Origin: Trueperaceae bacterium
GTDB taxonomy: Bacteria; Deinococcota; Deinococci; Deinococcales; Trueperaceae
Direction of reading: 5' to 3'
DNA: 64,000 bases
NCBI GenBank assembly: GCA_020431825.1
Contig: JAGQHN010000001.1
Coordinates: 1-64,000 of the forward strand
Part shown: positions 1 through 64,000 of the stretch, in pieces
Numbering within the stretch: the stretch's first letter is position 1
Layout of the letters: every line of letters begins with the position of its first letter
The notes under the pieces: model-generated
Seen by the model: only the letters and a program-made list of their open reading frames with translations
What the model was told of the DNA's origin: nothing
Database searches by the model: none
Translations under genes and position numbers: made by a program

Positions 1-137
1 GGTAGAAGCTGAACGTTATGGAAATTTTATGAAACTTCACAGGCTTGTCCAATTTGAGAGATATTTATCTGCTTACCGCATAAAGGGTGTTTGTTATAAC
101 GTCATCCAATAAATTTAGAAAGAATAGTCCTGCTATC

Positions 138-176
138 AAAAAAGAAAAATCGCTGAGCGTTCAGGCTCAGCGATTT
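138..176 (-). terminator. Rho-independent terminator of the algF-algI operon
   Basis: A perfect 12-bp stem (147-158 with 165-176) and a 6-nt loop. Read on the minus strand the stem is followed by a T-rich run at 138-146. It lies just after the stop of the last gene of the minus-strand acetylation cluster. Confidence 0.9.
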
Positions 177-193
177 GAGAGGCTAAGTTTGGT

Positions 194-2968
194 CTATTGC
201 TTACGCAGTAAATCGAGGTTTTTATAAAGGATTCCTAAAGGTCTATTGTCGTTTGGGGCAAAGGTAATCTGGTCACCATTGACATGGCTATAGCTTATGC
301 TCAGGTAATTCATGCCAGGGGAGCTGTTAACAAAGAACTTCATGCTCATTTCGGTGCCCTGATCGATTTGGGTAAGTTCTTGAACAACAGCCCCATTAAA
401 CCTTACCGTGACGTTTTGACCATCGATAGGGTTAAAGAAGGCCATGTCAACGCCAATGGGTTCGGCACCATTGGTAAGAAAGTCAAGCCTGGTTTCGGGC
501 CCAAGTGACCAGCGGAACTGATTGTTATCGGGCTCAGCCAAACCTGAAATCGTGAGGGTTTCCTCAGAAGGGGTTGCATTGACCTGCACTACCTGGGGAA
601 GAGGTTCGGTGACGCTGGCACGAATTACGGTGGGAGCAGTGAGACTGGTTTGAGGGTTTGCTACCAGTGAGGCTGGCACAACGGCTTCACTGGGGGCAGC
701 TATATCTTGAACGGCAAGCTGATTAAACAAAACTGCCATAGGGCGAGTATCTTGTTCGGAAATAACTGCCTTGTTTAAATTCCAGTCGCTATAAGCCAGG
801 CTTAAGGTGTTGGTACCAGCCTGGGTTTGCAGAGTATAGCTGCGATCAACATTGGTTTGTGCTGGTATGCCAGAGATGCTTTCAATCGTCTGACCGTTAA
901 AGCTTACGTCAACGCTCTGCCCTTCTATGGGGTTATAAAAACTCATGTCTAGCTGAAGAGTTGTGGCTTCTGGAGTCGTGATGGTCAAGTTACTACCCGG
1001 ACCTAGCGCCCAGCGCCTGAGCCCATCCTCGACAGCAGAAAAGCCTTCTGCGACGATGTTTTTGGCCTCGCTGAGTTTTGCCATGTCCTGACTTAGAAAT
1101 GCTATGACTTGGGTGCCAGGTTGAACTGCTGGGGTTTCTACAACGACGGGTTCTCGCACTTCTGGCTGAGGTGTATAAGCTACATTGCCAGGTTCAAAAA
1201 AACCAAGGGTCTGAAAAAAGGCAGCAAAAGGACTGCTATCATCACTGGTTTTTAAGCCGTCTAGCCCATTCCAGGCACGGTAAGCTAGCTCGAGCCTGTT
1301 AAGTCCTGCTTTTGCCGCAAGGGGAAAACTATCCTGTCGGAAGTCGCCAGCACTAAGCTCACCGTAATTTTTTACCAGCTCGCCATTAAAACGAAGCTCG
1401 AGCCCTTGCCCTGCAATCTGATTGCTAAACGCTACGGCCAGCTCTAAGGCTTTGTCTTCGGGTAAATAAAAACTTAGCTCTGAAGTTGGGCCGAGCCCCC
1501 AGCGACCATAATTGGCTTCAACCCCTCTCAGGCCGTCAATAAAGAGGCTCGAGGGTATCTCCACCATGGACACATTGGCTTCGTCCAAATCTAGTGGATG
1601 ACTCAGAGCGGCTATAACATAGTCAGGCAAAGTGCAAAGCTGAGCTTCACTTAACTGGAGCCGTTCGCTTTCACCCGGATAAATCCTGACGCTTTGGGGC
1701 AGATTGCCACCTTCTGGGTAAAGCGGGACATTCATATGCTGTAAATAGCCTTCTTGAATAGGCATAGTTAGCTGGCGCGTCCAGCCTTCGCCACTCACCT
1801 CAATGCTCAGATTGCGACTATTGGCACCCTCGAATTGTCCGGTAAAGCTAAGGTACTGATCCAGCTGACTGGCACTTTCCAGACGAAACTCGAGGTAGGT
1901 ATCTGCTTCACTATTTAGAAGAAAGATGCCATTTTTCAAGTCAAGCAGGCCGTTTGAGCGTACTTTACTCAGGGTCTGCAAGGGTTCGCTGCAAGCGCCT
2001 GAAAGTTGTGCCGAGCTGTTTATCAGCCAATCAGGCGAGAGGTTTGCCTGACCAAAAGCCTCTAAGAACAGCTCCCAGACTTCCCAGATCACGATTTTGG
2101 GTGGCTGTTCGCTAAAGGTAATGTCGTTTAAATAATCTGACATAGGCTCCCACGGCCCTTTACCTGTTTGGGCGACATTGACGATTTCTTTACTTAAACT
2201 ATATTGCAGAGCGCTGTAAAAAGGCCAGGCACTACCCGGTTCGCCATTTGAAAAGCTGGCGCCGACCAGCGCAATTTCAGGATAGCTGTCTCCAAAGAGG
2301 CCAGTGGTGGCTTCGGTCAAGCGTTCAAACGTAAAGACTTTATGCTCTTCAGGATAATAGCCTTGGGTCTCCAAAGAAGCTTTGAGTTCAGGGCTTGCCA
2401 GGTTATACAGGCTCGAGTCCGTGTAGGGCGATTCCCCCGTTTCTGTGAGGCTATACTCTACTGTTGCAATGCTGTCTAACGTTTCGGCGGCATTTTCTTT
2501 TAGGCTATCAGCCACGATCTGCGCTGCCAGGAGGGCCCCTTTGGAGGACCAGTGATGGTCAAGTCTTTGAAATAGGGGAAACTCAGCATTTAAATCTTCG
2601 GATTCAGCAAAAGCCGTTTTGACATCGGCAACCAAGACGCCTTCAGCGCGGAGGTACTCGAGAGCGTGATTATAGCGGTCCTGGAGGCTCGAGCTAAGCG
2701 GATAGTCTTCAGGCAATTTATCTTCATAGAGCCCAATTTTGGCCGGAGTTAAGCTGACAATCAGCTGAATACCTTTGGCTTCCAGAAGTTTCTTGATGAC
2801 AACAATGTGCTCGAGGGCTTTTTGGGTGGAAGTCGGATTATTGGCAGTGTAAAACCCGTACTCATCCTGGTGAAAAAGCCAGCCGTCCTGACCGGGTGGT
2901 AAAGGAGCAAGGCGCTGCGCCTGGGCTAGCGAAAAAAGGAGGACGAGGGCCAGAAACCATTTATTCAT
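194..2968 (-). CDS. AlgJ/AlgX-like O-acetyltransferase-type protein with three C-terminal jelly-roll repeats
   Basis: Exported protein of 924 aa. The first 18 residues are a signal peptide ending LAQAQ. An AlgJ/AlgX SGNH-like domain follows (about residues 20-310), with the family motif DHHW near residue 138 and a serine motif GASFS near 235. In AlgX/AlgJ the Asp-His pair and Ser form the catalytic triad that moves acetyl groups onto an exopolysaccharide in the periplasm. The C-terminal 450 residues hold three related segments, each starting around RW-x-LGP and containing FNPI-x-GQ-x-V-x-V-x-FNG, probably beta-sandwich carbohydrate-binding repeats. The start is ATG at 2968, which overlaps the preceding stop by 8 nt; the ATG at 2989 would add a poor N terminus before the signal peptide. 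Polysaccharide substrate unknown. Confidence 0.8.
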   Translation of the reverse strand: MNKWFLALVLLFSLAQAQRLAPLPPGQDGWLFHQDEYGFYTANNPTSTQKALEHIVVIKKLLEAKGIQLIVSLTPAKIGLYEDKLPEDYPLSSSLQDRYNHALEYLRAEGVLVADVKTAFAESEDLNAEFPLFQRLDHHWSSKGALLAAQIVADSLKENAAETLDSIATVEYSLTETGESPYTDSSLYNLASPELKASLETQGYYPEEHKVFTFERLTEATTGLFGDSYPEIALVGASFSNGEPGSAWPFYSALQYSLSKEIVNVAQTGKGPWEPMSDYLNDITFSEQPPKIVIWEVWELFLEAFGQANLSPDWLINSSAQLSGACSEPLQTLSKVRSNGLLDLKNGIFLLNSEADTYLEFRLESASQLDQYLSFTGQFEGANSRNLSIEVSGEGWTRQLTMPIQEGYLQHMNVPLYPEGGNLPQSVRIYPGESERLQLSEAQLCTLPDYVIAALSHPLDLDEANVSMVEIPSSLFIDGLRGVEANYGRWGLGPTSELSFYLPEDKALELAVAFSNQIAGQGLELRFNGELVKNYGELSAGDFRQDSFPLAAKAGLNRLELAYRAWNGLDGLKTSDDSSPFAAFFQTLGFFEPGNVAYTPQPEVREPVVVETPAVQPGTQVIAFLSQDMAKLSEAKNIVAEGFSAVEDGLRRWALGPGSNLTITTPEATTLQLDMSFYNPIEGQSVDVSFNGQTIESISGIPAQTNVDRSYTLQTQAGTNTLSLAYSDWNLNKAVISEQDTRPMAVLFNQLAVQDIAAPSEAVVPASLVANPQTSLTAPTVIRASVTEPLPQVVQVNATPSEETLTISGLAEPDNNQFRWSLGPETRLDFLTNGAEPIGVDMAFFNPIDGQNVTVRFNGAVVQELTQIDQGTEMSMKFFVNSSPGMNYLSISYSHVNGDQITFAPNDNRPLGILYKNLDLLRKQ

Positions 2969-4049
2969 CTGCACTACTGTCCATTTCATAAGCTACCGGG
3001 ATAAAGCGCTCTGGGAATTCCCAGATGACCAGCTCAGGGGGACTTTGTAAAAAGGCTTCATCTGCAAGATAAGTTTGCATCGGTTGAATGGGGCCTTTGC
3101 CTTCCAGCGCAGCATTAAGCACATCGGTCTGTAGTGCGGTCTTTAAGGCACCTTCAAAGTTCCAGGTGTCAATGGCGCTGTAGCTGGTACCAACCAGCGT
3201 GACAGGTACGCTAACCGTATCAAACAGGCCGCCGCTGGCCACTTGTCCTTCAGTGCTTTCCAGCTGAACTTGCTCATCGCCAGGGCCCATGGCTTTGAAA
3301 TTTCCCAGAGGGATAAAGTTCAGCAGGTCGCCCGTATAAGTTTCCTTGCTAGCAAGCTGGCTTGAAAAGCTTGCCAGATTAAAACTACCAAGTTCGTTAG
3401 CCAGTGCCCCAGCGACAACCCTCGCCCCATAAGGTGTCCAGTGAGTGTCAGTCTGCATAAAAACCTTGCCACCCGTTTTGGCCTCGAGCATGGGGGTGAG
3501 CAGGTCAGGAGCGCTTACCCCACTGGCAAGCAGCGCCTGTCTAAAGTTGTCATAGCGGTTTACGGTGTAATCAGGCAAATGATAGCGGCCCAGATTTTCT
3601 TCATAGACTCGGGCCTTGGCAGGCAGCAGCAAAACCACCAGATCAATGCCTTTGGCAGCAAGCTCAGCCTTTACCTGATTGATGTACTCGAGCTTAATTT
3701 GTGTTTCCGCAGCTTCAGCAGGGTAAAAGCTAAATTCTTCATCGCTAAAAAGCCAGTTGTCTTTACCGACCAGCACGCCTGAGCGACCGTCTTTAAAGAG
3801 TCCGTACTCGAGTACGCCCCAGGTATCTATGGCAAATTGCCGAAAACCAATTTGCTTGTTGAGATCAGCCTCAAAAGCGGCTGCCCATGAGCCTTTGACC
3901 AGATCGTGGTTCTGCAAATCAGGTAAGGCTGGAAAATGACTGAGCAGGCTGATGCTACCCAGAACCAGAATCAGTAAAAAAGAACTGATGGGCAAAATTC
4001 TGAGGAGGTTCAGACGCCGAGTTTGAGGAAGAGCTAAACTTTGCTGCAT
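2961..4049 (-). CDS. AlgJ/AlgX-like O-acetyltransferase-type membrane-anchored protein
   Basis: 362 aa with one N-terminal membrane segment (about residues 17-37) and a periplasmic AlgJ/AlgX-type SGNH domain. DTHW near residue 200 and GTSYS near 287 supply the Asp-His and Ser expected for the catalytic triad. The end of the domain (EGKGPIQPMQTYL) closely parallels the same region of the longer downstream paralogue (QTGKGPWEPMSDYL), so the two arose by duplication. It lies 9 nt downstream of algI with an AAGGA ribosome site and overlaps the next gene. Role by family: accepts acetyl from AlgI and passes it to a secreted glycan. It could also be called alginate O-acetyltransferase AlgJ or AlgX. 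Confidence 0.82.
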   Translation of the reverse strand: MQQSLALPQTRRLNLLRILPISSFLLILVLGSISLLSHFPALPDLQNHDLVKGSWAAAFEADLNKQIGFRQFAIDTWGVLEYGLFKDGRSGVLVGKDNWLFSDEEFSFYPAEAAETQIKLEYINQVKAELAAKGIDLVVLLLPAKARVYEENLGRYHLPDYTVNRYDNFRQALLASGVSAPDLLTPMLEAKTGGKVFMQTDTHWTPYGARVVAGALANELGSFNLASFSSQLASKETYTGDLLNFIPLGNFKAMGPGDEQVQLESTEGQVASGGLFDTVSVPVTLVGTSYSAIDTWNFEGALKTALQTDVLNAALEGKGPIQPMQTYLADEAFLQSPPELVIWEFPERFIPVAYEMDSSADE

Positions 4050-4058
4050 AGGGAATCC

Positions 4059-5483
4059 TTAAAACTGAAAGTACAAGAAGGGCGAAAAGTTTTGCGCTGA
4101 GAGCCTTAAAATGGCCAGTACAAAAATCGGGATGATAATCAGATGAACATGACTGAGTGCCTGTTTGCGCACTTCGCCAACGCTATCAAGATGCTTTAAC
4201 CAGAGCGGGCTTAAGGCAATGATCAAAATGGCAATGGTCATGATGCTCAGTTGCAAGCCGGTGACTTGCCAGCTGATGGCGTCACTTAAGGCAAAACCGT
4301 GCAGACCAATCATGGCGCCTAAAAAGGCGAAGGCAGCCTGAACATTGGCAGCTCTGAAAAAAACCCAGCCAACTATGACCAGTATGAGTGTGCCCGGAAT
4401 CGTAATATAAGGACGCATGGGTTTGCGGTTTTGCGTCTCTTTAAGGCGTTTTTCTATAGCCAGAATGCCCCCGTGCCAGGCACCCCAGAGGACAAAGGTC
4501 CAGTTAGCACCGTGCCACAGCCCACCCAGAACCATGGTCAGAAAGAGATTGATATAGGTACGAACCTTGCCTTTTCGGTTGCCCCCTAAGGGAATATAAA
4601 GATAGTCTCTGAGCCAGCTTGATAAGGAAATATGCCAGCGGCGCCAGAACTCGGTGATGCTGCGGCTGATATAAGGGTGATTGAAGTTTTCCATAAAGCG
4701 AAAGCCCATCATCAGGCCAAGGCCAACCGCCATATCCGAGTAACCTGAAAAGTCAAAAAAGAGCTGAATGGAATAGGCAAGCGCCCCTAACCAGGCATCG
4801 CCCATGGTCGGCTGAGGCAGGGCAAAGGCTGCGTCAGCAATGGGAGCCAGTGTGTCAGCAATCATTACTTTTTTTGCAAAGCCAATCATAAAGCGCAGAA
4901 CGCCTTCGGAAAACTTATCGACCGTGTGCGTACGTTCAACAAATTGGTCAGCAACATCTTTGTAGCGCAATACCGGGCCAGCAATGAGTTGCGGAAAGAG
5001 GGCAATAAAGGCAGAAAAATCCCAGAAATTTTGGGCGGGAAGTGCGTCTTTGCGGTAAACGTCTATGACATAGCTAACTGCTTGAAAAACATAAAACGAA
5101 ATACCAATTGGCAAGATGACCTGCCAGGCAGAGAGACTGCTTGCGCCCATTGTGCCCAGGAGGGCATTAAGGCTATCTAGACCAAAGTTAAAGTATTTAA
5201 AATAGGCCAGGGAGCTTAAGCCACCTACGACGCCTGCAATCATGTAGCGTTTGGCAAGCTGGTCTTTTCCGGCATTTTGTGCGCGTACGATTCCTAAAGA
5301 CATGAGATAACTCCACAGAGTCACGCCAAAAAAGAGACCAAGGAAGTCAATGCGCCACCAGCCATAAAACAGGTAGCTGGCTACCAGGATGAGCACCGAG
5401 CGGAAACGAAAGGGGAGAAGGTAATAAAGTGCTAAAAAAAGGGGTAAGAAGAGAAACAGAAAAACATTGGTAGAGAAAACCAT
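4059..5483 (-). CDS. algI: AlgI-like membrane-bound O-acyltransferase (MBOAT)
   Basis: 474 aa, about ten or more membrane helices. The MBOAT signature GGLWHGANWTFVLWGAWHG contains the invariant histidine, and the N terminus (MVFSTNVFLFLFLPLFLALY) is typical of AlgI/PatA proteins. The family takes acetyl from a cytoplasmic donor and delivers it across the membrane to AlgJ/AlgX-type partners, which follow directly. An SD (GAGGG) precedes the ATG. It contains no CTCGAG palindrome, and none occurs between about 3813 and 5588, which is unusual for this window. Confidence 0.92.
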   Translation of the reverse strand: MVFSTNVFLFLFLPLFLALYYLLPFRFRSVLILVASYLFYGWWRIDFLGLFFGVTLWSYLMSLGIVRAQNAGKDQLAKRYMIAGVVGGLSSLAYFKYFNFGLDSLNALLGTMGASSLSAWQVILPIGISFYVFQAVSYVIDVYRKDALPAQNFWDFSAFIALFPQLIAGPVLRYKDVADQFVERTHTVDKFSEGVLRFMIGFAKKVMIADTLAPIADAAFALPQPTMGDAWLGALAYSIQLFFDFSGYSDMAVGLGLMMGFRFMENFNHPYISRSITEFWRRWHISLSSWLRDYLYIPLGGNRKGKVRTYINLFLTMVLGGLWHGANWTFVLWGAWHGGILAIEKRLKETQNRKPMRPYITIPGTLILVIVGWVFFRAANVQAAFAFLGAMIGLHGFALSDAISWQVTGLQLSIMTIAILIIALSPLWLKHLDSVGEVRKQALSHVHLIIIPIFVLAILRLSAQNFSPFLYFQF

Positions 5484-5507
5484 GATTGCCCTCGTTGGGC
5501 GTAACCC

Positions 5508-6143
5508 TTATTGGGTTACGCTAGGAATCCAGTAAGCACTTGGGCTACCGGCTGAGCCCATAACAAAGAGGCTATAAGCAGCGCCGCGCTCGAGCTCTGC
5601 AGGAAAGGCGGCAATGGAAGCGTCGCTAAAGGCTGCCAGTTCAACACTGATGGGGTTAACCACAATGCTTCCCAGCGTGTCAGAACCAACATCGCTGATA
5701 ACTGCTTGTGCGCCGTCAGCTGTTTTCATGTGGGTAGTAGCGAGGCCGGAAAGGTTATAAAGAACCAGAAGGCTTTTTGCCATGTTGCTGTTACTGGGGT
5801 CTTTTAGTAAAACGATGTGTGCACCACTCCCGTTATCTATGACAGCTACTGTGTAAAAGTTTCCAGCACTAATGCTTAAACTGGCGCTACTACCCGCTGC
5901 TGCAAAATCGTAACTACCCTCAGGCACAACCTGATAGCTGCTTACGCCACCAAAACCAAGTTCGGAAAAACCAGCACTTCCTAGCTGGCTGCTAAAAGCT
6001 GAACCACTGCTAAGGGCATTTGCCACACGAACAAAAGCTGAGTTGGCGGGTGGTTCAGGAGCATAAAGGCCGTCTTGAGCTGCGGCAAAGGCAAGTACCC
6101 CTAACAGACACAGACTGATAAAACGCTTGACTAACTTATTCAT
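5508..6143 (-). CDS. algF: AlgF-like periplasmic glycan O-acetylation protein
   Basis: 211 aa. Signal peptide of about 20 residues, then a mature N terminus LYAPEPPANSAFVRVANA that follows the AlgF pattern (LYxPxxPxxSAFVRV). The body is two similar beta-rich halves, the second starting near KSLLVLYNLSG. AlgF is a periplasmic partner of AlgI/AlgJ acetylation; its role is structural or acetyl relay. The ATG at 6143 is chosen because a GAGG site lies 7 nt upstream; a TTG at 6149 is the alternative. First gene of the minus-strand module, 24 nt before algI. A DUF4397-type label would also be possible, but the context favours AlgF. Confidence 0.78.
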   Translation of the reverse strand: MNKLVKRFISLCLLGVLAFAAAQDGLYAPEPPANSAFVRVANALSSGSAFSSQLGSAGFSELGFGGVSSYQVVPEGSYDFAAAGSSASLSISAGNFYTVAVIDNGSGAHIVLLKDPSNSNMAKSLLVLYNLSGLATTHMKTADGAQAVISDVGSDTLGSIVVNPISVELAAFSDASIAAFPAELERGAAYSLFVMGSAGSPSAYWIPSVTQ

Positions 6144-6313
6144 AAACAAACCTCACGCGAAAAACTGGGTAAATTTTGAGGGCAGACTCGAGCGTGCGAG
6201 TTTTGCCCTAGAGACCTGTCGGTCACTCTAAATACCAAGCTAATGCATATTTGTTACAGTTTTTTTATGCTTGCTTTAAGAAATGCTCGAGTTTTGTCCC
6301 AAAGGTCTAAACA

Positions 6314-6889
6314 ATGACTTTTGACGCCCTCGAGTTTCGACCAGAACACTATGATCAGGCCAAAGCACTAGCTGCTCGGTTTGGTTTCGCAGATTCCTCG
6401 AGTAACGAGTGCGGGCGCTTGCTCAGGACTCTGCTTGCTCAGGCAAAAGCAGGCAGCATTGCCGAGATTGGTACGGGCTGTGGGCTTGGAACTGCCTGGC
6501 TCTTAAGTGCTTTGCGTACAGATCAGACGCTCTACAGTGTGGAGCGTGATGAGGCCCGGCATAGAGCAGTAAAAGCGCTATACGAAAATCAGCAGGCACA
6601 GTTTATCTGGGGTGATTGGGAAAGGTTACTTGACTTTGCACCCTTTGAGTTTGTCTTTGTAGATGTTGGGGTTGCCAAAGACCACGGTGCTAAAAAGGTC
6701 ATAGATGCCGTACGTTTAGGAGGTCTTATCGTCCTTGATGATTTTACGCCGCATAAATACTGGCCTGCTGACTGGAAAGGCCGCGAGGATATCAGGCGAG
6801 CACGCTGGCTCAGTAATGAGCGTCTTATTGCTACGGAGCTCTTACTTACCGAGCGAAGCTCGGCCATTGTGGCAACAAAAATTAAATAA
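6314..6889 (+). CDS. Class I SAM-dependent methyltransferase
   Basis: 191 aa. Motif I of the Rossmann methyltransferase fold is AEIGTGCGLGTAWLL (about residues 55-69); motif II acidic residue is in YSVERDE (about 77-83); FVFVDVGVAKDHG and GGLIVLDDF match post-I regions of the O-methyltransferase (YrrM/CCoAOMT-like) group. Substrate cannot be read from the sequence. An AAAGG site lies 8 nt before the ATG. Single gene, divergent from algF and convergent with the next gene, whose stop is 1 nt away. Confidence 0.8.
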   Translation: MTFDALEFRPEHYDQAKALAARFGFADSSSNECGRLLRTLLAQAKAGSIAEIGTGCGLGTAWLLSALRTDQTLYSVERDEARHRAVKALYENQQAQFIWGDWERLLDFAPFEFVFVDVGVAKDHGAKKVIDAVRLGGLIVLDDFTPHKYWPADWKGREDIRRARWLSNERLIATELLLTERSSAIVATKIK

Positions 6890-6890
6890 G

Positions 6891-7430
6891 TTACTCGTCA
6901 AAACAGCTTAGCTCCAGAGTATCAGCCAATTCACGTGCTGCTTCATTGTTGCTGGTTGCGCCTAAAAAACAGGCTTGTTCATTTGCAAGTCTTAAGACGA
7001 TGAGCTGATCTATTTCTTTGGTTTCATCGTTGATATCTTGAAACGCCATGCGGTAAATCAGCGCATGAGGAACCAGCACTGGGTTACTTTCATCTCCGGC
7101 TATGCTATAGCGCCACTCGGCAACCGTTCCCTTAACATAAGGAAATAAACCCTGAATGGCGTCGCCTAAATCCCAGGGGGCAAAGGGGAAAGGGTGCCCA
7201 CTGTGGGCAAGCTCGAGCCAGCTTCTGGCATCGCCTCCCTTAACAAAAAGCTGATAGCCAGCCAGGCCAGGACATTCCTGAACAATATAGTCAATAACAG
7301 GTTCTGCATCCCATTCGGAACTGCTCAGAGTTACGCAGTGTTCAAAGTCAATCGGCGTATAAAAAGCACTGATGGTTTGGGAAAAACTGATACAGGTAGA
7401 GCTTATAAGCAGGCTAAGCAGAAGTTTCAT
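6891..7430 (-). CDS. Secreted protein of unknown function
   Basis: 179 aa. A hydrophobic N terminus of about 20 residues looks like a signal peptide (cleavage after SFSQ or TISA). The mature part has four cysteines (in EHCVTL, VQECPG, EQACFL, LSCFDE), compatible with two disulfides. No family recognised. No SD precedes the ATG; a TAAACT hexamer lies exactly 6 nt upstream (7437-7442), suggesting a leaderless transcript. Confidence 0.65.
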   Translation of the reverse strand: MKLLLSLLISSTCISFSQTISAFYTPIDFEHCVTLSSSEWDAEPVIDYIVQECPGLAGYQLFVKGGDARSWLELAHSGHPFPFAPWDLGDAIQGLFPYVKGTVAEWRYSIAGDESNPVLVPHALIYRMAFQDINDETKEIDQLIVLRLANEQACFLGATSNNEAARELADTLELSCFDE

Positions 7431-7436
7431 AGTCCG

Positions 7437-7442
7437 AGTTTA
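7437..7442 (-). promoter_or_regulatory. Candidate -10 element of a leaderless transcript
   Basis: TAAACT on the minus strand, separated by 6 nt from the ATG at 7430, with no SD in between. It fits the TANNNT rule for leaderless starts described in Deinococcus. Confidence 0.45.
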
Positions 7443-7571
7443 GCGCTACTGCTTGACTTCCTGCTGCCAGAACTCCCTCAATGAAAAGCTTGTGATGAAA
7501 GTGAAGTAGCTATTTAGTCAGTTTGCGTTAGACTATATAAGTAGCCAAAATTATGTATTCAAGGAGGTTAA

Positions 7572-7640
7572 GTGGCAGGTAGAAGACTTCGGTTTTTGGG
7601 AGATGCACGAACTCGAGGGAGGTTAGTGTGCCTGAAGTAG
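7572..7640 (+). CDS. Possible 22-codon leader peptide upstream of the 77-aa gene
   Basis: A GTG-initiated reading frame with a full AAGGAGG site (7561-7567) 4 nt upstream. The peptide is strongly basic (six Arg, one Lys, one Asp) and runs 13 nt past the start of the next gene in another frame. The strong SD with no other gene to serve is the main evidence; it could be a coupling leader for the 77-aa gene or a chance frame. Confidence 0.35.
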   Translation: MAGRRLRFLGDARTRGRLVCLK

Positions 7641-7861
7641 CGTTAAACATGGTTAGTACGCCCAGTCTGCAATTTATCATTCCAAGCATTCAGGAACTTA
7701 TTTATGCCTATGTTAAGGCACATGGTTATGAACCTGCAGGTAATGCCGCGCTAGAGATAGAGGGTGACCTGGCAACCGTTCAGGTGGTTCTGGGAAAGTC
7801 TCAGAAAACGCCTTATCACAAATTAAGCGAGGACTCACTCAAAATCAGCCTCGATCATTAG
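7628..7861 (+). CDS. Small protein of unknown function (77 aa)
   Basis: 77 aa, no signal peptide, mixed alpha/beta composition, with a plausible C-terminal beta strand (LATVQVVLGKS). The GTG start is supported by GGGAGG 5 nt upstream. No family recognised. It probably forms one transcript with the overlapping 22-codon leader frame. Confidence 0.55.
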   Translation: MPEVALNMVSTPSLQFIIPSIQELIYAYVKAHGYEPAGNAALEIEGDLATVQVVLGKSQKTPYHKLSEDSLKISLDH

Positions 7862-7885
7862 GTTTAGAGAGTTTGGAAGCGCATT

Positions 7886-7933
7886 GTATTTGAGTGACAA
7901 AGTATTTGAGTGACAAAGTATTTAAGCGACAAA
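7886..7933. repeat. Three tandem 16-bp repeats at the 3' end of the mannosyltransferase gene
   Basis: GTATTTGAGTGACAAA occurs at 7886-7901 and 7902-7917, and a two-mismatch copy at 7918-7933. The last copy contains the stop and final codons of the minus-strand gene, so the 3' end has been duplicated outward, probably by slippage. Confidence 0.85.
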
Positions 7934-9157
7934 GTACCAGTTGACAAAGAGAGCAAAAAACAGACCTCCGAGCAGCGGAAAAAGCATTTTGAGTAGTTCT
8001 GCTAAGCGTTCGTTTCTACTCCATAGGCCTAGCATCATAAATACCGGAAACATGCCGAGGATATAGCGCATGAGGCTTTGGGTAGAGCTCAGGCTTGGTA
8101 TCAGGGCACTTAAGATAACGTAGAGGGCGTAGCTCGAGCCCAGACGTTTCCAGATAAAAAAACTACTGCCTAGGGCCAGGAAAAAGGCACTGCTGTCAAA
8201 AATGACGTGCCACCAGATATCGCCTTGTCCGCTTAATAGGTGCTGATGGCTAAGACCACTAAAATCCCGGTACAAAATTGCTAGAGTTCCCAGACTTTCC
8301 CGCCCCCACGCTGCCTGCACTGTCATAAAGGCCGTAGCGTCACTAAAATTCAGCAGTAAAAAATACATATAGCTTAGGAGGCCGAGTGGGGTTGCAGAAA
8401 TCGCCAGCAGACTTCGCCAGTCCTGTCTTAAGGCTGGCCAGAGACAGGCCCAGGTAGTTTTCTTATGTATTTTGGTCAGCTGCCAGCCGTGGTGTTTGAG
8501 CCACTCGAGCCCCATCACTCCCCACATAATGACGCCTACAATCCGCGAGCTGGCACAAAGTGCCCCCATGATGCCTGCCCAGCCCCAGCGTTTGGTGCGG
8601 GCAAAGTACATACTGGCTAAGGCAAAAAGCAAAAAGATGCTTTCGGTGTAAACCGCACTAAAGAAAAAACTGGTTGGAAAAATGCAGAGGAAAAAGACAG
8701 TGCGCCGCGCGGCCGCTTCACTAAGCTCGAGCTTCGTCAGCTGATACAAAAAGCCCAGAGCCAGCAAAAAGCAGAAATTACTTACAAGGATGCCCGCCAA
8801 AACGGGGCTTTGCAGCAGACTATTTAGCAAGTCTACGAGTAGCGGGTAGAGAGGGAAAAAAGCGACAGTGCTTTTCTCTCCAGGGTGAAAGAAGTAACCC
8901 GCATCGACAATATTGAGATAATAGCTGCTATCCCACCTTGCCCAGATATCTAAAAAAAGATTCTCAGCATTGATTTGCCAGAAGCCATTACCACTTTGAC
9001 TGGGCAGTGCGACTTCGGCAACATAGCCAACCAGCGTTAAAAAAAGGCGGCTAAGCGTAAACACAATAAATGGATAACTAAACCAGCTTAGGGCGCTGAG
9101 GCGCTTTACAATACTAGGAGTTAGGAGGGTTTGGCGCAGAGGTTTAGGGAGAATCAT
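7922..9157 (-). CDS. PIG-V-like integral membrane mannosyltransferase
   Basis: 411 aa with about ten membrane helices. The first periplasmic loop contains RWDSSYYLNIVDAGYF, matching the RWDSxxYLxIAxxGY signature of the PIG-V (GPI mannosyltransferase 2) family, whose acidic residue is needed for use of polyprenyl-phosphate sugar. Expected role: transfer of a mannose-like sugar to a lipid or protein acceptor outside the cytoplasmic membrane. Its start overlaps the upstream gene by 14 nt and has a GAGGA site, so the two are co-translated. The acceptor is unknown. Confidence 0.75.
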   Translation of the reverse strand: MILPKPLRQTLLTPSIVKRLSALSWFSYPFIVFTLSRLFLTLVGYVAEVALPSQSGNGFWQINAENLFLDIWARWDSSYYLNIVDAGYFFHPGEKSTVAFFPLYPLLVDLLNSLLQSPVLAGILVSNFCFLLALGFLYQLTKLELSEAAARRTVFFLCIFPTSFFFSAVYTESIFLLFALASMYFARTKRWGWAGIMGALCASSRIVGVIMWGVMGLEWLKHHGWQLTKIHKKTTWACLWPALRQDWRSLLAISATPLGLLSYMYFLLLNFSDATAFMTVQAAWGRESLGTLAILYRDFSGLSHQHLLSGQGDIWWHVIFDSSAFFLALGSSFFIWKRLGSSYALYVILSALIPSLSSTQSLMRYILGMFPVFMMLGLWSRNERLAELLKMLFPLLGGLFFALFVNWYFVA

Positions 9158-10391
9158 GACTGTCCTCTAAGGGTTCAATGCGCAAATCATCAAAGGCAAC
9201 ACTGCTTTCAGAAACGGTGAGCCCCAGATAGCCAGCAGGACTTTTTAAGGCTAGGGCGTCACGGATAAGTTTGCCATCTACATAAATGCTGTAGCTTGTT
9301 TGACTGACCTCGAGCCTTAGCTCATGGTCTTCAGTTTTGCTAAGAGGCAGGCTCAGGTAGCCCTGACCAACAAAGCTGCCTGCCTCATCGTAGAAACCCC
9401 AGAAAATCCCTTCATCTTGCTCGCTATGGGTAAAGCGTACAAGCTGCCCACCCCCATAACTGCCAAGTTCTGGCAGGTTAAACAAGAGGCCCGCTCCCAG
9501 GTTTTCCGTTTGTCTGAAATGAGTACTGACGCGGTAGCCTTCAAAGATTTGAGGATAGAGAATCGTATAATCAAAACCCTCCCGGGTATATTGCCAGAGC
9601 CTGCCGTCTTCAACTCCCCAGTTGCCCGATAAAATGCGCCACTCGCGCTCGAGGGGAAAACTGAAATCATTTTCATAGAGCAGCGCGCGGGTTTCTTCGG
9701 TTGGTGTTCGTTCTACCAGCGCTGTTTCTTTGCTATTAATCAGCGTCTTATCAATGGCTAAGCCATAAAACTCTGCGGCCTGCGTGCTACTCAGGCTGAG
9801 CCAGCCCTGGGTATAGGTGAGCGGTAAGTCTCTGGCAATTAGATCATTATTTAAGAAAAGCGAATAACTATCAGTTGTCGTTTCAACGCTTAAAAGTAAG
9901 CTTTTCCCGTCTGGGGCTTGGTAATTCACTTTGCTCTGGGTTGTCAGGCTTCCTTCTTTATCCAGATAGCCTGCTACCACTAAGTTTGTGCCTGCCTGGG
10001 GCAAAAGATAGACTACCTGACTTTCCTGGCTCTTACCACGCGTTTGACCAAAGAAATGTATACCTGTCCCGGGTTCTACGTTCAGGCTGATTTTTAGCGT
10101 TGCATCCTTAAGATAAATAGGACTGGCGATAAAGGCTTCGCCTGCTCTGGTTTGCCGGATGCCCTGTTTGGTGCTTTCCCATTGCCCCGTTTTGCTTTCC
10201 CAGCCTTTTAAACTGCCATCAAAAAGATAAGGTAAGGAAATAAAGGTTTTTACACTGGGCTCGAGCCGACTGTGAAGCGCCAGATTAAAGACTACAAACC
10301 CGCTCACAAAGCCCAGCAGCATAAGGGTTTGTTGCTGTTTCTTTAAAAAAGAAAGAAGTTGCGGGGTGTAGGCTAAGATCATAGAAGTCAA
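9144..10391 (-). CDS. Membrane-anchored protein with two concanavalin-like jelly-roll domains
   Basis: 415 aa. One membrane anchor near residues 22-41, then two homologous extracytoplasmic domains (about 50-215 and 230-405). Each has the pattern LF-x(2)-W followed by paired strands and a DGKLI- or NNDLI-type turn, as in the LamG/3-keto-disaccharide hydrolase (DUF1080) fold. No catalytic residues are evident, so glycan or protein binding is likely. The frame begins at TTG 10391; an ATG three codons inside (10382) is an equal alternative and neither has an SD. Co-transcribed with the mannosyltransferase. Confidence 0.65.
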   Translation of the reverse strand: MTSMILAYTPQLLSFLKKQQQTLMLLGFVSGFVVFNLALHSRLEPSVKTFISLPYLFDGSLKGWESKTGQWESTKQGIRQTRAGEAFIASPIYLKDATLKISLNVEPGTGIHFFGQTRGKSQESQVVYLLPQAGTNLVVAGYLDKEGSLTTQSKVNYQAPDGKSLLLSVETTTDSYSLFLNNDLIARDLPLTYTQGWLSLSSTQAAEFYGLAIDKTLINSKETALVERTPTEETRALLYENDFSFPLEREWRILSGNWGVEDGRLWQYTREGFDYTILYPQIFEGYRVSTHFRQTENLGAGLLFNLPELGSYGGGQLVRFTHSEQDEGIFWGFYDEAGSFVGQGYLSLPLSKTEDHELRLEVSQTSYSIYVDGKLIRDALALKSPAGYLGLTVSESSVAFDDLRIEPLEDSHDSP

Positions 10392-10506
10392 AAGTGAGCT
10401 GATGAAGCTCTTAGAAGTGACTGACTTAGAAGCAGGCTTGGCTCAGATAAACCTTACTTTTTCGCTATCTGCTGCATCACTCTGGTTTAAGCATAAAAAG
10501 CCGATA

Positions 10507-12177
10507 TTACGTTTTTGTAACAGTTGGGCCGGTATTTGGGCTGCTATCTGTGGGTTTAACCGCTTGGCGAGCGCTAAGATCTTGCAGCGTTTGTAAAAGC
10601 TGTCTGACTTCGAGGGGTTTGGTTAGATACGCTGACGCCCCATGCTCGAGCAGGCTCTTTACTCGCTGCGGAGTTGCATCAGCGCTCAAGATAACGACAG
10701 GTATGGCTGCAGTTTTTGGGTCAGCCTTGAGTTCCTCGAGCACCCTATCGCCAGATAGGCCAGGCATATGCAGATCAAGTAAAATAATGTCGGGCAGCTC
10801 CTGCCTTATGAGTTCAAGGCCTTTTATACCGTCGGTCGCCATATACAAAGTCATCTCTTTGTTCCGACTGATGATACTTTGCATAAGATTTCGGTTGGCA
10901 AGATTATCTTCGATATAGACCAGTTTCAGGTCACGCCCTAGTTCAGCTGGCTTTGTTGCTTGAATCTCTCTTAACGAGTCAGTAGCTGATTTTGCCGAGG
11001 TCTTTAATCTTAAAAAGAAGCTGCTGCCCTGCCCATACTTACTTTCAACCTTTAAGTTTCCCCCCATGGCCTCGACCAGATTTTTGCTGACCGTAAGGCC
11101 AATACCGGTTCCTTCTATATTGCTTTGTTCGGCACCGAGCCGGTTGAAAGCCATAAAGACATCGTCTAGCTTGTCTTCAGGGATGCCTATACCTGTGTCT
11201 TCTACCTCGAGGCTTACAAAACCGTCCTCAAGATAGCTGCGCAGAAAAATACTGCCAGCTTCTTTGTTGTACTTAATGGCATTTGACAGGAGATTTATAA
11301 GCACTTGCATTAGCCGCTTGGCATCTGCCTGTATATAGATAGGCGCTTCTGGCAGGCGGCAGTGCATGGCAATGCTGTGTTTACTTGCATCATGTTCGAT
11401 AAGGGCACAAGCCTCATGAACAGCCTTCCTCAGATCAATACTCTCCATATTAAGGGACATGCCGCCGCTTTCAATTCTGGCGATGTCCAAAACTTCATTA
11501 ATCATGCCGAGCAGATGTTTACCTGCTTTATGGACTTGCTGGGCGTAGTCCCTGGCTTTGTTTTGACTGACGAGCTCGAGCAGTTCAGAAAAACCAATAA
11601 TGGCATTTAGGGGGGTGCGCAGCTCGTGACTCATTTTAGAGAGAAATTCACTTTTGGTACGGTTGGCCCGCTCCGCTTCTTCTTTGGCTTCGCGCAGCTC
11701 GAGTTCTGTTTTTTTACGCAGGCTGATATCAACAATTTGATTGACCACAAACAAGATATTATCTGCCTCATCATAGACGTTTGAGACACTCAAGATGGCC
11801 CAAACAAGGCTGCCATCTTTATGCACATAGCGCTTTTCGCGTTTGAAATTCTCCTGCTTACTCTTATGCATAAGTGGCAAATAGTACATTTCTTCTTTGG
11901 TGTCATCCGGATGGGTGATGTCAGCAAAATGCCTGCCAATAAGCTCTTCCCTGGTGTAACCAAGCATTTCTAAAAGACTGGGATTAACTCCCAGGTAATA
12001 ACCGTCGCTGCTGACAATAGCCATACCCGTAGCCGAATGTTCAAAAATATGCTGGAATAGTTTTATGGCGTCTTTGCTCGAGCTAAAGCGTTTACTAAAG
12101 TCTAATGTGTCGGTCAAACTCTCTTTTTGTTGTGTTTTTAGCAAAGATTCTCTGGAAATCATTTGCACCGGAACCAC
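10507..12177 (-). CDS. Soluble hybrid histidine kinase (PAS-HisKA-HATPase-REC)
   Basis: 556 aa without membrane segments. PAS domain at about 40-160 ([20 protein letters not shown]), then a coiled linker. The phospho-acceptor His is in [18 protein letters not shown] (about 184). ATPase boxes are [17 protein letters not shown] and [12 protein letters not shown]. The C-terminal receiver (about 415-535) has phosphorylatable Asp in [10 protein letters not shown] and Lys in AYLTKPL. It senses a cytoplasmic signal through PAS; output partner unknown. Start uncertain: GTG 12177 or ATG 12162, neither with a clear SD. The orphan OmpR-type regulator 1.6 kb away is a possible partner. Confidence 0.88.
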
Positions 12178-12385
12178 CGCACATTTCTGAGCTAAGATTT
12201 TTACCTGAGGGCTTATCAGCTAAACCACACTCCAGGAAGTTTAAGAATTTAGTATTACGGTTCTGTTACTAAAGCCGTGAATAGCTCGGTCATTTACGCT
12301 TGTTTTACACTTCTTGTGTTCTGCAATTTTATTATTTATGAAGCAGGTTTCATCAAATGAGCAGAGCCTTTAAAAAGCTTATTTT

Positions 12386-13288
12386 ATGATTAAGTCTGTG
12401 CTGCTAAGACTGCTTATTTTTTTGGGTTTTGGGTTGGGGTTTTCCCAGGCTCAGCTTTGCACGGCCTGGTCTGAGACAGAGATTATGGGTTATCTGGACC
12501 CGCAGTATTTAGCTGAAGCCAGTGGCATAAGCCAATCTCTGGACTTTCCTGAAAGGTTTTATCAGGTGAATGATTCTGCCAGATCATTCCAGGTGTTTTT
12601 GACCGATGAGACAGGTAGAGTAAACTCGAGCTTTGACCTTGGTATTCCGCTGCGCGATGTTGAAGATAGTGATGTCGGCAATTGCGGCCTTGCAAACTGT
12701 CTGGTACTTGGAGATATTGGCGATAATTTGCGGCAGCGCGATACGATTGCCCTTTATCTTATTCCTGAACAGGAAAGCTACGCCTCAAATCCTCAGTTTA
12801 AGAAAATTAACCTGCGTTACCCTGATGGCAGCTATGACGCTGAAAGTTTGGCTGTCCGCCCAGACGGTAGTTTGTACCTTTTGACCAAGGCCAGTTTTAA
12901 CCTGTTAAGAACAGAAGCGGCCAGACTCTATAGACTACCTAAGCCAATTGCCGACTTACAGGATAATGAGACTCTAACGCTCGAGTATGTTTTAAGTTTA
13001 GATATTTATGTGCTGTCAGGTGTTTCTTTTGACTTTTTGAGTCATCTGGCGACATCTATGGATTTTTCGCCCGATGGGAAGAAGCTACTTATTTTGACCT
13101 ACGGTGATGCTTTTGAGCTCGAGTTTGAGCGTTTACTTGCGGGAGACCTGAAGGTTAATAAAATTGTGATGGACCGTAGCTTACAACAAGAGGCCATAAC
13201 TTATGTGGCTTCAGATGCGTTTATTTATACCGCTGAGGCTCGAGCGGACGCGCCCCCCGTTAAGAAGCGACGCTGTTTAAATCCTTAA
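12386..13288 (+). CDS. Secreted beta-propeller-like protein of unknown function
   Basis: 300 aa. Signal peptide of about 22 residues ending SQAQ. Repeated propeller-type blades are visible: EASGISQS, LVLGDIGDN, YDAESLAVRPDGSLYLLTK, ATSMDFSPDGKKLLILTYGDA and QEAITYVASDAFIYTAE. These resemble phytase-like or SdiA-regulated propellers that bind calcium through Asp/Glu. No enzyme can be assigned. No SD precedes the ATG. The C terminus overlaps the converging small membrane gene by 29 nt. Confidence 0.7.
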   Translation: MIKSVLLRLLIFLGFGLGFSQAQLCTAWSETEIMGYLDPQYLAEASGISQSLDFPERFYQVNDSARSFQVFLTDETGRVNSSFDLGIPLRDVEDSDVGNCGLANCLVLGDIGDNLRQRDTIALYLIPEQESYASNPQFKKINLRYPDGSYDAESLAVRPDGSLYLLTKASFNLLRTEAARLYRLPKPIADLQDNETLTLEYVLSLDIYVLSGVSFDFLSHLATSMDFSPDGKKLLILTYGDAFELEFERLLAGDLKVNKIVMDRSLQQEAITYVASDAFIYTAEARADAPPVKKRRCLNP

Positions 13289-13451
13289 GATTTGCAGGTC
13301 TCAGTGCCAGATTAGCAGCAGTTTGTGGTTCGTTTGTCCGGGGTTCACTGTAAAGGGGCTCGGTCATGGTAAAGGCCCAGATGAATAGCCAGAGAAAAAA
13401 GAGTAAAACAAAAGCAAAAATAAGACTTAGAAAGAGAATGACGTAAAACAT
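13260..13451 (-). CDS. Small single-span membrane protein (63 aa)
   Basis: One long hydrophobic helix (FYVILFLSLIFAFVLLFFLWLFIWAF) occupies the first half and a polar Asn/Pro-rich tail the rest. The ATG at 13451 has GGAG 6 nt upstream; an ATG at 13463 lies inside that site. The gene converges on the propeller-like gene with overlapping 3' ends. No family recognised. Confidence 0.55.
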   Translation of the reverse strand: MFYVILFLSLIFAFVLLFFLWLFIWAFTMTEPLYSEPRTNEPQTAANLALRPANLKDLNSVAS

Positions 13452-13759
13452 GATGGTCTCCAAGAACAGGTGTTCATCCAGAATTGAGTCTACCGCTGTC
13501 TTTTGCTTTGGCGCTGTGACGAGTGCACAGCGTTTTCTACTTAGAACCCAAAAGGGGCAGCACGGCTATCTCTCCAGTGCAGTATTACGTTAAGAACTAA
13601 CGAAAGTCTTAGTTGGGGGCAAAATTCAGGCTAAGTCTGTTAACTTTTCATCATATGCATAGTCTTATTACAGTTTTGTAAGAAACTTGTAAGCTTTGCC
13701 TTCCTATAATTTGTTTCAATTGAAAAGGAAGCCTGTTGCTTTCTTTGTCTGGAGTAGCG
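13452..13759. other. Intergenic region between divergent small membrane gene and response regulator
   Basis: 308 nt without a gene. It is rich in short A/T runs. The only interpretable elements are the direct repeats and TATAAT box described separately near 13675-13710. Confidence 0.6.
13675..13710 (+). promoter_or_regulatory. Candidate promoter with PhoB/OmpR-type direct repeats
   Basis: TTTGTAAG (13675-13682) and CTTGTAAG (13686-13693) are direct repeats with an 11-bp period, the geometry bound by OmpR/PhoB-family dimers. A perfect TATAAT follows at 13705-13710, with the second repeat about where a -35 box would be. The gene downstream encodes an OmpR-type regulator, so autoregulation is the natural reading. 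Confidence 0.5.
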
Positions 13760-14428
13760 ATGCCAAGGATTTTAGTTGTGGAAGATGACCCTGCGAGTCA
13801 CGAATTCCTTTGCAAGTTTTTAAAACGCGAAGGTCATGACGTGCTCTCTGCTATGGATGGTGGTCAGGCTTTAGAACAGGCAGCCCAGGCCGATATGATG
13901 CTTCTTGACGTTATGCTTCCGGTTATGAGTGGGCTCGAGGTTGCCGAGGCGGTTCGGCATGATCATCCTACAATGCCTATTCTCATGCTTACAGCACTGT
14001 CCACCACTGACGATGAAGTGCGGGGCTTAGAAACTGGCGCTGACGATTACATTACCAAGCCTTACGATTTGCGCGAACTGCGTGCTCGTATTCGGGCCCT
14101 GTTGCGCCGCTCAGGTTTAAATAATGAGTTGTCTTTTGGACCTTTACGCATCGTGCCTGAAACCAGAGAAGTCTATCTGGAAAATAAACTTTTATCCCTG
14201 AGCAAAGTGGAATATGACTTGTTGGTAACCCTTGCCCAGTACCCCGGTCATGTATTTAGCCGTGAGCGTCTCTTGGAGCGCATCTGGGGTTCTGACTACT
14301 ACGGTATGGACCGGGTAGTCGATGTGCGTATGGTGGCTTTGCGCAAAAAATTAGGGGAAGATGGGCGCGAGCCTCTCTTTATCGAGACTGTCAGAGGTCT
14401 GGGGTATAGATTTAAATTTGCTAACTAG
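13760..14428 (+). CDS. OmpR/PhoB-family response regulator (orphan)
   Basis: 222 aa. Receiver domain: acidic pocket EDD near residues 8-10, phospho-acceptor Asp in MMLLDVMLP (about 52), Thr in MLTA and Lys in DDYITKPYD. C-terminal winged helix from about 130 with FSRERLLERIWG and VDVRMVALRKKLGE. The ATG at 13760 is chosen because GGAG lies 5 nt upstream; a TTG at 13736 would add a non-homologous extension. No kinase gene is adjacent. A strong terminator follows immediately. Confidence 0.92.
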   Translation: MPRILVVEDDPASHEFLCKFLKREGHDVLSAMDGGQALEQAAQADMMLLDVMLPVMSGLEVAEAVRHDHPTMPILMLTALSTTDDEVRGLETGADDYITKPYDLRELRARIRALLRRSGLNNELSFGPLRIVPETREVYLENKLLSLSKVEYDLLVTLAQYPGHVFSRERLLERIWGSDYYGMDRVVDVRMVALRKKLGEDGREPLFIETVRGLGYRFKFAN

Positions 14429-14445
14429 GCAAACTTGAACGTATT

Positions 14446-14473
14446 AAGCGGTCAAGTTTGACCGCTTTTTTTT
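14446..14473 (+). terminator. Rho-independent terminator after the response regulator
   Basis: AAGCGGTCAA pairs with TTGACCGCTT (14458-14467) and is followed by a run of T to 14473. It abuts the stop codon of the converging ccdA-like gene. Confidence 0.9.
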
Positions 14474-15140
14474 ATGTCAGATTTGGAATGACTTCTGTCC
14501 AAAAGCCAAAAAGCCCAATACCTAAAAGTAAAATGCCTGAAATGCGGGTTAGGAGTTTGTAGTTTCGCCCGAGCCACCCAGTTGCACGGCGTTGCAGCGG
14601 CATAGCTAAAAAAGGTAACAAAACAAGGGGCCAACCAAAACCTAAGCCAAAGGCCAGAAAGTAACTGAGTTCGGTCGCTAGAGCAGAGGCGTTGCCACTT
14701 CCTACCAGGAATGCCGTAAGAATAATGGGGCCAGTGCAAGGTAGGGTCATGGGACCAAGTAAGAGGCCATAAAGGTAAGAAGTCAGAATGGGATTTTTTA
14801 GAATGGGTGCCTGTATAGTGGTGAGTCGGTTAAAAGGGTTTTTTCCTAACAGCATTAGGACACCCAAAACAATAACCACCAGATAAATAAGCGGTAATAG
14901 CCAGGGTAAGAGTCCAGCAAAAGATTTTTGCAGGAAATATAGCAAGAATCCAACTAAAATCATCATGCTGAGAACGCCAGCCAGTACCATAAGTCCCAGC
15001 CAGGAGCTGGCGGACTGTTTTTTGTCACTCCCTGCGTTCCCCGCTAAATAGGCAATTAAACCCGGATAGAGGGGTAATAGACAGACATTGGTGAGAATGG
15101 CACCATTGCCCAGTAAAAAGCCTTGTAAAAGGTGTTCCAT
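14472..15140 (-). CDS. CcdA/DsbD-type thiol-electron transporter
   Basis: 222 aa, six membrane helices. The two redox cysteines expected for CcdA are present: in NVCLLPLYPGLIAYLAG near residue 19 and in LPCTGPIILTAFL near 135. CcdA passes electrons from cytoplasmic thioredoxin across the membrane to periplasmic thioredoxin-like proteins. The gene directly downstream of tlpA-like (30 nt) forms the expected donor-acceptor pair. No clear SD. Confidence 0.87.
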   Translation of the reverse strand: MEHLLQGFLLGNGAILTNVCLLPLYPGLIAYLAGNAGSDKKQSASSWLGLMVLAGVLSMMILVGFLLYFLQKSFAGLLPWLLPLIYLVVIVLGVLMLLGKNPFNRLTTIQAPILKNPILTSYLYGLLLGPMTLPCTGPIILTAFLVGSGNASALATELSYFLAFGLGFGWPLVLLPFLAMPLQRRATGWLGRNYKLLTRISGILLLGIGLFGFWTEVIPNLT

Positions 15141-15170
15141 GATTTGCTTCGGACTTTAGACCTTTAAGCC

Positions 15171-15674
15171 CTAATAGCCCAGGAGTGCCAAAATCTCTTC
15201 GGTTGAGTGAATCCCCGTACTTAAGTCAGAAAAACTTCCGTCTGGCTGAATCACAAAATGAGGCGTGGAAGGTGGACTGGCGATCGAGCGGTCAAAGGTT
15301 TCAATAAGTGCTTTTAAGAGATCGGGTGTTGCTACGGCAAAGGTGAGATCAAAGCCTTCTTTTTCAGCGTAGGCTGCCAGAGTTTCATTGGGTAAATTAC
15401 CTTCAACGCTCACGGCGACAAAGACAACATTACTCGTTTCCCCTAGTTCTGCTTTGGCTGCTGTGACGTTACTAAGTTGCTTGCGGCAATTGCTGCACCA
15501 CGTGGCCATGGGTTCGACATAAACCGTCTGACCCTCAAAGCCACCCAGGGTAAAAGGTTCACCGGTAACGGCATTTGTTAGCTCGAGCATTTGCCAGGCC
15601 GGTCTATCCTGAGCAAAACTGAAACCAATCAGCAAACTGATGACTAAGCAAAAAACGTTAAAACTGGCTTTCAT
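15171..15674 (-). CDS. TlpA-like periplasmic thioredoxin
   Basis: 167 aa. Signal peptide of about 22 residues, then a thioredoxin fold with the active site ATWCSNC (Cys60 and Cys63). The cis-Pro loop is in SPPSTPHFVIQPDG. The CSNC centre differs from the usual CxPC, so redox potential may be shifted. Role: thiol reduction in the periplasm, with electrons from the downstream CcdA. Its ribosome site AGGAG (6 nt before ATG) is buried in the 3' arm of a perfect 17-bp inverted repeat, so translation may be controlled by RNA structure. Confidence 0.85.
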   Translation of the reverse strand: MKASFNVFCLVISLLIGFSFAQDRPAWQMLELTNAVTGEPFTLGGFEGQTVYVEPMATWCSNCRKQLSNVTAAKAELGETSNVVFVAVSVEGNLPNETLAAYAEKEGFDLTFAVATPDLLKALIETFDRSIASPPSTPHFVIQPDGSFSDLSTGIHSTEEILALLGY

Positions 15675-15680
15675 AACTAT

Positions 15681-15765
15681 ACTCCTTTAGGTTTTAGTGT
15701 GACGCATAAAGTTCGCAAAACTATCACGCGGTTTTAACGTTTTTCATCCTAAAACCTAAAGGAGT
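15681..15765 (-). promoter_or_regulatory. 17-bp inverted repeat sequestering the tlpA ribosome site
   Basis: ACTCCTTTAGGTTTTAG (15681-15697) is perfectly inverted at 15749-15765, with a 51-nt spacer. On the minus-strand transcript the proximal arm contains CCTAAAGGAGT, the SD of the tlpA-like gene. Folding would block it, as in a riboswitch, thermosensor or leader attenuator. The spacer has no obvious known riboswitch consensus. Confidence 0.6.
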
Positions 15766-15804
15766 CACGTGTTTGTCAAAAAATTGACCAAACCTCTTCT
15801 AAAG

Positions 15805-16257
15805 CTATAGACCTGGAAAAAGCGGGCGCCACCAAGGGATGCCGTAGGCCAGGAGGAGACCTGCTAGCACATAACCCACACTCGCGCGAACAAATTTTGC
15901 CTGGTCGGTCTTGGCCCGTTTTGCTAATGAATAGCCAAGTTGGGCGGCTACAAGGGCCAGAATCATAATGGTTAAATGCTCAACAGCAAAAAAGCGCTGA
16001 ATTTTATTGCCCATGACAGCCGCCATATCACCTGCGCTAAAGAGCCTGGCACCCAGGGGGCTGATAAAGTAAAGAATCAGCCCTATAACAAACTGAATAT
16101 TTAGGGCATTGGTAAAAATGAGGCCAGCGCGTTTTTCATTTATGCCCCAATGAGCTTTGGTAAATAAGCCTCTAAGTGCCAGGATAATGGCATAGACCCC
16201 TCCCAAAACAACAATCCAGCGAACGATACTATGCAGTGCTTTCAGGAAAATATACAT
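15805..16257 (-). CDS. Four-helix membrane protein of unknown function
   Basis: 150 aa with four membrane segments. Conserved-looking histidines lie in LHSIVRW (about residue 9) and VEHLTIM (about 92), which could bind haem as in small b-type cytochromes, but this is not established. The ATG has AAGGGAG 6 nt upstream. It is head-to-head with the flavoprotein gene; only about 45 nt separate the two starts. Confidence 0.6.
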   Translation of the reverse strand: MYIFLKALHSIVRWIVVLGGVYAIILALRGLFTKAHWGINEKRAGLIFTNALNIQFVIGLILYFISPLGARLFSAGDMAAVMGNKIQRFFAVEHLTIMILALVAAQLGYSLAKRAKTDQAKFVRASVGYVLAGLLLAYGIPWWRPLFPGL

Positions 16258-16289
16258 CTTATGCTCCCTTAGGTAATCCCCGTGGCCTT

Positions 16290-16295
16290 TATACT
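16290..16295 (+). promoter_or_regulatory. Candidate -10 element of a leaderless transcript
   Basis: TATACT followed by 6 nt and the ATG at 16302, with no SD. Same spacing as at three other starts in this window. Confidence 0.5.
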
Positions 16296-16301
16296 GTTTT
16301 T

Positions 16302-17321
16302 ATGACATCAAAGCCAGCAGGCAAACGTCCTCGTTATCTTATCGTAGGTGGGGGTATAGCTGGGTGTTCGCTGGCGTATGTGCTTGGTCAAGCAGGGCTC
16401 GAGGTAAGGCTGATCGAAGCTGGAGAGATTGGTAAAACCGGGGCCTCGAGTGTTCCTATGGCCCTTATGAATCCGCACCGTGGCAGAATGGCGAGGGCTT
16501 CAGAGCTAGATTTGGCGGGGCTTCATGCCATGCAAGAACTGGACCAGGATTTGAGGGCTCAGGGGCTGGATGCAGGCATTCACTGGACAGGCGTGTTACG
16601 TATTGCCTCCAATGAAAAACAGCGAAAAAAGTGGGCAAAGCTCACAGTTCAGCAGCTCGAGCCCTCCGAAATCTCTTCAGCTTACCACGCACCTTTTGGC
16701 GGCATTTTCAGTGCTGAGGCTGGCTGGCTCGAGCCAGACAAACTTCTGAGGGCGCTTAAACAGGCTGCTGAAGCAAAAGGGGTCCAATTTTTTGAGAATG
16801 TCAGAGTTCAGACACTTGAAACAGGCTTTAAACTAGAAACGACCGCAGGCATAGAAGAGGCGGACAAGGTCATTTTTTGTACCGGTGCCAGTGAAAACAG
16901 AGGCTTTGACTTACCCGAATTTGAACCTATGGCGGGTGATGTGATTGCTTTAGAAGCCAATATAACTATGCCTTACCCGATTGCCGGAGCAATTTACGGG
17001 ATGCAAAATAAGGGCCTCATTTATATGGGAGGCAATCACCGCGAGCGGCTCGAGCCTGAAGCAGAGGATATTGAGCGCTTAAAGGAAAGCTCGAGCTGGT
17101 TTCTTAAAGACCTGAAAGATTCCGCCATTACTCAGGTCTGGTCAGGCATACGGGCAAAATCGGCAGATAATAAGCCGCTCCTGACCGAACTGCATCCCAA
17201 TCTCTGGTTTTTTGGCGCTTTAGGGGGTCGTGGATTTCTTTGTTCCTACCATTTAGCTAACGTTTTGGCCAAAAAACTGGTCACTGGCGAATTGATAACA
17301 GAAAGCGAGGACTTAGTTTAG
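16302..17321 (+). CDS. FAD-dependent oxidoreductase, DAO family, MnmC C-domain-like
   Basis: 339 aa. N-terminal dinucleotide-binding fingerprint IVGGGIAGCSLAYVLGQAG with the ribose-binding acidic residue in RLIEAGE. GASSVPMALMNPHRGRM resembles the substrate loop of the MnmC oxidase domain (tRNA wobble-uridine modification), and the C-terminal GALGGRGFLCSYHLANVLA is the second FAD-contact region. A glycine/D-amino-acid oxidase role is the alternative. ATG 16302 is chosen over an upstream TTG/GTG extension because the FAD motif then begins near residue 14. Confidence 0.72.
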   Translation: MTSKPAGKRPRYLIVGGGIAGCSLAYVLGQAGLEVRLIEAGEIGKTGASSVPMALMNPHRGRMARASELDLAGLHAMQELDQDLRAQGLDAGIHWTGVLRIASNEKQRKKWAKLTVQQLEPSEISSAYHAPFGGIFSAEAGWLEPDKLLRALKQAAEAKGVQFFENVRVQTLETGFKLETTAGIEEADKVIFCTGASENRGFDLPEFEPMAGDVIALEANITMPYPIAGAIYGMQNKGLIYMGGNHRERLEPEAEDIERLKESSSWFLKDLKDSAITQVWSGIRAKSADNKPLLTELHPNLWFFGALGGRGFLCSYHLANVLAKKLVTGELITESEDLV

Positions 17322-17427
17322 CGGTAAATGCTCAGTATAAAGGTATGTGAATTTGACCAGATAATGTCATTTAGGATTCCAAGTGAATTTACTCCTTTAA
17401 TAGCTATAAACCGCTGACCTACCGAAG

Positions 17428-17919
17428 ATGAACGAACTACCAAGTTTTGAAAAAGAAATCACGATCACTGGAGAAAAGCTGGTGATTAAGAATGAACGCA
17501 TTAAAGCTCAGGAGTATATTGAGTTTTTAACGAGAACTGACTTAGGGAATCAATATCCCAGAGAGGATTTTGCCAGTAGAATTGCAACCTTGCTTCAAAA
17601 TATTCAAATTAGCTTGGTTGTGCGAAATGCCGAGCATAGCATTGTTGCTATATGCTTTGGACTGACTGATTTTGCCTACTGGCTCTTTTTAACCGACCTT
17701 GGTGTTACTAAGCACTATGAAAGAAAAGGTATTGGTAAAATCCTGGTTGCATTGGCACATGAGCTTGCCGGAGGAGAGAGAAAGATTATTCAAATTCTCT
17801 GCGCAGCAGATAATGCCATTCCTTTTTACCTTAAAGCAGGTATGAAAAAAGCAAAGGATATGATGGTGAAAGATACTATCGAATGGACGGCTTTTCAAGT
17901 AAAAAAAGAATTTGGCTAA
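17428..17919 (+). CDS. GNAT-family N-acetyltransferase
   Basis: 163 aa. The acetyl-CoA-binding segment is VTKHYERKGIGKILVALAHE (R-x-x-G-x-G/A at about 100-106), followed by NAIPFYLKAGMKKAKDMM, the usual GNAT C-terminal strand-helix. Acceptor unknown. The gene is AT-richer than its neighbours and lacks CTCGAG, a possible sign of recent acquisition. No convincing SD. Confidence 0.82.
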   Translation: MNELPSFEKEITITGEKLVIKNERIKAQEYIEFLTRTDLGNQYPREDFASRIATLLQNIQISLVVRNAEHSIVAICFGLTDFAYWLFLTDLGVTKHYERKGIGKILVALAHELAGGERKIIQILCAADNAIPFYLKAGMKKAKDMMVKDTIEWTAFQVKKEFG

Positions 17920-18043
17920 GGTTTTGCTCCAGAGACCGGAAACAAACTCTATAGGGTGCTCTTTTTCTAGTGCTTGTCCTGTCTGGTGATTTTTATACAA
18001 ATCTCGTAGTCCTGTTTGAAAAAATCTAAAGGTACTATGGCTT

Positions 18044-18841
18044 GTGTTGTCTCGTAATCATCAAGCTTATAGACCTGGTTTAGCTCGAGTAAAGCTTGCC
18101 CTGTTTTGGGCGCTCTTGGGAGGTCTTGGGGTTCTTGCCGTGTTTCCTTATCAGCTCGAGCTTCTAAGTGTTTCCCAACTAGACCAGCTAAAGCAGGCTC
18201 CTTTTCCACTCCCTATCCTTGCTGCTCTATCTGCGTTGCAAACAGGAGTTCTGTTATTGGGTTTGAGTTGGCTAGGATTGTTTTTGGGAGAAAAGCTTGG
18301 CCTTAAGTCAGCACTAGCCCATGCTTTAGTTAATAGACTTAGCATGCCAGAGTTTTCAAAAAGCTACGGTTTCCTGGCTGTTCTGACAGGGCTTATAGGT
18401 GCCTTTCTCGTTTTAGGGTTAGATAACGTTTTTAAACCCTTTATGCCACCAGCTAAGCAAGCGACTGATCTAACTATCAGTCTTTGGAAGCGTGCCCTGG
18501 CCTCTATTTATGGCGGCATTACCGAAGAGCTGTTGCTGCGTTTATTCTTAATGACCCTGGTTGTTTGGCTTGTTGCCAAAGTAACCCGAAGCGGCGTAGC
18601 TATACCTGCCTGGGTGTTCTGGTTCGGTATTATCAGCACAGCCATCTTATTTGGTTTAGGGCACCTCCCTGCGACAGCCGGTATATGGCCTTTAACAGCT
18701 ATCGTTATCACAAGAGCTATCGTGTTAAATGGTGTTTTAGGACTGGCCTTTGGGTTTCTTTACTGGAAAGCGGGCTTAGAATACGCGATGCTGGCCCATT
18801 TCTTAGCTGATATTGTGTTGCATGTTTTCCTTGGGAGTTGA
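18044..18841 (+). CDS. CPBP-family intramembrane metalloprotease (Abi-type)
   Basis: 265 aa, about seven or eight membrane helices. The three CPBP motifs are in order: GGITEELLLRLF (EExxxR, about residue 163), FGLGHLP (about 206) and HFLADIVLH (about 253). Family members are glutamate/histidine intramembrane proteases used in membrane-protein processing or bacteriocin immunity. GTG start with AAAGGT about 10 nt upstream. Stands alone. Confidence 0.85.
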   Translation: MLSRNHQAYRPGLARVKLALFWALLGGLGVLAVFPYQLELLSVSQLDQLKQAPFPLPILAALSALQTGVLLLGLSWLGLFLGEKLGLKSALAHALVNRLSMPEFSKSYGFLAVLTGLIGAFLVLGLDNVFKPFMPPAKQATDLTISLWKRALASIYGGITEELLLRLFLMTLVVWLVAKVTRSGVAIPAWVFWFGIISTAILFGLGHLPATAGIWPLTAIVITRAIVLNGVLGLAFGFLYWKAGLEYAMLAHFLADIVLHVFLGS

Positions 18842-18904
18842 GTCCGCACAGTTATGTACTAATGAGTAGCCAAATGATTTGCTCCAAAAATAAGCTTGTC
18901 AATT

Positions 18905-19333
18905 CTATAGCTCCTGCGCGATGCTTTGCGCCCAGGTTCGAACTCGGGTGGCTGCGCCTGCTGGCTGATTTTCCAGGTAGACGCTGGCAATCGTGATAGG
19001 CCATCGTTTTAGCTTATAGTTTTGGCGGTCAGCTTTAGGCTTGAGGACTCGAGCCTTTCCGTTAGCGAAGTAAGCTACTTTTTTACGAATCTCACTAACG
19101 CCCATTTCCCCTTTAAGATAGGCTAGAAAAACGGTTCTTAAGCCTTCTATGGCTGCTTCAGTAAACTTTGCTGGATGCTGCAAATTATAAGAAGCCACCG
19201 TCAGAAAATGTTCTGCGAGCAGCTCAGAGTCGTTATATTCCCAAACACCGATTTGTCCTAACTGTCCAAAACAGTCAAGTCCGTTTATTCTGCTGGCACC
19301 GCATTCGGGACAGGTTAAGGTTTGGCTTTCCAC
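18905..19333 (-). CDS. DUF5946-like protein with N-terminal zinc-type Cys pair
   Basis: 142 aa. CPECG at residues 8-12 could be half of a metal site; LTVASYNLQHPAKFTEAAIEGL is the helical core typical of DUF5946. The N terminus is GTG with GAGGG upstream and overlaps the preceding ydeI-like gene by 19 nt. Function unknown for the family. Confidence 0.65.
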   Translation of the reverse strand: MESQTLTCPECGASRINGLDCFGQLGQIGVWEYNDSELLAEHFLTVASYNLQHPAKFTEAAIEGLRTVFLAYLKGEMGVSEIRKKVAYFANGKARVLKPKADRQNYKLKRWPITIASVYLENQPAGAATRVRTWAQSIAQEL

Positions 19334-19905
19334 TGATTGGCCCTCTGATTTTTAGAAGCCAGCAAGGCTGTTTCGGCAATGCGTTTGGCTCTGGTTTCAG
19401 GTCTTTTGGTATTAATAATCCACTCCAAAATGCCGCGTTTGACAGAGCGAGGAAAGGCTTCCCAGTAGGCTCGAGCGTCAGGGTACTGAGAGATTGCCTC
19501 GAGCAAATCTATGGGAAACTCCAGATTTTCAACGCTATCGAGGCGTTCCCATGACCCGTCCTGCTTGGCAGCTTCAATCTTAGCCAGACCAGCAGGCATC
19601 ATTAGACCTGCCTTTAAATTACGCGCTATGCGTTCCTTATTGGGTCTTGACCAGCCAGAGCCTGCTTTGCGGGGGGCAAAGTAGAGCATACTTCGCTCCT
19701 CATCAAGTTTGCCGGGTTTGCTGTCAATCCAGCCAAAACAGAGTGCTTCTTCAACGGTTTCATCGTAGCTGACAAAGGGTTTCGCGGTTGCTTTTTTATA
19801 CCTTATTAGCCAAATTCCTTCGCTATTCTGGTGATTTACCCTCAGCCAGTCACGCCACTGGGCTCGAGTCAGAATGAGCACACTGTTTTCAGGTGGGTTT
19901 GCCAT
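19315..19905 (-). CDS. YdeI/OmdA-family protein
   Basis: 196 aa. WLIRYKKA, SYDETVEEALCFGWIDS and SMLYFAPRKAGSGWSRPNKER mark the YdeI (OmpD-associated) family, and the C-terminal YWEAFPRSVKRGILEWIINTKRPETRAKRI is the OmdA helical region. The family is linked to peptide or bacteriocin resistance in some bacteria, though the biochemical role is not known. It sits 6 nt after acpS and overlaps the DUF5946 gene. Confidence 0.8.
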   Translation of the reverse strand: MANPPENSVLILTRAQWRDWLRVNHQNSEGIWLIRYKKATAKPFVSYDETVEEALCFGWIDSKPGKLDEERSMLYFAPRKAGSGWSRPNKERIARNLKAGLMMPAGLAKIEAAKQDGSWERLDSVENLEFPIDLLEAISQYPDARAYWEAFPRSVKRGILEWIINTKRPETRAKRIAETALLASKNQRANQWKAKP

Positions 19906-19911
19906 GGCGTT

Positions 19912-20274
19912 TTAAGGCCTCTCCAGTACCACCACAGCCGCTGCCATATCTTTGTCATGGGTCAGACTCAGGTGAGCAACCCAGCCTCGCTTATTCATTT
20001 CTGCCTGGATTTCCGGGCTAAATTTCAGGACGGGTTTGACCCCTTCCATCTCGACCCAGACATCCTGCCAGCCGTGGGTTTCGGGCCAGCATTTTTGAAA
20101 GGCCTCTTTAGCACTAAAGCGCGCCCCAATGCTTTGCAGAGGGTCAGCCTTTGAGCGGCAATACCTGATTTCTTCGGGGGTAAAGTGGCGGTACAAAAAG
20201 CGCTCAGGGTGGCGCTGCCAGACGGCTCTTAGGCGCTCTAAATTCGCCACATCTATGCCAACAGCAACAATCAT
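19912..20274 (-). CDS. acpS: Holo-[acyl-carrier-protein] synthase
   Basis: 120 aa, the usual AcpS length. GIDVANLERLR holds the Mg-binding Asp and ARFSAKEAFQKC the Glu/Lys catalytic motif. It transfers phosphopantetheine from CoA to acyl carrier protein. Its ATG overlaps the rpiA stop as TGATG, so it is translationally coupled. Confidence 0.92.
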   Translation of the reverse strand: MIVAVGIDVANLERLRAVWQRHPERFLYRHFTPEEIRYCRSKADPLQSIGARFSAKEAFQKCWPETHGWQDVWVEMEGVKPVLKFSPEIQAEMNKRGWVAHLSLTHDKDMAAAVVVLERP

Positions 20275-20963
20275 CAGCTATCCTTAGTCATAACCAGAAT
20301 ATCAGTCTGGGTGGCAATATAGGCAATCTGGGCCATGTCTAGAAATAGCCCGTGTTCAACCACGCCGGGTGTCGCGGAGAGCGTTTGGGCCAGTGAAAAG
20401 ACTTCCCTTGGAGGCCGGATATGGCAGTCCAGAATAAAATTGCCATTATCGGTAACAAAGGGCTTGCCGTCTTTCAGGCGCAAAACTGGTCGAGTGTCAA
20501 GCGCCTCGAGCTTTTTCTGAGTTGCCTTCCAGGCAAACTGCACGACTTCAACCGGGATAGGCGCTTTTTCGCCGATATTTTGCACCGTTTTGGTTTCGTC
20601 ACCGATCAAGATGAAAAACCTGGCGCAGGATTCCACCATTTTTTCGCGGGTCAGCGCTCCGCCTAAGCCTTTAATGGCATTTAAGTGCGGGTCAACTTCA
20701 TCCATACCGTCAATGGCCAGGTCAATGCTTTGACCCTCTAGTTCTACCATTGGGATGCCAAGACCTATGGCCTGATCTTCGCTGGCTTTTGAGGTTGCAA
20801 TGGCGGAGATGTTTTTCAGATCGCCTTTTGCCAATTTTTCACCAAGGCCCGCAATAAAATATTTTGCGGTGCTACCTGTGCCCAGACCGACCAGCATATT
20901 GCTTTGTACGTGCTCGAGCGCCTTTAGCGCTGCTTGTTTCTTTAGCGATTCTAAATCTGTCAC
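20274..20963 (-). CDS. rpiA: Ribose-5-phosphate isomerase A
   Basis: 229 aa. VGLGTGSTAKYFI, DLAIDGMDEVDP and KGLGGALTREKMVE are the RpiA phosphate-binding and catalytic motifs (Asp, Asp, Lys, and the Glu in TREK). It interconverts ribose-5-phosphate and ribulose-5-phosphate. GTG start; 8 nt after bcp. Probably one transcript bcp-rpiA-acpS-ydeI-DUF5946. Confidence 0.95.
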   Translation of the reverse strand: MTDLESLKKQAALKALEHVQSNMLVGLGTGSTAKYFIAGLGEKLAKGDLKNISAIATSKASEDQAIGLGIPMVELEGQSIDLAIDGMDEVDPHLNAIKGLGGALTREKMVESCARFFILIGDETKTVQNIGEKAPIPVEVVQFAWKATQKKLEALDTRPVLRLKDGKPFVTDNGNFILDCHIRPPREVFSLAQTLSATPGVVEHGLFLDMAQIAYIATQTDILVMTKDS

Positions 20964-20971
20964 AGATAGAA

Positions 20972-21433
20972 TTAGGCCTTTTGCAAGCTGGCAAGTTTTT
21001 CACGGACACGTTCGACATGCCCGGTCGCCTTGACATTGTACATGGCTTCAGCGACCTTGCCGTCAGGGTCAATAATAAAGGTCGAGCGAATAATGCCCTC
21101 GTAGGTTTTACCGTAATTTTGCTTTTCACCCCAGGCACCGTAAGCTTCTGCGACGCTGTGGTTTTCGTCAGCTGCTAAGGGAAAAGGTAGACTGTATTTG
21201 CTTTCAAAATCACTGTGTGAGTCAAGCCCGTCAGGAGAAATGCCGATAACTTTGGCATTCATGCCGGGCAGAGCATCTCTAAAGTCACAGGCTTCCGTCG
21301 TGCAGCCAGGGGTATCATCCTTAGGGTAAAAATAAATAACGGTCCATTTGCCCTGGTTATCGGCTAAAGACTGGGTGCCTTGGGTCGAGGGAAGACTAAA
21401 TGCTGGTGCGGTGTCGCCAGAGTTTAATTTCAT
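20972..21433 (-). CDS. bcp: Thiol peroxidase, Bcp/PrxQ type
   Basis: 153 aa. YFYPKDDTPGCTTEACDFRD contains the peroxidatic Cys and, five residues on, the resolving Cys of atypical two-Cys PrxQ. Reduces hydroperoxides with thioredoxin. No SD; TAAACT lies exactly 6 nt before the ATG (21440-21445), suggesting a leaderless transcript at the head of the rpiA operon. Confidence 0.93.
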   Translation of the reverse strand: MKLNSGDTAPAFSLPSTQGTQSLADNQGKWTVIYFYPKDDTPGCTTEACDFRDALPGMNAKVIGISPDGLDSHSDFESKYSLPFPLAADENHSVAEAYGAWGEKQNYGKTYEGIIRSTFIIDPDGKVAEAMYNVKATGHVERVREKLASLQKA

Positions 21434-21439
21434 ACCTAT

Positions 21440-21445
21440 AGTTTA
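21440..21445 (-). promoter_or_regulatory. Candidate -10 element of a leaderless transcript
   Basis: TAAACT on the minus strand, 6 nt before the bcp ATG, identical in sequence and spacing to that before the gene starting at 7430. Confidence 0.5.
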
Positions 21446-21578
21446 GCCTGAATATCTGTTAAAACGGTGTTAGCCCTTAGCGCATAAGTTTTCACCGAGA
21501 CACTTGCCACTTTTTACTTGCTCCTGCCCACTAGTGACATAGCTTACAGGAGGGACTCGAGCCTTACAGGTTAGACTT

Positions 21579-22160
21579 GTGCCAGTGAAGACCGTTCCGA
21601 TTGTTTTAGCCAGTGGTTCTCCCAGACGCCGTGAGCTATTAGCAGGTTTGGGCTTAAAGTTTGCAGTACAACCTGCTGATATTGACGAAGAAAGTTTTAA
21701 AGCTGAAAGCCCGGCTGAGCTGGTGAGTCTGCTCAGTTCAGAAAAAGCCAGGGTGATTGCTGCTCAGGTTTCTGATGCTCTTGTTATCGCTGCTGATACC
21801 GTTGTGGTAATTGACGGGGAAGTGCTAAATAAACCTAAGGATTTAGCGGAAAATAGGCGCTTTATAGAGCGTTTGGCAAACCGCCAGCATGAAGTTTTTA
21901 CCGGGCATACGCTGGTTTATGGGGGGGAAGTTGAGACTCGAGTCAAGCGCACCACTGTACAGTTTCGGGCGCTTTCTGAGGCGGAGATTGAACGTTTTGT
22001 CGCTACCGGAGAAGGTTTGGATAAAGCAGGAGGGTACGCTATCCAGGGCTACGGAGCAGCACTGATTAATCACATTGAAGGTTGCTATTTTAATGTGGTT
22101 GGCTTAAGTGTGAGCACTGTGGTTGAGGCTGCCAAGACACTGGGAGTCGAGCTTGTCTAG
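21579..22160 (+). CDS. maf: Maf-family nucleotide pyrophosphatase
   Basis: 193 aa. The signature LASGSPRRRELLAGLG sits at the N terminus, and VIAADTVVVIDGEVLNKP and GGYAIQGYGAALI are the other Maf motifs. The family hydrolyses non-canonical or modified NTPs and influences septation. GTG start at 21579 (second GTG at 21585) with weak SD. It overlaps mreC by 8 nt. Confidence 0.93.
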   Translation: MPVKTVPIVLASGSPRRRELLAGLGLKFAVQPADIDEESFKAESPAELVSLLSSEKARVIAAQVSDALVIAADTVVVIDGEVLNKPKDLAENRRFIERLANRQHEVFTGHTLVYGGEVETRVKRTTVQFRALSEAEIERFVATGEGLDKAGGYAIQGYGAALINHIEGCYFNVVGLSVSTVVEAAKTLGVELV

Positions 22161-22935
22161 TTTTTTTCGGGCCTGGTACGTCTTTCTGGGGCTTGGTTTT
22201 CTGACTTTCTTGTTTGTGTCCTTTTTGGGACAAGCACCTTTTGCCCTTAGTAGTGCGGTAGCTTTGCCGACGCAACTGCTTTACCGCACAGGTAGTAACC
22301 TGCGAAGTATTGCTTTAAGTGCCGCTGATCGGCGCAATGTCAGGCTCGAGAATGAGGCGTTAAAAACGGAACTCGATGGTCTTAGCAAAGCCAAGCGTGA
22401 TTTAGAAATAGAGGTCGAGCGGCTAAGTGAGCTATTAGAAATTCGCGAAACGCAAACTACGGGTGCTGCCCTTATTGCCCCAGTAGCATCTACCAGCCCT
22501 GGGTCCATTTTGAAACAACTTATGCTGGCTCGAGGCGACATTCATGGTGTCAAGCTAAATATGCCTGTCACTACAATTGGTGGTCTGGTTGGCATCGTTA
22601 CCGATGTCACAGCCCGAACGGCTGCCGTAAGAACCATTACCGACCCGCAGTCGAGAGTTGGCATCACTTTGCGTGAGCATGGCGGGCAGGGTATCGCGGT
22701 TGGTATGCCCGGTGGGCGAATCAGGGTCATCAATTTTATTGAGGATGCGCCAGTCCAACTTGGAGATACGGTGGAGACCAGCAGCCGCGGAGGCCTTTTT
22801 CCAAGGGGTCTAACCCTGGGTCAGGTGGTAGAAATTCCGCAACGAGACCCTAATAAGTTGCGCATAGAGTTTGTTGTGATGCCTGCAGTTGATATAACCA
22901 CCTTATTGGACGTTACGTTGATTGAACCACAATAA
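22153..22935 (+). CDS. mreC: Rod-shape-determining protein MreC
   Basis: 260 aa. One membrane helix near residues 5-25, a coiled coil (about 50-100, ENEALKTELDGLSKAK), then two beta-barrel domains with VGIVTDVTARTAAVRTITDP and GGLFPRGLTLGQVV. MreC links MreB, MreD and the elongation peptidoglycan enzymes. Start is the TTG at 22153 with GGGAG 6 nt upstream inside maf; a more upstream ATG would give a 10-residue extension before the helix. mreB and mreD are not nearby. Confidence 0.9.
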   Translation: MSSFFRAWYVFLGLGFLTFLFVSFLGQAPFALSSAVALPTQLLYRTGSNLRSIALSAADRRNVRLENEALKTELDGLSKAKRDLEIEVERLSELLEIRETQTTGAALIAPVASTSPGSILKQLMLARGDIHGVKLNMPVTTIGGLVGIVTDVTARTAAVRTITDPQSRVGITLREHGGQGIAVGMPGGRIRVINFIEDAPVQLGDTVETSSRGGLFPRGLTLGQVVEIPQRDPNKLRIEFVVMPAVDITTLLDVTLIEPQ

Positions 22936-22974
22936 GCTTTATAAACTCTCGAGTGTAGCGCGAAAGGGGATACC

Positions 22975-23643
22975 ATGCGCCATATCGTCTTTGATGTTAA
23001 TGAGACTTTGCTTGATTTATCAAATTTAAACCCTCAGTTCAAGCGTATTTTTGGGGAGGAGAGCGTCAGTGATCGCTGGTTTGCCCAATTGCTGCAAAAC
23101 GCAATGGTGGCTAGTCTGAGTGGGCACTATCAGGATTTTGCTGATCTTGCCAGAGATGCCCTCGAGCTTAGCGCTAAAAAGCAAGGTTTCAGCTTGCGCA
23201 GTGAAGATGCCGCTGACATTCTTGCCGGGATGCGCCGCCTTAGTCCTCACAGCGATGTCATTCCAGCGCTAACGCGGCTAAAAGAGGCGGGGTTTTGCCT
23301 GATTGCTCTGACCAATTCTCCTTACCGAATTTTGAAAAGCCAGCTCTCCTATGCGGGCATTCTGGACTTTTTTGAACAGACGTTTTCTGTTGATGAGGTA
23401 AAGCTCTTCAAGCCTCATCCTGCTGTATACCAGATGGCAGCACAGAAGCTTGGTATTGCCCTGTCTGACATACGCATGGTGGCGGCTCACAACTGGGATA
23501 TAACAGGGGCGATACGAGCAGGGTGTAAAGGAGCGTTTGTAGCGAGGGCGGGTGCTCACCTGGGAACTTATGACGAAAAACCAGATATTGTGGCCTCGAG
23601 CCTCATCGAGGTGGCTGAAGCCATCATCCAAAAGGATGCGTAG
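22975..23643 (+). CDS. HAD hydrolase, L-2-haloacid dehalogenase (type II) family
   Basis: 222 aa. Nucleophile Asp in FDVNETLLDL (residue 6), motif II Thr/Asn in LIALTNSP, motif III Lys in VDEVKLFKPHPAVYQ and motif IV MVAAHNWDITGA. The FDVNETL start and AHNWD loop are typical of haloacid dehalogenase-like type II proteins; phosphatase activity is also possible. AAGGGG precedes the ATG. Confidence 0.85.
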   Translation: MRHIVFDVNETLLDLSNLNPQFKRIFGEESVSDRWFAQLLQNAMVASLSGHYQDFADLARDALELSAKKQGFSLRSEDAADILAGMRRLSPHSDVIPALTRLKEAGFCLIALTNSPYRILKSQLSYAGILDFFEQTFSVDEVKLFKPHPAVYQMAAQKLGIALSDIRMVAAHNWDITGAIRAGCKGAFVARAGAHLGTYDEKPDIVASSLIEVAEAIIQKDA

Positions 23644-23645
23644 TT

Positions 23646-24266
23646 ATGCTACTCAGTAGCCTTTTGCTCTTTGCCCTTACCGAGTTTTTGCTCTCCCTGT
23701 CTCCCGGCCCAGCGGTTTTTCTGGTGCTATCTCAGGCAATGCGCCTTGGGTTTAAGGGGAGTGTTCGGGGTGTGTTTGGCATTATAACTGGAGAACTCAT
23801 TTTTTTTAGCCTTTCGGCTCTAGGGTTAGGGGCTTTACTTATTGCTTCGCAGCCCTTGTTTCTATTCATCAAATATGTAGGGGCAGCTTATCTGGTCTAT
23901 CTGGGTCTCAAAATGATTTGGGAAAGTTTCAAGAGACAAGCTTTAACCGCTTCAGAAACCAGTGTAAAGGCAAAACCTTATCGCCAGGGCTTACTTATGC
24001 AGTTGTCAAACCCCAAGGCCATTCTCTTTTTTACCGCACTTTTACCCCAGTTTATTGACCCTACTGCGCCAGCGAACCCGCAATTTGTGATGCTTGGCCT
24101 AATTTCAATAACTGTGCAGGGCAGTATTCTCCTGAGCTATGCCTGGCTGGCTGAAAAGGGCGGACATTGGCTGCGAGAAAGTCGCTTTTCGCGCTGGCTT
24201 GACCGTTTTGCAGGCAGTTTCTTAATTGGCGCGGGTCTCAAGCTGGCTTTCGCAAAACAGCATTAG
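23646..24266 (+). CDS. LysE/RhtB-family amino-acid exporter
   Basis: 206 aa with about six membrane helices. FLLSLSPGPAVFLVLSQAMRLG is the N-terminal signature and GLLMQLSNPKAILFFTALLPQFI the central one. Exports amino acids; substrate cannot be read. It starts 2 nt after the HAD gene and is probably co-transcribed. Confidence 0.9.
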   Translation: MLLSSLLLFALTEFLLSLSPGPAVFLVLSQAMRLGFKGSVRGVFGIITGELIFFSLSALGLGALLIASQPLFLFIKYVGAAYLVYLGLKMIWESFKRQALTASETSVKAKPYRQGLLMQLSNPKAILFFTALLPQFIDPTAPANPQFVMLGLISITVQGSILLSYAWLAEKGGHWLRESRFSRWLDRFAGSFLIGAGLKLAFAKQH

Positions 24267-24391
24267 GAACTGGTTTGTAAACTTTGCTTAAGGGCTCGAG
24301 CCAGCCAGTACCCCTACTTTTAGTAGATGACAGACTTTGCTTATGCTGCTTAAATTCAAGATAGTTTGTTACTTTAAAGGAGGTATAAAGC

Positions 24392-24562
24392 ATGAACCGT
24401 AAAAAAGCAAAACGCTTATCGATAGCCAATCTCAAAAATGGGATTCGTTTACTGAATGGGGCTTATGACATTCCCCTATCAGTCATGAACCGAAGGTATT
24501 ATCAAGGAATAGCCGGCACTCAGCAATCAAAGCCACTATCTCTGGTTCAAGACTGTTTTTGA
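24392..24562 (+). CDS. Small basic protein of unknown function (56 aa)
   Basis: A 56-codon frame preceded by a perfect AAAGGAGGT (24376-24384) with 7-nt spacing, the best ribosome site in the region. The protein begins MNRKKAKR and is rich in Arg/Lys and Gln, with no hydrophobic segment. It stands alone between the LysE-type gene and the tolC-like operon. No family recognised. The strong SD is the main evidence that it is translated. Confidence 0.6.
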   Translation: MNRKKAKRLSIANLKNGIRLLNGAYDIPLSVMNRRYYQGIAGTQQSKPLSLVQDCF

Positions 24563-24619
24563 GATGGCTTCTACACAAAATCTACACATTCACAAAACAA
24601 AGTCTGCACTATTTAGCGT

Positions 24620-24625
24620 GATAAT
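24620..24625 (+). promoter_or_regulatory. Candidate -10 element of the efflux operon
   Basis: GATAAT, 6 nt before the ATG at 24632, with no SD, matching the leaderless arrangement at other starts though with G in place of the first T. Confidence 0.4.
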
Positions 24626-24631
24626 AAGCGT

Positions 24632-26005
24632 ATGACCCCTCGTCTGTCAGTCAGAGCCTTTGTCCTGCTAAGTCTTTTCTGCTTCGGTGTTTTTGTTGCG
24701 GTGGCGCAGGAAAGCTTAAGTTTTGAAGAAGCCGTGAACCTGTCGCAGCAAAGTCCGGCGGTTGAACTGGCCAGAGTGCAAGTCTCGAGTGCGCAAAAAC
24801 AACTGGCTATTGCCTCATCGCCTGTTTCAGGTACTCTGACAGGGGGCTATAGCAGCAGTGCAGGGGCATTAACTGCTCCCACCTTGAGTGAGCCAGAACG
24901 CCTCGATAGCAGCAGTTTTGACCCTTTACGTTTATCTGCCAATTTTAATCTGATACCTTATGGACCTCGTTTTGATAGTGTCTTACAAGCCAGGGCCAGA
25001 CTCCGGCAGGCAGAGCTGGACTTAAGAGATGCGCAGGCAAGCTCCTTAATAAGTACAGTGGAGGCTTACTTCACAGCTTTACGGGCTACTCAAGAGCTCG
25101 AGCTAAAGCAACTGGCCTTAAGTACGGCCCAGAGTGAACTCGAGGCTAACCAGAGTCGCTTTGATGCAGGGGCTATTTCGGCGTCGCAACTCACTCAGTC
25201 CCAACTGGCTTTGCAGCAAGCGCAACTTGATCTTGCGAGTGCTCAGCTTGCGTCTACTGGTGATCTTTTAACCCTGTCAAATTTGCTCGGTGTCCCAGTA
25301 GAGGCCGTAGCCGACACAGCTATAACACTCGAGCTTAAAGAGGACTATGACCTGGAAACTCAGGTCTTGGCCCGTTCCGATGTGCAAAAGGCATTTTTAA
25401 GCCTCGAGCAAACCCGGCGAGATGCGGCGGCAACGCTGCGCGATAATTTGCCCAGTGGCACAGTAGGCTTAACCTATAACCATGCCACAGATAATCAGAA
25501 TCTTGGACTTGGGGCGTCATTTAGCACATCTAACTTTCAGCCGTCGTTATCGGCATCCTATGATTTTGACTATAGTCCGCCAGGGGCTACCCCAGAGGAC
25601 TCGAGTTCAGATAGCTTTGGTTTTAGCATTGGTTTGAGTATTCCGCTGGACGCAAGTTTGCCAGATGCTCTGGCGCTGGCGGATATCAGTGTCAATCAGG
25701 CTCAGCTTAACTATGAGCAGACCCTGGACACAGCCCGACTCAGAATTCATAATGCCGAGCAGCAAGTCCGTTCATTAGAAGAAAGTTTAGCGCTAAGCCA
25801 GGAGCTTTTAGAGCAGGCCAGAGTAACCCTGGAAACCACGCAAAAACGCTTTGAACTGGGTCTGGTTTCCCAGTTTGATGTGCTTGGCGCGCAGCAAAAT
25901 CTGGCCGAGCAGGAATTGCGCTTTGGCCAGGCGCAAGATAGCCTGGTGCTGGCTCTGCTTGCTTATTTACAAAGTTTAGGTCTCAACCCCATGGAGGTGT
26001 TTTAA
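24632..26005 (+). CDS. TolC-family outer-membrane efflux protein
   Basis: 457 aa. Signal peptide of about 26 residues, then two OEP repeats rich in Ala/Gln/Leu/Ser heptads: LRQAELDLRDAQASSLISTVEAYF and a second from about 350 (QAQLNYEQTLDTARLRIHNAEQQV). These form the outer-membrane barrel and periplasmic tunnel. First gene of an eight-gene run; its stop overlaps the next start as TAATG. No SD. Confidence 0.88.
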   Translation: MTPRLSVRAFVLLSLFCFGVFVAVAQESLSFEEAVNLSQQSPAVELARVQVSSAQKQLAIASSPVSGTLTGGYSSSAGALTAPTLSEPERLDSSSFDPLRLSANFNLIPYGPRFDSVLQARARLRQAELDLRDAQASSLISTVEAYFTALRATQELELKQLALSTAQSELEANQSRFDAGAISASQLTQSQLALQQAQLDLASAQLASTGDLLTLSNLLGVPVEAVADTAITLELKEDYDLETQVLARSDVQKAFLSLEQTRRDAAATLRDNLPSGTVGLTYNHATDNQNLGLGASFSTSNFQPSLSASYDFDYSPPGATPEDSSSDSFGFSIGLSIPLDASLPDALALADISVNQAQLNYEQTLDTARLRIHNAEQQVRSLEESLALSQELLEQARVTLETTQKRFELGLVSQFDVLGAQQNLAEQELRFGQAQDSLVLALLAYLQSLGLNPMEVF

Positions 26006-27027
26006 TGCGAAGGCTACTTGTCTTTTTTGCTTTGGTTCTGGCAGTAATAGTTTGGGCACAGGAAGAAACGCAAGCTCCCCCACCCCTGACGCTTGAGCAA
26101 GCCTTTACGCTGGCGCTTGCCAGTGACGCTGATTTGCTCAGTGCTCATTCTGATCTGGAGAGTGCGCAGCGCGATCTGCGGCGGGTGCAGGCTGATCCGC
26201 TGGCTTTACGACTTGATTCCTTACAGGCTGAACAGGGCGTTGCTGCAGCTGAAGCTTCGCTGACTTCAACCGAAGTAGCTACTCGCCTTGATCTGGCAAG
26301 CGCATTTACGGCAGCCCTCGAGGCTGATGAGTCTCTGGCAATAGCCAAAAAGCAAGAAGCCATTGCTTCACAAACCTTAGAGGCGCAAAAGATTCGCTTT
26401 TCTGCTGGGGCGGTGACTCAGATTGATGTGGATAAAGCCAGTAATGACTATCAGGCAGCCCTGCGTGATAGTGCTGATGCCGAGGCCAGCCGTTCCCTGG
26501 CTTATGCCGAACTATCAAGCCTTCTGGGACAACCCGTTGCGAGCCTCGAGCCCATAAGCGATGAACTGCTAAATGTACCTCAGCTCGAGGATGTGCAAAG
26601 TAGAGCCAAGGGACAAAATGCTCAGCTTCTAGCCGCCAGTCGCAATGTCGAATTGCTCAAAACCAGACTTGCTGCCGTCGATAATGCTTTTAGTTCCCGC
26701 AGTGAAATTGAGGCCGCCAGAGATAATCTGGAAAGTGCCCAAATTAGCTACTCCGAGAGCCTGCGAACCCTTGACCTAAATATACAAAATAGCTATAACT
26801 CGGTCAGCTCCGCTCAGGCGCGTTATGAAAGTGCTCTGGCCAATTATTCGACAGCGCTGGCGGACTTAAACGCCCAGAAAACCAGGCTGGATGCCGGGAG
26901 CATTTCACCCCTAAGCTACGCCCAGTCTGAACTGAATTTTCAAACCACAGCCTCATCACTTAACAGCGCCAAACATGCTTTTTACTTGAGTTTACTCAGG
27001 CTCGAGCAAAGCATCGTTGGACAATAA
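26005..27027 (+). CDS. Second TolC-family protein, short
   Basis: 340 aa. Signal peptide (ends VWAQ), then LTLEQAFTLALASDADLLSAHSDLESAQRDLRRVQADP and RFSAGAVTQIDVDKASNDYQAAL, the same heptad and turn pattern as its neighbour. It is about 100 residues shorter than a usual TolC, mostly in the insertion between repeats. It could form mixed trimers with the larger paralogue or act alone. TAATG overlap with the first gene. Confidence 0.8.
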   Translation: MRRLLVFFALVLAVIVWAQEETQAPPPLTLEQAFTLALASDADLLSAHSDLESAQRDLRRVQADPLALRLDSLQAEQGVAAAEASLTSTEVATRLDLASAFTAALEADESLAIAKKQEAIASQTLEAQKIRFSAGAVTQIDVDKASNDYQAALRDSADAEASRSLAYAELSSLLGQPVASLEPISDELLNVPQLEDVQSRAKGQNAQLLAASRNVELLKTRLAAVDNAFSSRSEIEAARDNLESAQISYSESLRTLDLNIQNSYNSVSSAQARYESALANYSTALADLNAQKTRLDAGSISPLSYAQSELNFQTTASSLNSAKHAFYLSLLRLEQSIVGQ

Positions 27028-27120
27028 AGTGAGGCAGTTTTAGGGCAAGCAAACCTTCCAGCGGGGTTCTGAGCCAGCCACAGGCTGAATAAATCTGACC
27101 ACTAAACCAAGGAGCTTAAA

Positions 27121-28467
27121 ATGACCACGCAAGTAAGACCCCGACGTCGCAGCCGTCGCAAAAATAGACGAGGCCGGTTAGTTCTCATTCCTATCGTCTT
27201 AGTAGCTGCGGGGCTTGCCGCCTGGTATTTTTATTTTCGCCCTGCTGAAACGGTTGCCGAAGTGGCGACTGGACCACAAACGGTTTCGGTTTTTCCGCAG
27301 CTTTACCGCGAAACGGTTTCGGGTACGGGTAGCCTCGAGCCTGTTCGTACGCTCGATATGAGTTTTGCAGTATCGGGTGTAATCACGCAGATTCCCGCAG
27401 TTGGTCAGCGAGTCCAGGTTGGAGAGGTACTTGCCCAGCTAAATACAACAACCTTTGAGCGGAGCCTGCGTGACGCCCAGTTTGCCCTGGAGCAGGCCCA
27501 GAGTAAACGGGAGAGCACGGCCTCGAGCCAGAGCGACAGTCTGATGAGCCTTGCTGAATCCATTCAAACGGCGCAGTTAAATGTGCAAAATGCCGAGCGA
27601 GAAGTCAGTCGTACCAAAACGGATCTGGATTTAAAACAACAACTTCAAGCGGCAGGCAGTGAGAGTGCTGAAACCGTAAAAACAGCGCAAGATGCCTATA
27701 ACGGTGCCCTTGATGCGCTGACCAAGGCGCAGCTCAATCTGCAAACCCTGCAAGAGTCTCAGGGTTTAAAGGCAAGTTCAAATGAGCAGGATTTGCGTAG
27801 TGCTGATCTGTCTGTTCAAGCTGCTGAACTTGGGCTCGAGCGTGCCCAGGAAGATCTGGCAGACACTACCTTAACTGCGCCGTTTACAGGTGTGGTATCG
27901 GCAGTCAACGTAAGTGAGGGCAACACAGCTAGTGGCGCAGTGTTAACCCTTATTGATGATTCTCAGGTGAAATTAGAAGCGCAGATTGATGAAACAGAGA
28001 TTGCCCTCATTAGTCTGGGCTTAAGCGCTGAAGTAACGCTTGACGCTGTGCCAGACCATACCTTTAACGGTACAGTCACTACCATTTCCCCGGTGGCTCG
28101 AGTCGAGAGCAATATCCCTATTTTTGATGTCACCATTACCCTGGATAATGCCGAAGGACTGATGCGACCCGGTATGACGGCTGAAGCTGAGGTCCTGGTT
28201 CAGGAAGTTGATAGCACCATTAGCGTACCTAGCCGTGCCTTGCAAAGCGTGCGTAACCGCAGCTATGTTCAGGTTAAAGGCGAGGATGGTGAATTTGCGC
28301 TGCAACCCGTTAAAGTCATTAGCACTTCAGGGCTGAATACCATCGTGCAGGCCGAACTTGCGCCAGGTAGTGAAGTGCTGGTGCCTGAGGTCCCGGTCGC
28401 CGAATCAACAAGCTCGAGCAGCTCGAACCGTTCAGGGATACCTTTCCTGGGAGGGCCACCGCGATGA
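27121..28467 (+). CDS. MacA/HlyD-like periplasmic adaptor
   Basis: 448 aa. A very basic N terminus (RRRSRRKNRRGR), membrane helix at about 20-38, lipoyl-like halves around GVITQIPAVGQRVQVGEVLAQLN and TAPFTGVVSAVNVSEG, a long coiled hairpin between them (about 105-240), and the beta-barrel EAQIDETEIALISLGL. It bridges the MacB-type transporter and the TolC protein. AAGGAG 6 nt before ATG. It overlaps the ATPase gene by 4 nt. Confidence 0.9.
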   Translation: MTTQVRPRRRSRRKNRRGRLVLIPIVLVAAGLAAWYFYFRPAETVAEVATGPQTVSVFPQLYRETVSGTGSLEPVRTLDMSFAVSGVITQIPAVGQRVQVGEVLAQLNTTTFERSLRDAQFALEQAQSKRESTASSQSDSLMSLAESIQTAQLNVQNAEREVSRTKTDLDLKQQLQAAGSESAETVKTAQDAYNGALDALTKAQLNLQTLQESQGLKASSNEQDLRSADLSVQAAELGLERAQEDLADTTLTAPFTGVVSAVNVSEGNTASGAVLTLIDDSQVKLEAQIDETEIALISLGLSAEVTLDAVPDHTFNGTVTTISPVARVESNIPIFDVTITLDNAEGLMRPGMTAEAEVLVQEVDSTISVPSRALQSVRNRSYVQVKGEDGEFALQPVKVISTSGLNTIVQAELAPGSEVLVPEVPVAESTSSSSSNRSGIPFLGGPPR

Positions 28468-29198
28468 GCAGTGCTGTTCTTAGCCTCAAAAATATCAAGA
28501 AAGCCTATGTCATGGGAGAGACAGAGTTCTGGGCCTTAAAAGGCGTGTCTTTTGATATTCATGAAGGCGAAATGGTGGCGCTTATGGGGCCATCGGGTTC
28601 AGGTAAATCAACCCTGATGAATATTATTGGCATTCTGGATAATCCGACCGAGGGTGATTATATTTTGCGCGGTGAAAATGTCAGTGACCTTGATGAATTT
28701 GACCGCGCTGAAATCAGAAATGCCTATATTGGTTTTGTCTTTCAGGCCTTTCATCTTTTGCCCCGACTCAATCTTTTAGAAAATGTTGAAGTGCCCCTGA
28801 CTTATGCTGGATATGCTCCCTGGGTACGCCGTGAACGGGCAATGGATATGCTCAACCGGGTGGGCCTGGCGGATAAATGGCGCAATTTGCCCTCACAGAT
28901 TTCCGGGGGGCAAAAACAGCGGGTGGCAGTTGCCAGAGCTCTGGCTATGAACCCTGCCCTCCTTTTGGCAGATGAGCCAACAGGTAACCTCGACACCCAG
29001 ACAGGCAACGAAATCATGGGTTTGTTTCACAGCCTCAATGATGAAGGGGTAACCGTTCTGATTGTGACCCATGAGGCTGAGATAGCTCAGCAAACCAAGC
29101 GCTCGATACGTCTGCGCGATGGACTCCTGGAGTCTGATCGGGGGCATGAACAGCAGCGTCCCATTTTGCATGAGGCGGTGTTTGGCGGTGCGCCATGA
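28464..29198 (+). CDS. MacB/LolD-type ABC transporter ATPase
   Basis: 244 aa. Walker A GPSGSGKST, Q-loop VFQAFHLLPRLN, signature ISGGQKQRVAVARAL, Walker B LLLADEPTGNLD and switch His in IVTHE. Energises the mechanotransmission-type permease encoded next, with an ATGA overlap on both sides. Confidence 0.94.
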   Translation: MSSAVLSLKNIKKAYVMGETEFWALKGVSFDIHEGEMVALMGPSGSGKSTLMNIIGILDNPTEGDYILRGENVSDLDEFDRAEIRNAYIGFVFQAFHLLPRLNLLENVEVPLTYAGYAPWVRRERAMDMLNRVGLADKWRNLPSQISGGQKQRVAVARALAMNPALLLADEPTGNLDTQTGNEIMGLFHSLNDEGVTVLIVTHEAEIAQQTKRSIRLRDGLLESDRGHEQQRPILHEAVFGGAP

Positions 29199-30541
29199 GC
29201 GATATGAGCAAACCTATACCTTTGAATACGATGAAAACCGAAGCACCAGACAATGCCTTTCGCTTTGAAGATGAACCCAGATCAGGACGGCTGGGCTTTC
29301 TAGAAATCTTAAAGATTGCCTGGCGCAGTATTCGCGCCAATATGCTGCGCAGCATCCTGACCGCCCTTGGGGTCATTATTGGGGTGGCAGCGGTTGTGGC
29401 ATTGGTCAGCGTAGGTAACGGGGTCAGGCAGAATGTGACCAACCGCTTTAGCAGTTTTGGCACCAATTTGCTCACGATACAGAGTGGTCAGTCAGGGTTT
29501 GGCGGCCCCCCGGGCCTGGTGCGCGGCGGGGCTACGCAGACGCTAACTTTGGCAGATGCCGAAGCCCTTCGAGATTTAAAGGATACGCGGATTGAAGGTA
29601 TTGCACCTGCATCTCAATCAAATGGACAGCAGGTGAAAGCTGGTTCAAATAACACGACCGCAACGGTGATTGGCAGCTGGCCCGATTATGAAGTGGTACA
29701 AAATGCTGAAGTCCAAGCAGGCACGTATTTCACCACCGATGATGTCGACAAACGCCGCCGGGTTGCGGTGATTGGCAATGATATTGTTACAGAACTTTTT
29801 CCAGAGGCTGAGGCCTCGAGTGTCCTGGGACAAAGTGTCAAAATCTCCAATGTATCTTACGACATTGTTGGGGTTTTAAAAGAGCAGGCAACTGCAGGAT
29901 TTAATGACCCCAATACTAATATCATTATTCCTATTTCAACCTTTTCACAGCGGCTCGAGCGCTCTGAGTACAAGGGTGAACCTACCGTTAGAACCATCAC
30001 TGTGAAAGTCGCCGATGCCAGAGATGTTAGTGCAGTTGAAGCAGATCTCACCACGCTTATGGCCAATTTGCATGAAAAAACAAGCAGTGACGACTATGAC
30101 TTTAATATTCGAAATCAGGCGTCACAGCTCGAGTCCGTTACCGCGGTTTTTTCCACCCTGACTCTCTTTTTGGGTGCCATTGCAGGCATCAGCTTGCTGG
30201 TGGGGGGTATTGGCATCATGAATATTATGCTGGTGTCGGTCACCGAAAGAACCCGTGAGATTGGCGTGCGTAAAGCTTTGGGCGCAAAGCCCAGAGACAT
30301 TTTGAGTCAGTTTTTACTCGAGGCTATTGTGCTTTCCTGCGCAGGTGGGCTGATTGGTATTGGTATTGGCATGGTGATTGCTTACTTTTCAACCAGCGCC
30401 CTCAGTGTTCCCTTTGTTGTGAGTATTCCCAGCATGGTTTTGGCATTTGCTTTTTCGGCTGCAGTTGGCATTTTCTTTGGCTTTTACCCGGCTCGCCGCG
30501 CTGCCAAGCTCGACCCAGTTGATTCCCTAAGATACGAATAA
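29195..30541 (+). CDS. MacB/FtsX-type ABC permease
   Basis: 448 aa. N-terminal cytoplasmic stretch of about 35 residues, first helix (ILTALGVIIGVAAVVALVSVG), a periplasmic MacB core domain (about 75-300), then three helices with the FtsX signature GGIGIMNIMLVSVTERTREI followed by GVRKALGA. Pumps substrates from the periplasm through TolC. The 35-residue polar N-terminal extension is unusual. Confidence 0.92.
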   Translation: MSDMSKPIPLNTMKTEAPDNAFRFEDEPRSGRLGFLEILKIAWRSIRANMLRSILTALGVIIGVAAVVALVSVGNGVRQNVTNRFSSFGTNLLTIQSGQSGFGGPPGLVRGGATQTLTLADAEALRDLKDTRIEGIAPASQSNGQQVKAGSNNTTATVIGSWPDYEVVQNAEVQAGTYFTTDDVDKRRRVAVIGNDIVTELFPEAEASSVLGQSVKISNVSYDIVGVLKEQATAGFNDPNTNIIIPISTFSQRLERSEYKGEPTVRTITVKVADARDVSAVEADLTTLMANLHEKTSSDDYDFNIRNQASQLESVTAVFSTLTLFLGAIAGISLLVGGIGIMNIMLVSVTERTREIGVRKALGAKPRDILSQFLLEAIVLSCAGGLIGIGIGMVIAYFSTSALSVPFVVSIPSMVLAFAFSAAVGIFFGFYPARRAAKLDPVDSLRYE

Positions 30542-30558
30542 AGCTTTTAAGGAGATAT

Positions 30559-31143
30559 ATGAAACAGGTTTTGTTACTGGTGTTTAGCTTGCTTGCTGCT
30601 ACCGTTTTAGCTCAGCCTCAGGGGCAGTTTCAAGGACCAAGCCCGGAAATGCGCGCCAAAATGGAGCCCTATTTTAACTTGGTAACAACAGTGAGTTTGG
30701 TGCTCGAGCTTGAGAAAAACAGTGATTTACCGCTGTCCAGTGAGCAGGCAAGTGCCCTATTGCCCCTTCTCAGTGAGCTCTCTACTTCGCCTGGTTATAG
30801 CTCCGAGCGGGCCAGCGAGCTGCTTGACACGATTGAACTGGACATCCTCACGCCTGAGCAGTTGATCTGGATTGACGGTGAATTTCTTAAGCGGCAAGAA
30901 ACCGGGCCAGAAGCGAGGGGCGGTTTTTTTGGCGGACCACCTCCAGGAGGTCAGAATGGAACACCCCCGCAGCAGGCAAATGGTAATGCACCTGCTAATG
31001 GTGGACCAGGCGGTCGTGGTGGGCCGGGAGGCTTTTTTCAAAAGATCATGGCGGGTGAACCCGTCAATATGTTTAGCGATAACCCAAATGCCCAGGCATT
31101 ACTTAATGAACTTATAGAGCTGGAGCGCGCAAAGCTAAATTAG
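30559..31143 (+). CDS. Secreted Gly/Pro-rich protein of the efflux operon
   Basis: 194 aa. Signal peptide of 18 residues, a helical region (about 30-115: MRAKMEPYFNLVTTVSLVLELE and LTPEQLIWIDGEFLKRQE), a flexible Gly/Pro/Asn linker (FFGGPPPGG, GGPGGRGGPGGFF) and a helical tail. The helical half with LTPEQ recalls Spy/CpxP-like periplasmic proteins, but no LTxxQ pair is present. Located between the permease and the two-component genes, it may be a periplasmic sensor or chaperone. AAGGAG before ATG. Confidence 0.7.
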   Translation: MKQVLLLVFSLLAATVLAQPQGQFQGPSPEMRAKMEPYFNLVTTVSLVLELEKNSDLPLSSEQASALLPLLSELSTSPGYSSERASELLDTIELDILTPEQLIWIDGEFLKRQETGPEARGGFFGGPPPGGQNGTPPQQANGNAPANGGPGGRGGPGGFFQKIMAGEPVNMFSDNPNAQALLNELIELERAKLN

Positions 31144-31166
31144 CTGCAGCCAGGAAACCGGGAACC

Positions 31167-31844
31167 ATGCAAAAGATACTGATTGTTGAAGATGATCCCA
31201 CCATTGCCGATACGGTAGCGCTGTTTTTGCGAAAGGAAGGCTATCAGACGGAAAAGGCACGGGACGGTGTGGCAGGGCTCGAGCTCTGGCGACATTATCA
31301 ACCAGATTTAATCGTGCTGGATATTGGCCTGCCTAAACTTGATGGGCTCGAGGTTTTAAGAGAGATTCGCACCCATGCTTCAACTCCGGTCATCTTCCTG
31401 ACGGCCCGGGCAGAAGAAGTCGATGAGCTTTTGGGTCTGGGTCTAGGAGCAGACGACTATATTAGTAAGCCATTTAGTCCCCGTACGCTTATAGCCCATA
31501 TTAAGGCAGTGTTGCGCCGTTTTGGGGGTGGTAGCTATGAAAGCCCTACGGTTTTAAAACTTGGCCTGCTAGAAGTAGATACTTACCGGGTTATGGCGAC
31601 GGTTGAGCAGGAGCCGCTTAATTTGACACCAACCGAGTTTAAGCTGCTGCACCACCTTGCCAGAACGCCAGGACGTGCTATTTCTCGCTTTGAACTTTTA
31701 GAAGCCAGCATGCCTGAAAGTGATGCACTCGAGCGGGCCGTTGATTCTCACATGAAAAATTTGCGCCATAAGCTTGGAGAAGCTGGTGTGCCTGATCTTA
31801 TTGAAACGGTAAGAGGTGTAGGTTACCGCCTGGTAAGCCCATGA
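31167..31844 (+). CDS. OmpR-family response regulator of the efflux operon
   Basis: 225 aa. Receiver with EDD at 7-9, phospho-acceptor in LIVLDIGLPKLDG (about 52), Thr in FLTARAE and Lys in DDYISKPFS. Winged helix from about 130 (LNLTPTEFKLLHHLARTPGRAIS). Overlaps the kinase gene by 4 nt. Likely controls the preceding efflux genes. Confidence 0.93.
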   Translation: MQKILIVEDDPTIADTVALFLRKEGYQTEKARDGVAGLELWRHYQPDLIVLDIGLPKLDGLEVLREIRTHASTPVIFLTARAEEVDELLGLGLGADDYISKPFSPRTLIAHIKAVLRRFGGGSYESPTVLKLGLLEVDTYRVMATVEQEPLNLTPTEFKLLHHLARTPGRAISRFELLEASMPESDALERAVDSHMKNLRHKLGEAGVPDLIETVRGVGYRLVSP

Positions 31845-32956
31845 ACCGTTTGCTAACTCGCCTAAGTCTGGCCATGATTGCGGTGGCTTTGATAACTGCC
31901 TTTATCATTACGGCAGGTCAGCGCATTGCCTTTGAACTTGATTTTCGCACGTTGCCCGAGGATGTTCAGGCGCGGATGATTGAGCGGCGTGAGCGTGAAG
32001 AAACGGAAAACAGTGAAATGGCAGAGCGTTTTCGCAAGAGTCATCAGTTGCAGCAGCGTTTTCTTTATGGGGGGGTGGGCATTGCTGCACTTGTGGCTGC
32101 GGGCATTGCTGTCATGTTTGCGCGCAGTATTTCCAAACCAATAGAACGAGTTATGTCGGTTTCGGCTAAGGTCGCCAGGGGTGACCTAAGTGCGCGCATC
32201 CTCGAGCGCTCAGTTTACTCGAGCCTCGAGGCCAAAGCCCTTACCGACAACTTTAATCAGATGGCAAGCGCCCTTGAAAGCTACGAAAAAGAACGTCGGG
32301 ACATGATTGCCAGTATTGCTCATGATTTGCGTACCCCGCTTACGGCTATGCAACTACGGCTCGAGGCTCTCAAAGAAGAGCTCATACCTTTAAGTCAGGA
32401 GGAAGTGAGTTTACTGCTTTCGCAAACCGAACTGCTCGAGCGGCTCATTTCAGACTTGCGAACCCTTTCGCTTGCCGATGCCGGTAAGCTCTCACTTCAC
32501 AAGGAAGATACCAACGTGGTGCAGCTGGTAGAAACCGTGCTGGGCAATTTTGAACAAAAAGCTCAGGCAAAGATGATTCATCTGTATCTGCAAAGCTCAG
32601 CTCCCGTGATTCAGGCCAGTGTTGACCCAGCAAGGCTGATGCAAATGCTCAGCAATCTTTTAGATAATGCGCTGCGCTTCGGGGAAAGGGGTACGCAGAT
32701 TCTGGTTAAGCTTGACAAATTAGACAACGCATTTGAACTTTCAGTGCAAGATGAAGGCCCTGGTATTCCAGAGGGACTCCTGCCTCATATTTTCCAGCGC
32801 TATATACAGGACAAAGATACGGGGGGCTCGAGTGGTCTGGGCTTAGCCATTGTAAAAACGTTGGTAGATCTGCATGGTGGCAAGGTCTCAGCTAAAAATC
32901 TTATACCAAAAGGTGCTTTATTTTCGCTTTCTTTACCCCTAGGGGCGAATTCCTAG
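31841..32956 (+). CDS. Sensor histidine kinase of the efflux operon
   Basis: 371 aa. Two membrane helices (about 5-24 and 72-92) enclose a short, highly charged periplasmic loop (MIERREREETENSEMAERFRK, split by the membrane edges). HAMP at about 95-145, phospho-acceptor in [12 protein letters not shown] (about 160), ATPase boxes NLLDNALRFG, DEGPGIP and [12 protein letters not shown]. The charged loop of only about 45 residues suggests sensing of cationic compounds or an accessory protein such as the secreted protein encoded upstream. Confidence 0.92.
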   Translation: MNRLLTRLSLAMIAVALITAFIITAGQRIAFELDFRTLPEDVQARMIERREREETENSEMAERFRKSHQLQQRFLYGGVGIAALVAAGIAVMFARSISKPIERVMSVSAKVARGDLSARILERSVYSSLEAKALTDNFNQMASALESYEKERRDMIASIAHDLRTPLTAMQLRLEALKEELIPLSQEEVSLLLSQTELLERLISDLRTLSLADAGKLSLHKEDTNVVQLVETVLGNFEQKAQAKMIHLYLQSSAPVIQASVDPARLMQMLSNLLDNALRFGERGTQILVKLDKLDNAFELSVQDEGPGIPEGLLPHIFQRYIQDKDTGGSSGLGLAIVKTLVDLHGGKVSAKNLIPKGALFSLSLPLGANS

Positions 32957-33238
32957 ATTATCTAAAGATTTATTCTGGTTACTCTGCGTCATATTGCAAG
33001 GGATTTTATCCCTGAAATGACGGAAGTCTAAAACGGTCAAAATGTTTTTTGGCTGAGAGTAAAAGATATTTTTGGTCACTGAAAAATACCATAATTCCCC
33101 CGTAAAATTTGGTTTTTAACTTTGTCGGGCCAGTGCCGGGGTTGTCATCGTCATTGTCCTAAGTTTGGTCTAGCTTGCAAAATACACAAAAGCTTCTCTG
33201 TTATCTTTGGAGAGAAAACATTATTTAAGGAGGAACGT

Positions 33239-34219
33239 ATGACTGTATTTGGCAGGCTAGTTGTTGGTTTGGTAGTGCTTTTGGTCTTTACCTCGAGCTT
33301 AGCTCAGTCAAGCCTTTCCATTGCGACAGGTGGCACGGGGGGTGTTTATTATCCGACCGGTGGCGCTTATGCAGAACTTATTAATAACTATCTGGAGGGC
33401 TACAGTGCTGTTGCTGAGGTAACAGGTGCTTCGGTAGAAAATGTAGGTCTCATTTCTCGAGGCGACTCGGACATTGCTTTGGCACTGGCTGACACGGTCT
33501 ATCAGGCCTATGCCGGGATTGGTCGTTTTGGTGAGGGAGGCGAGTTTCCCCAGCTGGCTAACTTGCGGGCACTTGGCAGCGCTTACCCCAACGCCATGCA
33601 TATTGTCGCTCTGGCAGATTCCGGGATTAGCTCACTTGGTGATCTCGCTGGTAAACGGGTTTCCGTGGGAGCACCGGGCAGTGGTACCGAAGTTTCAGCT
33701 AAAACCCTATTAGAGGCAAATGGCCTTACCTACGATGACATTGATGAGCAGTTTTTAAACTTCAATGAAACGGCAGACGCCCTTCGTGATGGTCAGATTG
33801 ACGCAGGCTTTTTAAGTGTTGGGCCACCTACCAGCTCACTCTTAAGTCTGGCAGAAACCAGAGATATGATACTGATTAGTTTGACCGAAGAAGAAGTGGA
33901 TAATGCCCTTGCTGCAGAACCTACCTTTGCACCTTACACCATAAAAGGTGGCCTTTATAAAGGACAGGATGCCGAGACAACGACTATTGGTACCCCCAAT
34001 GTCATTGTGGTTGCTGCCGAGATGGATGAAGCTCTGGCTTACGATTTCCTATCTGCACTCTATGAGCACATTGATGATGTCATTGCTGTTCACCCTTCTG
34101 CCAATGACACCACGCCAGAGTTTAGTCTGGCGTCAACGCCGATTCCCCTGCACCCTGGCGCACTACGCTATTACCAGGAAATGGGCTATGAGGTTCCTGA
34201 AAAGTTAATGGCTGAGTAA
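33239..34219 (+). CDS. TAXI-family TRAP transporter solute-binding protein
   Basis: 326 aa. Signal peptide of about 21 residues; SIATGGTGGVYYPTGGAYAELIN is the TAXI signature, and KRVSVGAPGSGTEVSAKTLLEANG the second-lobe region. Binds an unknown, probably dicarboxylate or amino-acid-like, ligand in the periplasm. ATG 33239 is chosen because AAGGAGG precedes it by 5 nt; the frame upstream shows no homology. Confidence 0.92.
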   Translation: MTVFGRLVVGLVVLLVFTSSLAQSSLSIATGGTGGVYYPTGGAYAELINNYLEGYSAVAEVTGASVENVGLISRGDSDIALALADTVYQAYAGIGRFGEGGEFPQLANLRALGSAYPNAMHIVALADSGISSLGDLAGKRVSVGAPGSGTEVSAKTLLEANGLTYDDIDEQFLNFNETADALRDGQIDAGFLSVGPPTSSLLSLAETRDMILISLTEEEVDNALAAEPTFAPYTIKGGLYKGQDAETTTIGTPNVIVVAAEMDEALAYDFLSALYEHIDDVIAVHPSANDTTPEFSLASTPIPLHPGALRYYQEMGYEVPEKLMAE

Positions 34220-34225
34220 AGCTAT

Positions 34226-34702
34226 ATGCGGCAAAAATCATCCTTCTACCTGTATGGGAGGGTGATTTTTGTTTTACTTTTCTTGGGTCAAGCGCTTGCT
34301 GAAGAGCCTTTTTTACTTGTTGCACGTGAAGACGGCTCGAGCTTATACCAGATTTCTTTAAAAGAGAGCTCTTGCTGGATGCTTCGCTGGAACCACTCGG
34401 TTACGGGCATTACGGTAACGGATTATTATTGTTTTATTGGTGGGCAAATGCTTTTAACAGATTCTCATACGCCTGCCTTTGATGCGGGGCTGGGTCACAT
34501 ACCAGGCCGAGGTGTACAGGCATCAGATGGTCATGGGGGCTATTTTATTTATGATATTAATGAAGCAGTTAAAGACAACACATATATTTTAAGGGTAGGT
34601 AGCATGAAGGTGAATCACCGCATAGAGCATGAGGGCAAGCTGTATTCCTTAAGTGCCTTAGTAGAGCATGAGCGCGTATCCATTAGCGTGGTGCTCCAGT
34701 GA
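34226..34702 (+). CDS. DUF1850 protein, TRAP-associated
   Basis: 158 aa. Signal peptide of about 25 residues, then CWMLRWNHSVTGITVTDYYCF, the W-x-HSV-x-x-x-x-V core of DUF1850, and AFDAGLGHIPGRGVQ. The family almost always lies between a TAXI binding protein and a fused TRAP permease, as here, and its role is unknown. It overlaps the permease gene by 4 nt. Confidence 0.85.
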   Translation: MRQKSSFYLYGRVIFVLLFLGQALAEEPFLLVAREDGSSLYQISLKESSCWMLRWNHSVTGITVTDYYCFIGGQMLLTDSHTPAFDAGLGHIPGRGVQASDGHGGYFIYDINEAVKDNTYILRVGSMKVNHRIEHEGKLYSLSALVEHERVSISVVLQ

Positions 34703-36669
34703 GTGAAGGCGCAAAGTCAGAAGGTCGGTGGTTACAAAACGCGGTACTGGCTATAGCAGTAGGGCTATCGCTTTTTCAGCTGTACACGGCGGGCATCAAA
34801 TATCTGGGGGCTTACTATCAGCGCGGTGTGCATCTGGTACTTATGCTGGTGCTGGTTTTTTTGGTTTATCCTGTTTTTGGCAGAGCGAGAAAGCGCGGGC
34901 TATTAGGTTGGCTTATTGATCTGGCATTTATCGCTGCTGCTGTTTTTTCTTCCTGGCATATGCTTCATGACTTGCAAGGCTTTGCCAGGCGTGTAGGTTT
35001 TGCCAATCAGACGGATATTGTGGCGGGTGCCATCCTGATTATTGTGCTGCTCGAGGCCAGTCGCCGCGTGATTGGTATAACCATTACAGTTATTGCTCTT
35101 GTATCTATTGTGTATGCCATGGCAGGTGCCAGAGGGACACTGCCGTGGCTGAGTGGCTTACTTCCTGGGATTTTGGAGCACCGCGGTTACCGTATTGACC
35201 GCATTGTTTCAACACTTTATATGGGGCTCGAGGGTATCTTTGGCATACCGCTGGGGGTTGCCGCAACGGTGGTTTTTATCTTTGTGCTATTTGGTGCTTT
35301 TTTAGAAACGACAGGTGCCGGAAAATTCTTTATTGATCTTGCCTATGCTGCTGCTGGTCGTCAGCGAGGGGGTCCAGCTAAAGCTGCGGTAGTTGCCTCA
35401 GGTTTTTTAGGCAGTATTTCAGGCAGTGCTATCGCCAATGTCGTAACTTCAGGTGCCTTCACCATTCCTCTTATGAAAAAGCTGGGGTATAAGCCAGAGG
35501 AGGCGGGAGGAGTAGAGGCGGCTGCCAGCACGGGTGGGCAGATCATGCCTCCCATCATGGGAGCAGGTGCTTTTTTAATTGCTGAGTACACCCAGTTGCC
35601 TTATATCGACATTGTTAAGCTGAGCATTTTACCTGCCATTTTGTATTTCACTACCGTTTATTTGTTTGTTGACATCATTGCGGCGAAACGGGGTATGCGC
35701 GGCATGAGCCAGAGTGAGTTGCCTAAACTGCGAGAGGTTTTTCAGGACGGCTGGTACTACCTTATTCCGCTTGGTATTTTGATTTTCTTTTTGCTTAGAA
35801 ATATCTCCCCAGGACGCGTTGGCTTTGTTGCCATTATTTCAACTGTTTTGGTGGCGGCTGCCAGATTTCTCATAAGGCGTTATCTTTTACAGGTAAAAGA
35901 GGCAAAGACGGAACCTTTAACAGCTGTTGTTCAGTCAGGATTCAGGAGTGTTGTTGCGGCTTTAGAAACAGGGGCAAGAAATTCTATGGCTGTGACGGTG
36001 GCCTGTGCGATTTCCGGTGTGGTTGTCGGCATGATTGGTCTAACGGGTCTAGGGTTAAAATTTTCAGCGCTTATGATTAGTTTTTCCGGTGGGAATCTCC
36101 TGATTGCGCTGCTCTTACTGATTCTGGCAAGTCTGGTCTTGGGCATGGGTCTACCTGTAACGGCCAGTTATATTGTGCTGGCGGTTCTGGCGGCACCTGC
36201 CCTCGAGTCCGAGTTTGGCATCCCGTTACTGATTGCGCATCTGGTTATTTTCTGGTACTCGCAAGATTCCAATGTGACGCCACCTGTGGCTCTGGCGGCT
36301 TTCGCCGGTGCGGGTATTGCGGGGGCCAATCCTATGAAAACGGGGGTCGAGGCCTGGAAGTTTGCCAAAGGTCTCTACCTGATACCCCTTTTTATGATCT
36401 ATAACCCGGAGATGATTACAGGTGGACCATGGTATCTGGTGATCTGGACTATCGTGACGGCAATTGCTGCACTTGGGGCGTTTGCAGCTGCACTCGAGGG
36501 ATATATGTTCACTCATATGTACTGGTTCTCGCGTATCTTTGTGGTGATAGGTATGATCGGCATTTTCTGGCCCAATCACTGGTTTGAAATCGCAGGCTTT
36601 GCCCTGGTTTTAGTGGTTTTAGGTATTAACTGGACCAAACGGCAAAGAGAAGTGCAAGTGACTACCTAG
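34699..36669 (+). CDS. TRAP transporter fused 4TM-12TM permease
   Basis: 656 aa, about 17-18 membrane helices, combining the small (DctQ) and large (DctM) subunits. Conserved DctM features: GAFLETTGAGKFFIDLA, SGSAIANVVTSGAFTIPLMKKLG, AAASTGGQIMPPIMGAGAFL and GMGLPVTASYIVLAVLAAPAL. Imports the ligand of the TAXI protein by ion symport. GTG start. Its stop shares the CTAG palindrome with the stop of the converging MFS gene. Confidence 0.93.
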   Translation: MSEGAKSEGRWLQNAVLAIAVGLSLFQLYTAGIKYLGAYYQRGVHLVLMLVLVFLVYPVFGRARKRGLLGWLIDLAFIAAAVFSSWHMLHDLQGFARRVGFANQTDIVAGAILIIVLLEASRRVIGITITVIALVSIVYAMAGARGTLPWLSGLLPGILEHRGYRIDRIVSTLYMGLEGIFGIPLGVAATVVFIFVLFGAFLETTGAGKFFIDLAYAAAGRQRGGPAKAAVVASGFLGSISGSAIANVVTSGAFTIPLMKKLGYKPEEAGGVEAAASTGGQIMPPIMGAGAFLIAEYTQLPYIDIVKLSILPAILYFTTVYLFVDIIAAKRGMRGMSQSELPKLREVFQDGWYYLIPLGILIFFLLRNISPGRVGFVAIISTVLVAAARFLIRRYLLQVKEAKTEPLTAVVQSGFRSVVAALETGARNSMAVTVACAISGVVVGMIGLTGLGLKFSALMISFSGGNLLIALLLLILASLVLGMGLPVTASYIVLAVLAAPALESEFGIPLLIAHLVIFWYSQDSNVTPPVALAAFAGAGIAGANPMKTGVEAWKFAKGLYLIPLFMIYNPEMITGGPWYLVIWTIVTAIAALGAFAAALEGYMFTHMYWFSRIFVVIGMIGIFWPNHWFEIAGFALVLVVLGINWTKRQREVQVTT

Positions 36670-37829
36670 CGAAGTTTTATCCGCGTCAGGCTAATGCTTA
36701 AACCTACGGTAAGAGCCAGGAGACCCATGCTAATGGCGCCAGCAAAGGCAAAACGGTCATAAATAAGACCTGGCAGGTAAGCACCAAGACTACCTCCCAG
36801 ATAGTAGGCAAGCTGATAGAGGGCATTGGCACCTGCCCTGTCACTATCAACAGCGGTCGTTATAAAACCAACAGCCAGACCCTGAACCAGCCAGTTGCCA
36901 AAACAGATAAACAGTAGTCCTAGAAAAACCAGAGGCAGGCTCGAGCTTAAGCTGATGACATTGCCTAAAAGGGCCGCAACGAAACCCAGGGCAAAACCAT
37001 TTCTCAGGCCATAGCGCTGCCTGATTTTGCCAGCCAGGCTCGAGGACAAAATACCTGCAATAAAAGACAGGTAAACCAATGAAATCAGGCTTGCACTAAG
37101 GGAAAATGGCGCAGCACTTAGCTTAAAGGGTAAGTAGGTAAAACAGGTTTGAAAGGCGAAAAAGAGACAAAACCCCAGGGCCAAACCAGCTGCCAGAGTT
37201 GTATTACCCAGATGTTTGAGGGTGCCGCTAAGGGCTTTTAACAGACTGGAACTCGAGCTAAATTCCTTACCCTTTTCTCTGGACCAAAGGACGACTAACA
37301 GGAGATACAAGACAGAACTGGCGGCAAAACCCTGTCGCCAACTATAAAGATCGGTTATAAAGCCCTCTAAAAGTCGCCCAATGATGCCGCCTACCACGGT
37401 CGAAGCTACATAAAGTCCGGCGATGCCTGCCATTTGTGTTTTGCTGCTTTGCTCTGAAGTATAGGTAAGTGCAATAACAAAGAGCCCAGGAAGGGCCAGT
37501 CCTTGAGCAAAGCGTAGCAGCAGCAGAGTGCCAAAATGCTGGCTTAGGGCAGCCCCAAGACTAATCAGGCTGAGCAAAAAGGCCGCCAGCAAAATGATGG
37601 TTTTACGACCAAAGCGGTCAGACAAAATGCCAATAAACGGGGCTGCAAGGCCAATGCCCAGGATCGTTAGAGAGATGACCAGGCTCGAGCGACCTGTCGC
37701 CACCCCAAAATAATCGCTGATAAGAGGCAGGACAGGCTGGGGTAAATAGAGCCCGATAAAGGCAATTAGCCCTGTTACATAAAGCGCGACAGCACTTGAA
37801 GAAAAGAGGCTGTCGCCAGGTTTAGACAT
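36666..37829 (-). CDS. MFS transporter, 12-helix
   Basis: 387 aa. Twelve helices; the MFS loop motif is GILSDRFGRKTIILLAAF, with LYLPQPVLPLISDYFGV in helix 1 and GLLFICFGNWLVQGLAVGFITT in the second half. Resembles the YnfM/arabinose-efflux type. Substrate unknown. The gene converges exactly on the TRAP permease with a 4-nt overlap. Confidence 0.88.
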   Translation of the reverse strand: MSKPGDSLFSSSAVALYVTGLIAFIGLYLPQPVLPLISDYFGVATGRSSLVISLTILGIGLAAPFIGILSDRFGRKTIILLAAFLLSLISLGAALSQHFGTLLLLRFAQGLALPGLFVIALTYTSEQSSKTQMAGIAGLYVASTVVGGIIGRLLEGFITDLYSWRQGFAASSVLYLLLVVLWSREKGKEFSSSSSLLKALSGTLKHLGNTTLAAGLALGFCLFFAFQTCFTYLPFKLSAAPFSLSASLISLVYLSFIAGILSSSLAGKIRQRYGLRNGFALGFVAALLGNVISLSSSLPLVFLGLLFICFGNWLVQGLAVGFITTAVDSDRAGANALYQLAYYLGGSLGAYLPGLIYDRFAFAGAISMGLLALTVGLSISLTRIKLR

Positions 37830-37863
37830 AAAACAATTAAGTGACCAGTGAAAAGTGAAAGAG

Positions 37864-38904
37864 TTAGGGCTCGAGCACTATTTTTATGGCATTGTCCTTA
37901 TAGTCAGAAAGCAGCTCAAAGGCTTTTTTAACCTCACTTAAGGGCATAACGTGGCTAACGATAGCATTGACATCTAGCTTGCCACTATCAACATATTGAA
38001 TGGCTCTTGGGTAAATATGGCCCATGCGTCTTGAAAGCTTAATGGTTAGGCCTTTGCGGCGTACCAGCGAGGCAGTCAGAGTAAATTTATCCCCGTCGGG
38101 TATACCCACCAAGATGACCTTACCGCCTATACGCACAGCCTGAGTTGCCAGATCAGGGCCTTCAGGCGAGGTGGTCGCTTCAAAGATGACATCTGCACCG
38201 CGCCCCTTGGTGTAGTCAAGATAGGACTCGACATTTTCAAAAACGGCGTCGGCTGAAAGGTTTTTGGCAAAATCGCGGCGGTAGGCAAGGGGGTCAATCA
38301 TTGAGACTCTTACGGCACCTGAGCGCTGGGCCAGCATCGAGATATAGAGTCCAATAGGGCCAGCCCCCAAAATGCAGACATCTGAACCTGGACGGAGTTT
38401 TGCTAAATCGAGAGCGTGTATGGCAATGCCCAGGGGCTCGAGCAAAGCAGCTTGCTGGGCGCTAAAGTGCTGAGGTACGACATGCACAGTGCTAAAGGGA
38501 ACGGCAATATACTCAGCCATTGCGCCGTCTGTAGGAGGCCCGCCGACAAAGAGGTGGTCTGGGCAGAGGTGATGATTGCCTGAGTGGCACCATTCGCACT
38601 TGCCGCAGGGCTGGGCCGGGTCAACAGCCACTAAGGTTCCGTCCTCTAGGCCAAATGGTTTTCCTGTGCCTTCTATAATGATGCCTGCAAACTCATGACC
38701 TGGGGTAAACGGTTCTTTGATTTGCATGGCGCCAATGGCACCTTCATGATAATAATGCAGGTCGCTGCCACAAACGCTGCAGGCCTGTACTTTGATTAAG
38801 ACTTCGCCCTCTTTGGGGCTAGGTTTTGCTTTTTCACCAAGATCTATATGATGGGCGCCTTGCATAACAGCGACCTTCATTTTGCTTTGGGTTGCTACAC
38901 TCAT
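37864..38904 (-). CDS. Zinc-dependent polyol/alcohol dehydrogenase (MDR family)
   Basis: 346 aa. Catalytic zinc ligands in ACSVCGSDLHYYHEG and GHEFAG; structural zinc site CGKCEWCHSGNHHLC; Rossmann motif VCILGAGPIGLYISMLAQ. The GSDLHYYHEG loop is typical of sorbitol/xylitol and threonine dehydrogenase-like enzymes. Exact substrate unknown. GGAGGA 5 nt before ATG; two CTCGAG copies lie 9 bp apart just upstream. Confidence 0.88.
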   Translation of the reverse strand: MSVATQSKMKVAVMQGAHHIDLGEKAKPSPKEGEVLIKVQACSVCGSDLHYYHEGAIGAMQIKEPFTPGHEFAGIIIEGTGKPFGLEDGTLVAVDPAQPCGKCEWCHSGNHHLCPDHLFVGGPPTDGAMAEYIAVPFSTVHVVPQHFSAQQAALLEPLGIAIHALDLAKLRPGSDVCILGAGPIGLYISMLAQRSGAVRVSMIDPLAYRRDFAKNLSADAVFENVESYLDYTKGRGADVIFEATTSPEGPDLATQAVRIGGKVILVGIPDGDKFTLTASLVRRKGLTIKLSRRMGHIYPRAIQYVDSGKLDVNAIVSHVMPLSEVKKAFELLSDYKDNAIKIVLEP

Positions 38905-38982
38905 GGTTCCTCCAGGCTCGAGGGCTCGAGCATTCCAAAGGCTAGTTTACACGAGATTAGACATCAAAGCTCCTGACAAATG

Positions 38983-39663
38983 TTAGTCGTTTTCATCCAC
39001 TTTGTTTCTGCTATACCAGAGGTTTAAACCTAAAATCCAGGCAAAAGTCAGTGACCAGCCTGCTAAAACATCTGAGGGAAAATGGACTTGCAAATAGTTG
39101 CGACTAAGCCCAATCGCAAGCCCCAGCAAAATGCCGAGTAGGGAGGCTAAAATCTGATAGTTCGGCTTATACTTACGAATAAGAAAAAACAGGCTGAGTA
39201 AGAAACCTGCGCTGGCCATAGTGTGACCGCTGGGAAACGAATAGCTGGTTTCGGTACTGAGTTGAGGAAAAAAGTCGGGCCGAATACGGCCCAGGACCTG
39301 TTTAATACTCAGGTTTAAAAGTACCGTACCGCCAAAAGCGAGCGCATAAAAAAGCAAATCGCGCCACCTCGAGCGAATCCAGAAATAGATGAGCAAACAA
39401 AGACTGGCAGCAGCCAGAAACCAACCAGAGCCTAACTGGGTAATTGTCAGGGCTGCCCTGGTTAAGCCAGGGCTTTGCTGCCTGTGGAGCCAGCCAAGAA
39501 TAGGCTCATCAAACCAGAAGCCTTCTTTTTCGTAGACTTCACCGGCAAATTCAATAAATATCCAGAGCAAAACAAGTAAAATGGCCCAGTAAATTAAGAG
39601 AGGAAGGCTAAGTTTGATTTTGGAACGAAGGTAGCTAAACAGGGAGTGGGCTTTGGCCAGCAT
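38983..39663 (-). CDS. PAP2-family membrane phosphatase
   Basis: 226 aa, about six membrane helices. All three motifs are intact: KQVLGRIRP, SFPSGHT and SRNYLQVHFPSDVLAG. Acts on lipid phosphates such as undecaprenyl pyrophosphate or phosphatidate outside the membrane. No SD; TAGCTT lies 5 nt before the ATG, again leaderless-like. Confidence 0.9.
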   Translation of the reverse strand: MLAKAHSLFSYLRSKIKLSLPLLIYWAILLVLLWIFIEFAGEVYEKEGFWFDEPILGWLHRQQSPGLTRAALTITQLGSGWFLAAASLCLLIYFWIRSRWRDLLFYALAFGGTVLLNLSIKQVLGRIRPDFFPQLSTETSYSFPSGHTMASAGFLLSLFFLIRKYKPNYQILASLLGILLGLAIGLSRNYLQVHFPSDVLAGWSLTFAWILGLNLWYSRNKVDEND

Positions 39664-39725
39664 AGTTCAAGCTAACCCGCGTGAGAAGCTTTTTCTGTAA
39701 GGCTTTTGCGATTTGCAACGAATAA

Positions 39726-39760
39726 CAAAGAAAACGCCGAGTCAAGTACGACTCAGCGTT
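39726..39760 (-). terminator. Rho-independent terminator after the sulP-rhodanese pair
   Basis: An 11-bp stem (39733-39743 with 39750-39760) with one position that pairs as U-G only on the minus transcript, followed on the minus strand by TTTTCTTTG. It ends the minus-strand transcript of the lipoprotein rhodanese. Confidence 0.8.
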
Positions 39761-39779
39761 GGTAGAAAGCTGGTGAAGC

Positions 39780-40154
39780 TTACTGTTCGATTTGATACCC
39801 AGCCTGAACCCAGGCAAGGGTGCCGCCTTGTACATTTTTAACGTTTTTAAAGCCTTCTTTAATCAAGATGTCACTGGCCTGTTGTGAGCGGTTGCCGCTG
39901 CGACAAATGACGTAAAGTGTGTCAACTTTACTTAGTTCACTGGCCCTACGCTCGAGTTCACCCAGCGGTATAAGAATGGCGCCAGGGACATGGCCCTCAG
40001 CGTATTCCCAGTCTTCGCGAACATCCAAAATGACTTTGTTGTTTTCGCTGGCATTTGCCAGATCTTTAACCGAGACATTTTTATAGCTCGCAGGGCCACA
40101 AGCACTTAAGACTGTGATAAGCGCGATGAGAGAAAAACTGATTAAGCGTTTCAT
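39780..40154 (-). CDS. Rhodanese-domain lipoprotein
   Basis: 124 aa. Lipobox LSAC puts the lipid-modified Cys at residue 19, so the protein is membrane-tethered outside the cytoplasm. One rhodanese domain with active-site loop CRSGNR. Carries sulfane sulfur as a cysteine persulfide. Its ATG overlaps the SulP stop (4 nt), implying it works with that permease. GGAGG 3 nt before ATG. Confidence 0.9.
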   Translation of the reverse strand: MKRLISFSLIALITVLSACGPASYKNVSVKDLANASENNKVILDVREDWEYAEGHVPGAILIPLGELERRASELSKVDTLYVICRSGNRSQQASDILIKEGFKNVKNVQGGTLAWVQAGYQIEQ

Positions 40155-41854
40155 AAACCTCCTAAATTACAGGTCTTTAAGGCATGCTCGAGTGACAGAT
40201 GTCTAATCTTATCACCGTATTTTTCAAACCAGCGTGCCCGCAGCAAAAGATCGCGAACTGGACCTTTAACATTCACCAGATGGGTTTCAATGCCAAGTTT
40301 GGCCAGCTCATCCATACGATTTTCCAGGGTTTCTAGCGCTACAGCGTCCATATCATTGACCGCAGAAAAATCCAGAATAATATATTTAAGATTTTCCCGG
40401 TCAGCTAGGGCATTGGTTAAGCGCGTTTCTAAAAAAGCCATATTGGCAAAATAAAGCGAAGCGTCAATGCGGGCAATAAGGGCGTTGCTGTAGCGTTTGG
40501 CCTCGGGATAGCGGCGAAGATTGCGGAATACTTTTTCGCCCTCGAGGTAGCCCAGTTCAGCCGTATGCGGATAGGCACTTCGCCAGATAAAAACGAGCAG
40601 CGAAAAAGCAGCCCCTACCAATATGCCCGTGTCTATCCCTAAAATAAGGGTCGCTGCAAAAGTTAGAATCAGTGTCCAACCGTCAATCGGTTTTATGCTA
40701 AAAAGATGCCTTGGTTCTTCCACATCTATAAGTCCATAAACTGCAACCATGATGATGGCAGCCAGTACGGCCTTTGGCAGATAGTAAAAAAGCGGTGTGA
40801 AAAAAAGCAGGGTTAAGGTGACCAGAATAGCCGTAACGATAGATGCCAGAGGTGTTTTTGCACCTGCCTGATAATTAACGGCACTTCTGGAAAAACCGCC
40901 TGTGACCGGGTAAGCAGAAAAGAGAGAACCTGCGACATTGGCTAAACCAAGACCGACCAGTTCCTTGTTGGCTTCGACTTTGTATTTTTCTTTGCTGGCA
41001 ATTGAGCGTGCCACCGCAAAGGACTCCATAAAGCTAACAAAAGAAATGGTTAGCGCAATGGGCAGGAGCGCTTCTATACCTGCAAAACTAAAACTAGGAA
41101 GATTAAAAGCTGGAAAGCCGCTGGGAACGGTTCCGACAATGCCCACACCCTGTTCATTTAACTTGAACAAATAAACTGCCAGACTGCTTAAGATGACAAC
41201 CAGTAAGGGAGCAGGAAAGCGAGACTTGATGCGTTTAAAAAAGACCAGAATGGCTATGCTGATAATGCCAATAATGAGCGTAATAGGATTGGTCTCACCT
41301 AACTGTCTGGCGGTCGCAAGCAGAACCGAAAAGACATTTTCACCAGACTCGAGCCTTATCCCCAGCAAATGTTTTAACTGACTAATGCCAATGATAAGGG
41401 CAGCAGCCGAAGTAAAGCCACTAATGACTGCATGGGACAAAAAGTTGGTAATGAAACCAGCCTTAATCATGCCCAGTACAAATTGCATGAGCCCTACCAT
41501 AAGGGCTAAAAGTGCGGCATAAGCAATAAAACTGGCACTACCGGGTTCAGCCAGAGTAGAAACGCCTGACAGTGTCAACAGCGAGACAATGGCAACGGGG
41601 CCAACCGCCAGTTGCCTCGAGGAACCAAAGAGTGCATAAACAATCAGGGGCAGGGTAGACGCATACAGCCCAATCACAGGCGGCAAGCCAGCGAGCATCG
41701 CATAGGCCATGGCCTGCGGTACCAGCATGACCGCTACAATCAGACCCGCCATAAGATCGGAGCCCAGGTTTTGCCTGTCATAGCGTTTTAACCACTCGAG
41801 CGAGGGTAGCCAGGGCTGAGATTTAGCTTTAGGAGGACTTGCCTTTGCGAGCAT
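40151..41854 (-). CDS. SulP-family anion permease with STAS domain
   Basis: 567 aa. Membrane domain of about 12-14 helices with LMAGLIVAVMLVPQAMAYAMLAGLPP and GLANVAGSLFSAYPVTGGFSRSAVN, then a cytoplasmic STAS domain from about 445 (ALIARIDASLYFANMAFLE, ILDFSAVNDMDAVALETL). Imports sulfate or a related oxyanion, or bicarbonate; context with rhodaneses favours a sulfur anion. AAAGGCG before ATG. Confidence 0.92.
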   Translation of the reverse strand: MLAKASPPKAKSQPWLPSLEWLKRYDRQNLGSDLMAGLIVAVMLVPQAMAYAMLAGLPPVIGLYASTLPLIVYALFGSSRQLAVGPVAIVSLLTLSGVSTLAEPGSASFIAYAALLALMVGLMQFVLGMIKAGFITNFLSHAVISGFTSAAALIIGISQLKHLLGIRLESGENVFSVLLATARQLGETNPITLIIGIISIAILVFFKRIKSRFPAPLLVVILSSLAVYLFKLNEQGVGIVGTVPSGFPAFNLPSFSFAGIEALLPIALTISFVSFMESFAVARSIASKEKYKVEANKELVGLGLANVAGSLFSAYPVTGGFSRSAVNYQAGAKTPLASIVTAILVTLTLLFFTPLFYYLPKAVLAAIIMVAVYGLIDVEEPRHLFSIKPIDGWTLILTFAATLILGIDTGILVGAAFSLLVFIWRSAYPHTAELGYLEGEKVFRNLRRYPEAKRYSNALIARIDASLYFANMAFLETRLTNALADRENLKYIILDFSAVNDMDAVALETLENRMDELAKLGIETHLVNVKGPVRDLLLRARWFEKYGDKIRHLSLEHALKTCNLGGL

Positions 41855-42006
41855 AGGTCGCCTTTCTAAAAATGAGTTCTAAAAGTTTGGTACTTGAACG
41901 GCCTTGCGATATAGAGTTGGCTAAAACTCCTTCTTTAATGTGCAAACACAAAAAGATAAATTAAGTTTATAGGGGTACTGTTACAGTTATTTGATACAGA
42001 ACTGTT

Positions 42007-42348
42007 TTAGCCGTTTCTTACAGGTAGCTGCTCAGCCTGCCAGGCAAGCAGACCGCCACGCATATTTTTTACCTGCAAACCTTGCTTGGCTAGAAAAGAG
42101 GCGGCTCTGGCACTACGGTTTCCAGTACGACACTGAATGATAAGCTCTTTATCTTTGGGTAGGTTTTGCCATTTCTTATTTATTTCACTTAAGGGCAGCG
42201 CCTTAGACCCCGGAATGTACTGAACTTTACGTTCATAGGGTTCGCGTACATCTACCAAGATTGCCCCACCCTTAACACGTTCCTGGGCTTCCTGAACATT
42301 AATCTGCTCCACGCCGCCTGAGAGCAGGTTTTGTAACCACCTGATCAT
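42007..42348 (-). CDS. Single-domain cytoplasmic rhodanese
   Basis: 113 aa. An amphipathic N-terminal helix (MIRWLQNLLSGG) and a rhodanese domain with CRTGNR active-site loop and final GGLLAWQ. The ATG at 42348 overlaps the upstream rhodanese stop as ATGA; a longer frame from 42378 adds only residues encoded inside the neighbour. Sulfur carrier; partner likely the other rhodanese. Confidence 0.85.
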   Translation of the reverse strand: MIRWLQNLLSGGVEQINVQEAQERVKGGAILVDVREPYERKVQYIPGSKALPLSEINKKWQNLPKDKELIIQCRTGNRSARAASFLAKQGLQVKNMRGGLLAWQAEQLPVRNG

Positions 42349-42647
42349 AGTTCGATTTCGCGTCCGCGCATCATCCAACCCTGGGTACCCCCCATAAGGT
42401 TAGCTACTTTATGATAGCCCTGTTGGCTTAAAAAGCCTGCCGCCCTTCCAGAACGGTTTCCGCTGGCACAAATCAGGACAACATTGTCAGGCACCTCGCT
42501 TATACGAACACTTAATTCGCCTAAAGGAATGTTTTTGGTGCCTGGAACATGACCCATCTCAAATTCATAAGGTTCACGAACATCAATAAGGCTTGCACCT
42601 TTGCGCTGCCACTGACTTAATTCCTCTGGAAAAATATCTTGGTACAT
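42345..42647 (-). CDS. Single-domain cytoplasmic rhodanese
   Basis: 100 aa, the minimal rhodanese length. LIDVREPYEFEMGHVPGTKNIPLGEL precedes the active-site loop CASGNR, where Ala replaces the more usual Arg/Gln after the nucleophile. GGTQGWMMRG closes the domain. GGAG 8 nt before ATG. Coupled to the next rhodanese. Confidence 0.87.
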   Translation of the reverse strand: MYQDIFPEELSQWQRKGASLIDVREPYEFEMGHVPGTKNIPLGELSVRISEVPDNVVLICASGNRSGRAAGFLSQQGYHKVANLMGGTQGWMMRGREIEL

Positions 42648-42743
42648 GGGAAAAACTCCGTTTCTTGTGATAATTAGTACATGAGTGGGTCAGCTTTACT
42701 CACCCCACCAGATTTTGGTTTTTAAGGATTAATAGTAATTGGG

Positions 42744-42778
42744 CAAAAAAGAGCTGCAGCGAACTTGGCTGCAGCTCT
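42744..42778 (-). terminator. Rho-independent terminator after the persulfide-dioxygenase-like gene
   Basis: A perfect 11-bp stem AGAGCTGCAGC (42750-42760) with 42768-42778, loop of 7 nt, followed on the minus strand by TTTTTTG. It separates the MBL-rhodanese gene from the two small rhodaneses, so those need read-through or their own promoter. Confidence 0.88.
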
Positions 42779-42786
42779 GAAAGGAC

Positions 42787-44184
42787 TTAAGCGTTTACAA
42801 GCTCTTTTTGAGCTTCTTCCCAGCCTTGCCAGCTTCCTTCAAGTTCTGCAACTTTGAAACCGGCAGCGCGTAAAGCACTGGCAGCTACGGCGACTCGAGC
42901 CCCACTGCGGCAGTAAGAAACAATGGTTTCATCTTCAGGTAAGTCATGGAGATGCCACAAGACGCGACCTGCATGGAGTTGATGAGCACCTTCAATATGG
43001 CCTTCGCTATATTCATTTTTGGTACGTACATCAAGCACATAAGGTTTGGACATAGCCTTAAATTCACCTATGCTTACAGTAGGTACAGGCGCTTTCTTAA
43101 GATCTTCAACGCTGGTGATATAGCCAACTACCTTATCAATACCGACTCTAAAGAGCTCCTGACGCATGTTTTCTGCCTGAGCAGCGTCTTTAGCTACCAC
43201 AATAATGGGGCGAGTATCGGCTTCGGGGTCGATAACATAAGAAGCGTAGGTCACAAATTGTTTGCCATAAGGGATATGCAGTGCACCCGGAACAGCGGCT
43301 TTCATATAGCTGTCGCGTGAGCGCGTATCAACCAGGATGAAGTCACCGTTGATTTCATGCTCAACGGCACTAGGGTTATATTCTTCTAGAGCTTTCAAGT
43401 TACCCAAAATGGCAGGACCAGCTTTGTTTTGACGCTTCATGCGACCAAAGTAAAGGGGAGCGTCAGGTTGACCCTCGAGTAAAAACTTGCTAAAGCCTTC
43501 TTCATCGTCACTGAGTACAAATGGAGCCCACCAGCTAAAGAGGCGCTCATAGCCAACTGTGGTACTGGCAATGGCACCAAGGGCTTTACCACAGGCGCTA
43601 CCAGCACCGTGGGCGGGCCAAACCTGTACATAGTCAGGTAAGTTTAAGAATTTGTTCTTGAGGCTCTGGAACAGTTGTTTTGCACCAACAAAACGGGTAT
43701 CAATGCCACCTGCAGCTTCATCTAAAAGATCAGGACGACCAATATCACCGACAAAGACAAAGTCTCCAGTTAGATAAAAGCCAGGATTTTCGGTTGTTGC
43801 ACCATCGGTTACCAGGAAAGATAAATGCTCTGGGGTATGACCGGGGGTGTGCTGAGCTTTAACGACAATATTACCTACTTTAATTTCATCATTGTCGTAC
43901 AGTTTGATGCCGTCAAAACCATATTTCCAGTCGGCATTGCCTTCATCGGAGAGATAGAGTTGTGCGCCAGTTGCGTTGGCAAGTTCACGGGAGCCTGAGA
44001 GATAGTCAGCGTGGATATGGGTTTCGGTAACGGCAACAATCTTCATACCGTTAGCTTCAGCTTCTTTAATAAAGACATCAATGTCGCGTCTGGCATCTAT
44101 GACGATAGCTTCGCCAGTTGCCTGACAACCAATAAGATAACTGCCTTGGGCTAAATCTGGGTCATAAAAATGTTTAAAAAGCAT
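42787..44184 (-). CDS. Persulfide-dioxygenase-like metallo-beta-lactamase fused to two rhodanese domains
   Basis: 465 aa. MBL domain (1-250): THIHADYLSG, HTPGHTPEHLSF, TGDFVFVGDIGRPDL and VWPAHGAGSACG are the iron-site motifs of ETHE1/CstB-type persulfide dioxygenases. First rhodanese (about 270-355) lacks the catalytic Cys (VVAKDAAQAE at its place). Second (about 370-460) keeps CRSGAR. The family oxidises glutathione or low-molecular persulfides to sulfite and transfers sulfur to give thiosulfate. AAAGGAG before ATG; divergent from the LysR gene. Confidence 0.92.
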   Translation of the reverse strand: MLFKHFYDPDLAQGSYLIGCQATGEAIVIDARRDIDVFIKEAEANGMKIVAVTETHIHADYLSGSRELANATGAQLYLSDEGNADWKYGFDGIKLYDNDEIKVGNIVVKAQHTPGHTPEHLSFLVTDGATTENPGFYLTGDFVFVGDIGRPDLLDEAAGGIDTRFVGAKQLFQSLKNKFLNLPDYVQVWPAHGAGSACGKALGAIASTTVGYERLFSWWAPFVLSDDEEGFSKFLLEGQPDAPLYFGRMKRQNKAGPAILGNLKALEEYNPSAVEHEINGDFILVDTRSRDSYMKAAVPGALHIPYGKQFVTYASYVIDPEADTRPIIVVAKDAAQAENMRQELFRVGIDKVVGYITSVEDLKKAPVPTVSIGEFKAMSKPYVLDVRTKNEYSEGHIEGAHQLHAGRVLWHLHDLPEDETIVSYCRSGARVAVAASALRAAGFKVAELEGSWQGWEEAQKELVNA

Positions 44185-44233
44185 GGGACTCCTTTCATTT
44201 CATCAATGCTTTTCTCGTTCTTAATTGCTATTC

Positions 44234-44252
44234 TATATCCCCCCAGGGTATA
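44234..44252. promoter_or_regulatory. Imperfect palindrome resembling a CsoR/CstR-type operator
   Basis: TATATCCCCCCAGGGTATA lies between the two divergent genes. The right half GGGTATA matches, and the left half nearly mirrors, the ATACCC-N4-GGGTAT pattern bound by CsoR-family repressors, which include persulfide sensors. No csoR-like gene is in the window, so this is tentative. Confidence 0.3.
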
Positions 44253-44274
44253 AATACAATGATAAATCACATTT

Positions 44275-44297
44275 TGTTATAAGTTTGGCTTATAACA
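44275..44297. promoter_or_regulatory. Probable LysR-type operator
   Basis: TGTTATAAG, 5 nt, CTTATAACA: a perfect 9-bp inverted repeat containing the LysR-type T-N11-A pattern, in the divergent region between the persulfide gene and the LysR gene. Confidence 0.65.
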
Positions 44298-44330
44298 GAT
44301 CATCAATTTTTGAATAGAAGGAGATGAAGG

Positions 44331-44420
44331 ATGAAAGACTCTCCACAGCATCGTCACATAAGGGCTAAATTAGCCCTATTACTGAGTTTCGAGGAAAGGA
44401 GGCCTAATGCTGAAAGCTGA
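44331..44420 (+). CDS. Possible 29-codon leader peptide before the LysR gene
   Basis: An ATG frame with AAGGAG 7 nt upstream, ending 14 nt inside the LysR gene in another frame. It encloses the palindrome AGGGCTAAATTAGCCCT (44361-44377), which could form a hairpin ahead of the LysR SD. The peptide has His, Arg and Leu runs but no Cys. The good SD and overlap suggest translational coupling; a chance frame remains possible. Confidence 0.35.
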   Translation: MKDSPQHRHIRAKLALLLSFEERRPNAES

Positions 44421-45306
44421 ACATCTCCTGGCTTTTTGTCTGGCAGCAAAGCAAAAAAGTATCAGCGCGGCTGCTAAGCAGCTGGGCCTTAGTCAGCCTG
44501 CGGTAAGTGGGCAACTGGCAGCTTTGCAAAAACAGGCCAAGCAAATTCTTTATCAGCGCAGTTCTCATGGGATAGAACTAACCCCTGCAGGCAATGAGCT
44601 CTTACCTTACGCCTGTGCGGTAGCGAAGACCTATCAGCAGGCCCAAAGTTTTTTGCGAGGCGATAGTGCGTCAGGAAGTGTGCAGCTAAATATAGGTCTG
44701 AGCCATCATCTGGTACCAATGTTTACAGGCCCTATCCTTAAAGCTACCAGAACCTATAACCGCGAAAAAGCCTCATTGGAAGTGCATTTGCGTGAGGGAT
44801 ATTCGCATCGACTGGTTGAACTGGTGAAAGCAAGAGACCTGGACGCTGCCTTTATCATTAGTTCTAAAGGTCAGGATTTGCGCCCGTTGCAGCTCGAGTC
44901 CATTGCCAGAGAAGCCATTGTTCTGCTGGTAAAACCAGATGACCCTCTGGCCTCTGACGGGCGTTTGCCTCTACAAAGCCTGAACGAAGAAACTCTGATT
45001 TTATCGTCCTCTCAGTCAGAGGTATACCGTAAAGTTCTGGGTTGCCTCGCAGATAACGCTATTCAACCAGGACGATTGCTTGAAGTGAGTGGTCCTGAAG
45101 CGGTGAGACATGCCGTTATGGACGGGCTGGGCATTGGCGTTACGCTGGCCTCTTATGTAGCAAGAGAAATCGAGGCAGGCTGGCTGATTGCAGTCACGAT
45201 TGAACAACCTGATTTTCAGGTGGAAATTGTGCGCATTAGTCATGATCTGGCGAGCCTTGATCCTAAAAAAGCAGAAGCACTGAGCGCCATTTTGGAAACA
45301 GGTTAG
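44407..45306 (+). CDS. LysR-family transcriptional regulator
   Basis: 299 aa. Winged HTH at residues 3-62 (AAAKQLGLSQPAVSGQLAALQKQ) and a periplasmic-binding-type effector domain (about 90-295). Divergent from the persulfide-dioxygenase gene with a perfect palindromic operator between them, so it probably controls that gene and itself. AAAGGAGG 5 nt before ATG. Effector unknown; a sulfur metabolite is a reasonable guess from context. Confidence 0.9.
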   Translation: MLKAEHLLAFCLAAKQKSISAAAKQLGLSQPAVSGQLAALQKQAKQILYQRSSHGIELTPAGNELLPYACAVAKTYQQAQSFLRGDSASGSVQLNIGLSHHLVPMFTGPILKATRTYNREKASLEVHLREGYSHRLVELVKARDLDAAFIISSKGQDLRPLQLESIAREAIVLLVKPDDPLASDGRLPLQSLNEETLILSSSQSEVYRKVLGCLADNAIQPGRLLEVSGPEAVRHAVMDGLGIGVTLASYVAREIEAGWLIAVTIEQPDFQVEIVRISHDLASLDPKKAEALSAILETG

Positions 45307-45479
45307 CCAGGGCCAAAGGCCCCAGAGCTATAAAATATTTTGGAGGATAGCTGTTCCTAAAGCTAATAAAGCTAAGTCTCCAAAGAGTCCTTAGGAAATT
45401 CGTCAGAGGATGAGTAGCAGCTAAGCAGTACACATCTGACTTGTCTTTTATAGCAGGCGAAACATGTCACAATAAGGTT

Positions 45480-46244
45480 GTGTTTACGATTGATCTAAAT
45501 GCAGACGCTGGTGAGTCCTTTGGTCACTGGCAGGTAGCTGATGAAGCTGCGCTTTTTCCGCAGCTTAGTTCTGTTAACCTGGCCTGTGGTTTTCATGCTG
45601 GCGACCCCTTAACAATGCAGCGTTCGGTTGCTCTGGCAAAACGTCTGGGTGTGGCGATTGGCGCTCACCCTGGTTTTGATGACAAGCCTGGCTTTGGTCG
45701 CCGTGATATAGCCGCAACGGGGGAACAGATTTTTACAGATACCCTCTATCAGCTAGGGGCATTGCAAGCTTTTCTAAAGGGAGAGGGTTTGCCTATGCAC
45801 CACGTTAAGGCGCACGGAGCCCTCTATCTCAAGATGATGAAAGATGAAGAAACGGCTCGAGCCTTTAGTGAAGCTGTAGCCACCTTTAACCAGAAGCTTG
45901 CCCTGGTAGTGCTGGCAGGCAAAGGGGGAGAACTTATGCAAAAGGTTGGCCAGGAGCTGGGCTTAAGAGTTGTTAGCGAAGCGTTTCCTGACCGTGCCTA
46001 TTTAGCCAATGGTCAACTGGCCCCCCGCAGTTTGCCGGGTTCTGTTCTGGATGAACCTGAGCTTATTGCCCAGCGGGCTGTCATGCTGGCAAAAGGAGAA
46101 GCCATAACTGCGCTTGATGGGGGAGAAGTCAGTGTTAGGGCAGAAACCCTTTGTTTACACGGTGATAATCCGCATGCGCCAAAAACGGCAGCGGCAGTTC
46201 GTCAGGCACTCGAGGCGGCCAGTATACGTATTCAGGCGTTCTAA
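45480..46244 (+). CDS. pxpA: 5-oxoprolinase subunit A (LamB/YcsF family)
   Basis: 254 aa. DLNADAGESFG, SVNLACGFHAGDP, GAHPGFDD and HVKAHGALYLKMMKD are the family signatures. With PxpB and PxpC it hydrolyses 5-oxoproline to glutamate using ATP. GTG 45480 chosen because homologues start just before the IDLNAD strand; a TTG at 45441 would add 13 residues. The start lacks a well-spaced SD and has CACAAT 6 nt upstream. Confidence 0.9.
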   Translation: MFTIDLNADAGESFGHWQVADEAALFPQLSSVNLACGFHAGDPLTMQRSVALAKRLGVAIGAHPGFDDKPGFGRRDIAATGEQIFTDTLYQLGALQAFLKGEGLPMHHVKAHGALYLKMMKDEETARAFSEAVATFNQKLALVVLAGKGGELMQKVGQELGLRVVSEAFPDRAYLANGQLAPRSLPGSVLDEPELIAQRAVMLAKGEAITALDGGEVSVRAETLCLHGDNPHAPKTAAAVRQALEAASIRIQAF

Positions 46245-47741
46245 ATGCTGCAAGGCTTTTATCTGAGTTTTTCAGAAACCATTGACCAGGAGGCGAATGC
46301 CAGTTTACAGGCATTTGCACAAAGCTTGCTCGAGCAAGCCCTTGAGGGCATTACCGATATCATTCCGGGGTATCGGAATATCTTTATTGAATATGAAGAC
46401 AGTCTTGTCACTGAGACATCGGTAAAAAAGTGGCTCGAGTCTGTTAAGCATGCCAAAGTCAAAGCGCAACCCAGAGAAGTGAAATTGTCTGTTATCTATA
46501 ACGGGGAAGATTTGGCTGAAATCAGTGAGCTTACGGGGCTCAGCCGTAAAGAGATTATTGAGTTACATGGTGAGCCTAGCTATCAGGTCTATGCTCTTGG
46601 CTTTACGCCAGGTTTTCCCTTTATGGCTGAGTTGCCAGAAAAGCTTAGATTGCCGAGAAAAGCCATTCCGAGAAAGCGAGTTGCTGCCCATAGCGTGGCA
46701 ATAGCAGGAGCACAGACAGGAATTTATCCCTTAGCCAGTCCGGGTGGCTGGCATTTGCTAGGGCAAACGCAAGAGGCGGTGTTTGACCCTCGTCGACAGG
46801 AGCCTTTCTTGCTTCAGGCAGGCGATAAAGTTCGCTTTATTGCCGGCTCTGGTCAGCCTGCACCGCCTGTTGAGCGGCTCGAGCTCTTACCAGAAACCCC
46901 TGCTCGGCCCGTTCTTAAAGTGCAAAAGCCCGGTCTGCTTGATTTGCCAGTAGATACCGGGCGCTTTTTGGTGGGGCGTTTTGGTCTGGCAAGGTCAGGG
47001 GCCTTAGATGCGCAGCTTGCTAGTGTGGCGAACCAGCTTTTAGGCAACCCATCAAAGGCTGTGCTGCTGGAAATGACGTTGACAGGGCCGGTTATGGAGT
47101 GCCTCGAGCCTTGCTTGGTTGCCCATACGGGCTGGTCAGTTACGTCTCGGCTAAATGGGAAAGCTCAGCCGCCCTTTAGCAGTTTTGCTTTAAAAAAAGG
47201 AGATGTGCTGAGCTTTGAACCGACCAGTCAAGGAGTGCGCAGCTATTTGGCCCTAGCAGGGGGAATTGAGTCACGGCAGTTTATAGGAAGTGCCTCAGTA
47301 GACCTGACCGGCTTGATTGGTCGGGGGTTAGAAACCGGTGATGTTTTAGGTCAGGCCGCAGAGACTCGAGCCTTGCCGGGCCGCACGTTTGCTCCTTTCC
47401 GAAAGCTGGACAAAGAAACTACTATTCGTATTGGTCCAGGCCCACAGGCCAGTCAGGAGCTTATTCAGGTGCTGACATCCTCGAGCTACAGTGTACTTAG
47501 TGCTGACCGCATGGGTATTCGTTTGCAGGGGCCAGCGCTAGGGGTTGAGGGCATCATCTCGGAAGCTGCGCCAATAGGGGCTGTGCAAGTGACGTCAGCA
47601 GGTATGCCCATCATTTTACTAAATGACCGAGGCACACTGGGTGGCTATGCCAAGCCTGCACTCATTGTGCCTCAAGATTTGCCCAAATTGGCGCAACTAC
47701 GCCCAGGTCAAAGGCTTAAGTTTAGGGCCATCTCCACATAA
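46245..47741 (+). CDS. 5-oxoprolinase subunits B and C fused
   Basis: 498 aa. N-terminal half (about 1-220) is PxpB/KipI: DIIPGYRNIFIEYED, YALGFTPGFPFMAELPEKL and SPGGWHLLGQT. C-terminal half (about 225-498) is PxpC/KipA: VGRFGLARSGALDAQLASVANQLLG and GGIESRQFIGSASVDLTGLIGRG. The two subunits are separate genes in Bacillus and Escherichia. The start follows the pxpA stop with no gap, and PxpA, PxpB and PxpC are therefore all present. Confidence 0.92.
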   Translation: MLQGFYLSFSETIDQEANASLQAFAQSLLEQALEGITDIIPGYRNIFIEYEDSLVTETSVKKWLESVKHAKVKAQPREVKLSVIYNGEDLAEISELTGLSRKEIIELHGEPSYQVYALGFTPGFPFMAELPEKLRLPRKAIPRKRVAAHSVAIAGAQTGIYPLASPGGWHLLGQTQEAVFDPRRQEPFLLQAGDKVRFIAGSGQPAPPVERLELLPETPARPVLKVQKPGLLDLPVDTGRFLVGRFGLARSGALDAQLASVANQLLGNPSKAVLLEMTLTGPVMECLEPCLVAHTGWSVTSRLNGKAQPPFSSFALKKGDVLSFEPTSQGVRSYLALAGGIESRQFIGSASVDLTGLIGRGLETGDVLGQAAETRALPGRTFAPFRKLDKETTIRIGPGPQASQELIQVLTSSSYSVLSADRMGIRLQGPALGVEGIISEAAPIGAVQVTSAGMPIILLNDRGTLGGYAKPALIVPQDLPKLAQLRPGQRLKFRAIST

Positions 47742-48056
47742 AACCCAAATGGAGAAGGTTTATGCTGTAAATGTAGCTTGAGTAGCAGTGTCTGGATAGC
47801 AGGAAGTGCTTCCTGGGACATAGAAGTTTGTGATTTGCACTCATAAAAGAGACGGGTTAGGGTCAAGGGCTAAGATGTCTTGTCAAGGACTAAGCTAGAA
47901 CGTTATTATGCGCAATTGTGGTTACGCCTATTCTGGTTAGGGCATTTATTTTTAGGGCCTAGAGGTTTGGTCTACAAGTCTTAAAGAGCATTGTAGGCAT
48001 TTGTGCAAACTTAAAAACTGACTCGAGTAGACTAGCTATGTGAGGTGTGGGCGATC
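47742..48056 (+). other. Intergenic region upstream of the ATP-grasp gene
   Basis: 315 nt without a gene. It contains a perfect short palindrome CAGGAAG-TG-CTTCCTG (47800-47815) with no T run, direct near-repeats GGGTCAAGGGCTAAG and GTCAAGGACTAAG near 47858-47893, and stop codons in all plus frames. No RNA gene recognised. Confidence 0.55.
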
Positions 48057-49019
48057 TTGAATATACTACTGACCAGTTCAGGGCGGCGTAATTCGCTACT
48101 CGAACTTTTTGAACAAGCTGCGCTTCCTTATAAGGCTAAAGTCTTTATAAGTGATATAGATGGCCTAGCTCCTACGCTCTATGACACCGAACATGTTGTG
48201 CAACTGCCTCATGTAAAAGACCCCAGTTATTTAGCAAGTCTACTTAAAGTCGTTCAGGAAAAAGAAATAAGCCTGATTGTTCCCACTATTGATCCAGAGC
48301 TGTGCATCCTGGCAAAAGGGAGAAAACAGCTGGCTAGTGCAGGAGCATTTGCCCTGGTTTCTTCGGAAAGATTTTGCATGAATTCTGCTGATAAATGGCT
48401 GACCCACCAGATGTGCAAGGCCAACGACTTGGCGAGTCCGGCCTCCTGGATCAGTGAACATTTACGCTGTGAAGAATTGCCAGAGCAGCTCTTTATTAAG
48501 CCTCGTTTTGGGAGTGCCAGCATTGATAGTTTTGCTGTTCATTGTTATGACCTGGGACAGGCCCTACTGAAGGTTGAAAACCCGATCGTGCAAGAGCAAC
48601 TCATTGGTGATGAGATTACCATTGACGCCTTTTTTGATTTTGATAGCCAGCCGATTCACTATGTGCCAAGAAAGCGCCTGCGTACCCTGGCGGGAGAATC
48701 CATTCAAGGGGTGACGCTTGATGACGCGCCCTTTAATGCCTGGTTACTTAAGTGTATGAATGTCTTTTCTGAGCATGGCGCTGTGGGTCCTGTCACCTTC
48801 CAGGCTTTTCTAACCGAGCGGGGTCCTGTTCTGACCGATATAAATCCGAGATTTGGTGGGGGATATCCGCTGGCTTATGCCGCTGGTGGTCATTACCCTG
48901 ATTGGCTTATGATGCTTTTACACGGCAAACATGTACGATCTCACCTGGGGCACTACAAGCGGGGACTGCATATGGTACGCACCTTTAGGGAAATATTTAC
49001 TCAAGAACCGCTCTGGTGA
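48057..49019 (+). CDS. ATP-grasp protein, carbamoyl-phosphate-synthase-like
   Basis: 320 aa. Starts MNILLTSSGRRNSLLELF, the usual pre-ATP-grasp N terminus; ATP-grasp region from about 105 with FIKPRFGSASIDSF, NPIVQEQLIGDEITIDAFFD and TDINPRFGGGYPLAYAAGG (metal-binding Asp/Asn). Ligates a carboxylate to an amine or thiol; substrate unknown. The TTG at 48057 is chosen because GAGGTG lies 9 nt upstream; a GTG at 48045 falls within that site. It overlaps the HAD gene by 4 nt. Confidence 0.82.
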   Translation: MNILLTSSGRRNSLLELFEQAALPYKAKVFISDIDGLAPTLYDTEHVVQLPHVKDPSYLASLLKVVQEKEISLIVPTIDPELCILAKGRKQLASAGAFALVSSERFCMNSADKWLTHQMCKANDLASPASWISEHLRCEELPEQLFIKPRFGSASIDSFAVHCYDLGQALLKVENPIVQEQLIGDEITIDAFFDFDSQPIHYVPRKRLRTLAGESIQGVTLDDAPFNAWLLKCMNVFSEHGAVGPVTFQAFLTERGPVLTDINPRFGGGYPLAYAAGGHYPDWLMMLLHGKHVRSHLGHYKRGLHMVRTFREIFTQEPLW

Positions 49020-49693
49020 CCGTTGTCTTTGATCTCGATGATACGTTAGTCCTCGAGCGTGACTATGTCAAAAGTGGCTTTGCGGCAGTAGCCAATGAAC
49101 TGGGTGATGAGCGTTATTTTGACGTTCTCTGGCAAGCTTTTTTGGCAGGTCGTAGAGGTGACAGTTTTAATCAGCTTTTAGAACTCGAGCCCGACTTAAA
49201 GTCAAGACTTAGTGTGGCTGAACTCGTAGCCTTTTACCGTACTCACAAGCCAAACCTCAGCTTGAGTAAAGATAGGCTCGAGCTAATCAGAGACCTAAAA
49301 AAGGCTGGGGCAAAGCTGGCGATTATCTCAGATGGTCCTCTGACCGCTCAACAGGCCAAGGTAGAGGCACTGGGTTTAGCCCGGCTTTTTGACCTGATAC
49401 TACTTACTGATAAGTGGGGAAAGGAGTTTTGGAAACCGCATCCGCGGGCTTATCGAGAAGTGGAAAAGCTAGCGCCAGCCGAGCGCTACTGTTTTATCGG
49501 CGATAACCCGCATAAAGACTTTAGTTCAGCTTATGCACGCGGCTGGGACTGTTTTTGTCTTAGGCTCGAGCACCAGCTGCACCGTCAGGTACCGATAAAC
49601 TCACAAGAAGAGGTAAAAGAACTCTTTTCAGTAAGAGAATTAAGGCAAGCGTTAGAGGTAATTTTCACTTCGCTAAATCAGAGACTTAGTTAA
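49016..49693 (+). CDS. HAD-superfamily hydrolase paired with ATP-grasp
   Basis: 225 aa. Nucleophile motif FDLDDTLVLERDYV, motif II AIISDGPL, motif III KPHPRAYREVE, motif IV FIGDNPHKDFSSAYARGWD. Likely phosphatase. Start GTG inside the stop of the ATP-grasp gene (GTGA), so the two are translated together and act in one pathway, possibly on a surface-polysaccharide or amino-acid conjugate. Confidence 0.86.
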   Translation: MTVVFDLDDTLVLERDYVKSGFAAVANELGDERYFDVLWQAFLAGRRGDSFNQLLELEPDLKSRLSVAELVAFYRTHKPNLSLSKDRLELIRDLKKAGAKLAIISDGPLTAQQAKVEALGLARLFDLILLTDKWGKEFWKPHPRAYREVEKLAPAERYCFIGDNPHKDFSSAYARGWDCFCLRLEHQLHRQVPINSQEEVKELFSVRELRQALEVIFTSLNQRLS

Positions 49694-49706
49694 TGCAGAT
49701 TTCGTT

Positions 49707-49712
49707 TATAAT
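49707..49712 (+). promoter_or_regulatory. Candidate -10 box before the decarboxylase
   Basis: A perfect TATAAT about 48 nt before the decarboxylase ATG, preceded by TTT. The -35 region is weak, so this is only suggestive of separate transcription. Confidence 0.35.
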
Positions 49713-49760
49713 CTGCTGCGTGCAAAATAGACGGCATAGACTCTTTAGGGAGAACCCTTG

Positions 49761-50924
49761 ATGGCAGTTAAAATAGAAGACTACTACAGACCTGAGATTT
49801 TTGGCAAAATCAAACATTTTGCTGATGACAAAGAAACCCCTTTTTTGGTGGTGGATACATCGCTGATTGCTCAGTCTTATGATGAGCTAACGGGCTTTTT
49901 TCCGAGTTCCAAGATTTACTACGCGGTTAAAGCCAATCCGGCACCAGAAATTCTTAGCCTTTTGCGTGATCGGGGTTCTAACTTTGATATAGCGTCCCGC
50001 TACGAACTTGATAAGGTCATGTCTTTTGGGGTTAGCGCGGACCGGGTTAGTTATGGCAATACCATCAAAAAAAGTGCAGATATTCGTTACTTTTTTGAAA
50101 AGGGCGTACGGATGTTTGCCACAGATTCCGAAGCTGACTTACGCAATATTGCTCAGGCGGCACCAGGATCAAAGGTTTATGTGCGCATTTTGACCGAAGG
50201 TAATTTGACAGCTGACTGGCCTTTGTCCAGAAAGTTTGGTTGTCAGCCTGATATGGCGATGGATCTGATGATTATGGCCAGGGATTTAGGGCTTATTCCT
50301 TATGGGGTTTCTTTTCACGTGGGGTCACAGCAACGTGAAATTGGTGCCTGGGACGCCGCCATTGCTAAAGTTAAGGTGATTTTTGAGCGCCTAAAAGAAG
50401 AAGACGGCATTGAACTCAAAATGATTAACATGGGGGGTGGTTTTCCTGCCCGGTATATTTCTAAAACCAATAACCTCGAGACTTATGCCAGTGAGATCAG
50501 GCGCTTTCTGGAAGAGGATTTTGGTGACAATATGCCTGAAATAATCCTCGAGCCGGGGCGTTCTCTAATAGGTAATTCCGGCGTTCTGGTCAGCGAGGTC
50601 GTGCTTATTTCGCGTAAAACGCGGACAGCGCTTAACCGCTGGGTCTATACCGATGTAGGTAAGTTTTCTGGTCTTATTGAAACGCTGGATGAGTCTATCA
50701 AATACCCGGTATACACTGAGAAAAAAGGCGAAATGGAAGATTGCATTATTGCCGGACCAACCTGCGATAGTGCTGATATTATGTACGAAAACTACAAATA
50801 TCCCTTACCTCTTAATTTGGCAATAGGCGATAGGCTTTACTGGTTTTCGACAGGAGCTTATACAACGACCTATAGCGCCATTGAATTTAATGGCTTTCCT
50901 CCCTTGAAATCATATTATTTGTAG
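49761..50924 (+). CDS. Type III PLP-dependent ornithine/lysine decarboxylase
   Basis: 387 aa, the length of eukaryotic-type ODC. PLP lysine in YYAVKANPAPEIL, SFHVGSQQ, NMGGGFPARY, ILEPGRSLIGNSG phosphate-binding loop and active-site Cys in GPTCDSADIMYENY. Catalyses decarboxylation of ornithine, lysine or a related diamino acid to a polyamine. ATG 49761 with GGGAG 8-9 nt upstream; the in-frame TTG just before it is less likely. A strong terminator follows. Confidence 0.9.
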   Translation: MAVKIEDYYRPEIFGKIKHFADDKETPFLVVDTSLIAQSYDELTGFFPSSKIYYAVKANPAPEILSLLRDRGSNFDIASRYELDKVMSFGVSADRVSYGNTIKKSADIRYFFEKGVRMFATDSEADLRNIAQAAPGSKVYVRILTEGNLTADWPLSRKFGCQPDMAMDLMIMARDLGLIPYGVSFHVGSQQREIGAWDAAIAKVKVIFERLKEEDGIELKMINMGGGFPARYISKTNNLETYASEIRRFLEEDFGDNMPEIILEPGRSLIGNSGVLVSEVVLISRKTRTALNRWVYTDVGKFSGLIETLDESIKYPVYTEKKGEMEDCIIAGPTCDSADIMYENYKYPLPLNLAIGDRLYWFSTGAYTTTYSAIEFNGFPPLKSYYL

Positions 50925-50945
50925 ACAGCTATAGAAAAATAAAGT

Positions 50946-50970
50946 GAGCACCCTCAGGGGTGCTCTTTTT
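50946..50970 (+). terminator. Rho-independent terminator after the decarboxylase
   Basis: GAGCACCC, loop TCAG, GGGTGCTC, then TTTTT. A textbook structure that isolates the next operon. Confidence 0.93.
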
Positions 50971-50976
50971 GTTGGC

Positions 50977-51005
50977 TTGACAAATTAAATTATTTATTTT
51001 AATTT
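50977..51005 (+). promoter_or_regulatory. Promoter and palindromic operator of the ketohexose operon
   Basis: A consensus -35 TTGACA (50977-50982), 17 nt, and TAATTT (51000-51005) as a -10. Overlapping the whole spacer is AAATTAAA-N8-TTTAATTT (50982-51005), a 24-bp palindrome with 8-bp arms. ROK/XylR-type repressors bind such AT-rich palindromes, and a ROK repressor gene is next, so autorepression is likely. Confidence 0.7.
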
Positions 51006-51052
51006 AATAGCACTCAAATTTATGGTTTTGATTTGGCGCAGGGAGTAAGGCT

Positions 51053-52249
51053 TTGGCTATTAATGCGACAAGAGCAAAAGATTTCAACCGCTCGAGGGTG
51101 CTTAATGCAATTCGCCGGGGCAATAACCTGAGTCGTAATGAGATTGCCGAAGAGATTGGCCTGACACCGCCTGCGGTAGGCAATCTGGTTTCCGAGCTTA
51201 TTCGGGATGGGCTGGTACGCGAGCTTGGTAGACGTTCGCCACAAAGAGGCCAGCCGCCCATAGAACTCGAGCTTTGTCCAGAGGGTGCCTATGCCCTGGG
51301 GCTTTTGCTCGAGCGCAGCCTGATTGCCGGAGTTCTGGTTAATCTGGCAGGTGAAGTGATTGCTCAGCGAGAGCTGCAATTAGAAACAACACCGTCACCC
51401 AAAGAGGCACTCCAACACCTGACCGCAATTGTTAAAGAACTAAATCAGCTGCCCTATAGCACAAAGCTTTTAGGGGTAGGTCTGGCAACCTTTGGACCCT
51501 TAGACCTCGAGGCTGGTACCATCAGCACGCCACAATTTTCTGATGAGTGGATTAAGATTCCCCTGCGAGATCAGCTGGCTGAGGCAACTGGCCTTACGGT
51601 TTATCTAGACAATGATGCGACGGCAGCGGCAATTGGCGAGTACTGGTACGGCTTTGGGCGTGATTACCCCAATTATCTATACATCAATTTTTGTGATGGG
51701 CTTGGCGGAGGTCTGTTTATGCATGGTCGTGCCTACCGCGGTGCGAGCCTTAATGCGGCAGAATTGGGCCATTTTCTGGTCACCTATGAAGCTAAAACGA
51801 TTTTTTTAGAAGAGGTTGTGAGTTTGCAGGCGTTTGCGAAACGCCTTGAGTTTGGTGGACACCCTCTCATTGAACTCGAGCAACGCTTTGCCAGACAAGA
51901 TAAAGCGCTGTTTAAACTGCTTGATGAATCTGCTCGGCTACTGGCGCAAGTTGTCAGTTCAATTGATCATTTGCTTGATCTGGACGCCATTATTTTGGGG
52001 GGGCAAGCTTCAAAAGCTCTCTTTCAACATTTGCTTGATCTGATTGTGGCCTACGCTGAACCCTTTCGCATGAAAGGAAAGACGCACCGCTGCCAGTTTG
52101 TTTTGGGTCAGACCGGAGCCCAGGGTGCTGCTCTTGGCGCTGCCAGCTTACCGCTTTATGACACGTTTGTTAGACCTGCCCGCATGACAACCGGTCAGGT
52201 ATTTAGCTCGAGTCAGGAGGAGGTGATGACCGAAGGAGAACGTCGCTAG
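51053..52249 (+). CDS. ROK-family transcriptional repressor
   Basis: 398 aa. N-terminal winged HTH (SRNEIAEEIGLTPPAVGNLVSELIRDG, about 26-52), then a ROK sugar-sensing domain with GVGLATFGPLD, DNDATAAAIGEYWYG and LDAIILGGQAS. It lacks the CxCGxxGC zinc site found in most ROK proteins and in the ROK kinase of the same operon. TTG start with GGGAG 7 nt upstream. Probably represses its own operon and releases DNA on binding a sugar. Confidence 0.9.
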   Translation: MAINATRAKDFNRSRVLNAIRRGNNLSRNEIAEEIGLTPPAVGNLVSELIRDGLVRELGRRSPQRGQPPIELELCPEGAYALGLLLERSLIAGVLVNLAGEVIAQRELQLETTPSPKEALQHLTAIVKELNQLPYSTKLLGVGLATFGPLDLEAGTISTPQFSDEWIKIPLRDQLAEATGLTVYLDNDATAAAIGEYWYGFGRDYPNYLYINFCDGLGGGLFMHGRAYRGASLNAAELGHFLVTYEAKTIFLEEVVSLQAFAKRLEFGGHPLIELEQRFARQDKALFKLLDESARLLAQVVSSIDHLLDLDAIILGGQASKALFQHLLDLIVAYAEPFRMKGKTHRCQFVLGQTGAQGAALGAASLPLYDTFVRPARMTTGQVFSSSQEEVMTEGERR

Positions 52250-52303
52250 AAAACCCTTGGGCCAAAAACATAACGCTAATTCATTCATAAGGAGAAAAAA
52301 GGT

Positions 52304-53254
52304 ATGCGTAAACTCATAGCACTATTGGTACTCGTTCTGGGGCTTGCTTTTGCCCAGAGTGATATTCGTCTGGTACTGGTTCCAGGTTTAACCACGGATG
52401 CGTTTTACATCACCATGAATAAAGGCGCTCAAGCTGCCGCCGAAGCACTTGGCATAACCGTAGATTTTCAAGGTGCCCCAAACTTTAATCCGGTCGAGCA
52501 AATTCCTGTTCTGGACGCTGTCATTGCCAGTAGGCCTGATGGTATTTTGATTGCGCCAACCGATAAAGTGCAACTGGTTGAGCCGCTACGCAAGGCTTTT
52601 GAAGCGGGTATTCCTATTGTTACGGTAGATACCTTTATTGATGATGGAAAGTACCAAGACGGCGCTGGTGATGGTGACTTCCCGGTTTCTTACGTTGCCT
52701 CTGACAACGTTGCGGGTGGCATGATTGCAGCTCGAGCCATGTGTAATGCCATTGGTAGTACCGGCTCAGTTTATGTTTCTAACGTAAACCCTGGTATTTC
52801 TACCACTGATCAGCGCGAAGAAGGCTTTAAAGCTGGTATTGCCGAAATTTGCCCTGACGTTCATGTTTTAGAAACGCAGTTTAACGAAGACGATTCTTCA
52901 ACCGCTGCGGCTCAGTTCCAGGCTGTTCTGGCCTCCAATCCTGATCTTTCAGGTGTCTTTGGTGCTAACCTGTTCTCTGCTTTGGGTGCTGCTAACGGTG
53001 TTGAAGCTGCGGGTGCCGATGTCACAGTTATTGCCTTTGACGCACCTCAGTCCATCGTTGATCAAATTGACTCAGGTCTTGTTGATATGACCATTGCTCA
53101 ACACCCCTTTGAAATTGGCTACTACGGGGTGGTAACTGCTTATGCTCATATCACTGGCAATCCAGTTCCTCCCCATATTGGTACCGGCTATACCCTTATG
53201 ACCAAAGATAATATTGCTGATCCTGAAGTTCAAAAATTCATCTATTCTGAGTAA
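52304..53254 (+). CDS. CUT2-type sugar ABC transporter solute-binding protein
   Basis: 316 aa. Signal peptide MRKLIALLVLVLGLAFAQ, then an RbsB-like type I periplasmic-binding fold: VTVDTFID, YVASDNVAGGMIAARAMCN, GVFGANLFSALGAANGVEAAG and VIAFDAPQSIVDQI. Binds a monosaccharide. AAGGAG 8-9 nt before ATG. A terminator-like hairpin follows, which would give more binding protein than permease. Confidence 0.93.
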   Translation: MRKLIALLVLVLGLAFAQSDIRLVLVPGLTTDAFYITMNKGAQAAAEALGITVDFQGAPNFNPVEQIPVLDAVIASRPDGILIAPTDKVQLVEPLRKAFEAGIPIVTVDTFIDDGKYQDGAGDGDFPVSYVASDNVAGGMIAARAMCNAIGSTGSVYVSNVNPGISTTDQREEGFKAGIAEICPDVHVLETQFNEDDSSTAAAQFQAVLASNPDLSGVFGANLFSALGAANGVEAAGADVTVIAFDAPQSIVDQIDSGLVDMTIAQHPFEIGYYGVVTAYAHITGNPVPPHIGTGYTLMTKDNIADPEVQKFIYSE

Positions 53255-53261
53255 AGTGTTG

Positions 53262-53292
53262 GCCTGGGGCGGCGTGTCCGCCCCGGCTTTTT
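53262..53292 (+). terminator. Attenuating hairpin between binding-protein and permease genes
   Basis: GCC-T-GGGGCGG, loop CGTGT, CCGCCCC-GGC, TTTTT: a GC-rich stem of ten pairs with one bulge and a T run, inside an operon. It should stop part of the transcripts after the binding-protein gene. Confidence 0.8.
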
Positions 53293-53404
53293 ATTTGAAG
53301 CTGTCTAATTTTGTGTCCGGGGTGAAAGCTAAACGCATCAGCACAGGTATTCATCTTGGTAACTACACAGAATCCGGGACACCGTTTATTTTTATGGGAG
53401 ACAA

Positions 53405-54445
53405 ATGGCAGTGAATGCGCCGCAAGCGACCCGGTCCAATGAGATCTTAAAGTTTTTAACCAAGGCCTGGTCGTGGCTTTTTCTTATTTTGGTTTTGCTC
53501 TTTTTTGAACTCTGGTCGCGTTTTGATGGCAATACCAGAGTGAATACCTTTATTTTCAATATTGCCAGTGTCCAGAGTGTTTTGCTTTATGCCACTCAGT
53601 ATCTGATGATGGCACTTGGACTCACTATCGTTATTATTTCAGCCGGGATTGACCTATCGGTAGGCTTTACTTCAGGCCTTGCTTCAGTAACAGCTGCCGT
53701 TATCATTAAAAATTTAACCGGCACCTTGCCTGATTATCTGTCTTTTGGGCTTGCTGTTATAGGTGGCATTTTGATGGCGATGCTCTTTGGTTATTTTAAT
53801 GGGCTTATGGTTGCCAAGCTTAAAGTACCTTCTTTTATAGGTACATTGGGCACTTCGGGCGTGGCAAGGGGGGTGGCGTTTCTGATTGCTGGTGGTTCAA
53901 CTGTGGCAATTAAAAATACGGTGGCAAGAGAATTTGGCAACGGCGATTTACTGGGTTTGCCTATACCGGTAGTGATTGCAGCCATGCTCACGCTGGTGTT
54001 TCACTATCTGCTCTCGAGTACCAAATTTGGCCTCTATGTTTACGCGATGGGGGGTAACTTTAATTCAGCAGTGCGAGCTGGCGTAAATACTACTCGCCTG
54101 ACCATTAGTCTTTACGTACTGAGCGCTTTTACCGCTGCTATCTTTGGGCTTTTCTATATGGGACGTTTTTCAGGTGGTAAGCCTGACGCTGGTGACCCGG
54201 TACTACTCAATGCTGTGGCCGCGGTATTTATTGGCGGTGCCAGCCTGACTGGCGGGAGCGGCACGGTTATGGGTACGGTGATTGGGGCACTGATTCTGGC
54301 CATTATTCAGTTTGGACTGGTTTTTATTCAATTGCCCCCTTTCTGGCAGTTTATTGCGGTGGGGCTGGTGATTATCTTAGCGGTCCTGATAGATCAATTT
54401 CGTGATCGCCTTATTCGTGGAGGCGGTTCGGGAGAAGGTCGATGA
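53405..54445 (+). CDS. CUT2-type sugar ABC permease (RbsC-like)
   Basis: 346 aa, about ten helices. MMALGLTIVIISAGIDLSVG is the RbsC N-terminal signature, with PSFIGTLGTSGVARGVAFLIAGGS, YAMGGNFNSAVRAGVNTTR and AAVFIGGASLTGGSGTVMGTVIGA further on. GGGAG precedes the start. Four-nt overlap with the ATPase gene. Confidence 0.94.
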   Translation: MAVNAPQATRSNEILKFLTKAWSWLFLILVLLFFELWSRFDGNTRVNTFIFNIASVQSVLLYATQYLMMALGLTIVIISAGIDLSVGFTSGLASVTAAVIIKNLTGTLPDYLSFGLAVIGGILMAMLFGYFNGLMVAKLKVPSFIGTLGTSGVARGVAFLIAGGSTVAIKNTVAREFGNGDLLGLPIPVVIAAMLTLVFHYLLSSTKFGLYVYAMGGNFNSAVRAGVNTTRLTISLYVLSAFTAAIFGLFYMGRFSGGKPDAGDPVLLNAVAAVFIGGASLTGGSGTVMGTVIGALILAIIQFGLVFIQLPPFWQFIAVGLVIILAVLIDQFRDRLIRGGGSGEGR

Positions 54446-55185
54446 GCGAGCCGCTTTTAGCTGTTCGCCAGGTTGACAAGCGCTTTGGTGGTACCCATGC
54501 CTCGAGAACAGTTTCGTTTGACCTTTACCCAGGGGAAGTTTTAGCACTTGCCGGCGATAACGGTGCTGGTAAATCGACCCTGATAAAGATGATTTCAGGT
54601 GTTTACACACCGGACAGCGGTGACGTTTTTTATCAGGGGAAAAATATTACTGGTAGAAACCCCCAGGATGTTCGTGATTTGGGTATTGAAACCATCTATC
54701 AAGACCTGGCGCTGGCCGATAACCTTGATGTAGGAGTTAACCTCTTTTTGGGCCGGGAAAAAATGAAAAAAGTCCTGGGATTCCTGCCCGTTTTAGACCG
54801 CAAACTGATGCGTGAAGAGGCAAAAAAAGCCCTGAAGAATCTCGGTATCATTGTGAATGATCTGGACATTCCGGTGCGTTACCTCTCGGGTGGACAGCGT
54901 CAGGCCATCGCCATTAGTCGGGCGGTTTACTGGAATGCTAAAGTCTTGATTATGGATGAGCCTACCGCAGCGCTTGGCGTGCCTGAGCAGCGGGAAGTCA
55001 AAGAGCTTATTCATAGGCTTAAGGCACAAGGGGTCGGTATTATTTTTATTTCTCATAATCTGGTAGATATTTTTGACGTGAGTGACCGCATATTGGTGTT
55101 AGAGCGTGGTCGGGTTGCAGGGGAGCGCTTAATTAGCGAAACCAATGATGATGAAGTAGTTAAACTGATGATGGGGGCAGCGTGA
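54442..55185 (+). CDS. Sugar ABC ATPase, single-domain (FrcA-type)
   Basis: 247 aa, one nucleotide-binding domain, unlike the double RbsA. Walker A GDNGAGKSTLIKMISG, signature LSGGQRQAIAISRAV, Walker B VLIMDEPTAALGVPE, switch His in FISHN. Such single-domain CUT2 ATPases occur in fructose-type (Frc) transporters, in keeping with a ketose substrate. ATGA-type overlap on both sides. Confidence 0.93.
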   Translation: MSEPLLAVRQVDKRFGGTHASRTVSFDLYPGEVLALAGDNGAGKSTLIKMISGVYTPDSGDVFYQGKNITGRNPQDVRDLGIETIYQDLALADNLDVGVNLFLGREKMKKVLGFLPVLDRKLMREEAKKALKNLGIIVNDLDIPVRYLSGGQRQAIAISRAVYWNAKVLIMDEPTAALGVPEQREVKELIHRLKAQGVGIIFISHNLVDIFDVSDRILVLERGRVAGERLISETNDDEVVKLMMGAA

Positions 55186-56093
55186 AGCTAGCCATGCTTA
55201 CCTCAGGAGGAGACGCGCCAGGCATGAATATGGCGCTCTGGGCACTTTGTCATGAGGCAGAAAAACGAGGCTGGCAGCCAGTGGGTATCGAAGAGGGCTT
55301 ACAGGGCTTAATTGACGGGCGATTTCGTGCCCTGGATTCTCGAGAAGTGTTGCGTTGGTCACGCCGCGGTGGGACAGAACTGGGAAGCTCGAGGGTTGCT
55401 GATTTCCCCCAATACCTTGAAACGGTAAAGCAAAAGCTGGAAAAAGAAGATATTGACGCCTTAGTGATTTTAGGTGGTAACGGCTCAGCCAGGGCTGCGG
55501 CTGCTTTAAGTGGCAAAGTGCGTACAGCTTTCTTACCAGCCACTATTGACAATGATGTTATTGATTCAGACAGTAGCATTGGTTTTGATACAGCGCTAAA
55601 TAGTGCCATTCGCTTAGCAGATGGCATAAGAGATAGCGCCGATTCTATTCCGAGACTCTTTGCTCTGGAAACTCTAGGGGGGGACACCGGTTTCCTGGCA
55701 CAGGCAGTAGCACAGGCGGTGGGGGCAGATGTGCTGCTGGTTCCTGAGCATCCGCTTGAAGTGTCCGAAATTATTGCCCAAACCAGAAAGGCGACCGATA
55801 AAAATCGCTATGCCCTTATCGTCGCTTCTGAGGGCTATCCCAGGTTGACTGAAACGATAGATGAACTGGCAAAAGCTATGGAGACCCGTAGCCGTATGAG
55901 CCGTATAGGACATGCCCAAAGAGGAGGGGTGCCCAGTGGTTTTGATCGGCTCTTGGCAAGAGCTCTAGCAACCGGGGCCGTAGCAGGGTTAGCCCAGGGA
56001 GAGTCGGGGCGTTCGCTCTGGCAGGGAGGCAAAGCTGTCTGGTTGTCCTTTGATAGTAATGACCCTAAGGAGTTTAAGCTCGAGCTCTTATGA
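55182..56093 (+). CDS. Atypical PfkA-family sugar-phosphate kinase
   Basis: 303 aa, slightly shorter than PfkA (about 320). SGGDAPGMN and catalytic base loop PATIDNDVIDSD are kept. The Mg-ATP loop GGDGS is GGNGS, and the phosphate-contact stretch MGR of PfkA (Arg162 in Escherichia coli) is LGG in ETLGGDTGFLAQ. ETRSRMSRIGHAQRGG keeps the Arg243/His249 region. It should phosphorylate C1 of a ketohexose-6-phosphate, perhaps not fructose-6-phosphate, giving the 1,6-bisphosphate for the LacD aldolase. GTG start with a 4-nt overlap. Confidence 0.85.
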   Translation: MKLAMLTSGGDAPGMNMALWALCHEAEKRGWQPVGIEEGLQGLIDGRFRALDSREVLRWSRRGGTELGSSRVADFPQYLETVKQKLEKEDIDALVILGGNGSARAAAALSGKVRTAFLPATIDNDVIDSDSSIGFDTALNSAIRLADGIRDSADSIPRLFALETLGGDTGFLAQAVAQAVGADVLLVPEHPLEVSEIIAQTRKATDKNRYALIVASEGYPRLTETIDELAKAMETRSRMSRIGHAQRGGVPSGFDRLLARALATGAVAGLAQGESGRSLWQGGKAVWLSFDSNDPKEFKLELL

Positions 56094-56977
56094 AAGCGGC
56101 TGTGGTTATAGACATGGGGGGCACGAGCCTCAAATTTGGACATTTGCTTAACGAAAAACCCGCAGGCATGTTTCAAAGTCTGGCGACCGAAGCCTTAAGG
56201 AGAGCGAGGGACCCTATCGTATTTCTGGCCGAGGCAGTAAAGACCTATACTGAGCAGCAGCGTTTGGAGCCAGATACCCTAATTATTGGTGTGCCCTTTA
56301 CACCTGATCGGGAAATGACCACGGCCCTCTCGAGCCCAAACATTCGCAACCTGGAGGCTGCTCCGATTAAGCAAGGGCTCGAGGCTAAACTTGGCTTAAG
56401 GGTAGTGCTCGAGCGCGATATCAATCTGCTTCTCTTGGGAGAGTGGTATGCCGGAGCGGCTCGAGGTGCCGGAGATGTTTTAGGCATGTTTGTGGGTACA
56501 GGGGTGGGCGGCTGTTTCTTGCAGCAAGGGGTACCCTTTCGCGGCGCTTCAGGGGGCGCCATAGAGCTTGGTCACATTCCTATACGCGCTGAAGGAAGGG
56601 TTTGTGTCTGTGGCAATGTTGATTGCCTCGAGGCTTATGCCTGTGGGCACACGCTGGTAGCTCTGGCAGAGCGTTATGATACCGAAGTGGCGCAGATTTT
56701 TGAAGCTGATCATCCGCTGCTCAAGCAAGAATCTGAGGCCTTTGTACGTGACCTAGCTTATGCCATGGCGACTGCTATTAATTTGTTTCAGCCCGACCTG
56801 GCGCTGGTTGGTGGGGGCATTCCAGCGATGCGAAGTTTCCCTAAAGCGCTATTTAAAAATATTTTTTATGATCACTTACGCAAACCCGTTCCCGAAACTA
56901 CCGTGGCTTTTAGCTGGGCCGAGCTTGGCTCAGAGGCTGCGCTATGGGGAGCGGTTGCCTTGCAAAAGAAAGGATAG
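56090..56977 (+). CDS. ROK-family sugar kinase
   Basis: 295 aa. ATP phosphate motif VIDMGGTSLKFG, catalytic Asp in VVLERDINLLLLGE, GMFVGTGVGGCFLQQG, and the zinc site GHIPIRAEGRVCVCGNVDCLEAYACG. No HTH, so this is a kinase, expected to phosphorylate the imported sugar at C6. Resembles allokinase/fructokinase ROK enzymes. ATGA overlap with the PfkA-like gene. Confidence 0.9.
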   Translation: MKAAVVIDMGGTSLKFGHLLNEKPAGMFQSLATEALRRARDPIVFLAEAVKTYTEQQRLEPDTLIIGVPFTPDREMTTALSSPNIRNLEAAPIKQGLEAKLGLRVVLERDINLLLLGEWYAGAARGAGDVLGMFVGTGVGGCFLQQGVPFRGASGGAIELGHIPIRAEGRVCVCGNVDCLEAYACGHTLVALAERYDTEVAQIFEADHPLLKQESEAFVRDLAYAMATAINLFQPDLALVGGGIPAMRSFPKALFKNIFYDHLRKPVPETTVAFSWAELGSEAALWGAVALQKKG

Positions 56978-56979
56978 GT

Positions 56980-57948
56980 ATGAATCAGGATAAGCAGCAA
57001 AGACTTAAGATCTGCGCAACCGATAAAGGCATTATTACGGCGGCGGCAATGGACCAGCGGGGCTCACTGAGAAAAGCGCTAAAAGAAGCTGGTTATGATG
57101 CCAGCGATCAGGATTTATCTGATTTTAAAGTTCAGGTATCTCAGGTTTTGACCCAGCACGCCAGTGCCATTTTGCTTGACCCTGCTTACGGCATGGCGGC
57201 CGCCAAAGCCAGACGCAGTGGCTCAGGTCTACTTATGTCTTATGAAGAAAGTGGTTACGATCAAACGCAGCCCGGACGTTTGCCCGACCTGATACCCGGT
57301 ATGAGTGTGAGGCGGTTACGTGATAGCGGTACCGATGCGATTAAAGTGCTGGTTTACTATGACCCCTTTGAAGACGCTGCCATTTTAGAGAAGAAACACG
57401 CCTTTGTGGAGCGTGTAGGGGCTGAATGCGAAGCGGAGGGCATGCCTTTTTTCTTAGAGCCTGTTTCTTACAATGATAAGGTGAGCGATAAGCTCGAGCT
57501 TGCCAAACTCAAACCTGAAGTCCTGAAACTCACCGTGCGTGAATTTACCAAACCCCAGTACCGCGTTGATGTTTTGAAGCTCGAGTTCCCTGTCAATGTT
57601 AAACACGTAGAGGGGTTGGAAGCCGCCAAAGGTAATCCTGCCGTTTACTCAAAAGCCGAGGCCGCTGATCTGGTTTTGGCAGCAACGGCGGAAGCAACTA
57701 TTCCTTATATCTACCTCTCTGCTGGCGTAGATATGACGCAGTTCGCTGAGACTTTGCAGTTTGCGGGTGAAGCGGGAGACCCTTACAATGGTGTCCTTTG
57801 CGGTCGTGCGACCTGGAAAGGCGGCATTGCGGTATTTGCCAAGAGTGGCGCTGCGGCGCTGAAAGACTGGCTCGAGGGTGAAGGTGTTGCCAACATCAAG
57901 ATGATGAATGAGGTACTGGCAAGTTACGCAAAACCCTTATCGCTCTAA
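56980..57948 (+). CDS. Tagatose-1,6-bisphosphate aldolase, LacD-type class I
   Basis: 322 aa, LacD length. AAAMDQRGSLRKALKEAG is the N-terminal signature; the Schiff-base Lys is in VDVLKLEFPVNVKHVEG; YIYLSAGVDMTQFAETLQ and CGRATWKGG complete the phosphate site. Class I LacD enzymes cleave tagatose-, fructose-, sorbose- and psicose-1,6-bisphosphate to two triose phosphates. ATG 56980 chosen by AAAGGA upstream. Last gene of the operon; a terminator follows. Confidence 0.9.
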   Translation: MNQDKQQRLKICATDKGIITAAAMDQRGSLRKALKEAGYDASDQDLSDFKVQVSQVLTQHASAILLDPAYGMAAAKARRSGSGLLMSYEESGYDQTQPGRLPDLIPGMSVRRLRDSGTDAIKVLVYYDPFEDAAILEKKHAFVERVGAECEAEGMPFFLEPVSYNDKVSDKLELAKLKPEVLKLTVREFTKPQYRVDVLKLEFPVNVKHVEGLEAAKGNPAVYSKAEAADLVLAATAEATIPYIYLSAGVDMTQFAETLQFAGEAGDPYNGVLCGRATWKGGIAVFAKSGAAALKDWLEGEGVANIKMMNEVLASYAKPLSL

Positions 57949-57971
57949 ATCGTTCTAAAATATAGCTCTAT

Positions 57972-58002
57972 CCTCGGTCTTTTGTGAGACTGAGGTTTTT
58001 TA
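57972..58002 (+). terminator. Rho-independent terminator of the ketohexose operon
   Basis: CCTCGGTCT pairs with AGACTGAGG (57987-57995, one G-U) and is followed by T7. Confidence 0.9.
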
Positions 58003-58079
58003 TAAAGGGGTTCCTGAGTTAAGGTATTTGCTTGGAAAAGATTGCCGGATGTTTTTTCATACCGTTACACTAACTCGAG

Positions 58080-58601
58080 TTAGGGCTGAGTAGGGCCAAA
58101 GCTTTCATTGATTTCGGGCGGACTTAAGGTATAGATAGCCCCTGTGGCAGTGTCAATACCTACGAGGATTCCAGAAACTCCAGCCGAAGGCAAAAAAAGG
58201 TAAGCTCCTCCCAATACTAATCCTGCACCACAATATCCTTCTTGACAGACTGTCAGCTCAAGAACAAGCGTAAGGATTGCACCTAGCACGGCAGGGACAG
58301 CATCTGCCGCAATAGTTGAGTAATCTATTTCTGTTTCGAGCATGATTAATTTCTCCTGCTCTCCGTACCTAAGTAGCAGCTCATGACTCTGACCCCTTGA
58401 AATTTCAAGCTCAAGAGGAGTAATACCTTTAAATTCACCGTCAAGATAGACTTCTACGCCTACAGGGGATGACGTAACAGGAACCATTTGCCCTGTTCCG
58501 TTTATTAGAAGGGCGCAGCTTGTTAAATTTAGTAGAAGAGGTATGAGAAGCAAACTAAGGAAACGGTGAGCCTGTTTAACCAAAGCATTCAAATGTGTCA
58601 T
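58080..58601 (-). CDS. PEGA-domain lipoprotein
   Basis: 173 aa. Lipobox LTSC gives a lipid-modified Cys near residue 29. A PEGA-type segment PVGVEVYLDGEFKGITPLELEI follows, then a hydrophobic Gly-rich region with CQEGYCGAG. PEGA domains occur in surface lipoproteins. The ATG at 58601 has GGAGGT 7 nt upstream. No CTCGAG inside. Function unknown. Confidence 0.75.
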   Translation of the reverse strand: MTHLNALVKQAHRFLSLLLIPLLLNLTSCALLINGTGQMVPVTSSPVGVEVYLDGEFKGITPLELEISRGQSHELLLRYGEQEKLIMLETEIDYSTIAADAVPAVLGAILTLVLELTVCQEGYCGAGLVLGGAYLFLPSAGVSGILVGIDTATGAIYTLSPPEINESFGPTQP

Positions 58602-58839
58602 CCCTGACACCTCCAGTTCCAACGATTGTTCACAAAACTGCTACTTACCTAGATTGAACTATGCACAGATTTTTGAGTGAATACAATAGGAATAACTGAC
58701 CTTTGCTGTCAGAAAAGGACGCTAGACAGCAAGGTTGTCCTTTCCCTTTATCTTGATAAGTGTTGTTCTTGAGCCAGATAAGCCCCTTTTTAACTGCCGT
58801 TTAACAGACATCGGGCAAGCTAGGGTCAGGAGGCAATCC

Positions 58840-59088
58840 ATGAAGACTAAAAAAGTCATGATTTTAAGTGGTGCAATTTTTGTTTCGATCCTTTTAGGTT
58901 ATGCCCTTATGGGCTTAAGCTCACCTGCTACCCCAGCTACACCCCAAACGATTTCATCCATTGCCCAACTGCCTAATCAAGCACCCTCGGCTCAAGGAAG
59001 TTTTGGTCAGTACCGTGATCATGATGACGACAGAGCACCGGGCCATTTTTCTGAACATGAAAGGTACGAACATGACTGGGACGACTAA
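58840..59088 (+). CDS. Small membrane-anchored His/Asp-rich protein (82 aa)
   Basis: 82 aa. One N-terminal hydrophobic segment (VMILSGAIFVSILLGYALMGL) acts as anchor or uncleaved signal. The tail is rich in His, Asp, Glu and Arg (YRDHDDDRAPGHFSEHERYE), suggesting metal binding outside the cytoplasm. AGGAGG 7 nt before ATG. First gene of the ApbE operon; it overlaps the next gene by 17 nt. No family recognised. Confidence 0.65.
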   Translation: MKTKKVMILSGAIFVSILLGYALMGLSSPATPATPQTISSIAQLPNQAPSAQGSFGQYRDHDDDRAPGHFSEHERYEHDWDD

Positions 59089-59308
59089 AAAATTTAATAA
59101 AGCCGAGGCCACACTGGTCTTACTGAGTGCCTGTATGGGCATTGGTCTAGGAGTTGGCATGCGCTATGTGAAGATAAATGCCGATACTATTAGTGCCAGT
59201 ACGACGGTTCAACCAGCAAGTCTTAGTCAAACAAGTAGCTTTTCGCCTCAGGTTAATGTTTATCGGCAAAGCGTTTACAGGCCAGTTGCAAGAACGAGAG
59301 GTAGCTAA
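59072..59308 (+). CDS. Small single-span protein with an FMN-attachment-like motif (78 aa)
   Basis: 78 aa. One membrane helix (ATLVLLSACMGIGLGVGM), then an extracytoplasmic tail with INADTISASTTVQP. DTISAST resembles the D-x-x-S-G-A-T site at which ApbE links FMN to Thr in FMN_bind/NqrC proteins: Asp, Ser and Thr are kept while Gly-Ala is Ala-Ser. The rest of an FMN_bind domain is missing. ATG 59072 has AAAGGT 6 nt upstream. Its stop overlaps the apbE start (TAATG). Confidence 0.6.
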   Translation: MTGTTKKFNKAEATLVLLSACMGIGLGVGMRYVKINADTISASTTVQPASLSQTSSFSPQVNVYRQSVYRPVARTRGS

Positions 59309-60108
59309 TGTACGCCCTGGGTACCGAAGTAATGATTAGTGGACAGGGAGCAGAGGGTGCCTGGGAGGAACTCGAGCAACTCGAGGCTACCCTAACCCGC
59401 TTCAAGCCTTCCAAACTCACTGAACTTAATCAGCAGGGAAGCTTAAATCATCCGCCAGAAGTTTTGCTCGAGGCCGTCGAACACGCGCTAGAGATTGCCA
59501 AAAGTACGCATGGTCTGGTAACGCCTCTTATCCTTCCTGCACTGAAGTGGGCAGGCTATAAGGAATGTTTTCAAGCTGCGCAGGTCGAAGCCGGGCTGCC
59601 TCCAGACGTGGCAGACTGGGCCGACGTAGAGCTTTCGGGTGAGCTTATTAGGTTACCTCAGGGGGCAGAGCTCGATCTTGGAGGTACAGCTAAGAGCTGG
59701 ATAGTGGAACGCATTAGCAGGCATCTTTCAGGAAACTTTGTGATTGATGCCGGTGGAGATGTCTGGCTGAAGCGTGAAGAGCTTAGTCCGATTGACCTCG
59801 AGCATCCTTTTGCAGGGGAGAGTTGTCAGCTCCTTTTACCTCCAGGTCAGTTTGGTATTGCAACCTCGAGCCTGTTAAAGCGTGCCTGGCGCGGGGGACA
59901 TCATCTGATTGACCCAAGAACTTCCCGGCCGCTTAGTTCTCGCTGGGTACAGGTGACGGCTATTGGTCCCAGCCTGTGCACGGCTGAAGTGATGACGAAA
60001 CTTATATTTCTGGGCGCAGAGGAAAGTCTTGAAAAAGGCTATGTCTATCTTGCATTTGACCAGCAGGGTCAACTCTGGCGCTATGAAGAAAGCTGGTATT
60101 TGGTATGA
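59308..60108 (+). CDS. apbE: FAD:protein FMN transferase (ApbE family)
   Basis: 266 aa, shorter than the usual 330. YALGTEVMI at the N terminus, ELDLGGTAKSWIVERI, VIDAGGDVWL and HHLIDPRTSRPLSSRWVQVTAIG with ALCTAE-like SLCTAEVMTKLIFLG are the FAD/Mg motifs. No signal peptide or lipobox is visible, so it may act in the cytoplasm or the N terminus may have been lost. It links FMN to Thr in partner proteins; candidate substrates are the small proteins before it. ATGA overlap with the next gene. Confidence 0.87.
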   Translation: MYALGTEVMISGQGAEGAWEELEQLEATLTRFKPSKLTELNQQGSLNHPPEVLLEAVEHALEIAKSTHGLVTPLILPALKWAGYKECFQAAQVEAGLPPDVADWADVELSGELIRLPQGAELDLGGTAKSWIVERISRHLSGNFVIDAGGDVWLKREELSPIDLEHPFAGESCQLLLPPGQFGIATSSLLKRAWRGGHHLIDPRTSRPLSSRWVQVTAIGPSLCTAEVMTKLIFLGAEESLEKGYVYLAFDQQGQLWRYEESWYLV

Positions 60109-60734
60109 AACAAGAACGACTCTTTGCTGCCAATGAAGTTTTGGCTGGCCTGAGCTTAGCCGCGCTGGCCTTTGTCTGGTTACTTGCCTTTAATCAGCTA
60201 GCGCCGGAAAGCCTCGCCTGGACGCTGACCCGTGTAAGTGGGGTACTTGGCTATAGCTTTTTAGCCTTGAGTGTGGCTTTAGGTGCACTCACAGCAAGCA
60301 AATACATACCGCAGTGGTTAAGCAAAGCCCTGCAATATGGCTGGCACGGTCTGTTAAGCGGGTTTTCCCTGGCTCTGGTCGGTGTACACGTGGCGTATAC
60401 ACTGGTAGATACCCAGTATCCTCAGACGCTTTTAGGCATTTTGCTGCCAGGACTGGCGACTTATGCACCTTTGGCTTTGGCTCTGGGTACGCTCGCAACC
60501 TACGGCATGGTTACGGTATACATCAGTTTTGCCAGCAAAAACAAACTGCCAAGACGTGTCTGGCGTACCCTACACTTACTGGCCTATCCAAGTTTTATTC
60601 TTGCAACCCTGCACGGTTTGTGGGCTGGTTCAGATAATCTTGGTTTACTCTATACTGGCGCGGCAGGTATGGTTATCGTTACCTTTTTGCTGCGTATTTT
60701 TGAGGTCCGAAGTGCCCGGCAGGTTAAAGCTTGA
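60105..60734 (+). CDS. Ferric-reductase-like transmembrane cytochrome
   Basis: 209 aa, six helices. Haem-ligand histidine pairs on two helices: YGWHGLLSGFSLALVGVHVAY and RRVWRTLHLLAYPSFILATLHGL. This is the ferric-reductase/MsrQ-like domain without NAD or FAD domain. It moves electrons across the membrane, here probably to or from a flavinylated protein. Four-nt overlap with apbE. Confidence 0.85.
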   Translation: MKQERLFAANEVLAGLSLAALAFVWLLAFNQLAPESLAWTLTRVSGVLGYSFLALSVALGALTASKYIPQWLSKALQYGWHGLLSGFSLALVGVHVAYTLVDTQYPQTLLGILLPGLATYAPLALALGTLATYGMVTVYISFASKNKLPRRVWRTLHLLAYPSFILATLHGLWAGSDNLGLLYTGAAGMVIVTFLLRIFEVRSARQVKA

Positions 60735-60916
60735 GAGGCTCGAGTTCCTTAGGCCTAAAGCGAGATGGTATAGCAGCGTTTGTGGGTCGATTGAAGTGAG
60801 TGACTCTCATGACTGGGTTCGCCTTTTTAAATGCACGCAAAATGGGACACCTTCGAGTAAGCATGCGTGTAACAATATGAGGCCAGTAGGTTTTGTGCCT
60901 GTCTGAATAAACCATT

Positions 60917-61576
60917 ATGAGATTACTTTTTGTTGAAGATGATGCACGTATAGCTGAACCTGTGACGCAAGCTCTTTCTGAAGCTGGCTATCAGGTGAAC
61001 TGGGTTAGTGACGGGGAAACAGGGCTAAGCGAAGCCAGAGCCGGTCACTATGGTGTTATGGTTCTGGATGTCATGCTACCAGGGCGTGACGGTTTTGAAC
61101 TAGCCCGCAGCTTAAGAGCCGAAGGTATTGCAACGCCGATTGTTTTCTTAACAGCTCGAGGCGAGTTGAGTGACCGGGTTGCAGGACTTGACCTGGGCGG
61201 AGATGCCTATCTGGTAAAACCCTTTGAGCTGGCGGAACTGCTGGCGACCTTAAGAGCTGTGGTGCGGCGTGGTGAACAGGCAAGTAGCGCAAAGTTTAGC
61301 TTTGCTGAAGGCAGGGGCAGTATTGATAGTCGCACTCGGCAGGTCTGGTGGAAAGGGGAAGAGATTAATCTGACAGCTCGTGAATATGCCATGCTCGAGA
61401 CCCTGGTATTAACCCCCGGGCGCTGGTTTAGCCGCGAAGAACTTTTGGACCGGGTTTGGGGGCCAGACTTTTACGGCGAAGCCCGCATTGTCGATGTTTA
61501 TATTAGCTATCTGCGGCGCAAGTTTGACGCCGAAGTGATTCAGAGTGCGCGTGGGCGAGGCTACAGTATCCTGTGA
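60917..61576 (+). CDS. OmpR-family response regulator
   Basis: 219 aa. Receiver with EDD at 6-8, phospho-acceptor in [13 protein letters not shown] (about 50), Thr in FLTARGE and Lys in [11 protein letters not shown] (GGDA replaces the usual GADD). Winged helix with [21 protein letters not shown] and [15 protein letters not shown]. 183 nt after the ferric-reductase gene, with no recognised feature between. Overlaps the kinase gene by 4 nt. Confidence 0.92.
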
Positions 61577-62877
61577 CGATTCAGCAGCGCTTTAGTCTGA
61601 TTATTGCCCTGCAGACAGCTCTGGTGCTGGTGCTGGTAGGGATTATCTCATTTCTTGTTTTGCAGCGCTTTTTAGAGGCAGGGGAAGAGCGCTCCCTGCG
61701 TGAGGCTTTGCCACTTATCGAGGTACATGGCGAACTCGAGCATGCCTCTGAGGTTGAGCTAAGGTTACGACCCGACTTTCCTGCTGAAGTAGACGTTCGG
61801 GTTTTACAGGGTGACAGAGTAGTAGCGACCACTGGCAATTTTCCCCCCCTTCCTTTGCGCCAGCCAGATGGCTATAGCCGTACCCAGGGGCATCAGGTTT
61901 TTGTGAGAGACTACCGGGGTGAAGAAGGCAATTTTACCCTGCAACTTGCCACTGATTTGGAAGGCGTGCGTGAACCCTTACGCGCTTATTTGCGGGCTCT
62001 GGCCCTTACCATTCCGCTACTCATGCTCTTTGCTGCGGGCCTAAGTGCGCTGACTGCCGGGCGTTTACTCAAGCCCGTGAGAGAACTCGAGCAAGCTGCC
62101 TTAAATATAGGGCAGAGTGGCAATTTAAGACAGGTTATTCCCTATGCAACTGCCAAAGATGAGCTTGGACGACTGGCGCAGACCTTAGAAACCTCATTTC
62201 GGCGCATTGCTGACATGCTCGAGCGCGAAACCGAATTTACCCGGGCGGCAGCCCATGACTTACGCACACCTTTGACGGCCCTAAAAAGTCGGATAGATGC
62301 AACATTAGCGAGAGAGCGGAGCGGTCCCGAATATCAAAAAACCCTGCAAGAACTCGGGCAGGATGTCAGTCGTATGAGCCGTTTGACCAATCATCTTTTG
62401 CTACTGGCGAGAGATGAAGCGGCACTAAAACGTGTTCCCGTTAATCTTGCTGACTTGGCAGGTGATTCGGTGGACAGGGCAAGAGAGCGTAATCCGGATG
62501 TTCCTATCGAGTTTGAAGTCAAAGGTCAGGCCAAACTTAATGCCGATCCTAATCTACTCAGTCATTTACTTGACAACTTGCTCGATAATGCTGTCAAACA
62601 TGGCGGCCGAACCCCTGTCAAACTCAGGATTGAGGCAGGTCAGGAAATTTTGCTTGAAGTGAGCGACGAAGGTCCTGGCGTCCAGACTGAAGCACTGGCA
62701 AAACTGGGGGAAACCTTTTACCGCTCAGATAGTGCGCGGCAGGGTGAAGGCAGTGGTTTAGGTCTGGCTATTGTTAAACATATTGTGATGTTGCATCAGG
62801 CACGCTGGCAGCTTGTGAGTGAATGGGGCAAGGGCTTTGCCGTCAAAATCTGGTTTCCCAGTGCCCGCTCAGGTTAA
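61573..62877 (+). CDS. Sensor histidine kinase
   Basis: 434 aa. Helices at about 10-30 and 135-157 enclose a periplasmic sensor domain of about 105 residues. HAMP (about 160-215), phospho-acceptor [18 protein letters not shown] (about 230), ATPase boxes [18 protein letters not shown] and [16 protein letters not shown] start overlapping the regulator. Its 3' end overlaps the converging diguanylate cyclase by 9 nt. Probably controls the ApbE/ferric-reductase genes. Confidence 0.92.
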
Positions 62878-63963
62878 GGCAGGCTCGAGTTTGAGCTGAG
62901 CTTCTGTCAGCGCCTCAGTTGCTAAGTCATCGTAAAAACAAAAGCCATTTTTCCCACTTTTTTTGATCTGATACATGGCAGCGTCTGCCTGTCTTACCAG
63001 TTCTTCCGGGTTTTGACTGTTATGAGGGTAAAGACTTGCTCCAATACTGGCAGAGACGGTGACCGTGCAGGTCTCGAGTTGGACTGGTTTTGTCAGGGAA
63101 GCCTGTATTCTTTCTACGACCGCGCTGATATTGGCTTTATCACTCAGGTTCGGGCAGATAATGACAAATTCGTCGCCACTTACCCGGCAGACAAAATCAT
63201 GCGTTCTTAGGAGTGTTTTTAGGCGATTAGCTACAGTAACGATCATACTATCACCAGCTTTATGACCATATGTATCGTTAACATTTTTTAGCCCATCAAC
63301 ATCAAGAAAGAACACAGCCAGAGACTGCTGATCCTGAAAGGCTTCCTTGAGTTTATCTTCTAGTGCCAGTCGATTAGGTAAACCAGTCAGACTATCTTGA
63401 TGGGCAAGATTGGTCATTTCCCAGGCGAGTTTGGATTTTATAGCTACTGTTTTGGCCAGCACATGAAGGCCATTGATAATGGCAAGGCTAAAAACAGCCA
63501 GGAACAAAATGGCATTGCGCTCTTCTACCACAGCTAATCTGTTCAGGTTAAAGGCAATGGTGGTAGTGACAAGTAGCGTTGCATAAATCAGGGAGAATCT
63601 GAGCCCATTTTTTGTTCCTAAAAACCAGAAGCTGATCAAATAAAAAATTCCAACCCAGCTAGCTATTTCGGTCATTTCAGCCCGGTAGCTAATACCCGTT
63701 AAGGGTTGAAAAAGTATGGCACCCCAGTAAAAGCTGCCCATAGCAAGGAGTAAAAAAAGACTTATTCGGTGCAGCTGTTTCTTAAACAGCACCAGAAAAA
63801 ACAGGATGACCTGTATCGCCAGAAAGCTTGGTAGGGCAAGGAAGTAATAGCTTGTGGTTTCCGGAGCGTGGAAGATCGTTATCATACGTAGCAGAGTAAA
63901 GGCAATAGTCAGAGGTAAGCCAATAAGGTAGGCACGGCGTCTGGTGGCTTGCGACATTTCCAT
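62869..63963 (-). CDS. Membrane diguanylate cyclase (GGDEF domain)
   Basis: 364 aa. Six membrane helices form an N-terminal sensor region (about 10-180), then a GGDEF domain with HQDSLTGLPNRLALEDKL, FFLDVDGLKNVNDTYGHKAGDSM and active-site motif VSGDEFVII (SGDEF in place of GGDEF, tolerated in active enzymes). No inhibitory RxxD is visible upstream of it. Makes cyclic di-GMP. AAGAG about 7 nt before ATG. No EAL domain. Confidence 0.9.
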   Translation of the reverse strand: MEMSQATRRRAYLIGLPLTIAFTLLRMITIFHAPETTSYYFLALPSFLAIQVILFFLVLFKKQLHRISLFLLLAMGSFYWGAILFQPLTGISYRAEMTEIASWVGIFYLISFWFLGTKNGLRFSLIYATLLVTTTIAFNLNRLAVVEERNAILFLAVFSLAIINGLHVLAKTVAIKSKLAWEMTNLAHQDSLTGLPNRLALEDKLKEAFQDQQSLAVFFLDVDGLKNVNDTYGHKAGDSMIVTVANRLKTLLRTHDFVCRVSGDEFVIICPNLSDKANISAVVERIQASLTKPVQLETCTVTVSASIGASLYPHNSQNPEELVRQADAAMYQIKKSGKNGFCFYDDLATEALTEAQLKLEPALT

Positions 63964-64000
63964 AACATTTCTCTTTACCCGTCGTCTTGCACGTTAACTT

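Follow-up and report, generated by a model that had tools for sequence, protein, structure and literature searches.

Our subject is the short leader in front of a thiol-redox gene on the minus strand of a 64,000-nucleotide stretch of Trueperaceae DNA, the whole of which we call the window. The gene, tlpA (15171..15674, minus strand), encodes a TlpA/ResA-like thiol-disulfide oxidoreductase of 167 residues with an apparent signal peptide and a CSNC motif, the best family matches of which fall below the curated cut-offs. Downstream on the same strand is a gene for a membrane protein (14472..15140). It matches no family model at its cut-off, and we call it CcdA/DsbD-like (ccdA) from the partnership with TlpA and the conserved gene order alone. 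An OmpR-family response-regulator-like gene (13736-14428) lies near the pair. On the upstream side, a co-directional gene for a membrane protein of 150 residues (15805..16257, minus strand) stops 130 nt before the tlpA ATG; it is a new neighbor, a point to which we return below.

Two interlaced inverted repeats

The leader holds an inverted repeat, the 5' arm of which, A (15749..15765, minus strand; ACTCCTTTAGGTTTTAG), is complementary at 17 of 17 positions to the 3' arm, A' (15681..15697, minus strand; CTAAAACCTAAAGGAGT), across a gap of 51 nt. If two mismatches are allowed, the pairing reaches 22 nt (91%). The Shine–Dalgarno (SD) sequence of tlpA, AAAGGAG (15688-15682, minus strand), sits entirely within A', and the tlpA ATG (15674-15672) comes 6 nt (ATAGTT) past the end of that arm. 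The original prediction had described exactly this arrangement of arms, spacer, SD and start codon, and the letters confirm it throughout. It had also called the element symmetric, pointing to AAAGGAGT on the other strand. The word is indeed there, but any inverted repeat that contains an SD produces one automatically; on the plus strand, it could serve just one 13-codon frame.

A second perfect inverted repeat, of 14 bp, is interlaced with the first. Arm B (15731..15744, minus strand; AAAAACGTTAAAAC) lies within the loop of A:A', and its partner B' (15651..15664, minus strand; GTTTTAACGTTTTT) lies in the signal-peptide codons of tlpA (codons 4-8, SFNVF). Read 5' to 3' on the minus strand, the order is A, GATG, B, a 33-nt spacer, A', ATAGTT, ATG AAAGCCA and B'. 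An arm order of A-B-A'-B' is the topology of a pseudoknot.

How unusual is this? We surveyed about 1.6 Mb of the source genome, which is a metagenome-assembled genome (MAG). In 1.62 Mb, A:A' exceeds in length every other perfect inverted repeat whose arms lie 20-150 nt apart. B:B' ties for second longest with four pairs elsewhere in the same sample, and no other two repeats with arms of 11 nt or more interlace. In three order-2 Markov copies of 1.6 Mb, perfect repeats over the same gaps reached at most 14 bp; among 20,000 random 200-nt leaders matched to the local composition, two had a repeat of 14 bp and none a longer one. Chance models stop at 14 bp against the 17 bp observed, so the earlier description of the stem as far beyond chance stands. 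A perfect stem of more than 11 bp over an SD-like word occurs at 1 of 1393 open reading frames (ORFs), that of tlpA.

A short segment bounded by perfect inverted arms might instead act as DNA, the arms serving as operator-type sites for a protein or as sites at which recombination inverts the small segment between them; the response-regulator-like gene nearby speaks for such an element. We consider this very unlikely. The genome has no other copy of the arm with fewer than 2 mismatches, matches with 2-3 mismatches barely exceed the reversed control, no recombinase was recognized by eye among the ORFs of 11000-20000, and the spacer has the same orientation in a relative that has no arms. The idea of a repeat family or operator was rejected on the genome-wide arm search, which at up to 3 mismatches gave no clear enrichment over that control.

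The leader and its neighbors in related genomes

We searched 61 genomes and 27 contig loci for TlpA. Among 39 genomes of the family, only one has a leader that matches the window's; the other leaders are too divergent to align. That one, G001 (= L009), is a MAG labeled Trueperaceae, of the same genus as the window's genome (G000); a second relative, G002, is more distant. The tlpA genes of the window's genome and G001 are 73% identical in nucleotides, with just 48% agreement at third codon positions, and identical residues use the same codon in only 54% of cases. Yet a core of 23 nt in the spacer, CGTGATAGTTTTGCGAACTTTAT (window 15707-15729, minus strand), is identical in the congener (L009 2946-2968). 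Set against that 48% agreement, 23 identical bases in the leader look to us like a strong sign of constraint on the core. The core is retained in G001 along with GTCAAtttcTTGAC and TTTAGGATG, all at nearly equal spacing. A small palindrome, GTCAAttttTTGAC (15775..15788, minus strand), the TTGAC of which resembles a -35 element, is identical there at 13 of 14 positions. It is also equally distant from TTTAGGATG in the two genomes, and its pattern, GTCAA-N4-TTGAC, has 4 matches in 0.9 Mb of genome.

The arms tell a different story. None of the four is present in the G001 leader, which has a different sequence at each of their sites and folds no better than its shuffles (z = -0.6). The arms occupy the non-conserved parts of the leader, whereas the core, TTTAGGATG and GTCAAtttnTTGAC are conserved.

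What the core does could be sought in a peptide. A small frame before tlpA might regulate it by translational coupling, leaving the repeat secondary. In G001, the core falls within such a frame, MKARDSFANFIFQTRRYKENV (L009 about 2936-3003), which has a GGGAG site, crosses the core and shares an ATGA with the start of tlpA; a similar frame with an SD-like site, MSEAEIETYRDEIGNIIILVW, is found in G002 (L038 about 1356-1421). The ATGA overlap suggests translational coupling in the relatives. In the window, however, there is just one ATG upstream, and the core does not share its frame, which makes DNA or RNA a likelier target of the constraint than a peptide. The core is also identical at every third position, compared with the 54% same-codon use in tlpA, which weakens the case for a peptide further by placing the constraint on nucleotides, not residues. 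We therefore rate a conserved leader peptide as the most improbable of the explanations considered here. The core is possibly a regulator site or an RNA element. A regulon built on it was considered and rejected: a 21-nt probe within the core has no second match in the G000 genome, and one copy with 2 mismatches in G001 lies inside a coding region.

The neighborhood of tlpA has changed as well. G001 and G002 share a row of mutM, one or two thioesterase genes, tlpA and ccdA (names of neighbors in the relatives were read from translations). The window's genome carries its thioesterase orthologue on a different contig from tlpA. The upstream 150-residue gene adjoins the same FAD oxidoreductase in G002, there on a contig other than that of tlpA, and only in the window's genome, of the three, does tlpA–ccdA stand beside it. 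Because the order common to both relatives is broken in G000, the tlpA–ccdA unit was probably relocated in the window's lineage, with a junction within 15789-15804. Beside the relocated thioesterase, we looked for what might be left of the old junction and found nothing. That the inverted repeats and the relocation belong to the same lineage is a coincidence worth noting, one drawn from few genomes and no proof of cause.

As for how the repeats arose, template switching is documented to make perfect hairpins in one event (PMC8794818). In the alignment, A' is similar to the relative's sequence around the SD, and A is largely unlike the relative outside TTTAG, which is why we read A as the copy; A was probably copied from A', and B likewise from B'. 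The repeats share with the documented hairpins a perfect reverse-complement copy, confined to one lineage, next to its presumed donor and absent from the relative (PMC8794818). They differ in needing two interlaced copies and in having no close sister sequence that displays an intermediate. A single inverted copying event as the sole origin is excluded by the A-B-A'-B' order, which calls for two copying steps. Of a possible ancestral imperfect repeat or of switch points, G001 displays just a TTTAG/CTA seed, and with 73% nucleotide identity in tlpA it is too distant a relative for this comparison.

As a separate observation on these genomes, CTCGAG is strikingly common: it occurs 2.3 times per kb in G000 (1.6 Mb sampled) and 2.0 times per kb in C468, a G001 contig of 26 kb, where a random 6-mer would be expected at about 0.24 per kb. 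Its abundance recalls HIP1, the highly iterated palindrome known from cyanobacteria.

RNA folding and transcript ends

The leader RNA of the window folds with z = -4.3 against shuffles. Computed duplex energies are -24.3 kcal/mol for A:A' and -12.9 kcal/mol for B:B'; the cross pairings are weak (A:B, -3.8; A':B', -3.4 kcal/mol). The two stems may be unable to coexist, since only 4 nt link A to B, a short span for a second stem of 14 bp.

The original prediction took the stem to be part of normal tlpA mRNA, opened by a ligand, a protein, temperature or translation of the leader. It has its attractions: the SD is wholly in a stable stem, a thiol-redox gene pair could plausibly be under regulation, and a frame of 7 codons (ATG AAA AAC GTT AAA ACC GCG TGA) begins between A and B. 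Against it, the sole relative that shares the leader has no stem. What that relative kept is the core in the spacer and not the arms. At -24 kcal/mol, the stem is very stable for a thermosensor, and nothing of like strength competes with it, as the cross pairings attest. A search of Rfam at a relaxed E-value gave just sub-threshold chance matches, the best far below the gathering score, and the structure is not kept in the homologous leader (n = 1). With neither arms nor a stable fold in the congener, the repeat, on this comparison, is not a conserved riboswitch or thermosensor; it looks instead like something that arose locally and recently. We regard a sensor of any of the proposed kinds as unlikely.

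The prediction that the ribosome site would be hidden fares better, for one class of transcript. In computed folds, the SD is paired in long RNAs: its probability of being unpaired is 0.001-0.003 for 5' ends from 15790 to 15765 (0.002 at 15790, 0.001 at 15765). A 5' end at 15760 gives 0.54, and 5' ends at 15755-15740 give about 0.7. An mRNA that starts at or upstream of 15765 is thus expected to have its SD more than 99% paired. Since the 5' end of the RNA sets the pairing, any lock hinges entirely on the site of transcription start.

Where might that be? Scores for a sigma-70 promoter in the leader do not rise above those of shuffled sequence, and with a model trained on the genome's own upstream regions, the leader stays within the shuffled range. 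If the conserved TTGAC (15779-15775) were a -35 element, it would put the start near 15744, leaving arm A out of the mRNA; no good -10 sequence was found after it. Nor was any terminator-like site found on the minus strand across 15400-16400.

A strong rival reading is that the repeats are a neutral by-product: two template-switch copies left in a fast-evolving leader near a rearrangement point. Transcription would then start inside the leader, giving an mRNA with neither 5' arm nor lock, and the 23-nt core would be the functional element. The location of the arms, outside the conserved portions of the leader, speaks for this, as does the absence of the stem from every homologue, and a start set by TTGAC would lie below arm A. 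The missing -10 sequence speaks against it. So does the placement of the repeats, the longer of which coincides exactly with the SD and the shorter with the first codons, where pairing matters most. We hold this to be a real possibility, though we would expect it to be wrong about twice as often as right.

A proposed lock on read-through RNA

The reading we favor, tentatively and at somewhat short of an even chance, is that this lineage-specific repeat acts in cis to lock the ribosome site of tlpA in read-through mRNA. Template switching would probably have made the repeat in a lineage where tlpA–ccdA acquired a new co-directional gene upstream. In mRNA entering from upstream of 15765, the stem would form once A' had been made and nearly all of the SD would be paired, so that read-through RNA from the new upstream gene would hardly be translated into TlpA. 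Transcripts beginning in the leader itself, below about 15760, would miss the outer portion of the 5' arm and leave the SD mostly open. We infer the existence of both kinds of transcript, the direction of copying and any selective role. Template switching with no function behind it leaves the same picture, which counts against the lock, and one relative is too few to polarize the changes or to demonstrate selection.

Such locks have precedents. In Bacillus subtilis, a leader hairpin of sigG has been described as a lock that acts on read-through RNA alone: a stem of 20 or more pairs is proposed to cover the ribosome-binding site (RBS) when RNA reads through from the operon upstream, while RNA made from the promoter of sigG itself is unable to form it (PMC5942855). 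The lock proposed for tlpA would be similar, with the difference that both sigG transcripts are known, whereas those of tlpA are putative. The phage T4 genes e, soc and I-TevI also have structures that sequester the RBS, which long early transcripts bury in a helix; late transcripts, which do not carry the 5' strand, are translated (PMC3014915). In these phage genes the structure is conserved and the 5' strand contains known late promoters; the tlpA structure, unlike theirs, is confined to one lineage and accompanied by a second, interlaced repeat. That second repeat invites a bolder version, in which both repeats have been selected as a double lock of the pseudoknot type, covering the SD and codons 4-8, and built by template switching after the new neighbor arrived. 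We think this improbable.

A long stem over an SD, however extreme statistically, need not be a conserved switch: comparison with a single relative showed that conservation lies in the spacer and not in the arms. If the lock does work, the birth of a translational lock would be tied to the relocation of a gene in one lineage, and template switching would have supplied new regulation in one or two steps.
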